Shown: positions 1-22,444 of the stretch, piece by piece
Layout: the number at the start of each line of letters is the position of its first letter
Numbering within the stretch: position 1 is the first letter of the stretch
IMG/VR virus record: IMGVR_UViG_3300036846_000994
Coordinates: 1 to 22,444 of that record
DNA length: 22,444 nucleotides
DNA from: a virus
Reading direction: 5' to 3' (one strand)
Position numbers and translations under genes: made by a program
The notes under the pieces: model-generated
Databases searched by the model: none
Seen by the model: only the letters and a program-made list of their open reading frames with translations
Told to the model about the DNA's origin: nothing

Positions 1-134
1 CGATTGTCGACCCATACATCGCCGACTTTAAACGGTGCGGTTTCGCGGACTGCATTAATCAATTTTGTTTCGGCGTCTTGAAGCTCATCCCTGAGGCGCG
101 TCACTTTGTTTTTCAGATCATCAATTGCGGTCAT
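1..134 (-). CDS. Partial small coiled-coil protein, cut by the window edge
   Basis: A leftward reading frame starts with ATG at 134 and runs off the window with no stop. The visible 44 residues begin MTAIDDLKNKVTRLRDELQD and look like a charged, heptad-like helix, followed by a segment ending in FKVGDVWVDN. A good ribosome binding site (GGAAGGA, about 7 nt upstream) supports the start. It lies 38 nt after the stop of the preceding leftward gene, so it is probably the last visible gene of unit C. I do not recognise the family. The helix-then-beta pattern would suit a small DNA-binding or scaffold protein, but that is a guess. Confidence 0.6.
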   Translation of the reverse strand, partial: MTAIDDLKNKVTRLRDELQDAETKLINAVRETAPFKVGDVWVDN

Positions 135-172
135 GTCCGTTTCCTTCCAATGGCGATGAATCAGGACGGTTG

Positions 173-403
173 TTATGCCGCCCCTCCATCGGCCAGCGCA
201 TCAGCCTTGCCAGGCTCGTCTTTGAACCAGCAGAACCGTTCGCGCGGCCAGTGGATGTAGCGATGTGCGCCGCTTGCCTCGTCGGTGAACTGAGACACCA
301 CGAGCACAGTGTTGTTGGCTGTCCAAAAGACCGCCTTCACGCGCTCGTAGACCACCTGTACGGTGCTGTCGTCGCGATAGAGGGTCAGCGTGCGCGCGCT
401 CAT
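173..403 (-). CDS. Small hypothetical phage protein (76 aa)
   Basis: The ATG at 403 is preferred over the in-frame ATG at 415 because it overlaps the stop of the tiny upstream ORF as ATGA and has a GGATGGGG-like ribosome binding site about 6 nt upstream. The protein has alternating beta-like segments (TLTLYRDDSTVQVVYERVKAVFW, shown here in part as TLTLYRDD and QVVYERVKAVFW) and an aromatic, charged patch HWPRERFCWFKDEP near residues 50-65. No signal peptide or membrane segment is visible. The family is unknown to me. It is probably translated by coupling to the gene before it. Confidence 0.6.
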   Translation of the reverse strand: MSARTLTLYRDDSTVQVVYERVKAVFWTANNTVLVVSQFTDEASGAHRYIHWPRERFCWFKDEPGKADALADGGAA

Positions 404-489
404 AGCGCACCCCATCCCAACGTGCAGGCATGAGCCGTCGCTTGGCTCGCAATCAGCACTACGGCGCTAATCACCATTCTCATAGTCAT
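400..489 (-). CDS. Tiny signal-peptide-like protein (29 aa)
   Basis: This ORF of 29 residues (31 if it starts at 495) begins MTMRMVISAVVLIASQATAH and ends ACTLGWGAL. The N-terminus resembles a short secretion signal: positive charge, hydrophobic core, then AHA before a Cys. A lipoprotein signal is possible, but the box is poor. The ATG at 489 has a GGAGG ribosome binding site at 6 nt spacing. The ATG at 495 overlaps the upstream stop as ATGA but sits directly against that GGAGG. The stop overlaps the next start (403) as ATGA. Tight coupling on both sides argues that it is translated. It may be only a coupling peptide with no function of its own. Confidence 0.5.
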   Translation of the reverse strand: MTMRMVISAVVLIASQATAHACTLGWGAL

Positions 490-491
490 GC

Positions 492-863
492 TCATCCTCC
501 TCCCTTGATGGCGGCCAGGACCTTCTCGGCCTCTTGGATGCGGTGGTTGAGATCGGTCTGGGCCTTCTCCATCTGGGCGACGGCACCGGAGACACGGGTC
601 TTGAGGTCGAGCAGGGTCTGCTCAAGGCGATCGATACGGGGATCGGCGCGCAGTGGACCGTAGGCGGCCTCCCGCATGGCGGCGACCGCAGACCACGGCA
701 CCTCCAGCTCCTGGCCGATGCGCTGGTCGGAGTAGCCCTCGATGTAACGGCCGGCCTCGTCGTCGAACTGTGTATCGAGGAGCCGGCGGACACCGGCCTT
801 CTCGGCATTTGTGAGGGGACGGGGGGCTGTTGTTACCATTGTGAGGGGGGTGATGGTTGCCAT
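492..863 (-). promoter_or_regulatory. Possible internal translation start for the HTH/coiled-coil part
   Basis: Within the 228-residue gene, codon 106 is an ATG (863) preceded by GTGGAGGAGAAACCA, a strong ribosome binding site at suitable spacing. It lies in the linker between the zinc ribbon and the HTH. The site would yield a separate 123-residue protein, an in-frame nested product of the kind some phages use. The sequence shows only the site. Use of the start is inference, because Glu-Glu codons can mimic a ribosome binding site by chance. Confidence 0.35.
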
Positions 864-1178
864 TGGTTTCTCCTCCACGGTTGTGACGCTGGCTACCTGT
901 GCGGGTGTATTGGTTTCTTTCTTGGTCCCCTTACACGTGGGGCAGATGCAAGAGCGGGGCTTGTAGGGGTCGAAGTCCCAGCCGAGGTCGTGGAAGTGGT
1001 GGGCGATCCTGCCGGGGTGTTCTTCGTTGGGGCAGGTGAAGTGACTGTCCTTGCCGCACTTGCTGCACTGGGTGTCGACAAAGTGATGGTATGCGCCGTC
1101 CTTGAAGACGCGCTCGATGGTGTAGGACGAGGGGCGGCGGCGTGGTGTCGAGGCGTTGCGCCCGGGGCTGCCTTTCAT
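492..1178 (-). CDS. Zinc-ribbon, HTH and coiled-coil protein (228 aa)
   Basis: ATG at 1178 has a GGAGG ribosome binding site at 7 nt and overlaps the upstream stop as ATGA. Residues 38-41 (CSKC) and 79-82 (CPTC) could form a zinc ribbon around an aromatic, His-rich segment. After a Thr/Pro-rich linker, residues about 124-175 hold a helical region with GYSDQRIGQELEVPWSAVAA, which looks like a helix-turn-helix and is a pattern I know from phage and prophage proteins of Alphaproteobacteria. Residues 180-224 form a coiled coil. It is probably a DNA-binding protein, regulatory or replication-related. An internal ATG at 863 (residue 106) has its own strong ribosome binding site, so a shorter HTH/coiled-coil product is possible. 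Confidence 0.75.
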   Translation of the reverse strand: MKGSPGRNASTPRRRPSSYTIERVFKDGAYHHFVDTQCSKCGKDSHFTCPNEEHPGRIAHHFHDLGWDFDPYKPRSCICPTCKGTKKETNTPAQVASVTTVEEKPMATITPLTMVTTAPRPLTNAEKAGVRRLLDTQFDDEAGRYIEGYSDQRIGQELEVPWSAVAAMREAAYGPLRADPRIDRLEQTLLDLKTRVSGAVAQMEKAQTDLNHRIQEAEKVLAAIKGGG

Positions 1179-1411
1179 CTCTTGCCTCCACTGTTGAGAC
1201 GGAGGTAGGCGCGGCCTGCGGTGGTGGGCTTATACATCCCGTAGCCGGGTGCCCTGCCGCCGTCGCTGCCAAAGCCGGTGTTCTCGATGAGGCCGGCCTT
1301 GTGCAGGGCGATGAACTCCGACGAGTGGGGGTAGTCCCACCGGATCGCCTGGTGCGGCTTGCCGCCCCACAGCATAAGGAAGAGGTCGACGGCGGCATTG
1401 GGGAGGTCCAT
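1175..1411 (-). CDS. Small winged-helix-like protein (78 aa)
   Basis: The protein runs from MDLPNAAVDLFLMLWGGKPH to a Lys-Arg end. The start at 1411 lies 4 nt beyond the stop of the preceding gene, with GTGAGGAC as ribosome binding site. A longer in-frame extension to 1483 overlaps that gene and has no support. The layout is a helix, then EFIALHKAGLIENTG, a Gly-rich turn, and YKPTTAGRAYL. This resembles the recognition helix and wing of winged-helix proteins, where 'T..G..yL' typically closes the wing. A role in DNA binding is plausible but unproven. Its stop overlaps the next gene as ATGA. Confidence 0.65.
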   Translation of the reverse strand: MDLPNAAVDLFLMLWGGKPHQAIRWDYPHSSEFIALHKAGLIENTGFGSDGGRAPGYGMYKPTTAGRAYLRLNSGGKR

Positions 1412-1415
1412 GTCC

Positions 1416-1868
1416 TCACCAGCTGCTCCGGTAGACAAAGTAGACGTTGGGTTCGCCGCAGAGCCGCTCTTGGCTGAGTTCAAGGGCCAGCATGTCGCGG
1501 GTGTCCTTCAGGTCGTCGAGGTAAAACTCGTCATAGCTGATAGGGCCGAAGAAGAAGCCCCCTTGTGTGGGGAGGAGGTCGGGGCCTTTGGTGGGGTCTT
1601 TCAGCACTGTGTTGACCAGTTCCAGAAGGGTGCGGAGCTGGTCGGGGCTGCACTCGTATTCGTGGCAGTCGTCTACGCCGTTCTGGACGTTGGCGACGAA
1701 CCAAGCGTGGATGGCATTGGCCTTGCGCCACTCCCCCACCTTCTCGGTGATGCTGTCGATGCGCTCCGGCCGGATCGAGCCGTGCTTTGGGGCGATAAGG
1801 TGGGTCACGATGTCGCCCTGGAAGGCCCAGAAGTCGTGCCGCTTGTAGAGGTACATATCGAGTCCCAT
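1416..1868 (-). CDS. 'MGLDMYL' family phage protein (150 aa)
   Basis: This belongs to a family widespread in phages and prophages that starts MGLDMYLYKR. It carries a conserved core 'HAWFVANVQNGVDDCHEY', then a helix, LLPTQGGFFFGP and a closing DDLKDT helix. Length and motif order match the family as I remember it. Some database entries call such proteins phosphoglycerate kinase, which I consider an error. The true function is unknown. The start at 1868 has GGGAG at about 8 nt. It sits between the VWA protein and the winged-helix-like protein in unit C. Confidence 0.8.
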   Translation of the reverse strand: MGLDMYLYKRHDFWAFQGDIVTHLIAPKHGSIRPERIDSITEKVGEWRKANAIHAWFVANVQNGVDDCHEYECSPDQLRTLLELVNTVLKDPTKGPDLLPTQGGFFFGPISYDEFYLDDLKDTRDMLALELSQERLCGEPNVYFVYRSSW

Positions 1869-1904
1869 GGTCAGTCTCCCTGTGTTGGGTGGAGCGAGGG
1901 GACG

Positions 1905-3125
1905 TTAGTCCCCGAGCTGGACGTTCTCTCCCCACGGGGCCTCGGAGCCGCGCTCGCCGCTGAGCCAGAGGACCGGGAAGGGCTGGGGCTCGCCGAAGTC
2001 CGCCCGCGTCATCTCCATGTCGCTGAGGACGATGGCGCAGCGCGGCTGGTAGTTGTTGTCGTGGACGGCCTGCCAGATGGGCCGCATCGAGGTGCCGCCG
2101 TAGCCACGGACGGGAACCTCCCGGGGCAGCTCATCATCGGGGCCAAACTCGGTGACGTTGTGGACGCGGGTGTCGCACTGGATGAAGATCGTGCGCTCCG
2201 GCTTGACCTCCGAGAGGATGAGAGCGAGGAAGCCGAGGAAGCGGGGCACGAGGGTCCGGCAAGAGCCGCTGGTGTCGATGCCGATGACAATCTCACCGAT
2301 GCCCTGGCTGTGGAGCGAGGGGAGGATGAGGTTGCTGTGGATGGAGCGGCGGTTGGGCCGGGACCAGCTGTAGTCGTCCTTGCGGCACATCGACACGTAG
2401 TAGCGGATCAGGTCCCACGGGTTGAGGCGGGGCTTGACCGGGCGCACGAGGTGCTCATAGGAGCCGGGTAGGTGGCCTTGGCTCTTGGCGATCTCGGCGG
2501 CCTGACGGGCGATGATCGTCCACTTCCGTTCGAGGTCTTCGAGGATGGCGCGCTTTTCCTGGGCGGTAGCAGCTCCGCTGGTGGGGTCGGTCGGGTCATG
2601 GATGTCGCCGTCGAGGCCGCAGGGGGGAAGCTGGGGCTGGTTGGTTTTGTTCTCCTCGTAGAGTTGCTCTGCTGCCTTGCCCTTGTTTTGAGGGTTATGG
2701 AAGATGGCGTTGGCCTCCGGCGAACCGTGGTCGGGAGGCTCAAAGCCATGGAAGATCAGCTCCGGGTCGATCCGTTGGTCACAAGCGATGTTCCAGCCGA
2801 GGGGATCACGGGAACCACGACGCCAGCCGTCGCCCTTGGTGCAGTGCGAGGTTTCGTGGGCGATGGTGGCGATGAGTTGAGCGTCGCTGACCTGCGCCTT
2901 GTCGGCATAAACGAGGGGGTCGTAGATGATGTAGGTGCCGTCGGTGCCGATGTTGCCGCCGGCGAACTTGCCGAGGTGGGGGACGGGCTTGAGCTGGAGG
3001 TGAAGGGCCGCCGTCGCCCAGAAGGCGAAGGTGCATTTCCCGTTGGCGTCGTGGGTGGTGAGCATGTGGGACCGGGTGCGACGGATGCGGCGGTCGGCGA
3101 CGGCGATGGCTTCATCGAGGTTCAT
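1905..3125 (-). CDS. Putative metallopeptidase with VWA-like domain (406 aa)
   Basis: The ATG at 3125 is chosen because an AAGGAA ribosome binding site precedes it; the frame stays open to 3203 without support. Residues 90-94 read HETSH, an HExxH zinc motif, followed by the conserved-looking WNIACDQRID segment (111-120). A linker then leads to a VWA-like domain with a MIDAS-type DTSGS at 284-288, GGTS at 343-346 and LSDME at 367-371. This layout matches the DUF2201-type 'putative metallopeptidase plus VWA-like' proteins, whose usual partner is a MoxR AAA+ ATPase, present here as the 344-residue gene. VWA proteins of this kind act with the ATPase as adaptor or effector in remodelling metal-bound or protein complexes. 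The substrate in the phage is unknown. Confidence 0.85.
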   Translation of the reverse strand: MNLDEAIAVADRRIRRTRSHMLTTHDANGKCTFAFWATAALHLQLKPVPHLGKFAGGNIGTDGTYIIYDPLVYADKAQVSDAQLIATIAHETSHCTKGDGWRRGSRDPLGWNIACDQRIDPELIFHGFEPPDHGSPEANAIFHNPQNKGKAAEQLYEENKTNQPQLPPCGLDGDIHDPTDPTSGAATAQEKRAILEDLERKWTIIARQAAEIAKSQGHLPGSYEHLVRPVKPRLNPWDLIRYYVSMCRKDDYSWSRPNRRSIHSNLILPSLHSQGIGEIVIGIDTSGSCRTLVPRFLGFLALILSEVKPERTIFIQCDTRVHNVTEFGPDDELPREVPVRGYGGTSMRPIWQAVHDNNYQPRCAIVLSDMEMTRADFGEPQPFPVLWLSGERGSEAPWGENVQLGD

Positions 3126-3138
3126 GGTAGGGTTCCTT

Positions 3139-3167
3139 CTGCACAAAACCAGCAGCAATCGCAGTAT
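3139..3167. repeat. 29-bp direct repeat, copy 1
   Basis: This 29-base stretch begins CTGCACAAAACCAGCAGCAA and ends TCGCAGTAT. It is identical to 10467-10495, in the same orientation. Here it lies in the untranslated leader of the VWA gene, directly upstream of its ribosome binding site. It does not extend beyond 29 bases on either side. A perfect match of this length over 7.3 kb is not expected by chance. Confidence 0.85.
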
Positions 3168-3195
3168 GTTAGGCCGCGCGGCGAGCTTTTGGCGA

Positions 3196-3212
3196 TGCGA
3201 CACAGTGTCGCA
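3196..3212. promoter_or_regulatory. 17-bp palindromic operator-like site, unit C
   Basis: TGCGACACAGTGTCGCA is a perfect palindrome around one central base. It ends 70 nt before the first start codon of unit C (3125). Read leftward, its continuation (ATCGCCAA) is also shared with the site at 7595-7611, so similarity extends beyond the dyad. Related sites precede the other two leftward units. A dimeric phage repressor or activator is the likely binder. Confidence 0.65.
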
Positions 3213-3248
3213 AAGCCGAGCGAAGCGAGGCTGCCGCGCGGCATTTTG

Positions 3249-3416
3249 TCAATTGCAGACGGTGGTGTTGCCGATGCGTTGGCACGTCTGCCGCTGGCCG
3301 CTCATGGCGTCGGAGCAGATCGTCGTGTTACCGACTCGCTGGCAGACCCATGTTGCCTTCGCCGGGGTGGTGTAGGCGATGGCGAGTAGTGCAATGGTGA
3401 GGTAGTACTTCATCAT
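3249..3416 (-). CDS. Small secreted Cys-repeat peptide (55 aa)
   Basis: The N-terminus MMKYYLTIALLAIAYTTPAK is a convincing signal peptide, with cleavage likely after the AKA at residues 19-21. The mature 34 residues contain two copies of the same unit, CQRVGNTTICSD and CQRIGNTTVCN, with four cysteines that could form two disulfides. A ribosome binding site (GGGAG, 9 nt) and the start just 1 nt past the upstream stop support translation as the last gene of unit B. A secreted Cys-rich peptide would act in the periplasm or outside the cell. Possible roles are superinfection exclusion, lysis control or inhibition of a host envelope enzyme, all guesses. I do not recognise the family. ATG at 3413 is an alternative start. 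Confidence 0.75.
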   Translation of the reverse strand: MMKYYLTIALLAIAYTTPAKATWVCQRVGNTTICSDAMSGQRQTCQRIGNTTVCN

Positions 3417-3417
3417 G

Positions 3418-3969
3418 TCAGCGAACTCCCTGTGTCAGCATGGTGTAGAGGGCGAGGGTGGCTTCGAGGGGGAAGGCCGGGCAGGGGTAAGCGCCTGCCT
3501 TCCACTTCTCGACGAGAAGCTCGTAGGCTTCCGGCCATGACTCCTTGAGGACTTCGACCGAGCGGATGGAGCCGAGGGTCGCTGTCAACTTGCGGTCCAA
3601 CTCCTCCAGGTCTGCGTGGTGCTTCTGGATGACGGCGGTGTGAGCGACGATCCGGTCGGCCAGGGGATTGGAGATTGCCATCTCGCTGTTGGTGCTAGCG
3701 GGCAGCGGCAAAGGCTCTAGGAAGCGGAGCGTCGTCCAGTGCGGCACCTTGGCGTGAATGTAGCTGTTGGTGTGCAGCCAGCCGGCGGGAACGGCAGCGA
3801 ACTTGGCCGCCCAGTTGGAGCCGAAGTTCTCGGCCAGGACGGCACGGGCCAGGGCGTCCTCGGCCTCTATGATGGGGACCCAGGCTTCGCGGCGGGCCTT
3901 GCCGACAAGTGTTAGGCGGAGGTCCTTGCGGGCAGAGGGGGTGAGAGGTGTCTTGCGGGTCTTTTCCAT
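3418..3969 (-). CDS. Nmad5-like phage protein (183 aa)
   Basis: The start at 3969 has AGGAG at about 9 nt and follows the DUF3150 gene by 6 nt. The N-terminus (LTPSARKDLRLTLVGKA, then a helix with EAEDALARAVL) and the LPxGW-like PAGWLHTNSYI segment recall Nmad5 proteins, a family named for association with nucleotide modification in phages. The C-terminal SVEVLKESWPEAYELL helix also fits what I remember of that family. The match is by memory of pattern only. If right, it would tie the AAA+/VWA cassette to DNA modification or counter-defence, but no modifying enzyme is visible in this window. No signal peptide or membrane segment is seen. Confidence 0.5.
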   Translation of the reverse strand: MEKTRKTPLTPSARKDLRLTLVGKARREAWVPIIEAEDALARAVLAENFGSNWAAKFAAVPAGWLHTNSYIHAKVPHWTTLRFLEPLPLPASTNSEMAISNPLADRIVAHTAVIQKHHADLEELDRKLTATLGSIRSVEVLKESWPEAYELLVEKWKAGAYPCPAFPLEATLALYTMLTQGVR

Positions 3970-3975
3970 GGCTGG

Positions 3976-4860
3976 CTACTCCTGTGGGTTGAGGACGGCG
4001 CGAAGCTGGTCGAGGAGGTCGACCGCCTCGTCTTTCACTTGCTCGCGAAGGTAATCGTCCTTCTTGAGGTCGTCGGGCGTGTAGCCGCAGAGCTTGGTGG
4101 CGAGGGCGACACGCATGGCTTCGAGGGCCGGGTCCTTGGTGATGTTGAGGCGGCTGAGCCGGTCGGTGAGTTCTGAGAGGTTGCCGATGAGGCTGTCGTG
4201 GATGCGGCCCTTGATGACCTTGCCGTCGGCGTCCTTCTCGTACTCGGAGAGGCGGTCGACGATCCGAGTGACAGCATCCGTCATCTCCTGCCACATGAAG
4301 GACTGCATCCGCAGGATGTCGGCATTGTTTTGCTCGACAAGGGAGAGGCGGATGGCCTCGGCCTCGTCCTCGGCGACACCGGCGCGGAAGTCCTCGGCAT
4401 CGGGCACGCCGAAGATTTCGACGGAGACGGCGAAGCGGGCCTGGACCTGTTCGCGGGTCGGGTAGTCGAACTCGCGGGCCAGGTCGCCCAAGGCGCGCTG
4501 GCCGTTGGCGACGTGCTGGGACCAGCGAAGGGTCAGGGCGTTGACGGCGGCCTCGAACTCCATCCGGCGGATGCGCCAGCCCTCGGTGAAGGGGAAGAAG
4601 TTCTCCACAGGGAGGAGGGTGACACCATCCCAGCGCCAGGGCAGGGTTTCCGCACGGACAAAGGAACGGAGGCCGTTGGCCGCTGTGTGGATGGGATCGA
4701 TGGCCGCCTTGGCGATCAAGTACTTGGTGGTCTTGACCTGATGCCGGTCGGCCTTGTGCCGCTCGGCGGTGTCTTTTGACGCTGCGCGGTCGAGAACTTC
4801 CCCTCGCCATACGGAGATCGAAGGACGGACCAGCATGGCGCGTTCGGTAAGCAGTGACAT
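3976..4860 (-). CDS. DUF3150-like protein of the MoxR/VWA cassette (294 aa)
   Basis: The ATG at 4860 has a textbook AGGAGG ribosome binding site. The longer frame to 5247 overlaps the AAA+ gene and is discarded. The protein is soluble and mostly helical. It has AMLVRPSISVWRGEVLDR at the start, the motif LPWRWDGVTLLPVENFFPF near residues 74-92, and NLSELTDRLSRLNITKDP followed by charged helices at the end. These features fit DUF3150-like proteins, which are commonly found next to MoxR ATPases and VWA proteins. It sits exactly between the AAA+ gene and the rest of the cassette. It probably bridges the ATPase and VWA component or binds the substrate, but this is inferred from context. Confidence 0.7.
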   Translation of the reverse strand: MSLLTERAMLVRPSISVWRGEVLDRAASKDTAERHKADRHQVKTTKYLIAKAAIDPIHTAANGLRSFVRAETLPWRWDGVTLLPVENFFPFTEGWRIRRMEFEAAVNALTLRWSQHVANGQRALGDLAREFDYPTREQVQARFAVSVEIFGVPDAEDFRAGVAEDEAEAIRLSLVEQNNADILRMQSFMWQEMTDAVTRIVDRLSEYEKDADGKVIKGRIHDSLIGNLSELTDRLSRLNITKDPALEAMRVALATKLCGYTPDDLKKDDYLREQVKDEAVDLLDQLRAVLNPQE

Positions 4861-4883
4861 GGCTACCTCCTGTGCTTTGGTGG

Positions 4884-5918
4884 TTAAGAGAGCAGGTCCT
4901 GGAACTTGGCGCAGAAGCGGATGAAGGCACCGCTCTTCTGGAGCCGCTGGTAGCGGTTCTGTTCCAGGGGAGGGAGGGCCTTGAGGCGGGCGGCATCGAC
5001 CGCTAGAGCGCTGCGGACGGTGTAGACCGCGAACTCCGGTTCCACGCGGTCGAGATAGCGGACGATGCGGTCGAAGTTGTTGTTGGTGGCGGCGGAAGAG
5101 AGGGCGGTTGTGACCACGTAGAGCGCGCCGGGGTTGGTGGGGACACGCGCCGTGTCGGGATTGGCGAGGATTTGGGCGACGGAGACAAGTTCCGAGGCCA
5201 TGCTGGCGAAGGCGACGAACTCGGTGGCCGGTCCCTCGCCCACCCATCCCTTGATCGCCTCGAACGGGGGAATAGAGGGGGCGTAGGCGTTGCAGACCTT
5301 GGACAACTCGTCCCAGGTGCGGGGGCAGGCGAAGGGGCCGGGAACCTCGGGCTTGAAGTTCACGAAGTTCATCGGAGCGTGTTGGATGAAGGCGCGGACC
5401 AGGACGGAGCCGCCGGTCGCCGCCATGTGCTGGGTCCAGCCGTCCCTGTCGGGCTCGAACTCCAGCCAGCCCATCTTGCTGACGAGGGGCTTTGGCATCT
5501 GCTGGACGGCGGCCCGGTCCTCAGCCCGGTTGCCGGTGGCGACGATCATCCAGTCGGGGCCGATGTTGTCCCGCTCGTAGACCGTGCGATAGGCGGCCGC
5601 CTGGGTTAGCGGGGGAGCGGTGGGCAGGTCGTCGAAGAGGATGAAGCCAGCGCCGGTCTTGGGTACGAGGTCGCTGAAGGCTATGCGGCGCGCTTCCCCA
5701 TCAATGATGGCCGGGAGGCCGCCGAAGTCGAGGGGGTCGACCACCGTCATCTGAATGGCGCGGAAGGCGAAGTTGGGGATGGTTTCCTCGATCACAGAGG
5801 CGGCGGCCCGGACACAGGCGGACTTGCCGATGCCGGGGGGGCCGGAGAGGTAGGTGGTCTGGCGGAGGCCAGCCATGTAGAGCTTGGTGAGGTGATCGAC
5901 TACCTGGTTGAAGATCAT
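4884..5918 (-). CDS. MoxR/CobS-like AAA+ ATPase (344 aa)
   Basis: Walker A is GPPGIGKS (residues 26-33), Walker B is FILFDD (92-97) and sensor 1 is the Asn of IVATGN (130). The order and the short N-terminal helix before Walker A are typical of MoxR-type AAA+ proteins, which form rings and remodel partners together with a VWA protein. The partner is probably the 406-residue HExxH/VWA protein in unit C. The second half is helical with low similarity to anything I can name. The start at 5918 has AGAAGGA upstream. It is the first gene of unit B, 60 nt after an operator-like site, so its expression probably sets that of the whole cassette. Confidence 0.9.
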   Translation of the reverse strand: MIFNQVVDHLTKLYMAGLRQTTYLSGPPGIGKSACVRAAASVIEETIPNFAFRAIQMTVVDPLDFGGLPAIIDGEARRIAFSDLVPKTGAGFILFDDLPTAPPLTQAAAYRTVYERDNIGPDWMIVATGNRAEDRAAVQQMPKPLVSKMGWLEFEPDRDGWTQHMAATGGSVLVRAFIQHAPMNFVNFKPEVPGPFACPRTWDELSKVCNAYAPSIPPFEAIKGWVGEGPATEFVAFASMASELVSVAQILANPDTARVPTNPGALYVVTTALSSAATNNNFDRIVRYLDRVEPEFAVYTVRSALAVDAARLKALPPLEQNRYQRLQKSGAFIRFCAKFQDLLS

Positions 5919-5978
5919 GGTGTTTTTCCTTCTCAGCGAGTGATTGGTAGTTTACTTGGTTACTTGGTTTTTGAACCA

Positions 5979-5995
5979 TGTGGCATATTGTCGCA
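5979..5995. promoter_or_regulatory. 17-bp operator-like site, unit B
   Basis: TGTGGCATATTGTCGCA keeps one perfect half (GTCGCA) and a degenerate other half of the TGCGAC-N5-GTCGCA site. It ends 60 nt before the AAA+ start at 5918. Between the two lie tandem TTACTTGG repeats (5951-5967), read leftward as CCAAGTAA. A single CCAAGTAAC also lies in the leader of unit A (7542-7550). Confidence 0.5.
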
Positions 5996-6022
5996 CCCAA
6001 AAACTTCCCTAGGACTGTTGGG

Positions 6023-6469
6023 TTAGAAGCTGCCGGGGGCGCACTGGAGGCAGGTGTAACCCCGCTCGCGCCACATATTGACTACCTGGTCCCGGTCATC
6101 GACGAAGAGGATCGGCTCCCAGCCGTCGGTCAGCATCTGGTCCAGGAGTTCGGACTTGACGATGTGGTCGGGCCGGTGATCGCCCTCCCGCCGCATGTAG
6201 AGCGCGTTGTGGACGATGCTGTGGCGCAGCAGCCAGGCCATTGTTTCTGAACGGCATTCGTCGCTGCGACCACTGACGATGATCATGCCGTCGTCGTATG
6301 CAGCCAAGGCCAGGTCGCTGTAGAGGCGGGCAACCGGCTCGATCAGCGCGTCCCCACCACATGTGGCGAAGAAGGCTCGCCAGTCCGGCGGATCGGTCTT
6401 GATGAGGGGCAGGCGGTGGTCTAGGTTGGCGAGGGTGCCGTCGAGGTCGAATACGTAGCACTTGGTCAT
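6023..6469 (-). CDS. HAD phosphatase, polynucleotide-kinase 3'-phosphatase-like (148 aa)
   Basis: The start at 6469 has AGGAG at 6 nt; an in-frame ATG at 6508 overlaps the previous gene and is rejected. HAD motifs are all present: FDLDGT (nucleophile D8, acid/base D10), VSGR with S66, K105 in HIVKSELL, and FVDDRD with D124/D125. The compact form without a large cap fits the phosphatase half of phage polynucleotide kinases, which removes 3' phosphates from nicked RNA or DNA. No kinase domain is fused, and none is seen nearby. A nucleotidase role is an alternative. It ends unit A. Confidence 0.85.
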   Translation of the reverse strand: MTKCYVFDLDGTLANLDHRLPLIKTDPPDWRAFFATCGGDALIEPVARLYSDLALAAYDDGMIIVSGRSDECRSETMAWLLRHSIVHNALYMRREGDHRPDHIVKSELLDQMLTDGWEPILFVDDRDQVVNMWRERGYTCLQCAPGSF

Positions 6470-6471
6470 GG

Positions 6472-6669
6472 TCAGCTCCTCTTGGTGGTCAGGTGCCATG
6501 CGCCGCACCAGCAGCGGTAGGCGTGCTGGAGGGGGGCGTGGAACTTGCGGTGGATGTAAGCAGCGTGCTCTTCCGCCTCTTCACGGTTGTTGTAGGGCTT
6601 CTTGAGGCAGGCCCCGTCGTGTGCGCCGAGGTGCTGGCGCAGCTTCTTCAGGGCGTCGTACATCGTCAT
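6472..6669 (-). CDS. Small Cys/His protein (65 aa)
   Basis: The ATG at 6669 overlaps the previous stop as ATGA, which sets the start (in-frame ATGs at 6678 and 6663 are possible). The protein has C21, a KPYNNREEAEEHAAYIHRKF helix and the C-terminal motif AYRCWCGAWHLTTK. The 'YxCxxCxxWHLT' ending is common in small phage proteins, where the Cys and His residues could hold one zinc ion. The function of the family is not established. It lies directly before the HAD phosphatase, with 2 nt between them. Confidence 0.7.
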   Translation of the reverse strand: MTMYDALKKLRQHLGAHDGACLKKPYNNREEAEEHAAYIHRKFHAPLQHAYRCWCGAWHLTTKRS

Positions 6670-6854
6670 GGGTGCCATCCGGGGGCAACATGCGCGACCC
6701 AGCCGAGGAGATCGTCGAGGTAGCGCCCGAGGGCGAAGCCGGCGGCCGCGCACAGGAGCATGGCGAGCGCCAGCGTGAGCCAGCGCAGCCAAGGCCGGGG
6801 AGGCGCGGATACGTGGGGTATCCGCTCCAAGCCCGGTATGTGGTCTAGGCTCAC
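6666..6854 (-). CDS. Small single-pass membrane protein (62 aa)
   Basis: A GTG start at 6854 overlaps the previous stop as GTGA, with GAGGT nearby as ribosome binding site. Residues 1-23 are Pro/Arg-rich, residues about 24-43 are a strong membrane helix (LRWLTLALAMLLCAAAGFAL), and the tail is short. The positive charge before the helix suggests an inner-membrane protein with the N-terminus in the cytoplasm. A holin- or spanin-like role cannot be excluded, but the position among early genes argues against it. Its last codons contain the third copy of a 21-bp repeat found in the control region. Confidence 0.65.
   Translation of the reverse strand: MSLDHIPGLERIPHVSAPPRPWLRWLTLALAMLLCAAAGFALGRYLDDLLGWVAHVAPGWHP
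6681..6701. repeat. 21-bp repeat, copy in coding sequence
   Basis: This copy begins GGGGGCAACATGCGCGACCC and matches the core of the two control-region copies (7727-7747, 7815-7835). Here it encodes part of the C-terminus of the small membrane protein and sits just upstream of the start of the next leftward gene. Confidence 0.8.
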
Positions 6855-7102
6855 AGGACCTCGTAGCGGCGGTGGCTGCCGCCCATGACGTAGCTGTAAA
6901 GGCCCCGGTTGGCCTTGTGGCACTCCAGGGCATAGGCGACAGCCTGGCCGATCATGCGCGGCGGCCAAGTGGCGCAGCGGCGACGTATGTCGGCTTCGAC
7001 CTCTGCGTCGGGGGTGCCGACGTGGACGCGGCCCATGAGCCACTTGATGTCGTAGCGGGGGAGCTTGTCATCCCACCGCTTGCCGAACTCGTACTTAGCC
7101 AT
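6851..7102 (-). CDS. Small hypothetical protein (83 aa)
   Basis: The ATG at 7102 has AAGGGAGA at about 8 nt. The overlapping longer frame to 7387 covers two other genes and is rejected. The protein is soluble, with a basic, aromatic N-terminus (MAKYEFGKRWDDKLPRYDIK), then GTPDAEVEADIRRRC and a helix GQAVAYALECHKANRGLY. The 'GTPDAEV' helix start might belong to a helix-turn-helix, but this is weak. I do not recognise the family. Confidence 0.65.
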   Translation of the reverse strand: MAKYEFGKRWDDKLPRYDIKWLMGRVHVGTPDAEVEADIRRRCATWPPRMIGQAVAYALECHKANRGLYSYVMGGSHRRYEVL

Positions 7103-7104
7103 GG

Positions 7105-7281
7105 CTAGGCTCTCCCTTGCTTGCGTAGTTGCAGACGATACTCCGACATGTCCCACAGAGCGGCCGGGATGTGCGGCGGGAGGCCCCAATAGGGGCGCTC
7201 CTTGTAGTGCAATATCAGGAGGTTGCCGGTGCGCAGGTAATGGACGGCGGCGCAGTGGAGTACCCACATGGTGCGTCCCAT
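7105..7281 (-). CDS. Small hypothetical protein (58 aa)
   Basis: The frame starts with ATG at 7281 behind GAGGG and lies 2 nt past the stop of the gene before it. It ends with TAG at 7105-7107, just before the next start. The protein begins MGRTMWVLHCAAVHYLRTGN and has an aromatic/Pro stretch ERPYWGLPPHIPAALWD. The 'YWGLPPHIPAALWD' part looks like a real folded motif rather than noise. The tight fit between two genes with ribosome binding sites makes it likely to be translated. Function unknown. Confidence 0.65.
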   Translation of the reverse strand: MGRTMWVLHCAAVHYLRTGNLLILHYKERPYWGLPPHIPAALWDMSEYRLQLRKQGRA

Positions 7282-7283
7282 GG

Positions 7284-7514
7284 TCAGGCCCTCGTGCGGA
7301 TGCGGGTGGCCGGGATGCCGGTCCTGACGAGAAAGGACCAGGTGGCATAGCGGTCCTGCCCTTTGGCCGTCGCACAGCGCAGCACAATGCGGGCGCGCTG
7401 CTGGACGCTCATCATGTCGCAGCCCCTGGTGTCTGCGTACAGGTTGCAGAGGTTGTCTATGTCCTCTGAAGCATTGTCCTGTAGGTCCTGGAGTACCTGT
7501 GTAGCGATCTTCAT
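7284..7514 (-). CDS. Small hypothetical protein, first gene of unit A (76 aa)
   Basis: The ATG at 7514 has CCAGGA upstream at about 10 nt. The protein is helical and soluble: MKIATQVLQDLQDNASEDID, then a segment MSVQQRARIVLRCATA and an Arg-rich end. It is the first gene of the leftward block after the control region, a place where early phages often encode host-takeover proteins. I do not recognise it. It is followed by the 58-residue gene after 2 nt. Confidence 0.65.
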   Translation of the reverse strand: MKIATQVLQDLQDNASEDIDNLCNLYADTRGCDMMSVQQRARIVLRCATAKGQDRYATWSFLVRTGIPATRIRTRA

Positions 7515-7594
7515 GGCCTGTGCTTCCTGGTGTGGTAGGTTGTTACTTGGTAGGCGAACACCAATATTGGGCGCTTTGCCTGGAAACTTGTCGA

Positions 7595-7611
7595 TGCGAC
7601 CAAGTGTCGCA
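7595..7611. promoter_or_regulatory. 17-bp palindromic operator-like site, unit A
   Basis: TGCGACCAAGTGTCGCA has perfect 6-base arms with a 5-base spacer. It ends 80 nt before the first start of unit A (7514). Read leftward together with flanking bases it matches the unit C site at most positions over about 24 bases. Confidence 0.6.
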
Positions 7612-7627
7612 GCAAAAGCTCAATGTT

Positions 7628-7648
7628 TTCAACGGCTTAGCGGCAAAT
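7628..7648 (-). repeat. Inverted copy of the ATTTGC-TAAGC-GTTGAA element
   Basis: The reverse strand reads ATTTGC-CGC-TAAGC-C-GTTGAA. The element at 7918-7935 on the forward strand matches at 17 of 18 positions, with one 3-base gap. Both copies lie between a TGCGAC-type site and an AACGC-type site. Confidence 0.5.
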
Positions 7649-7650
7649 GC

Positions 7651-7667
7651 AACGCAACGGTGGCGTT
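7651..7667. promoter_or_regulatory. AACGC-N7-GCGTT palindromic site 1
   Basis: AACGCAACGGTGGCGTT has perfect 5-base arms and matches the perfect palindrome at 8335-8351 at 15 of 17 positions. It is one of three such sites between 7651 and 8351. Confidence 0.5.
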
Positions 7668-7722
7668 CGATTGGGCCGACTTGCGAGCCAACATTTGCCG
7701 AGGGGAGCCCAGGACTGGACTC

Positions 7723-7750
7723 AGGAGGGGGCAACATGCGCGACCCACCC
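7723..7750. repeat. 28-bp direct repeat, copy 1
   Basis: The repeat begins AGGAGGGGGCAACATGCGCG and ends ACCCACCC. It is identical to 7811-7838, and the two copies start 88 bases apart. A 21-base core also occurs at 6681-6701. Confidence 0.85.
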
Positions 7751-7781
7751 GTGGCTGGGAGGGCTTGACGGCGAGTCTAAG

Positions 7782-7814
7782 TCCTGGTACTCCCTCTATG
7801 AGGGAGTACCAGGA
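7782..7814. other. Perfect 15-bp hairpin with 3-base loop
   Basis: The left arm 7782-7796 (TCCTGGTACTCCCTC) and right arm 7800-7814 are exact reverse complements around the loop TAT. The second 28-bp repeat begins at 7811, inside the right arm. No T-run follows on either strand, so an ordinary intrinsic terminator is unlikely. It could be a bidirectional transcription barrier, an origin element or a recombination site. Confidence 0.8.
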
Positions 7815-7838
7815 GGGGGCAACATGCGCGACCCACCC
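7811..7838. repeat. 28-bp direct repeat, copy 2
   Basis: This copy is identical to 7723-7750 and overlaps the last four bases of the 15-bp hairpin. Confidence 0.85.
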
Positions 7839-7893
7839 TTACCCATGGGCTGGGCGGGGACGCGCCCACATGCGAGGCGAAAAAACCTGGCTA

Positions 7894-7910
7894 GGTGACA
7901 GAATGTCGCA
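7894..7910. promoter_or_regulatory. 17-bp operator-like site, degenerate
   Basis: GGTGACAGAATGTCGCA keeps one GTCGCA half and a degenerate partner. Read leftward with its flank (TGCGACATTCTGTCACC then TAGCCA) it matches the unit C site at about 18 of 24 positions. It is followed rightward by the ATTTGC element and an AACGC site. Confidence 0.45.
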
Positions 7911-7917
7911 GGCTACG

Positions 7918-7935
7918 ATTTGCTAAGCGGTTGAA
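7918..7935 (+). repeat. ATTTGC-TAAGC-GTTGAA element, forward copy
   Basis: ATTTGCTAAGCGGTTGAA corresponds to the reverse complement of 7628-7648, apart from one mismatch and a 3-base gap. Confidence 0.5.
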
Positions 7936-7959
7936 GTTGCTGGCCCATCCGGCGAACGG

Positions 7960-7976
7960 AACGCGCCGGGAGCGTT
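7960..7976. promoter_or_regulatory. AACGC-N7-GCGTT palindromic site 2
   Basis: AACGCGCCGGGAGCGTT has the same 5-base arms, the same spacing and a central CGG like its relatives. It lies about 90 nt upstream of the first rightward gene (8067). Confidence 0.45.
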
Positions 7977-7979
7977 TAT

Positions 7980-8040
7980 TTGGGGCGGTTTTTGGCGATG
8001 CCGTGCTTGACTGGTTTCGCCAAAGGGCATTCCGCCCCAA
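7980..8040. other. Two-tier inverted repeat in the leader of the first rightward gene
   Basis: Outer arms are TTGGGGCGG (7980-7988) and CCGCCCCAA (8032-8040). Inner arms are TTTGGCGA (7991-7998) and TCGCCAAA (8017-8024). Both pairs are exact. The fold would be a long hairpin with a small internal loop and an 18-base terminal loop. It ends 26 nt before the start at 8067. It could be an RNA control element, or a DNA cruciform at an origin. Confidence 0.65.
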
Positions 8041-8066
8041 GGCCATAACCGAAAGCACAGGTCGCC

Positions 8067-8273
8067 ATGATTACACCGAAATGCGAAGGCAACACGTTGA
8101 CCTTGGTTGTTGCGCTGAACGTCAAGCCGACGGCGAGCCAGAGCGGCAAGAGCCGCATCGTCGCCAAGACCGGGCCGTTCGTCGAGATTTCGACGCCGTT
8201 CGGCATGGTCAAATACAACCTCAACGTCATTACGACCGATGAGAACTACGGGAAAGGCCCCGCCAAGGTCTAA
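8067..8273 (+). CDS. Small beta-rich protein (68 aa)
   Basis: The ATG at 8067 has only a weak ribosome binding site (ACAGGT). The protein starts MITPKCEGNTLTLVVALNVK and continues SGKSRIVAKTGPFVEIST and MVKYNLNVIT, an alternating pattern of beta strands with a lysine-rich surface, similar in style to small single-stranded nucleic acid binding or OB-like proteins, although I cannot name a family. Codon use is normal for the phage. It is the first rightward gene, has a structured leader, and is followed by a strong terminator, so it is probably a single-gene transcript expressed at a high level. An overlapping reverse frame (7976-8230) looks less protein-like. Confidence 0.7.
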   Translation: MITPKCEGNTLTLVVALNVKPTASQSGKSRIVAKTGPFVEISTPFGMVKYNLNVITTDENYGKGPAKV

Positions 8274-8296
8274 CCCGCCAGCAACCTCGCAGGACT

Positions 8297-8321
8297 AGGC
8301 CGCCGTGTGCGGCCTTTTCCT
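8297..8321 (+). terminator. Intrinsic terminator
   Basis: The stem AGGCCGC (8297-8303) pairs perfectly with GCGGCCT (8309-8315) around the loop CGTGT and is followed by TTTCCTT. It lies 24 nt after the stop of the 68-residue gene, as expected for its terminator. Confidence 0.85.
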
Positions 8322-8334
8322 TGCCATGAAGGGA

Positions 8335-8351
8335 AACGCTACGGTAGCGTT
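8335..8351. promoter_or_regulatory. AACGC-N7-GCGTT palindromic site 3 (perfect)
   Basis: AACGCTACGGTAGCGTT is a perfect palindrome around one central G. It lies just after the terminator and 68 nt upstream of the putative HTH gene at 8420, so it could be an operator for that gene. Confidence 0.55.
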
Positions 8352-8419
8352 CCAATCTAGGCGACGGGCGAAACGCAACGACCCCGGATACCTATCGCAG
8401 CGATTTGAAGGGGCTAGGG

Positions 8420-8884
8420 ATGCGGGAGGCGGTTTCAGCTACCCCAACTAGGGGATCACCGGGCAAACCGGTTGTAGACCCAGCGCAGGAATCTACAGGG
8501 GCAGTGTCAGAGATAGGGGATGTGGTCGGAGCGATACAGGTGATGGCGGCAACCCGTAACATGTTCTACTCCCATACTCCAACAGGGAACCCAGACCTAC
8601 GGAACCCATACGGTACGCACCTTTCCCCTGCTAGGCATGGGGCCAAGGGGATCGCAGGACTACGATCCGACATAGGCGACGGGAGCCTATCTCTAGCTCA
8701 GCTCGCTAAGATGTCAGTACGGCAGGTGATGGCACGCTACAGCGTCTGCTATGGGGTAGCATGGCGCATGCGCCGTCATGTGCTGGCCTATGGTCTAGGG
8801 GGACGGTGTAGGCTACCGGGAGGGAGACCCAGGGACGTCCCCCTCCCTAGGCTAGGGCCAGTGACAGATCCACGCACGTAGCGC
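8420..8884 (+). CDS. Putative HTH DNA-binding protein (about 153 aa)
   Basis: The frame opens at TTG 8405; ATG at 8420 behind AAGGGGCTAGGG is more likely. The N-terminal half is low-complexity and probably disordered. Residues about 95-122 read SLSLAQLAKMSVRQVMARYS and then VCYGVAWRMRRHV, which fits a helix-turn-helix (compare 'ARYgVS..tVwRIR'). The C-terminus is basic and Pro-rich. Codon use, with many CTA, AGG and ATA codons, differs from neighbouring genes, suggesting a foreign origin or a weakly constrained gene. A perfect 17-bp palindrome lies just upstream, so it could be the regulator that binds the AACGC-type sites. The ORF itself is moderately supported. The end includes the TAG stop after the last listed codon. 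Confidence 0.45.
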
Positions 8885-9109
8885 GTACATGCGATGGGTC
8901 GGTGATGGTGGATGATAAGTGTCCGCCACCCATCCATTCCCCGGGTGAAATTTTGCGCCCCCCACCCGCGCTTCGCTCGGGTTTGCTACCACTGTTAGTT
9001 CCAACTGATCGCACCTGGTCGTTGACTTCGAGGCGACCTTCGTCCATGATATGATCCAACTTGCCGGTTTTCCTAGCCGGCTAACCCCTTATTGGGAAAG
9101 GATCATTTC
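8885..9109. other. Intergenic stretch with hairpin and promoter-like element
   Basis: No gene is convincing here. A GC-rich hairpin with one mismatch followed by TTT lies at 8965-8984 (CCCGCGCTTCGCTCGGGTTT) and could be a weak terminator for the HTH gene. A short stem (GCCGG/CCGGC) at about 9062-9081 precedes the ribosome binding site of the next gene. A reverse-strand frame (8847-9059) has no supporting features. Confidence 0.4.
9047..9055 (+). promoter_or_regulatory. Candidate extended -10 promoter
   Basis: TGATATGAT fits the extended -10 form (TGnTATAAT, one mismatch) 55 nt upstream of the start at 9110. A TTGACT lies farther upstream (9022-9027), at a good spacing only for a poorer -10 (CATGAT). 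It would drive the two small virion-like genes that follow. Confidence 0.4.
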
Positions 9110-9427
9110 ATGGCTGACATACCTGGATGGCTCCAGTCCATCCTCGACGCGGTCACTGCCGCCCCCACCGACGGCAAGGTCGAGACGCTCCTTCAGCTTG
9201 TCGACAACGAGATGCAGCACGGCCTCGGCCTGACCGCCCCCGCAGCTGTCACCGCCGGCCTCCTGGCCGCTGCCGCCGCCATCTCCACTGCCCTCTCGGC
9301 CACCCCTCCGGCCGCCGGCGCAACAGGTGCAACTGGAGCGACCGGCGCTACAGGTGGGACCGCCGCATCATCCGGCACCGCCACCTCGTCTGGCACCACA
9401 TCGTCCCGCTCTTTATCTTCTTCTTGA
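9110..9427 (+). CDS. Small collagen-like protein (105 aa)
   Basis: ATG at 9110 has AAAGGAT at 6 nt; the longer frame from 9092 is not needed. Residues 1-40 are amphipathic helices (MADIPGWLQSILDAVTAAPT), residues 44-64 are a very Ala-rich, weakly hydrophobic helix, residues 70-83 are Gly-Ala-Thr collagen triplets, and the tail is Ser/Thr-rich. It is probably a virion-associated or surface protein, since short GAT-triplet runs are common in phage fibre and capsid-decoration proteins. A membrane role for the Ala-rich helix cannot be excluded. It lies upstream of another virion-like gene. Confidence 0.65.
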   Translation: MADIPGWLQSILDAVTAAPTDGKVETLLQLVDNEMQHGLGLTAPAAVTAGLLAAAAAISTALSATPPAAGATGATGATGATGGTAASSGTATSSGTTSSRSLSSS

Positions 9428-9436
9428 GGTCGCTTC

Positions 9437-9467
9437 GCTGGCCGGCGAGTCACCACTCCCGGCCAGC
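9437..9467. other. Hairpin between two virion-like genes
   Basis: GCTGGCCGG (9437-9445) and CCGGCCAGC (9459-9467) form a perfect 9-bp stem with a 13-base loop. Only a weak pyrimidine run (TCCTCT) follows. It could attenuate transcription or protect the upstream transcript from decay. Confidence 0.55.
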
Positions 9468-9495
9468 TCCTCTACACCACTGACAGGAGAGTGCC

Positions 9496-10131
9496 GTGTC
9501 GACTGCTTTTCCTGGTATCCGAGGCCAGACCCCGCTTGACGACCTCCTAGACTTCAGCGGCACGGTCACTGCCGGCGGCACGGCCCAGCTGCTGCTACCG
9601 CAGCAGCCTCGCCGACTAGCACTGTCGGTTAGTGCAGTTGACGCGACTGACACTCTCTACCTGGGGATCGGACCCGCCAAGGGAGTGGCCACCCTCACCT
9701 CGGGGAGTGTCTCGGCCATCACAGTTAGCAATGGTGGGGTCGGCTACACGCTCGCACCCCAGGTCCGCATTCTAGGCGGGATCGTCCAGGGCGACTACGA
9801 GACGGCCCCCGGCTCGACCAACCTCGGCGGCGCATCCGTACCCGGCAGGGTTGCAGTGGCTCATGCCACCCTGACCGGCGGCGCAGTCAGCGCCATCACC
9901 ATCGACGACCCCGGCGCTGGATACTTGGTTGCCCCCCTTATTTACTTGGAGAACCCTTGGCCGGCGCTTGGCGGCGGAGCCTACGCGCCCGGCGTCAACA
10001 ACGGCATCCCCATCCCGATCAACACCACCTTCACCTTCAATGGCAGCCTCCTCGTCCCCGGCTCCGCCGTCGCCATCTTCGGCGCCACGACCGGCGACCA
10101 GTTCCACGTCAAGGTCGGCGGCCTGGTCTAG
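9496..10131 (+). CDS. Virion-type beta-repeat protein (211 aa)
   Basis: A GTG start (9496) follows a clear AGGAGA ribosome binding site. The protein has two copies of a beta unit: GSVSAITVSNGGVGYTLAP with QVRILGG (about residues 68-94), and GAVSAITIDDPGAGYLVAP with LIYLENP (about 130-156). The 'GxGYtxaP.v.i' unit is common in phage tail and adhesin proteins. The C-terminus is a beta-rich domain ending FHVKVGGLV. No signal peptide is seen. A role in the particle, such as tail or head decoration, is likely. Its stop overlaps the next GTG start by one base. Confidence 0.75.
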   Translation: MSTAFPGIRGQTPLDDLLDFSGTVTAGGTAQLLLPQQPRRLALSVSAVDATDTLYLGIGPAKGVATLTSGSVSAITVSNGGVGYTLAPQVRILGGIVQGDYETAPGSTNLGGASVPGRVAVAHATLTGGAVSAITIDDPGAGYLVAPLIYLENPWPALGGGAYAPGVNNGIPIPINTTFTFNGSLLVPGSAVAIFGATTGDQFHVKVGGLV

Positions 10132-10310
10132 TGACCACCTTCGGCCTAAGGTATTGGAATGGCTACTTCCACTTCCATGTGATGTGGATGAGCCTGACTC
10201 CACCCTACGGATGGAACTCATCTCGCATGCGTAACCGTTACCGGGACCTCGACAAGGCCCTCCGTCACATCGACACCAAGGACACTGTCGTCATCATATT
10301 CCCGGTCTAG
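10131..10310 (+). CDS. Small aromatic-rich hypothetical protein (59 aa)
   Basis: A GTG at 10131 overlaps the previous TAG by one base, suggesting translation by reinitiation; no strong ribosome binding site precedes it. The protein starts VTTFGLRYWNGYFHFHVMWM, then a Pro/Trp turn, a basic helix RMRNRYRDLDKALRHID and a hydrophobic end VVIIFPV. The mix of aromatic and basic residues looks protein-like. Family unknown. Confidence 0.5.
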   Translation: MTTFGLRYWNGYFHFHVMWMSLTPPYGWNSSRMRNRYRDLDKALRHIDTKDTVVIIFPV

Positions 10311-10437
10311 GAAGACCCAACAATGGGAGGTCTAGCCATCTTGACGTTACTTGCGCCTGGTTCGGCGGCCGTACTGAATGAGGCCGGCTGTCTCCCTCCG
10401 GGGTCTGGGTGCTTGCGCCGACGGATGGGGCCTCGCG

Positions 10438-10461
10438 CCCTGGCACAGCGTAATGCCAGGG
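10438..10461. other. 8-bp hairpin before the second 29-bp repeat
   Basis: CCCTGGCA (10438-10445) and TGCCAGGG (10454-10461) are exact reverse complements around an 8-base loop, CAGCGTAA. The 29-bp repeat starts 6 bases later. No T-run follows. Confidence 0.6.
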
Positions 10462-10466
10462 ATGCG

Positions 10467-10495
10467 CTGCACAAAACCAGCAGCAATCGCAGTAT
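10467..10495. repeat. 29-bp direct repeat, copy 2
   Basis: It is identical to 3139-3167 and in the same orientation. Here it lies in the leader of the late block, while copy 1 lies in the leader of unit C on the opposite transcription strand. Confidence 0.85.
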
Positions 10496-10583
10496 CAGCA
10501 AGCTGGAAGAAGCACAGGCAAAGAAGCAGCCGCAGCGGTACACACCACCGCTTGCATCGCCGGTATCCCCTCCCGACCAAGAT

Positions 10584-10592
10584 TGGTATAGT
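10584..10592 (+). promoter_or_regulatory. Candidate extended -10 promoter of the late block
   Basis: TGGTATAGT fits the extended -10 form TGnTATAAT with one mismatch. It lies 36 nt upstream of the start at 10629, which would give a leader of about 30 nt. No good -35 box is seen. Confidence 0.4.
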
Positions 10593-10628
10593 TGGATGTA
10601 CCTGATCGAAGTTGGGAGGGGTGATACA

Positions 10629-10808
10629 ATGCCCGTCGTTCGTAGAGCCGCACCAATTGCGCCGCCGGTTGCTAGTGGCCGGGGCCTCCGCAACGCCAAG
10701 GTTACGGCCCCCGTTGTCAACGCTTTGATGAATGCCGCCGCCCGCGCCCCCACCCGAGGCCGCCGCAAGGGCCGCCGTTCCCGCCGGGCCGGCCGCAAGA
10801 GCTACTAG
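10629..10808 (+). CDS. Small, very basic protein (59 aa)
   Basis: ATG at 10629 follows GGGAGGGGTGATACA, the strongest ribosome binding site near here. The protein starts MPVVRRAAPIAPPVASGRGL and ends in an arginine/lysine-rich tail, RGRRKGRRSRRAGRKSY. The high charge suggests binding to DNA or RNA, and it is the first gene of the packaging block, so it could be a virion DNA-condensing protein or a packaging helper. A longer form from 10323 is possible. Overlapping reverse frames are shadows. Confidence 0.6.
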   Translation: MPVVRRAAPIAPPVASGRGLRNAKVTAPVVNALMNAAARAPTRGRRKGRRSRRAGRKSY

Positions 10809-10809
10809 G

Positions 10810-11010
10810 TTGCCTATCTTCTTAGAGGACCGCCTCAAGAGACAGGCATCCAAACGGGGCCTGAAGGGTCGAGACGCCGCCCGCTATGTCTACGGGACTA
10901 TGAATAACCGGGGCTTGATGCGTGGCAACCAAGTAACTGCCAAGGGCCGTGAAGCAGAGCGCAAGCATCGCGCCCATCAGCGCTCGAAGAGGCGCACCAG
11001 GAGGTCCTGA
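10810..11010 (+). CDS. Small basic conserved phage protein (66 aa)
   Basis: A TTG at 10810, one base after the previous TAG, gives MPIFLEDRLKRQASKRGLKG and avoids a Pro/Ala-rich extension that only mirrors the overlapping gene. The core YVYGTMNNRGLMRGNQVTAK is a pattern I have seen in small phage proteins ('YGTMNKxGxMRGNKVTxKG'). The remainder is a basic helix. It probably binds nucleic acid or another virion protein. Coupled translation is likely because the TTG start has a weak ribosome binding site. Confidence 0.7.
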   Translation: MPIFLEDRLKRQASKRGLKGRDAARYVYGTMNNRGLMRGNQVTAKGREAERKHRAHQRSKRRTRRS

Positions 11011-11306
11011 TGTCTCTTGCGCATGACGACACCCCCGTCGCGCAGACCTACATGACCCGTGAAGAGGCCGCCGCTTACTTGTCCGAGCGGCTGCGCGGTC
11101 CCTTCAACGCCAAGCAAATCTCCAAGTGGGGCGACAAGGGTCCTCGCTACCGGCTCTTCAGAGGCAACAAGGCCGCCCGGGGCGGCGGCTGGGGCCGGTG
11201 GGCACTCTACACCGCCGAGGACCTCGAAGCCTGGATCGAAACCCAACTCGTGGAGCCGTTCCCCAATGGAAGACCTGACGAGCATCCTGCCGGCGAAGCG
11301 GGTTAA
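11010..11306 (+). CDS. HTH protein in the small-terminase position (98 aa)
   Basis: ATG at 11010 overlaps the previous stop (TGATG) with AGGAGG just upstream. Residues 15-75 form an excisionase/MerR-like helix-turn-helix: MTREEAAAYLSERL, then AKQISKWGDKGPRYRLFRGN, and YTAEDLEAWIETQL at the end, the usual layout of the HTH_17 family. It sits directly before the terminase large subunit, whose start lies inside its last codons. A DNA-recognition role in packaging (small terminase) fits that position, but it could instead be a regulator. It is shorter than most small terminases. Confidence 0.7.
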   Translation: MSLAHDDTPVAQTYMTREEAAAYLSERLRGPFNAKQISKWGDKGPRYRLFRGNKAARGGGWGRWALYTAEDLEAWIETQLVEPFPNGRPDEHPAGEAG

Positions 11307-13230
11307 CCGGCGACGGAGTAAACCAACCCTTGAGTTGCCAGTCTCCGAGCAACTTGTTGCTGGGACGACTCCCCAGTGGAGGAGTTTGTTCCAGGTCTTC
11401 CTCGACCATCTCACCATCGAGAGCCGTGAGACGGGCACCACCACCCTTGGCAAACATCTCTGGGGATCGCAGACCCGCGTCCTCGACTTCTTGGCCGCCG
11501 GCATGGACGAGGGCATTCGCGACTTCACCATCCTCAAGTCGCGTCAGCTGGGCGAAACCACCATCTGCCTGGCCATCGACTTGTTCTGGCTGTTCCTCTA
11601 CCCGGGCATCAACGGCTGCATCCTCATCGACGACGAGGGCAACCGCGACAAGATACGCGTGATCCTGCGCCAGTTCGCCAACGGCCTGCCGCCTAAATGG
11701 AGACATCGCATCGTCGACGACAACAAGACCCTGATGTCGTTCAATGTGGGCGGCAAGCTCTCGATGCTGGACTTCCTCTACGCCGGCACCCGGCGGTCTA
11801 CCTTGGGCGCTTCCCGCTCCTATCGCTTCGCGCACATGACCGAGGTCGCCAACTACGGTGATCCCGAAGGACTGGAGAACTTCATCCAGACCCTATCGGA
11901 GGGCCACCCCGATAGGCTCTTCATCAAGGAGAGCACCGCCAATCACTTCAATCACTTCTACCACATGTGCGAGCAGGCGAAGGAAGATACTCACACTCAG
12001 CGCTTCTGCTTCGTGGGGTGGTGGTCGCGTGACGATCAACGCATCTCTTCATCAGACCCTCGCTACAACGAGTACATGGAAGAGCCATGGACCGACGAGG
12101 AACTCGAACTCAAAGAAGAAGTACTCCGATTGTATGATGTCACGGTCACCGACGACCAGCTTTGCTGGTACCGTTGGCGCTCAACCGCCCGGTCCATCGA
12201 TGAGGGCATGCTTCATCAGACTCAGCCGTGGACCGAGAGCCAGGCCTTCGTCCTCTCCGGCCGGAGCTTTTTCCCCCTCCGCCGGGTAGAGGCCGACATC
12301 AAGGAAATCTACCAGGCCGCCCCTGCTCAGGACTCGCCCTATGACTTCACGGCTTATCGGTATTACTTGGGCCAGGACTTGCCCTCCACCACCATCGAGG
12401 AAGTTCACACCATCGACGAGGCCGACCTCAAGGTCTGGGAGGACCCTGTCCCTTGGGGCCGCTACGTCATCGGCGTCGACCCCGCCTACGGCCGCTCCGA
12501 CTGGAACGACAGCCATGCCATTACAGTCTGCCGCTGTTATGCCGATCGCCTAGTGACAGTGGCCGAGTACGGCACCCCCGAGCCCGAAACCTTCCAGGTG
12601 ACATGGGCTCTTGCCCATCTGGCCGCTCTCTATGACGATTGCTACATCAACATCGAGGTCAAGGGACCCGGCGTCGTCATCATGAACGAGCTGCGCCGGC
12701 TCAAGGTCTGGCTCCAGTCCCAGATGATGGCGACCATCGTTCACGACAAGGACTGGCACAACATCACCGACAACGCCAAGTGGTACTTGTGGCACCGCCC
12801 CGACTCCCTCGGCAAGGGCTATGCCTACGGTGTCAATACCACCTACGACCTCAAGATCGCGATCATGAACGAACTTCGGGACAGCTACATCAACCATGCC
12901 CTGTGGATCAAATCCCTGCGCTGTCTCAAACAGATGCAGTTTGTGGTACAGGAGGGTGCGGACATCGGGCCGGGTGCCAAGGGCCGCAACCACGATGACT
13001 ACGTCTTCAGTCTCGCCTTTGCTCACCGGGCATGGCAGGACTGGGTCCGGCAGGACCTGATCGACCTCGGCTACACCTGGGCACGGGCGCAGCAGGACGA
13101 CCTCGATAGGAAGACCGGCCGGCCGCCCAATGCCGTCGCCAGCATCGTCGCCAACTTCTTTGCCAATAAGGAGCGCGACCGGACCGAGGGGCCGCCCGAA
13201 CAAGCCTGGTACCGGGAGCGCGGTCTGTGA
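11266..13230 (+). CDS. terL: Terminase large subunit (654 aa)
   Basis: This is the packaging motor ATPase and nuclease. The ATG at 11266 (MEDLTSILPAKRVNRRRSKP) overlaps the HTH gene by 41 nt; the open frame continues to 11059, but that part only mirrors the HTH gene. ATPase motifs are KSRQLGETT (residues 91-99, Walker A of the terminase type) and FAHMTEVANY with E193 (Walker B). The RNase H-like nuclease has D405 in GVDPAYG, E464 in NIEVKG, and D577/D578 in RNHDDYVFS. Length and motif spacing are normal for the family. It cuts concatemeric DNA and pumps it into the prohead through the portal encoded at 20133. Confidence 0.95.
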   Translation: MEDLTSILPAKRVNRRRSKPTLELPVSEQLVAGTTPQWRSLFQVFLDHLTIESRETGTTTLGKHLWGSQTRVLDFLAAGMDEGIRDFTILKSRQLGETTICLAIDLFWLFLYPGINGCILIDDEGNRDKIRVILRQFANGLPPKWRHRIVDDNKTLMSFNVGGKLSMLDFLYAGTRRSTLGASRSYRFAHMTEVANYGDPEGLENFIQTLSEGHPDRLFIKESTANHFNHFYHMCEQAKEDTHTQRFCFVGWWSRDDQRISSSDPRYNEYMEEPWTDEELELKEEVLRLYDVTVTDDQLCWYRWRSTARSIDEGMLHQTQPWTESQAFVLSGRSFFPLRRVEADIKEIYQAAPAQDSPYDFTAYRYYLGQDLPSTTIEEVHTIDEADLKVWEDPVPWGRYVIGVDPAYGRSDWNDSHAITVCRCYADRLVTVAEYGTPEPETFQVTWALAHLAALYDDCYINIEVKGPGVVIMNELRRLKVWLQSQMMATIVHDKDWHNITDNAKWYLWHRPDSLGKGYAYGVNTTYDLKIAIMNELRDSYINHALWIKSLRCLKQMQFVVQEGADIGPGAKGRNHDDYVFSLAFAHRAWQDWVRQDLIDLGYTWARAQQDDLDRKTGRPPNAVASIVANFFANKERDRTEGPPEQAWYRERGL

Positions 13231-13598
13231 CCAACATGACAGGCAACAGTGCGCTCAACCGCTTCTACATGAGGCTGCACAACTACAGCCAGACCCACAA
13301 CGGCGAGAAGCCGGAGCAAATCTATATGCTGTGGGATGAGTTCAAGGATATTATGCAAGCACTGCAAACACATGGAACCGACCTCAAGAGTGGGCATCTC
13401 TTCGGAGTGAAGGTGGCCGTCGTGGACTTCGCCGACGATCCTCTCTTCAAGCGGCTCCAGGCCATGGCCCGACTGGTGGGGGCGGAGGTAGACTATCCCC
13501 ATGAGGCCGTCGCCGAGTTCTTCAAGGATGGCGGCGGCTGGCGCTTTGTGGCGACCGTGCCCGGGAAGCTCTACCCTATAGAGCACGCATGGAGCTGA
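13227..13598 (+). CDS. Hypothetical protein after terL (123 aa)
   Basis: GTG at 13227 overlaps the terL stop as GTGA, with GGGAG 8 nt upstream; ATG at 13236 is a weaker alternative. The protein is alpha/beta: a helix with KPEQIYMLWDEFKDIMQAL, a strand VKVAVVDFADD and a second helix and strand ending GWRFVATVPGKLYP. I do not recognise it. Its place suggests a virion or packaging-related protein. Confidence 0.7.
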   Translation: MTNMTGNSALNRFYMRLHNYSQTHNGEKPEQIYMLWDEFKDIMQALQTHGTDLKSGHLFGVKVAVVDFADDPLFKRLQAMARLVGAEVDYPHEAVAEFFKDGGGWRFVATVPGKLYPIEHAWS

Positions 13599-13601
13599 CC
13601 C

Positions 13602-13874
13602 ATGTTCTTCACCTTGGCGATCAAGAACAGCTCACATCCGCTGGTAGCGCCACTGGTCATTCACACGCACCCGGTGACAGGTGACCGGATGACCCTTGAC
13701 ATGGCCCGTTATCTTGCAAGGGGCATGATCGAGGAGTTCATCAAGAACAACAACCTACACGGCTCCGCCGTCTGGAAGGCGCGCAATGAGGTCGACGATC
13801 TCGAACCCAACCACTTCGTCTCCCTCGACACCCTCACCATCGAACTCCGAGCAAAGGTGTTATATGACGCATGA
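13602..13874 (+). CDS. Hypothetical protein (90 aa)
   Basis: ATG at 13602 has GGAG 7 nt upstream and lies 3 nt past the previous stop. The protein begins MFFTLAIKNSSHPLVAPLVI and continues HTHPVTGDRMTLDMARYLAR, a charged helix, and a beta end SLDTLTIELRAKVLYDA. The HTHP sequence recalls JAMM proteases, but the remaining metal ligands are missing. Function unknown. Confidence 0.7.
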   Translation: MFFTLAIKNSSHPLVAPLVIHTHPVTGDRMTLDMARYLARGMIEEFIKNNNLHGSAVWKARNEVDDLEPNHFVSLDTLTIELRAKVLYDA

Positions 13875-13900
13875 CCCCGAGTGCGAGCGGAGCGAGCACG

Positions 13901-14398
13901 ATGCCTAGGTACATCCGCGTATACAGGTGTCCCGACTGCTTCCATAAATGGCGTACCGAGTCGAAGCTGGGCTTCCTGGAGCCGGACTGCCCCCAGTGCG
14001 GCTTCCACCCCGACCCGCTGCCCGACCGGGTCACCATGCCGGCGATCATCGGCACCCATGCCAAGGCTATCGACGAGGCGTGGAAAGTCGCCGAAGGCGA
14101 CTTTGGGCTGACCGACATGCGGGACAATGCACAGGAGGGCGAGACGGCCTACAAGATGCCGCCGGCCCCACCCACCAACATCATCGGCCCGACGAATGCC
14201 GTCCAGCAGGCCGGCGGCTTCATGTGGGGAAATGCTGGTAATGGGACCGTGCCGCAAGTCCCTGTAGCCAATGTCTTGCAGCAGGCTCAAGCGGCCGCCA
14301 AGATGTCTGACGCCCAAGGCTCCAATCCCATGCGGAAGTTGCACCAGGCCCGGCCGACGATGACCGCGCACTCGCTGGGCAACTTCAACCGGAGATGA
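13901..14398 (+). CDS. Zinc-ribbon protein with disordered tail (165 aa)
   Basis: ATG at 13901 (MPRYIRVYRCPDCFHKWRTE) follows GGAGCGAGCACG and is favoured; ATG at 13871 overlaps the previous stop as ATGA and is a real alternative. Two CxxC pairs (CPDC and CPQC, about 20 residues apart) form a zinc ribbon at the N-terminus. Then comes a helical segment, and a Gln/Ala/Pro-rich tail ending LHQARPTMTAHSLGNFNRR. Zinc-ribbon proteins of this sort recur in late gene blocks of Alphaproteobacteria phages. It may bind nucleic acid or join virion parts. Confidence 0.7.
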   Translation: MPRYIRVYRCPDCFHKWRTESKLGFLEPDCPQCGFHPDPLPDRVTMPAIIGTHAKAIDEAWKVAEGDFGLTDMRDNAQEGETAYKMPPAPPTNIIGPTNAVQQAGGFMWGNAGNGTVPQVPVANVLQQAQAAAKMSDAQGSNPMRKLHQARPTMTAHSLGNFNRR

Positions 14399-14688
14399 CG
14401 ATGCCGACGTGTGACACCTGCAAGTTCTATCTTGCCAACCGGCCGGAGACGCCGCGCGAGTGTCACCGCTTTCCCCCCGCTATGCAGCTTCATATCGTAC
14501 AGGTCCTCGACCCGGAGAGCGGCCATCCCTCCGACAGGGTCACCAAGTATGTCGCCTACCCTGCGCCACAGGCGGATTGGCCGGCGTGCGGCGAATACCG
14601 GCCCGGCGTCATCGAGGCCCGCGCTGTGAGTATGGATAGCCTGATCGGGCACCCCCGGCCTTCACCTGGTCTGAGGAACGGTTCGTGA
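14395..14688 (+). CDS. Small Cys-motif phage protein (97 aa)
   Basis: ATG at 14395 overlaps the previous stop as ATGA; ATG at 14401 behind GGAG is the alternative. The pattern is CDTCKFYLANRP, then ECHRFPP, and later WPACGEYRPG, so four Cys (and possibly one His) in a typical 'CxxCkfw...C.rfPP...W.CGEf' phage family. A single zinc ion or iron-sulfur cluster could be held. The function of the family is not known to me. The C-terminal 25 residues look disordered. Confidence 0.75.
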   Translation: MTMPTCDTCKFYLANRPETPRECHRFPPAMQLHIVQVLDPESGHPSDRVTKYVAYPAPQADWPACGEYRPGVIEARAVSMDSLIGHPRPSPGLRNGS

Positions 14689-15029
14689 GCGGACCCGGCC
14701 CCTACAACCTGGTGATCTACCGGGGGGACACCGCCACCTGGGAGTTTGTGCTGTGGGAGGATGCCGCCAAGACGGTGCCCTTCGACCTCACGAACGCAAC
14801 AGCGAAAGCTGAAATCCGCAACCGGCCCGGCGGCGTCCTGCTGGTCACCCTGACCACCAGCATCACCATGCCGAACATAATCAACGTCTTCTTGACCGAA
14901 GCCAACAGCCTGGCGCTCAACGGCGGCGTCTTTGCGTGGGACCTACCGGTGACTATGTCGGGAGGCACCGTGCAGACCATGGTGGCGGGGCCTGTCACGG
15001 TGACGGAGGATGTAACAGGGAGCGTGTGA
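14685..15029 (+). CDS. BppU-like N-terminal-domain protein (114 aa)
   Basis: GTG at 14685 overlaps the previous stop as GTGA, with AGGA upstream. The pattern [14 protein letters not shown], then [30 protein letters not shown] and [20 protein letters not shown] fits the N-terminal domain family seen in baseplate upper proteins and many phage tail genes. It is a beta-rich virion protein, probably linking the fibre to the tail. It is followed directly by the fibre gene (TGATG overlap). Confidence 0.8.
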
Positions 15030-17269
15030 TGGCCTTCACCGATGTCGCCGTTGTCGATGTCGTTCCGCCGCCGCCCATCGTGGTCGATGTGGTGGTGCCG
15101 CCGGGTGTCCAGGTGGTGGAGGTTATCGCTGGGACCCAGGGTCCGCAGGGAGTGCCCGGCCCCCCAGGTCTCAATGGTGCCGTAGGGCCGGTGGGGCCGC
15201 CGGGTACTCCCGGAGGGCCGCCGGGTCCAACGGGTCCGGCCGGCGTGAATGGTGCCACTGGTGCCACTGGCGCTCCTGGCCCACCGGGGGGTCCGACTGG
15301 ACCGACTGGACCGGCAGGCCCTACGGGTTCCACAGGCGTACCAGGACCCATCGGCCCTGCTGGAGCTACCGGCGCTAATGGGCCTGCTGGACCGACGGGT
15401 GCCACAGGAGCCGCATCTACGGTACCAGGACCGACGGGACCCACTGGTGCAACGGGGGCGACGGGTGCCACCGGTGCAACAGGGGCGACGGGAGCCGCAT
15501 CTACAGTACCGGGACCAACTGGGCCAACCGGGGCCACAGGTGCTACCGGAGCCACGGGTGCGCCGCAGACAGCCGCCAACCCGACAGCCCAGGTCAGCGG
15601 CACCGTTGTCAATGGCAGTGCAACCACATACATGCGCTCCGACGCAGCCCCATCGCTGGCGAATACTACCGTGACGGCGGGTTCTTATACACTAGCCTCG
15701 ATCACGGTGGATGCCCAAGGGCGACTGACGGACGCCTCCAGTGGCACGGGCAGTGGAGGAGTAACCAGCATCACTGCTGGCACTGGGCTCGCGGGCGGTA
15801 CCATTACCACAACCGGGACCATATCGCTGACGACACCTGTCGTCGTCGCTAATGGCGGCACCGGGCAGACAAACCTGGCGGCAAACAATGTCCTGGTAGG
15901 TAACGGCACCTCGGCGGTCTCTCTCGTCGCTCCCGGCGGCAACGGCGCGATCTTCGCCAGCAACGGCTCGGTGTCGGTCCCGTCCTACCGTTCACTGACC
16001 GCATTGCTCGATGCTATGGTTGGCACCGGCACCCAAGGGCAGATTATCTATCGCGGGACTGCGGTTTGGCAGGCGCTGGCTCCCGGTACAGCCGGTCAGA
16101 CGATGCTATCGGGCGGTTCCGCTGCTAATGTGTCCTGGGGTGCGGTCAGCCTGACGGCAGGTGTAAGCGGCACGCTGCCTGTCGCCAATGGCGGCACCGG
16201 GCAAACGACGCTTACTGCCAATGCGGTGCTGGTTGGTAACGGCACTTCTGCCGTTACCGCGTCCGCCATTACCAGTGACAATGGCTCGACGTTGCGGGTG
16301 ACAACCAATCAAGTTATTGGGCCGGCGGTCACGGGACCGGCTGTACACAGCTTGGTGATAAACGACACGGCGACCCAGCCGCAACCGGGCTATGCTGTCT
16401 CTGGGCGGCTCACCATCGCGTCTGAAACGACAAATCCGATGCTGTTGCTTGATGGCTACGGACCTAACACTAACTATCCGTATATCCTGCCACGTGTGGC
16501 ACGGGGGACGGCGGCTGCTCCAGCTGCTATGGCTTCGGGTGATTTTCTTCTGCAAACCGCCGCACAGGCTTACAACGGGACAGCTTATTCCGGTGCCGCC
16601 AGCATCGCAATGTTAACGACTGAAGCGTGGTCGGCTGGACATCAAGGGACTGAAATCACTTTTAGCACAATCCCTGCTGGGACCACTGCGGGGGTGCAAT
16701 CGTTGATCCTCAGCGGCAACAGCGCAACATTCTCCGGCACTGTGACGACAACAGGTATCACTATCGCCCCCGCCGGCACCGCTGATGCGCATATAACCCT
16801 TACAACATCAGCCAGAAGTTGGTTATTCGGCGGGCAGGGATCGGCAAGCCCCGATCCCAACTCCTGGATTATCTACGACAACACAGTTGGTGCCTTCCGC
16901 TTTGTCATCGATACCGCCGGCGTCACCTACAACACGTCCGGCAGTTGGACGGCAATCAGCGATCCTCGCGTTAAGACCGATATGGCTTCCTACACTGCCG
17001 GTCTGAGCGAGATCGAGCAGCTTGAGCCGATCACCTATCGTTACAACGGTGAGGGCGGCACACCGGAAGATGACGAGAGCGTCACCCGCTACGGCCTCGA
17101 TGCACAGGCGACACAGGTGGTCATGCCGGAACTTGTTGGTGAGCGCAGCGGCTACTTGTCGCTCGACAGTGGCCCGCTGATCTACGCGTTGTGCAACGCA
17201 GTCAAGGAGCTGTCGGCCCAGAACGCTGACCTCGCCGCCCGTCTCACAGCTCTTGAGAAGGCACGCTAG
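15029..17269 (+). CDS. Collagen-like tail fibre with S74 chaperone domain (746 aa)
   Basis: ATG at 15029 ([20 protein letters not shown]) has GGGAG upstream and overlaps the previous stop. Residues about 35-178 are Gly-X-Y collagen-like triplets. A DNA-level duplication within them repeats [20 protein letters not shown]. Residues about 300-420 contain two fibre repeats of the type [14 protein letters not shown]. The C-terminal 103 residues form a peptidase S74 intramolecular chaperone: SDPRVKTD with the catalytic Ser 644 and Lys 649, TYRYN, YGLDAQ and a final coiled coil. In this family the domain helps the fibre trimerise and then cuts itself off just before the serine. The stop is TAG. Confidence 0.9.
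15404..15560 (+). repeat. Internal repeat within the collagen-like region
   Basis: Two near-identical DNA units begin GGAGCCGCATCTAC (15410 and 15490) and encode the same [20 protein letters not shown] stretch, with synonymous differences. Slippage or recombination between them would change shaft length in steps of about 80 bases. Confidence 0.7.
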
Positions 17270-17364
17270 GCCGCCTCGCCTTCGCCCGGCTCCTCTTCCG
17301 TTGCCGGCTCTTCTTCTACCTCGCCGGGTTCCTCGGGCGGCGGATCGGGTGTAAACATCGGCAT
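17266..17364 (-). CDS. Possible acidic antisense ORF (30-32 aa)
   Basis: Read leftward, the frame begins [20 protein letters not shown] and ends in a Glu-rich run with TAG. A strong ribosome binding site (AAGGAGG) lies 2 nt from the first ATG and 8 nt from the second (17358). It fills the gap between two rightward genes exactly: its stop shares CTAG with the fibre stop, and its start shares CATG with the next rightward start. Against this, it is antisense to the late transcript and Glu codons mirror a Ser/Gly-rich frame on the other strand. It may be a real regulator or acidic mimic, or a coincidence. Confidence 0.35.
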
Positions 17365-18625
17365 GGCCTCCTTGTTGGACGACCCCTCCTTAGAGCTTGG
17401 CGGCGCACTCGACAAGGTGGCTCCGCAGACCCCTGTGTCCGGGCGGGTGATCCGGCCCCCCCGGTCCATCCTGGATGTGGTCACCGGCGCAGGTCAGGCC
17501 ATTGGCGAGGACGTGACCAACATGGGCTGGGGCCTCCTCGACTACATCATGACCCCTGGTAAGGTAGCCTCCGGGGAGATACCCGCCGCTGATGTGCCGA
17601 GGGCGGCACAGGGCTTTGCTGCCAACACTGCCCTGCTGGGTGCCGGCCTCCCTGCTCCGGCCGGCTCTCTTCGTATGTTGGCGGGTGTTGATAAGGCCGC
17701 CGCTGTCGACACGCAAGCCTTGAGAGTAGCTCAGACCATGGCCGCAGCCGGCGCATCCCCTGAAACGATCTGGACCAGGACCGGCCATTACCAGGACGCC
17801 TTTGGCAACTGGCGGTTCGAGATACCCGACCAGGGAGCCAGGCTCGTTGCTCCCCCTGGCACTACCGGGACCACAGCGGGTCAGGCCTTTGAGCACCCCG
17901 AAGCTTATAGACAATACCCGGAGCTGGAGAAGCTGCCCGTCCGCTTCCAACCCATGAGGCCTGGTAGCAGTGGGGTGCTCTATAGAGATGCGTCTGGACA
18001 GCCCGCATTCATGCAGATCAACTCCCTGGACCCGGCATCGGAGCAGCTCAAGACCTTCCTGCACGAAGGGCAGCACAGTATCCAGAACTACGAGGGCTTG
18101 CCCGGTGGCGCGCAGGTGGAGGACTTCCTGCCGCCGGACTACCTGGCCCGGCAGCACCACTACCACATGGACGTGGGGGACTATCAGACCAGAGCCGGAT
18201 ATGCCGGCCTAGACCAACGCACTATAGACCTCGCGCACTATCATATAGAGAACCCGACGGCCCCCATAACGCCGGAGGGACAGGCAGCTCTGGACCGGGT
18301 AAGCAACGAACCCTTCCTGAAAGACTTGGTCGACACGATGAAGACAGCGAAGGCGGGACTGGATGCCGACTACTTGAAGGCTCATGGCGAATACCAGAAG
18401 GTGGCCGGCGAAGCAGAGTCCCGCAATGTGGAGGACCGCTTCGATATGCCTCCCGACATCGCCAGGCAGCTCATCCCGACCAGCACCCAGCCGGTCCCCT
18501 TTGGTCAGGAGACGATTGCCCCCAACGAAGTGAGGCCGCTCGGGCCTAGGCCGCCGTCTCCTGTCCAGTGGACCTGGCCTAATATACTGTCTGCCCTCGC
18601 CGGCCTCCAACAGGGACAGCAGTGA
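17363..18625 (+). CDS. Virion-block protein with HEGQH metallopeptidase-like motif (420 aa)
   Basis: ATG at 17363 lacks a clear ribosome binding site. The frame upstream is open to the fibre TAG at 17267. The N-terminal 130 residues are Ala/Gly-rich helices (MTPGKVASGEIPAADVPRAA) that may interact with membrane or virion proteins. A central domain has HPEAYRQYPEL, SLDPASEQLKTFLHEGQHSI (HExxH-type motif HEGQH at 234-238) and QNYEG, the pattern of the 'HE.QHaiQ..EG' metallopeptidase-like domain found in large polyvalent phage proteins. It is probably an ejected internal protein acting on host envelope or proteins. The C-terminus is Pro-rich. Confidence 0.75.
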   Translation: MASLLDDPSLELGGALDKVAPQTPVSGRVIRPPRSILDVVTGAGQAIGEDVTNMGWGLLDYIMTPGKVASGEIPAADVPRAAQGFAANTALLGAGLPAPAGSLRMLAGVDKAAAVDTQALRVAQTMAAAGASPETIWTRTGHYQDAFGNWRFEIPDQGARLVAPPGTTGTTAGQAFEHPEAYRQYPELEKLPVRFQPMRPGSSGVLYRDASGQPAFMQINSLDPASEQLKTFLHEGQHSIQNYEGLPGGAQVEDFLPPDYLARQHHYHMDVGDYQTRAGYAGLDQRTIDLAHYHIENPTAPITPEGQAALDRVSNEPFLKDLVDTMKTAKAGLDADYLKAHGEYQKVAGEAESRNVEDRFDMPPDIARQLIPTSTQPVPFGQETIAPNEVRPLGPRPPSPVQWTWPNILSALAGLQQGQQ

Positions 18626-20133
18626 TGGCTGACGACGACACGGGTAGGGCGCAGCCCGGCCTCAAGCAGGACCTCCCCCAGCTGAACCTGCCGGATGTCT
18701 ACGTGGGCAAGCCGTCGCCCGATTATGCTGCCGACATCCCGTCGGCGCTGAGGTCGGCGTACAAGGCGATGGTCGACAACGGGGTCACGCCGTGGAATGC
18801 CCGCGAGGCGCTTCTGCCGCCGGCCGACGAGGTGCTGCGTGCACCACTTACCTTTGGCGAAGGAGAGGACCTGGCGATCTACGGGCAAGGCGGCCGGCCG
18901 CAGACCGGCGACCCGGTGATCGGCGGCGGGCCGGCGCAGCTTGGTTTAGAGGGTCTGCGAGGCTACACGCCGGGCGACTACTACAAGCGCACCTATGACT
19001 ATGTCGGGATGAAGAACGCAGCCGACACCCAGCCAGAGCTTGAGGACCAACGTTGGTGGGGAGCCAACCTCCAGCGCAACCGGGCCTTCTTGAACCCAGG
19101 GGCGACGGCCCCCTACAACACGCAGCTGCCACCCCAGCAGGAGGCCCAGTTCCGCGCCTGGCTGACTGATAACAAGATCCCCTTCAATCCCGACCTGCCT
19201 GTGTCGGACTACGACATGCGCGGCTACTGGGCCGCCCTTCAAGCCGGCGACCCGCACGCCAAACAGGAGGTCGACCCCAACGACAACCGGCCGCACTTCC
19301 CCGATTACTGGAAGACACCTCTCTCACCTACCTTTTCCAGCGACAGTCAGTGGGCCAACCCCGAGGTGGCTCCGAGATGGGACGGCGACAACTACCGGTT
19401 GCCGAATGGCCAAATCCTGTGGGACGACAAGGCGCAGAAGTGGATCGGACCCAACCCGCCATGGGGACCACAGAGCCAGGCACCGCAGCCAGCGCTGCCA
19501 CGGATGGGTGGGGTGCCGACGGCCAACTCCCTCCTCCAGCAGATCATGGCCGTGCCGCCGCATGCGCCGCAGGGGCAGGAGGACCCCTCTATTGTTGGAC
19601 TGGCCCCTCGGGAGCGTGACTACCCGAAGGATGACGAATACGGGCACATCCCCCAGCAGGGGCCGGCGCTGACCCCCTTGTCACCACGGTCCCTCCTCCA
19701 GCAGATCGGCACCTTGCACGGGTTTGGCGACATGGACGAACAGGAGAAGGCCGGTAACCTGGTTCCGTCTCTTGTGCCATATCTGTTTGCCCCCGGTAAT
19801 ACGGTCAGACCGGGGGACATCACCAACCCGCCGTACTATAGACCGGGGATGTATGGACCTCCGGCCAACGAGGCAGCTCTTCAGCAGGCTCCCCTCCTCC
19901 AGCAGGCGGCCCTCTTGCGGATGCTGCTGCCGGGTGGGTTGGTGGGGCCGGGCGGCTACAAGCCGATGCCGGGCACCCAGGACAACCCTCTGTTGCAGCC
20001 TGGAGAAGAGGGTGCGGTGGTGGGGTCGAGGCCGGTGCCGGGGAGCCGCGACCGCAATCGGTTCTTCAACCCCAATGGGTTGGCCCCCTATAATCCACCC
20101 GGCGTCCCAGACGACCGTAGTCAGGAGACTTGA
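18625..20133 (+). CDS. Pro-rich structural protein with YDMRGYW domain (502 aa)
   Basis: ATG at 18625 overlaps the previous stop (TGATG), with AGGGACA upstream. Residues about 165-260 hold QEAQFRAWLTDNKIPFNPDL, then SDYDMRGYWAALQAGD, HFPDYWKTPLSPTFSSDSQW and RLPNGQILWDD. I know this domain from structural gene blocks of podovirus-like phages, where it lies near the portal, but it has no assigned function. The remainder is Pro/Gln-rich and repetitive, with three copies of a LLQQ motif, one in NSLLQQIMAVPP and one in RSLLQQIGTLHG. It is probably a virion protein, perhaps internal or at the head-tail junction. Confidence 0.75.
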   Translation: MADDDTGRAQPGLKQDLPQLNLPDVYVGKPSPDYAADIPSALRSAYKAMVDNGVTPWNAREALLPPADEVLRAPLTFGEGEDLAIYGQGGRPQTGDPVIGGGPAQLGLEGLRGYTPGDYYKRTYDYVGMKNAADTQPELEDQRWWGANLQRNRAFLNPGATAPYNTQLPPQQEAQFRAWLTDNKIPFNPDLPVSDYDMRGYWAALQAGDPHAKQEVDPNDNRPHFPDYWKTPLSPTFSSDSQWANPEVAPRWDGDNYRLPNGQILWDDKAQKWIGPNPPWGPQSQAPQPALPRMGGVPTANSLLQQIMAVPPHAPQGQEDPSIVGLAPRERDYPKDDEYGHIPQQGPALTPLSPRSLLQQIGTLHGFGDMDEQEKAGNLVPSLVPYLFAPGNTVRPGDITNPPYYRPGMYGPPANEAALQQAPLLQQAALLRMLLPGGLVGPGGYKPMPGTQDNPLLQPGEEGAVVGSRPVPGSRDRNRFFNPNGLAPYNPPGVPDDRSQET

Positions 20134-21839
20134 TGGCCAGGCGGAGTCAGACACCCAGCCATGCCGCCAACCTTGGCCGGATACCCCGGCGGGATGTCGG
20201 GGCGTGGTGCCAGGAGATCATCGCCAAGTGTACCGTGAGCCGGGATGACCGGGTCCGGCAAGCGCAGGTCTACAGGAACTTCTACTACACGGGGACGGAT
20301 GACGGGCAGGGGGCCGTCGACAATGAGATTTACCCGGCGGTGGATCATCTGGCCTCGTCGCTCTTTAGCCCCGTCAACCCAAGATTTGTCTTTAGCTTTG
20401 ACCATAGCGATACGCCGGAAGAGAGAGCTAAGGGACACAAGGCCGCCGAGCATCTCAGCAAGGAATTCTCCCGCCGGGGTGTCGACAATGCCTTTGCCGC
20501 CGCCGTCAACTGGGGCCTCATCGACAGCTCCTGCTTTGTCAAGCTGCTGTGGGGTCGGAAGGGCCTCGATCCCTATGTGATCGCCCAGGGCTTTATGGGT
20601 GTCTACTACGAGGGCCTCCAGGGACTTGATAGACAGGACGCCTTTGTCCACACCAGCTTCATGACGTTGGGGTCCTTCGAGCGAAGCATCGCGGACCACC
20701 CCGAAGAGCGGGCGATCAAGAACTATGTCAGGAGAAGGGCGCGGGCCGATCCCACCATCATGGGCCAGCAGCACGACGTGCGCACGTTGTTGATTGGCGG
20801 CACGATCCCGGTCAACCTGACGCCGCCCCAATCGAGCATTCCGGGAGGCTGGGTCAACTGGGTCAAGGGTCCCCGCCCACAAGTCGATGCCCAGACCCTG
20901 ACGGAGCTTGTCCAGATCGACGAGCTGTGGGTGATCGACAATGACCGGGAGGACTACACCACCTTCCAACTGGTGGACGAGCTGGTCATCGAGGGCAAAC
21001 TACAAAGACGGAACCTGCTGGGCATTAGTGGGCATCAGCCCTTTGTCCAAGTGGTTCCCAATCCTGTGCTCGACTACTTCTGGGGAAGGTCCGAGGCGGC
21101 CCAGCTGATGATGGCCCAACAGGCGGTCACGGCCCAAGTGAATGGCATCTCGCGGACCATGCGGATGCAGGAGGACCCGCCGATGACCTTCAACGGGATG
21201 ACCGGCAACATCGATGAGAAGCGAAGTACACTCATGAAGCCCGGCGGCCGCCTCGCAGAGAACAACCCGCAGTTCAAGGCCGAGAACATGGCCCCCAAGT
21301 TGGCCGAGCAGGCCCTGCCTTTCCTGGGAGATTTGAGGGAGAACTTCCACCGGCAGAGCGGCTTTGAGGCACCTGTGTCCAGAGGCATGGGCGAGCAGGG
21401 CGTGCGGTCAGGTGTTCATGGGGAGACGATGGTGCGGATGGCTAGTCCAAGGTTGCGGGACCGGGCACTCGACATCGAAAAGACCTATGCCGAGTTGGGT
21501 GACCTGGGGTTCCAGATGTTGCAGGACAAGGTGCCCGACATGTTTGTGGTCCATGTCGACGGCCAGGCCAAGCCAGTAGAGTTTATCCTGGACCAATTGG
21601 CGGATGATTACGATCTGTCGGTAGACAGTCATAGTGCAAGTCCGGCCTTCTCGGAAGAAGCAAGGTCGCTTGCCTTTGACTTGGCGAGGACCAAAGCCAT
21701 TGATGACAAGGGGCTAATCCGCTTGACACACCCTCCCCAGGAGGACACTCTTCTGGCCGACATCGACGAGCGCCGGAAGAAGCAAGCAGAGATGCTTGCA
21801 GCTCACCCGGAGATGCTGCGGTCCCAGGGTCGCCGTTAG
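20133..21839 (+). CDS. Portal protein (568 aa)
   Basis: ATG at 20133 overlaps the previous stop (TGATG). The protein has the layout of the portal (head-tail connector) family of podovirus-like phages: an N-terminal helix RDDRVRQAQVYRNFYYTGTD, a conserved IYPAVDHLASSLFSPVNPRF, a long alpha/beta middle, PNPVLDYFWGRSEAAQLMMA, and a C-terminal crown helix with ERRKKQAEMLAAHPEMLRSQ. Twelve copies would form the ring through which the terminase pumps DNA. Here the portal lies 7 kb downstream of terL, behind the fibre gene, which is an unusual order. Confidence 0.85.
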   Translation: MARRSQTPSHAANLGRIPRRDVGAWCQEIIAKCTVSRDDRVRQAQVYRNFYYTGTDDGQGAVDNEIYPAVDHLASSLFSPVNPRFVFSFDHSDTPEERAKGHKAAEHLSKEFSRRGVDNAFAAAVNWGLIDSSCFVKLLWGRKGLDPYVIAQGFMGVYYEGLQGLDRQDAFVHTSFMTLGSFERSIADHPEERAIKNYVRRRARADPTIMGQQHDVRTLLIGGTIPVNLTPPQSSIPGGWVNWVKGPRPQVDAQTLTELVQIDELWVIDNDREDYTTFQLVDELVIEGKLQRRNLLGISGHQPFVQVVPNPVLDYFWGRSEAAQLMMAQQAVTAQVNGISRTMRMQEDPPMTFNGMTGNIDEKRSTLMKPGGRLAENNPQFKAENMAPKLAEQALPFLGDLRENFHRQSGFEAPVSRGMGEQGVRSGVHGETMVRMASPRLRDRALDIEKTYAELGDLGFQMLQDKVPDMFVVHVDGQAKPVEFILDQLADDYDLSVDSHSASPAFSEEARSLAFDLARTKAIDDKGLIRLTHPPQEDTLLADIDERRKKQAEMLAAHPEMLRSQGRR

Positions 21840-21861
21840 CCTGGGTGTAGTCGGGAGCGGA

Positions 21862-21890
21862 CCTTGTCCCTGGGTAGGGAGTCTCCCCGG
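21862..21890 (+). other. Leader hairpin before the arginine-rich peptide
   Basis: Within 21840-21915 the bases GTCCCTGGG and CCCCGGGAC could pair with one mismatch around a loop of about ten bases. No T-run follows. It lies just upstream of a strong ribosome binding site and could control it or mark an RNA processing site. Confidence 0.4.
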
Positions 21891-21915
21891 GACGCTCAAG
21901 AGGAGGAGGCCCACC

Positions 21916-21963
21916 ATGGCACGTCGCATGGGTCGCCGGCACCGTCGCGGTCGCCGGAAGTAA
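21916..21963 (+). CDS. 15-residue arginine-rich peptide
   Basis: ATG at 21916 follows AGGAGGAGGCCCACC, a very strong ribosome binding site at normal spacing. The complete product is MARRMGRRHRRGRRK, ending with TAA: nine arginines and no acidic residue. It sits alone between the portal gene and the next gene, in a spacer with no other purpose I can see. It resembles short protamine-like DNA-condensing peptides, such as the microvirus J protein in charge but not in sequence. It may enter the particle with the DNA. The ORF is short, so the ribosome binding site is the main support. Confidence 0.6.
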   Translation: MARRMGRRHRRGRRK

Positions 21964-21987
21964 CCAAGGGTTGGAGGGGGATAGAGG

Positions 21988-22431
21988 ATGCCGCCGCCGC
22001 CGTTAGGTGCCCTGGGACCGCAGCCCCCCTTCGGCTCCGCGCCCATCACGCGTCCTAGCGCCAGTCTTGGTAGCGCCGCCAACGGCTCTGCCATGGTCGG
22101 TCAAGCGGTGAACATGCTGGAGAAAGCACTTTCCGATATTCCCCCCCAACACCCTCTCCACAAAGAAGTTCTCAGGGCCATCAGCAACCTGACCAAGGTT
22201 GCGCCGCCCCAAGCACAGTCACCTGGTGTTGGCCTCGAAGCCCTGAAGCAGATGTTGGCAGGTTCACAGCAGCAATCCCCGTTGGCTGCCCTGCTGGCTG
22301 GTCGCGGGGGAGGCGGTGGCGGGATGCCCGGAGTCATGCCACCGCCTATGGGGGGCGGCGCACCTCCTGGCCCCGGCGCACCCCCCGGCGGTCCACCCGG
22401 TCCGCCGCCTGGCGGACTCCCCATCGGATAG
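21988..22431 (+). CDS. Portal-proximal conserved protein (147 aa)
   Basis: ATG at 21988 has GGAGGGGGAT upstream. The core MVGQAVNMLEKALSDIPPQH, then HKEVLRAISNLTKVAPP, matches a pattern I know from small proteins encoded between portal and capsid genes of podovirus-like phages ('mLqkALp.lp.gse.hkavl.aI..Lsk'). Flanks are Pro/Gly-rich and disordered, including a Gly run and PPG repeats at the end. It could be a scaffold-like or head-assembly protein. It directly precedes the next gene, which starts 10 nt later. Confidence 0.7.
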   Translation: MPPPPLGALGPQPPFGSAPITRPSASLGSAANGSAMVGQAVNMLEKALSDIPPQHPLHKEVLRAISNLTKVAPPQAQSPGVGLEALKQMLAGSQQQSPLAALLAGRGGGGGGMPGVMPPPMGGGAPPGPGAPPGGPPGPPPGGLPIG

Positions 22432-22440
22432 GAGAAGACC

Positions 22441-22444
22441 ATGG
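22441..22444 (+). CDS. Start of the next gene (partial)
   Basis: An ATG at 22441 follows AGGAGAAGACC, a good ribosome binding site, right at the window edge. Only the first codon is visible. From gene order it may encode a scaffold or major capsid protein. Confidence 0.5.

Follow-up and report, generated by a model that had tools for sequence, protein, structure and literature searches.

A predicted family of 17-bp operators before the first three leftward units of an undescribed phage group

In a phage record from IMG/VR, three leftward gene groups are each preceded by a copy of one 17-bp site, and a fourth copy lies in a divergent intergenic region. Given this placement ahead of the first leftward gene groups and their retention in related phages, the sites are predicted, with near certainty, to be bound by one regulatory protein. 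As a whole, the observations are best explained by a single operator family for a dimeric helix-turn-helix (HTH) protein, a prediction that we consider probable. The window analysed here is the whole virus record, a stretch of 22,444 bp with 63% G+C.

The four sites and the units behind them

The four sites, named A1 to A4, are as follows.

Operator A1, 3196-3212, minus strand: TGCGACACAGTGTCGCA, read leftward TGCGACACTGTGTCGCA; a perfect palindrome, 70 nt before the start of the VWA/metallopeptidase gene
Operator A2, 5979-5995, minus strand: TGTGGCATATTGTCGCA, read leftward TGCGACAATATGCCACA; 60 nt before the start of the ATPase gene
Operator A3, 7595-7611, minus strand: TGCGACCAAGTGTCGCA, read leftward TGCGACACTTGGTCGCA; 80 nt before the start of the 7284-7514 gene
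Operator A4, 7894-7910, minus strand: GGTGACAGAATGTCGCA, read leftward TGCGACATTCTGTCACC; in the divergent intergenic region, heading no gene of its own

The genes and other elements around them are these.

1905-3125, minus strand: metallopeptidase and VWA-like protein (DUF2201), 406 aa, behind A1 (PF13203, 2e-21; PF09967, 7e-18)
4884-5918, minus strand: MoxR/AAA-type ATPase, 344 aa, phrog_1297, behind A2
6023-6469: PNKP-like phosphatase, part of the 7514-to-6023 unit
7284-7514, minus strand: 76-aa protein with no predicted function, the first gene behind A3, which opens the 7514-to-6023 unit
8067-8273, plus strand: small conserved gene on the far side of the divergent region, 97% identical in relatives, with a homologue in L048
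8297-8315: terminator-like hairpin that goes with the 8067-8273 gene
8420-8881, plus strand: conserved HTH protein, 153 aa, the best phage-coded regulator candidate

The first-pass annotation had given the four coordinates and sequences correctly, and A1 to A3 do end 70, 60 and 80 nt from the start codons at 3125, 5918 and 7514. The likeness that it saw running on into the flank is also real: CATCG(C/A)CAA is present at 3196 and 7595 and recurs in relatives. Only A1 and one other stretch of the window form perfect 8-1-8 palindromes, and the palindromes at 5979 and 7894 are imperfect. A scan for sigma-70-like promoters around the sites gave nothing above chance.

Two further elements lie close to the operators. 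A 14-bp element, TTCAACSGCTTAGC, forms an inverted pair at 7628-7641 (plus) and 7922-7935 (minus); an A operator is 16 bp away from the first copy and 11 bp away from the second. All copies of a 29-nt sequence, CTGCACAAAACCAGCAGCAATCGCAGTAT, agree at every base (100% identity) despite diverged flanks. They are distributed over seven contigs of the phage group and include window 3139-3167 and 10467-10495, G006 (L030) 7106-7134, and G002 9531-9559, 19282-19310 and 26951-26979. Its 22-nt core was not found in viral contigs outside the same metagenome. One copy, antisense, immediately precedes the ribosome-binding site in the VWA gene leader, and the others lie sense in non-coding gaps, some of them behind a strong hairpin of differing sequence. 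The sequence could belong to an antisense RNA that the phage encodes and that acts in trans, pairing perfectly with its target over 29 bp.

The phage group and its genome map

No near relative of the window phage was found among deposited phages; the Manatee Spring phages were rejected as relatives, with a terminase identity of only ~37% and a different layout. Six more contigs from the window's metagenome belong to the same phage group. Below, G000 denotes the window, G001-G005 its close relatives and G007 a distant relative (59 kb, 66% terminase identity). Bases 1-127 of G006 (L030, IMGVR_UViG_3300036846_001359) are the exact reverse complement of window 1-127, a k-mer overlap of exactly 127 identical bases. 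The two records are very probably parts of one phage genome, and their end overlap opens ~55 kb of the phage to scanning.

G002 (L013) carries a 97-bp terminal repeat and is on that ground taken as a complete genome of ~56.9 kb. Its map consists of one leftward and one rightward block, with their point of divergence at the position that corresponds to window 7.5-8.1 kb. A search for tyrosine integrase (PF00589, the tyrosine type only) gave no match in G000, G006 or G002, with positive controls, which makes a lytic lifestyle probable for the group. In G002, the large terminase gene (record 27780-30539) contains a 265-aa insert that is missing from the window, G004 and G005; it starts with C, ends in HN before T, and is by its look an intein.

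The scope of the predicted control can be read from this map. The leftward same-strand block runs on for ~13 kb through G006 without a further site. The first-pass proposal that one regulator controls the whole early block therefore stands for the three units with which the block begins, near the divergent region, and fails for the rest, where no sites occur to ~13.4 kb in G006; for it to hold over the whole block, transcription from the first units would have to continue into the later genes.

A profile from relatives recovers the sites

A loose consensus (up to three mismatches) finds 16 matches against 15.9 expected, which is no excess over chance, so that likeness by eye is insufficient. 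We therefore rely on a symmetric matrix trained on nine sites from relatives only, a set without any orthologue of the VWA site at 3196, and scanned over the window and G006 (~55 kb). The four window sites take ranks 1-4 with 18.8-22.7 bits, and the next best match scores 12.1 bits. At the matrix score of each site, no more than 0.11 matches per 55 kb are expected by chance. When each position class was left out in turn, the held-out sites ranked 2-5 among ~55,000 positions. The matrix from relatives places the four sites on top, with a wide gap to the next match. Two exact copies together with the profile evidence exceed chance, unlike the loose consensus count.

Further matches in coding DNA were set aside. 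For example, the match TGCGACATGGTGGCMCA in the exonuclease gene of G001-G003 and G006 was read as likeness carried by conserved codons; the G001 match at 4303 (equivalent to window 1801, also coding) was discounted as conserved-codon likeness as well. The G009 match TGCGACGATTTGCCGCG at 38954 falls inside a 1,061-aa reading frame and was taken as chance.

Conservation at orthologous positions

Orthologous sites of the A family were observed in all five close relatives. The A2 equivalent precedes the ATPase gene in G001, G002 and G003, and the A1 equivalent precedes the VWA gene in G002 and G003 as CGCGGCAAAGTGTCACA (CGCGGC-N5-GTCACA). The A3 equivalent stands before the 7514-equivalent gene in G002 and G004; in G005 it lies in the same upstream block with a different next gene start. 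The A4 position is kept in G002, G004 and G005. The family, its positions and its conservation are thus matters of direct observation, and the claim that one operator family precedes all three leftward units of the window is supported by this positional conservation.

The distant relative extends the pattern. Over its full 59 kb, the G007 record matches best at 6114 (the A3 equivalent) and 6402 (the A4 equivalent); both matches lie in the equivalent divergent intergenic region, 288 bp apart compared with 299 bp in the window, with a chance expectation of 0.04-0.12 per 21.8 kb. The degenerate pattern has exact matches in G007 only at these two sites and in the complete G002 only at the four equivalent places.

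Anatomy of the sites

Read leftward, the consensus is YGCGACR-N3-TGYCRCA, a 17-bp imperfect palindrome whose dyad consists of two 7-bp half-sites with centres 10 bp apart. Among the sites compared (16-18), the core is GCG-N-C-N5-G-N-C: across 18 sites, G2, C3, G4, C6, G12 and C14 are invariant and C16 is nearly so, position 7 varies only between A and G, position 13 only between C and T, and position 15 only between A and G.

The spacing to neighboring elements follows the same unit at the ATPase gene. The ATPase operator is separated from the next conserved block by 11 nt in G000 and G002, 21 nt in G003 and 31 nt in G001, and the G001 operator contains a third half-site at exactly +10 bp (TGCGTCG-ATT-TGCCGCA-CCT-TGTCGCA). 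A3 keeps a constant 19 bp to the conserved block AGCGCCCAATATTGG in four phages, with the intervening sequence changed. These half-site, spacing and anatomical features fit the binding of duplex DNA. We infer that the operator is of the dimer type, with one helical turn between its half-sites, and that the binder is a dimer.

The regular 10-nt steps to the start codons had been taken to suggest that the helical face is kept. The 70/60/80-nt ladder is specific to the window phage: the distance is 66 nt at the VWA gene of relatives (70 in the window), 78 nt at the 7514 gene (80 in the window), and 60/60/70/80 nt at the ATPase gene across the window and its relatives. Distance to the start codon alone says nothing about the helical face. 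What survives is the one-turn half-site geometry, indicated by the +10 and +20 spacing of the ATPase site in two relatives, one of which has an added 10-bp half-site unit.

A dimeric HTH protein would bind such 17-bp sites through its two half-sites, one helical turn apart. Each of the first three leftward units has an operator in its control region, and one more operator lies in the divergent intergenic region, so that a single regulator could switch these units together; on this placement, the operators presumably act on transcription.

Candidate binders

The binder is most likely phage-coded, and the putative best candidate is the 8420-8881 HTH protein, an assignment that we make tentatively and with a little less than even confidence. 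Three HTH proteins had been named as candidates (the 8420, 1411 and 1178 genes), and the first of these is retained as the best. Homologues occur in G002, G004, G005, L035 and L048, and the gene is kept beside the operators in every relative that shows the region. The G005 copy matches HTH_17 (6.7e-4) and HTH_23 (0.022). In the structure model, which is confident only for residues ~70-125, four helices span residues 77-124 with a pLDDT of ~85; a Foldseek search with this model gave no PDB match at E<=0.001. The gene has a weak coding signal and was missed by a coding-potential caller, yet it is conserved. With 52-59% identity it is among the fastest-evolving non-structural genes, compared with more than 90% for the ATPase, VWA and 8067 genes.

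A second family of 17-bp palindromes, AACGC-N7-GCGTT, occurs at 7651-7667, 7960-7976 and 8335-8351, only in the divergent region and in front of the HTH gene, and is well conserved in G002, G004 and G005. Since these sites lie directly before its gene, the 8420-8881 protein may bind them instead of the A sites. Coevolution between operators and HTH alleles seemed attractive at 7595, where G000 and G005 were set against G002, and was rejected on the comparison of G002 with G004, which share the recognition-helix sequence while their sites differ at 5 of 17 positions. Other host or phage proteins are a rather less likely choice of binder.

It is also conceivable, though unlikely, that a host global redox regulator of the RegA/PrrA/RegR/RoxR family, a Fis-type HTH response regulator, recognizes the sites as its boxes. 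The published boxes, as quoted in PMC5506826, are YSCGGC-N5-GWCRMA for PrrA and GNGRCRTTNNGNCGC for RegR. All four window sites match the RegR box at 10 of 11 letters, and only 11 such stretches occur in ~55 kb. The PrrA box is matched at 10-11 of 12 letters in the same 5-bp-spacer frame by the window sites, and at 12 of 12 (best strand) by the ATPase sites of G001-G003 and the VWA sites of G002 and G003. The positions that vary among the phage sites (R15, R7 and the AT-rich spacer) are largely degenerate in these boxes. However, the published PrrA and RegR boxes are very degenerate, and a ChIP-seq study did not find a strong PrrA consensus (PMC4263372). The phage's host may not be a proteobacterium with RegA, and the match to this family carries a look-elsewhere cost. 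No phage precedent for RegA-type boxes was found in the literature searched, and the phage itself shows no Fis-type HTH_8 protein.

The first-pass phrase "one phage regulator" accordingly divides. One regulator fits the observations; that it is phage-coded does not follow; the motif also fits a host RegA/PrrA/RegR box. Were the RegA-type reading true, the phage would tie its first leftward units to the redox or energy state of the host cell and would give a case, open to direct testing, in which a lytic phage senses host redox state. That a lytic phage group carries host redox-regulator boxes before its first leftward units, with early expression gated by host respiration, seems improbable.

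Readings other than an operator

There is a slim chance that the sites are replication-origin repeats (iterons) or another replication or packaging signal. Two of the four lie in the divergent intergenic region, which is dense in repeats (AACGC-N7-GCGTT and GGGTGGGTCGCGCATGTTGCCCCC), but A1 and A2 lie at a distance of 2-4.7 kb, where each directly precedes a transcription unit, and relatives keep them in these places. Nor is there a tight cluster: 3196, 5979, 7595 and 7894 are unequally spaced, with three of them each before a unit. The interspersed repeat GGGTGGGTCGCGCATGTTGCCCCC (minus strand; 6681-6704, 7727-7750 and 7815-7838 in the window, five copies in G002) is found mostly in the divergent region and is possibly an origin or structural element.

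A very small probability goes to promoters that act as single-stranded hairpins for a virion RNA polymerase, of the kind known from N4-like phages. Such promoters are suggested by the 7-bp stem and 3-nt loop at 3196 and by the nearest relatives of the ATPase, which include many N4-like phages; the ATPase and VWA genes also resemble an N4-like pair. Only 3196 and 7595 of the window sites fold as single strands, however, while 5979, 7894 and the sites of several relatives, G002 among them, do not, and the changes in the arms are non-compensatory. The N4 virion RNA polymerase has ~3,500 aa, and the complete G002 has no ORF of more than 1,168 aa; the hairpin-promoter reading is refuted on folding and on the missing giant polymerase gene. 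No RNA polymerase stands among the annotated proteins, and a search for the T7-type single-subunit enzyme (PF00940) gave no match, but none in the control genomes either.

Chance likeness in G+C-rich DNA, to which the unexceptional loose consensus count would lend itself, is refuted by the profile scores, the held-out ranks and the conservation in the distant phage, and its probability is negligible.

Comparison with known systems

Under the preferred reading, a single operator family for a dimeric HTH protein, this phage group of ~57 kb, undescribed so far and probably lytic, gains a first map of its regulation. One operator would link three leftward units, a conserved HTH gene adjoins the control region, and another operator family lies on the rightward side.

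With N4-like early hairpin promoters, the phage shares the short stem with a 3-nt loop at 3196 and the ATPase/VWA gene pair; it differs in its unfolded other sites and in the lack of a virion RNA polymerase in its complete relative. In lambdoid phages, a dimeric HTH repressor binds 17-bp palindromic operators whose half-sites are 10 bp apart. The A sites resemble such sets in their ~17-bp length, ~10-bp half-site spacing and several copies, placed at early promoters beside a divergent region. In contrast to a lambdoid set, they are spread over 4.7 kb with one per unit, and a lambdoid repressor system was rejected since the searches of G000, G006 and the complete G002 matched neither a CI/Cro-type HTH_3 protein (PF01381; controls positive) nor the tyrosine integrase. 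The dispersed repressor sites of mycobacteriophages lack symmetry and function mostly as stoperators. They too are one recurring site at several separate genome places, whereas the window phage has only four sites, all at one block.

The boxes of RegA, PrrA and RegR (Rhodobacter capsulatus, R. sphaeroides and Bradyrhizobium japonicum) share with the A sites a 15-17-bp frame, the GNG-N-C-N5-G-N-C dyad and R at matching degenerate places, and phage sites reach 10-12 of the 12 PrrA letters as quoted in PMC5506826. They differ in that the A sites stand at phage and not at host promoters and that most of them have A or T, not G, at position 5. The operator set is new and belongs to an undescribed phage group; its general kind is already known.

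Follow-up and report, generated by a model that had tools for sequence, protein, structure and literature searches.

The question raised by this locus is whether a 55-codon open reading frame (ORF) on the minus strand of a viral DNA record encodes a genuine secreted protein and, if so, to which proteins it is related and what it may do for the phage. The DNA analysed, hereafter the window, is the complete IMG/VR virus record IMGVR_UViG_3300036846_000994 (22,444 bp). Since the contig of one relative measures 57 kb, the window may cover only part of the phage genome.

Structure of the peptide gene

The ORF starts with an ATG one base past the stop codon of the preceding gene, and an AGGGAG ribosome-binding site lies 9 nt upstream of this first ATG (Table 1). 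Its 55 codons read MMKYYLTIALLAIAYTTPAKA and then TWVCQRVGNTTICSDAMSGQRQTCQRIGNTTVCN. The coordinates and sequence in the initial annotation were correct, and the strand, which it left unstated, is the minus strand. The signal sequence that it had claimed was recognised as Sec-type by inspection and hydropathy, with K in the n-region, a mean Kyte-Doolittle hydropathy of 2.38 over residues 6-15, and AKA next, so that export of the peptide is predicted. By direct reading the peptide has no lipobox, as the signal ends in AKA and the first cysteine is residue 25, after TWV; the product is therefore not a lipoprotein of the Llp/Rtp45 type.

The mature peptide TWVCQRVGNTTICSDAMSGQRQTCQRIGNTTVCN (34 residues) is mildly basic (pI 8.5, charge +1.4 at pH 7) and carries two CQR[VI]GNTT[IV]C units. 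The units, previously called near-identical, are alike at 8 of 10 residues and 23 of 30 bases. What had been described as a duplicated four-cysteine unit has two cysteines per unit, four in total. Unit 2 together with N55 fits the conserved last unit of the family described below, C-x3-G-N-x-T-[YFV]-C-N-end in the alignments, and the connector between the units has 10 residues versus the 5-residue SDGxx connector in six-unit members. Common gene finders accept 55-codon ORFs, so the gene is not, as had been supposed, too short for ordinary gene calling. The picture of a small, secreted and probably disulfide-bonded protein within a phage gene cluster was retained as a prediction.

Table 1. Coordinates of the peptide gene, its parts and its neighbours in the window
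Feature	Position	Strand	Basis or remark
AAA+ ATPase (phrog_1297), cluster start	4884..5918	-	Profile search
293-aa gene, no family matched	3976..4857	-	Profile search
Nmad5-like gene, directly upstream of the peptide	3418..3969	-	Partial similarity to PF18757, 27.8 bits versus a cut-off of 27
Ribosome-binding site AGGGAG	3426..3431	-	Conserved in L001 and L002
CDS of the 55-aa peptide, predicted to be secreted and to form two hairpins	3249..3416	-	Stop codon 3249-3251; frame conserved in L001 and L002, under purifying selection
Signal sequence MMKYYLTIALLAIAYTTPAKA, Sec-type (predicted), residues 1-21, no lipobox	3354..3416	-	Direct reading and hydropathy
Unit 1, CQRVGNTTIC, residues 25-34	3315..3344	-	Predicted disulfide-closed beta-hairpin with G-N turn; AlphaFold2 strands and cysteine pairing
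Connector SDAMSGQRQT, 10 residues, between the units	3285..3314	-	Alignment A4
Unit 2, CQRIGNTTVC, residues 45-54, then N55 at the C-terminus	3255..3284	-	Alignments A1, A4 and A5; AlphaFold2 strands
28-nt element ATACTGCGATTGCTGCTGGTTTTGTGCA	3140..3167	-	Lies in the 123-nt gap between the peptide and DUF2201 genes; repeat dispersed in this phage group
DUF2201 metallopeptidase and VWA-like gene (phrog_1314), next downstream	1905..3125	-	Profile search

Conservation of the reading frame

Loss of the reading frame in closely related phages had been named beforehand as grounds for rejecting the gene; of the three close relatives, two retain the frame, with mainly synonymous changes. It is intact in the related viral contigs L001 and L002, at about 88-92% DNA identity. 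The window and L001 differ by 14 synonymous and 5 non-synonymous changes (dN/dS 0.09; Fisher test for synonymous excess, p = 1e-6), the window and L002 by 11 and 5 (dN/dS 0.12; p = 7e-5), and the L001-L002 pair gave a dN/dS of 0.36 (p = 0.04). None of 200 dinucleotide shuffles of the window contained a frame of at least 40 aa with two C-x8-C units at 7/10 identity, and the real window contains one. The third relative, L115, which was located via the shared 28-nt element, encodes the AAA+, 293-aa, Nmad5-like and DUF2201 genes at 77-96% protein identity and has no peptide between the Nmad5-like and DUF2201 genes. Because L115 keeps the flanking genes without the peptide, the peptide gene is accessory.

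That the ORF arose by chance or in antisense and is no gene is hardly credible. The frame is short, the DNA is GC-rich with many overlapping ORFs and the peptide is missing in L115, but divergence is synonymous-biased, the ribosome-binding site is conserved, distant homologues exist and the shuffles gave no equivalent. The ORF is a real, accessory phage gene.

Gene cluster and intergenic elements

The order on the minus strand is AAA+ ATPase, 293-aa gene, Nmad5-like gene, peptide gene and DUF2201/VWA gene. The peptide gene had been taken for the last gene of the AAA+ unit; the DUF2201/VWA gene follows it on the same strand after 123 nt, and the peptide gene thus lies inside the AAA+/VWA cluster and does not close it. 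A separate promoter might lie in the 123-nt gap, which contains the 28-nt element; a search of the gap for sigma-70-like sites gave none.

The element ATACTGCGATTGCTGCTGGTTTTGTGCA has a second exact 28-nt copy in the window (10468-10495, minus strand) and also occurs in L016, L020 and L113-L119, all matches being in contigs of one metagenome (3300036846). It precedes the DUF2201 gene and also lies close to the terminase gene, and may be a regulatory site. The gap (3126-3248) also contains the palindrome GCCGCGCGGC twice, likewise found in L001 and L002. The neighbouring Nmad5-like gene has 74-78% identity among close relatives versus 92-97% for the surrounding genes, pointing to faster divergence. 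Mutation of nmad5 allows Dhillonvirus phages to escape the Tmn defence (PMC11846954). Elsewhere in the window, three exact copies of GGCAACATGCGCGACCCA lie on the plus strand (6684-6701, 7730-7747 and 7818-7835; 0.07 expected by chance), and 14936-17269 (plus strand) encodes a protein resembling tail fibres, with collagen repeats and, at its C-terminus, a Peptidase_S74 chaperone domain.

A repeat family related to the peptide

Scans with back-translated motifs, together with alignments, identified secreted proteins built of repeats of the form x-Q-x-[IV]-G-N-x-T-[YF]-x. The family unit has ten residues with a central G-N turn and a second strand of the form T-x-aliphatic/aromatic, to which the window peptide conforms; other members carry signal sequences ending in A-x-A, read by eye. 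Two-unit forms were found in the window, L001, L002, L067, L068, L069, L072 and L073, and in L070 with one cysteine pair. L100 and L101 have three units and L097-L099 about five. The six-unit form comprised 21 aligned sequences with turn glycines 15 residues apart (alignment A5), from phages, Bradyrhizobium, Halomonas and a betaproteobacterial MAG; its count may have been partly favoured by the six-unit queries, though longer forms should also have surfaced. Having two units and not the six of the long form, the window peptide represents, judged by its sequence, the shortest type within this family of secreted hairpin-repeat proteins, which has no name.

Among cellular genomes, prevalence was low: the family was present in 6 of 60 Bradyrhizobium genomes and, within the Halomonas class (Gammaproteobacteria), in 3 of 229, of which one was the centre genome and another gave a weak match containing a stop. 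When the exact DNA pattern of the last unit was searched in 385 Bradyrhizobium-class and 299 Pseudomonadota-phylum genomes, only frames without the repeat matched beyond the centre genomes, which shows that its occurrence in cells is sporadic. Strict CxxxxGNTTxC matches in viral contigs beyond the known relatives were rejected as chance or antisense frames or unrelated proteins.

The window peptide gave no tblastn match to cultured phages at E 10. Two cultured-phage proteins, both annotated merely as hypothetical, likewise have a signal-like N-terminus and xQx[IV]GNxT[YF]x units. HOU08_gp043 (YP_009811157.1) of Dickeya jumbo phage vB_DsoM_JA29 shares the terminal C-x3-GN-x-TFCN unit but differs in having six units, of which the last alone carries cysteines. 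The Acidovorax phage AP1 protein UIS65443.1, a marginal match, differs in spacing and in having no cysteine pair in the last unit. A term search of the paper on the Dickeya phage found no virion proteomics.

No entry of Pfam-A, NCBIfam or PHROGs matched the window peptide at the curated cut-off or at E <= 0.001; in Pfam there was no match at E 10, and one PHROG of unknown function matched at E 0.17. A six-unit relative matched the unnamed phrog_25132 (E 6e-5), and the matches of other relatives were sub-threshold, those to PAAR, Prion, Myticin and similar Pfam families being under the cut-off and not accepted. Entries of Pseudomonas putida phages (H29-H37) annotated as 'PAAR motif of membrane protein' weakly matched the hairpin repeat (E 0.4-0.8); as six-unit members also give sub-threshold PAAR matches, that annotation may be an artefact of the repeat. 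No family of solved structures claims the hairpin-repeat family. Searches of open-licence literature, whose silence is weak evidence, gave no description of it, and the ten papers listed among 79 matching the unit motif were unrelated. The family thus has no named entry in the curated libraries searched.

In a profile search of ten neighbour genes of family members, an Erf-like annealing protein adjoined L067, L069, L072 and L076, an exonuclease adjoined L069 and L072, and an SSB lay near L077. Taken as individual cases, they are suggestive of a tendency of the family to sit with recombination genes. The six-unit relatives L088, L090 and L091 lie amid probable portal and head genes (sequence read by eye), and L087 has an integrase-like neighbour, read from the sequence. 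Some six-unit copies in bacterial chromosomes lie outside prophage-like surroundings. The betaproteobacterial six-unit gene (L054, 71-1351) is found among several small genes with signal-like N-termini.

Predicted fold and cysteine pairing

AlphaFold2 modelled the mature window peptide, from 34 residues and 8 aligned sequences, with a pLDDT of 86.6 and a pTM of 0.44. Strands at residues 2-7, 10-15, 21-27 and 30-33 of the mature peptide make up two predicted beta-hairpins. A six-unit member modelled with 21 sequences gave twelve strands (pLDDT 93.1, pTM 0.69). PDB fold searches with the six-unit model returned nothing significant (best Foldseek E 0.15; best Z 6.8), and the best match in BFVD had an E of 0.027. 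YD/Rhs, teneurin, MORN and CPAP G-box sheets are antiparallel beta-hairpin repeats, as in the six-unit model, but their matches to it were not significant (Foldseek E at least 0.15; Z 4-5), and their motifs and sizes are different. Porins and designed barrels were also among the fold matches (Z < 8), for which reason a closed barrel was considered as an alternative to an open sheet for the six-unit form. Sequence matches to solved structures (Intimin, E 0.018; viral fusion proteins) were weak and attributed to composition.

Among 159 units parsed from 36 proteins, cysteine occurred at both positions 1 and 10 in 46, at only one of them in none and at neither in 113; the parser was a simple pattern that missed some degenerate units, and the 36 proteins include close relatives, so that the counts are not independent events. 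Most six-unit members have a cysteine pair in the last unit only, which leaves pairing within the unit as the sole option there. The simplest reading of the window peptide is that each C-x8-C disulfide would likewise close its own hairpin; that disulfides form at all we infer.

Possible functions

Our best guess at the role of the peptide, a tentative one drawn by analogy, is superinfection exclusion or another interaction with the envelope. The phage would express the peptide together with the AAA+/VWA cluster, and Sec would export it in soluble, most likely periplasmic form, where the disulfide machinery would lock both hairpins. Their rigid, exposed strands could then bind a periplasmic or outer-membrane protein, leading to superinfection exclusion or some other envelope change, on the model of Rtp45 and other small exclusion proteins. 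Expression early in infection, contact through exposed strands and the biological role itself are likewise points that we infer.

Three precedents make an envelope role plausible. The two functions proposed in the initial annotation, a block of superinfection and inhibition of an envelope enzyme, would be compatible with the anatomy of the peptide and with two of these precedents, Spackle and Rtp45. Rtp45 of phage Rtp is an exclusion lipoprotein of ~6 kDa; it has a Cys30-Cys38 disulfide and a hairpin that is beta-stranded in part, and it joins a strand of LptD in a sheet (PMC12685063). Compared by description, the window peptide would share its size of about 6 kDa, disulfide-bearing hairpin and periplasmic location, but Rtp45 is lipid-anchored with one C-x7-C, whereas the peptide has no lipobox and two C-x8-C units. 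T4 Spackle (gp61.3) is an early periplasmic exclusion protein that inhibits the gp5 lysozyme domain (PMC7677548), and the peptide would likewise be a small periplasmic phage protein, early if its assumed expression is right; no profile match between the two was found in the Pfam and PHROG searches. Thanatin is a 21-residue insect peptide with a single-disulfide beta-hairpin that acts on periplasmic LptA (PMC11720011); a disulfide-closed hairpin is predicted in the window peptide as well, though the sequences are unrelated. Against an exclusion role stand the missing lipobox, the lack of a match to a curated exclusion-protein family and the varying gene position between phages, and the six-unit copies outside prophage-like surroundings argue that the role in the envelope is a general one and not confined to exclusion.

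Two alternatives rank close behind exclusion or envelope interaction. It is doubtful, but conceivable, that the gene is a moron benefiting the host, sharing the job of the bacterial copies in envelope stability or surface properties and not directed at phages. The existence of six-unit members in chromosomes that share the cap units, the sporadic distribution (6/60 Bradyrhizobium; 3/229 Gammaproteobacteria, one weak) and the absence from a close phage relative would agree with this, but the two-unit form was found only in phage records in this analysis, and the window genes examined included no recognisable integrase, so that the phage may be lytic and lysogen fitness of little use to it. Rather doubtful, too, is that the peptide, as the phage takes over the host, blocks or diverts one of the processes of the envelope, such as LPS transport, assembly of the outer membrane or the action of a murein enzyme. 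The disulfide-closed hairpin would then supply an extra strand to a beta-protein of the periplasm, in the way thanatin does with LptA. The predicted disulfide-closed hairpins and mildly basic mature peptide (pI 8.5) fit such an inhibitor, and single-disulfide hairpin peptides that bind LptA are known (thanatin; PMC11720011, PMC7237710); no sequence relation to thanatin was found, however, and bacterial six-unit chromosomal copies would inhibit their own carriers.

The remaining roles fare worse. That the product is an accessory protein of the virion or tail, its secretion only apparent, is suggested by the six-unit relatives between probable portal and head genes (L088, L090 and L091), but is improbable given signal-like N-termini across the whole family and the place of the window gene in the minus-strand AAA+/VWA cluster, separate from the plus-strand structural genes. 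A secreted antibacterial peptide acting on competitors is more improbable still: size, basic charge and predicted disulfide-closed hairpins resemble antimicrobial hairpins, but the charge is just +1.4 at pH 7, the surface is neutral and rich in Asn, Thr and Gln, and no adjoining immunity gene was recognised. Returning to an envelope interaction, a long shot is that the family as a whole would be a phage-spread class of disulfide-capped hairpins that dock by strand addition on one conserved envelope machine, three copies of the two-unit form or two of the three-unit form assembling into a six-unit surface.

Small secreted phage proteins can decide which phage next infects a cell, and most of them are unnamed. 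From one 55-residue ORF, the analysis leads to a family across metagenomic phages, cultured Dickeya and, marginally, Paracidovorax phages and some bacterial chromosomes. The family offers an exact structural rule, the pairing of cysteines at positions 1 and 10 of a unit, and its long form has in addition a fixed number of units. Its two-unit form is small enough for synthesis, folding and direct testing, and L115, a close relative without the gene, provides a natural comparison.

Follow-up and report, generated by a model that had tools for sequence, protein, structure and literature searches.

A duplicated module of palindromic sites in the probable control region between the opposed gene blocks of an uncultivated phage

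Results

The window, by which we mean the whole stretch of DNA that was analysed, is a virus record of 22,444 bases (IMGVR_UViG_3300036846_000994) from an uncultivated phage. Its genes point leftward up to position 7514 and rightward from position 8067. The gap between these positions is the sole divergent gap in the window and is the control region considered here, with a leftward replication block on one side and a rightward structural block on the other. The genes referred to below are as follows.

1905-3203, leftward, left side: gene in a PHROG named HNH endonuclease; likely ATG at 3125
4884-5918, leftward, left side: ATPase gene
6023-6508, left side: polynucleotide-kinase phosphatase
7284-7514, minus strand: first leftward gene, 76 aa
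8067-8273, plus strand: 68-aa gene, between sites C2 and C3
8420-8881, plus strand: encodes a small predicted helix-turn-helix protein; the first long gene after site C3
11059-13230, right side: large terminase gene
20130-21839, right side: portal, weak match

A long ORF at 14936-17269 contains collagen-like G-x-y repeats and, judged by eye, probably encodes a tail or fibre protein. An identical 29-nt pair, CTGCACAAAACCAGCAGCAATCGCAGTAT, is present at 3139-3167 and 10467-10495, 7.3 kb apart, and is exact in the relatives too; one copy sits between a site of the type called A below and the ATG of the 1905-3203 gene.

The closest relatives (G002, G004 and G005) share about 80-90% nucleotide identity with the window by segment, and the terminases of the more distant ones (G006, G007 and G008) are 66-71% identical to that of the window (66% in G008). 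G002 comprises 56,993 bases and its first 97 bases are repeated at its end, which suggests that this genome is complete. Its leftward block encodes DNA polymerase A, a helicase, a primase-like protein, a Sak4-like protein and an exonuclease; the terminase lies in its rightward block, together with genes that are probably for the virion. The G002 terminase (L017 7780-10539) has an extra, intein-looking insertion of about 250 residues after KSRQLGE, with a CLDPDTRIL start and an HN end, that the window terminase does not possess. The G002 DNA polymerase A (L016 5726-8775) is divided between two ORFs, the N-terminal of which also matches a uracil-DNA glycosylase domain. Relatives are few in the collections searched, and a single metagenome (3300036846) is the source of three of the four closest. 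The control region had no match by distant blastn in a 50,697-record phage collection, and a viral_contigs search with the repeat and left-flank patterns matched only the three known close relatives. A portal search of bacterial genomes found no relative, and a terminase profile search reached just one further fragment, which does not carry the control region.

A sequence-only reading of this DNA had described a three-part module that occurs twice, at 7595-7667 and 7894-7976, with its middle element inverted between the copies. Every element is found at these coordinates and in this order, as a site A, an element B and a site C within about 80 bp, and B indeed lies on the minus strand in the left copy and on the plus strand in the right copy. 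The outer elements, given as short words, are present but are actually 17-bp dyads, and a third C (8335) and the A sites at 3196 and 5979 had been missed.

3196-3212, minus strand: an additional A site with the perfectly palindromic sequence TGCGACACTGTGTCGCA; 70 nt upstream of 3125, the likely ATG of the 1905-3203 ORF
5979-5995, minus strand: another A site; 60 nt upstream of the start of the ATPase gene (5918)
7595-7611, minus strand: site A1, TGCGACCAAGTGTCGCA; 17-bp dyad, TGCGACACTTGGTCGCA on the minus strand; 80 nt upstream of the 76-aa gene, which starts at 7514
7614-7641, minus strand: element B1, GCTAAGCCGTTGAAAACATTGAGCTTTT on the minus strand; inverted GCTAAGCCGTTGAA at 7628-7641
7651-7667: site C1, dyad AACGCAACGGTGGCGTT
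7894-7910, minus strand: site A2, GGTGACAGAATGTCGCA; TGCGACATTCTGTCACC on the minus strand
7922-7944, plus strand: element B2, GCTAAGCGGTTGAAGTTGCTGG; GCTAAGCGGTTGAA at 7922-7935; TTGAAG could be a -35 element
7960-7976: site C2, dyad AACGCGCCGGGAGCGTT
8335-8351: site C3, perfect palindrome AACGCTACGGTAGCGTT; after a hairpin at 8297-8315 and before the helix-turn-helix gene

Site A is of the type TGCGACA-N3-TGTCGCA and site C is AACGC-N7-GCGTT, with the consensus AACGCNACNGTNGCGTT; both are 17-bp dyads. Element B has the form AAGC.GTTGAA. A stands 60, 70 and 80 nt upstream of three leftward gene starts (5918, 3125 and 7514, respectively), and A-type sites are placed likewise in G002. Other short elements were noticed near the first leftward start, among them a palindrome, CCAATATTGG, at 7562-7571 that each of the four close genomes keeps. 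At 7542-7550 the minus strand carries a CCAAGTAAC box; the CCAAGTRAC box is also located ahead of the ATPase gene (5959) and is found again in relatives.

The four close genomes share one arrangement: A-B-C, then the repeats and hairpin, a second A-B-C, the 68-aa gene and C3. The sequence-only reading had named relatives with this gene layout but lacking the module as evidence that would count against it; on comparison, both modules are present in G002, G004 and G005, and largely so in the distant G008. The distance from the start of A to the start of C in the left and right modules, respectively, is 56 and 66 bp in the window, G002 and G004, 58 and 66 in G005, and 53 and 65 in G008, so that the left and right spacings are about one helical turn apart. 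The distance between the modules varies from 299 to 476 bp because the number of repeats varies. In G007, A-like and C-like sites are present without this A-to-C spacing. Among 16 sites of each kind the arms are near-invariant and the centres are free, with a C-site arm imperfect in G002 (left C) and in G005 (right C). Exact C dyads in G002, G004, G005 and G008 are confined to the control region, and a reversed control pattern gave none. These conserved dyads, their fixed spacing and their synteny provide good support for the proposal that the modules form a duplicated array to which two or more factors bind.

Chance alone seldom reproduces the arrangement in the window, in shuffle tests that were picked after the sites had been seen: none of 3000 dinucleotide shuffles produced three 5-N7-5 palindromes with the same arms within 7515-8400, 9 of 3000 produced two within 7515-8066, and 5 of 300 produced the inverted 14-mer with 13 of 14 matches. 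Over the whole window the C pattern with at most one mismatch was found 3 times against 0.56 expected, a number matched in 3 of 100 shuffles. Since A and C as single patterns are only moderately enriched over chance across the window, the weight of the evidence rests on conservation in the relatives.

The dyads might act not as duplex operators but as RNA or single-strand hairpins, either terminators or promoters of the kind used by phage N4. A and C can fold as 7-bp stems with 3-nt loops, and the promoters of the N4 virion polymerase are hairpins that resemble such stem-loops. However, variation in A breaks pairs without compensation, unlike that in the hairpin at 7783-7813 described below, and the common A.C mismatches between the arms argue against an RNA stem at this site. 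An Rfam scan of 6400-8900 gave no match at E values up to 1, and the longest ORF found in G002 encodes 1168 aa, far below the size of the N4 virion polymerase. We consider the hairpin interpretation very improbable.

The two modules flank repeats (7722 and 7810) and a hairpin (7783-7813), in agreement with the sequence-only reading.

6676-6704: left copy of the 29-nt repeat, core GGGGGCAACATGCGCGACCCACC
7722-7750, plus strand: repeat copy 1, core GGGGGCAACATGCGCGACCCACC; two to four copies here in relatives
7783-7813: hairpin with a perfect 14-bp stem, directly before repeat copy 2
7810-7838, plus strand: repeat copy 2, core GGGGGCAACATGCGCGACCCACC

Every close relative has two to four copies of the 29-nt repeat in the control region and one or two about 1-1.5 kb leftward, always on the same strand. 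The hairpin stem is complete in 4 of 4 genomes, three of its pairs having changed on both sides, and its predicted folding energy is -26.7 kcal/mol (z -6.5). It is not an ordinary terminator because it has no T-run. By these patterns of variation the hairpin is selected for pairing, and A and C look selected for sequence. Two other explanations of the repeats were rejected: T7-like promoters, because the copies are clustered on one strand and not spread before genes, and short conserved peptide starts (a good ribosome-binding site followed by ATG CGC GAC CCA), because indels break the frames between relatives.

A replication origin, one of the two functions suggested by the sequence-only reading, would account for the middle of the region as follows. 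The GGGGGCAACATGCGCGACCCACC repeats would be iterons bound by an initiator, the hairpin a structural element of the origin, and A and C would control access of the initiator or transcription through the origin. The repeats are variable in number and clustered on one strand, solely here and about 1 kb leftward, the hairpin is under selection for pairing, and the replication block starts at the divergent junction, all of which favor this reading. The GC skew does change sign here, but it passes from positive to negative across the junction, which is opposite to the direction at a bidirectional origin, and it tracks the direction of the genes. Clustered direct repeats are accompanied neither by regular, helically phased spacing (the intervals are 88; 93/95/65; 124/81/65; and 88/34) nor by an A+T-rich stretch for unwinding, the repeats and the whole region between the modules being G+C-rich. 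In addition, A sites are also found ahead of other genes. The origin reading is thus not supported by the reversed skew, the G+C-rich middle and the irregular repeats, and we regard it as unlikely.

A1 and C1 are separated by 39 nt in the window, G002 and G004 and by 41 nt in G005. When the left spacer of the window is aligned in the forward direction with those of G004 and G005, the scores are 14 and 16 (p 0.12 and 0.04, base shuffles), whereas with one spacer inverted they rise to 28 and 36 (p 0.0005, the lowest value that the test can give). Left B in G002 is oriented like that of the window and is opposite in G004 and G005, and the direction of right B is identical in all four close genomes. 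Because B occupies the same place in the spacer either way round, about 28 bp have been inverted in situ, the operators on each side being fixed. The two orientations, with the flanks unchanged, are seen from one related phage to another, not inside one population. Gene conversion from right B as the source of the G005 left B was rejected, since the latter scores 36 against the inverted left B of the window and 15 against its own right B.

The features expected of an invertase system were not found: the flanking inverted repeats at left B are just the 4-nt AAGC/GCTT near its ends, and the tyrosine and serine recombinase families had no match in the window and seven relatives. In yeast, template switching between short inverted repeats inverts spacers (PMC8604942). 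By analogy this process may be the simplest cause of the inversion of B, with AAGC/GCTT too short for proof.

To the right of the second module, the 68-aa gene has homologues in the same place in G007 and G008, and is followed by the terminator-like hairpin at 8297-8315 and then by C3. The 8420-8881 gene has homologues at the matching place in six relatives, with identity down to 27%. Its product is likely a small helix-turn-helix regulator, judging from a modelled core (residues 77-124) of four helices, with block pLDDT values mostly of 83-89 and the remainder poor. HTH_17 was matched by one of seven family members (E 0.00067). In a structural comparison the top row was the GntR-family protein 3eet_B (Z 4.0 over 50 residues, rmsd 3.1), with which unrelated helical domains tie, and Pfam GntR had no match to the family. 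Foldseek gave no match to the helix-turn-helix protein at E 0.001 or better, and PDB sequence searches with the family gave nothing convincing. From its position we propose this protein as a candidate C-binding regulator. The presumed DNA-reading helix of the family differs among relatives with identical C arms. In G007 and G008, C3 adjoins a weak promoter-like pair seen by eye, TTGCRT-N17-TATCYT, that would center C3 at about -42, an activator position; a pair of this type is not present beside C3 in the window.

Repeat clusters are present at some phage packaging sites, and the repeats lie on the same side of the genome as the terminase, which is 3 kb to the right and might recognise the repeats and dyads. 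The positions of the sites speak against this: A is also found ahead of unrelated leftward genes and C ahead of a regulator-like gene. We give very little credence to a packaging site.

Discussion

We propose that this is the main transcription-control region between the opposed gene blocks, and that the duplicated operator module probably serves to coordinate the divergent operons. This proposal is based on sequence and on its conservation. A is the predicted site of a dimeric DNA-binding protein and would also mark two further leftward units. C is the predicted site of a second protein, for which the simplest candidate is the 8420-8881 product, which in that case would control the operon that encodes it. 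B is a likely promoter core, with TTGAAG, a 17-nt spacer and a poor -10; A2 would then lie near -63 and C2 would cover the start point. A poor -10 implies that a promoter at B would depend on an activator. The sigma-70 scan revealed no recognisable promoter in the control region, and the PF00940 profile for single-subunit RNA polymerase gave no match, its positive control being silent as well. Binding at both modules, and the activation or repression that we infer from it, would set the balance between leftward and rightward transcription, possibly with bending or looping of the 300-480 bp between them. The result is a testable cis-regulatory map for an uncultivated phage group, with two dyad types, fixed spacing and a candidate regulator.

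A more specific version of this proposal is that B, about 28 bp long, acts as a promoter core and was flipped in place between two different palindromic operators, firing leftward under A1 or rightward under C1, so that the direction of the left promoter has been rewired by micro-inversion without a dedicated recombinase. We rate this version as quite unlikely. The comparison does show that a promoter-like core changes direction from one close relative to another, with its flanking operators staying put, and if B is a promoter, this would be a clean natural case of regulatory rewiring through micro-inversion.

The phage switch raised by the sequence-only reading holds as a control region for left and right operons but not as a lysogeny switch. 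The operators of the lambda OR and OL type are 17-bp palindromes in a divergent promoter region, and the 17-bp dyads described here recall them, as would be expected of a temperate phage with CI/Cro-like repressors. Here, in contrast, there are two types of site rather than one, and the profiles for integrase (PF00589), serine recombinase (PF00239) and the CI/Cro-type HTH_3 found nothing in the window or in its seven relatives, eight records of which only G002 is apparently complete, and positive controls were matched. A lysis-lysogeny switch is accordingly highly implausible.

At the late promoters of phage Mu, the small helix-turn-helix activator C binds beside the -35 at non-consensus elements (PMC4461284). 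A small phage helix-turn-helix protein and promoters with non-consensus elements would be common to both systems, and one member of our family touches the late-activator PHROG 836, a contact that is insignificant (E 0.35). The family has no significant match, and the sequence of the C site and the layout are unlike those of Mu.

In the A2c/A2b-A3 control region of Bacillus phage phi29, binding of p4 (and p6) at two stretches of sites switches early and late transcription (PMC3100819). Like the region described here, it is divergent and contains two stretches of paired imperfect inverted repeats between opposed promoters (PMC3100819). The phi29 late promoter has a poor hexamer and needs an activator, to which the poor -10 proposed here may be likened (PMC3100819). 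Further, p4 and p6 bring operator clusters together, and the clusters in our phages, 300-480 bp apart, could act alike (PMC3100819). The two systems differ in that p4, a single protein, recognises CTTTTT-15-AAAATG, a consensus that is absent at our sites, whereas here there are two different 17-bp dyads, with element B and its in-place inversion between them and with repeats and a hairpin in the middle. The replication genes are also unrelated, with DNA polymerase A in the present phages. Because its dyads differ from the p4 consensus, the region may work like that of phi29 yet is not one. As a conserved operator array it belongs to a general kind that is known, and the in-place inversion of its central element is unusual.
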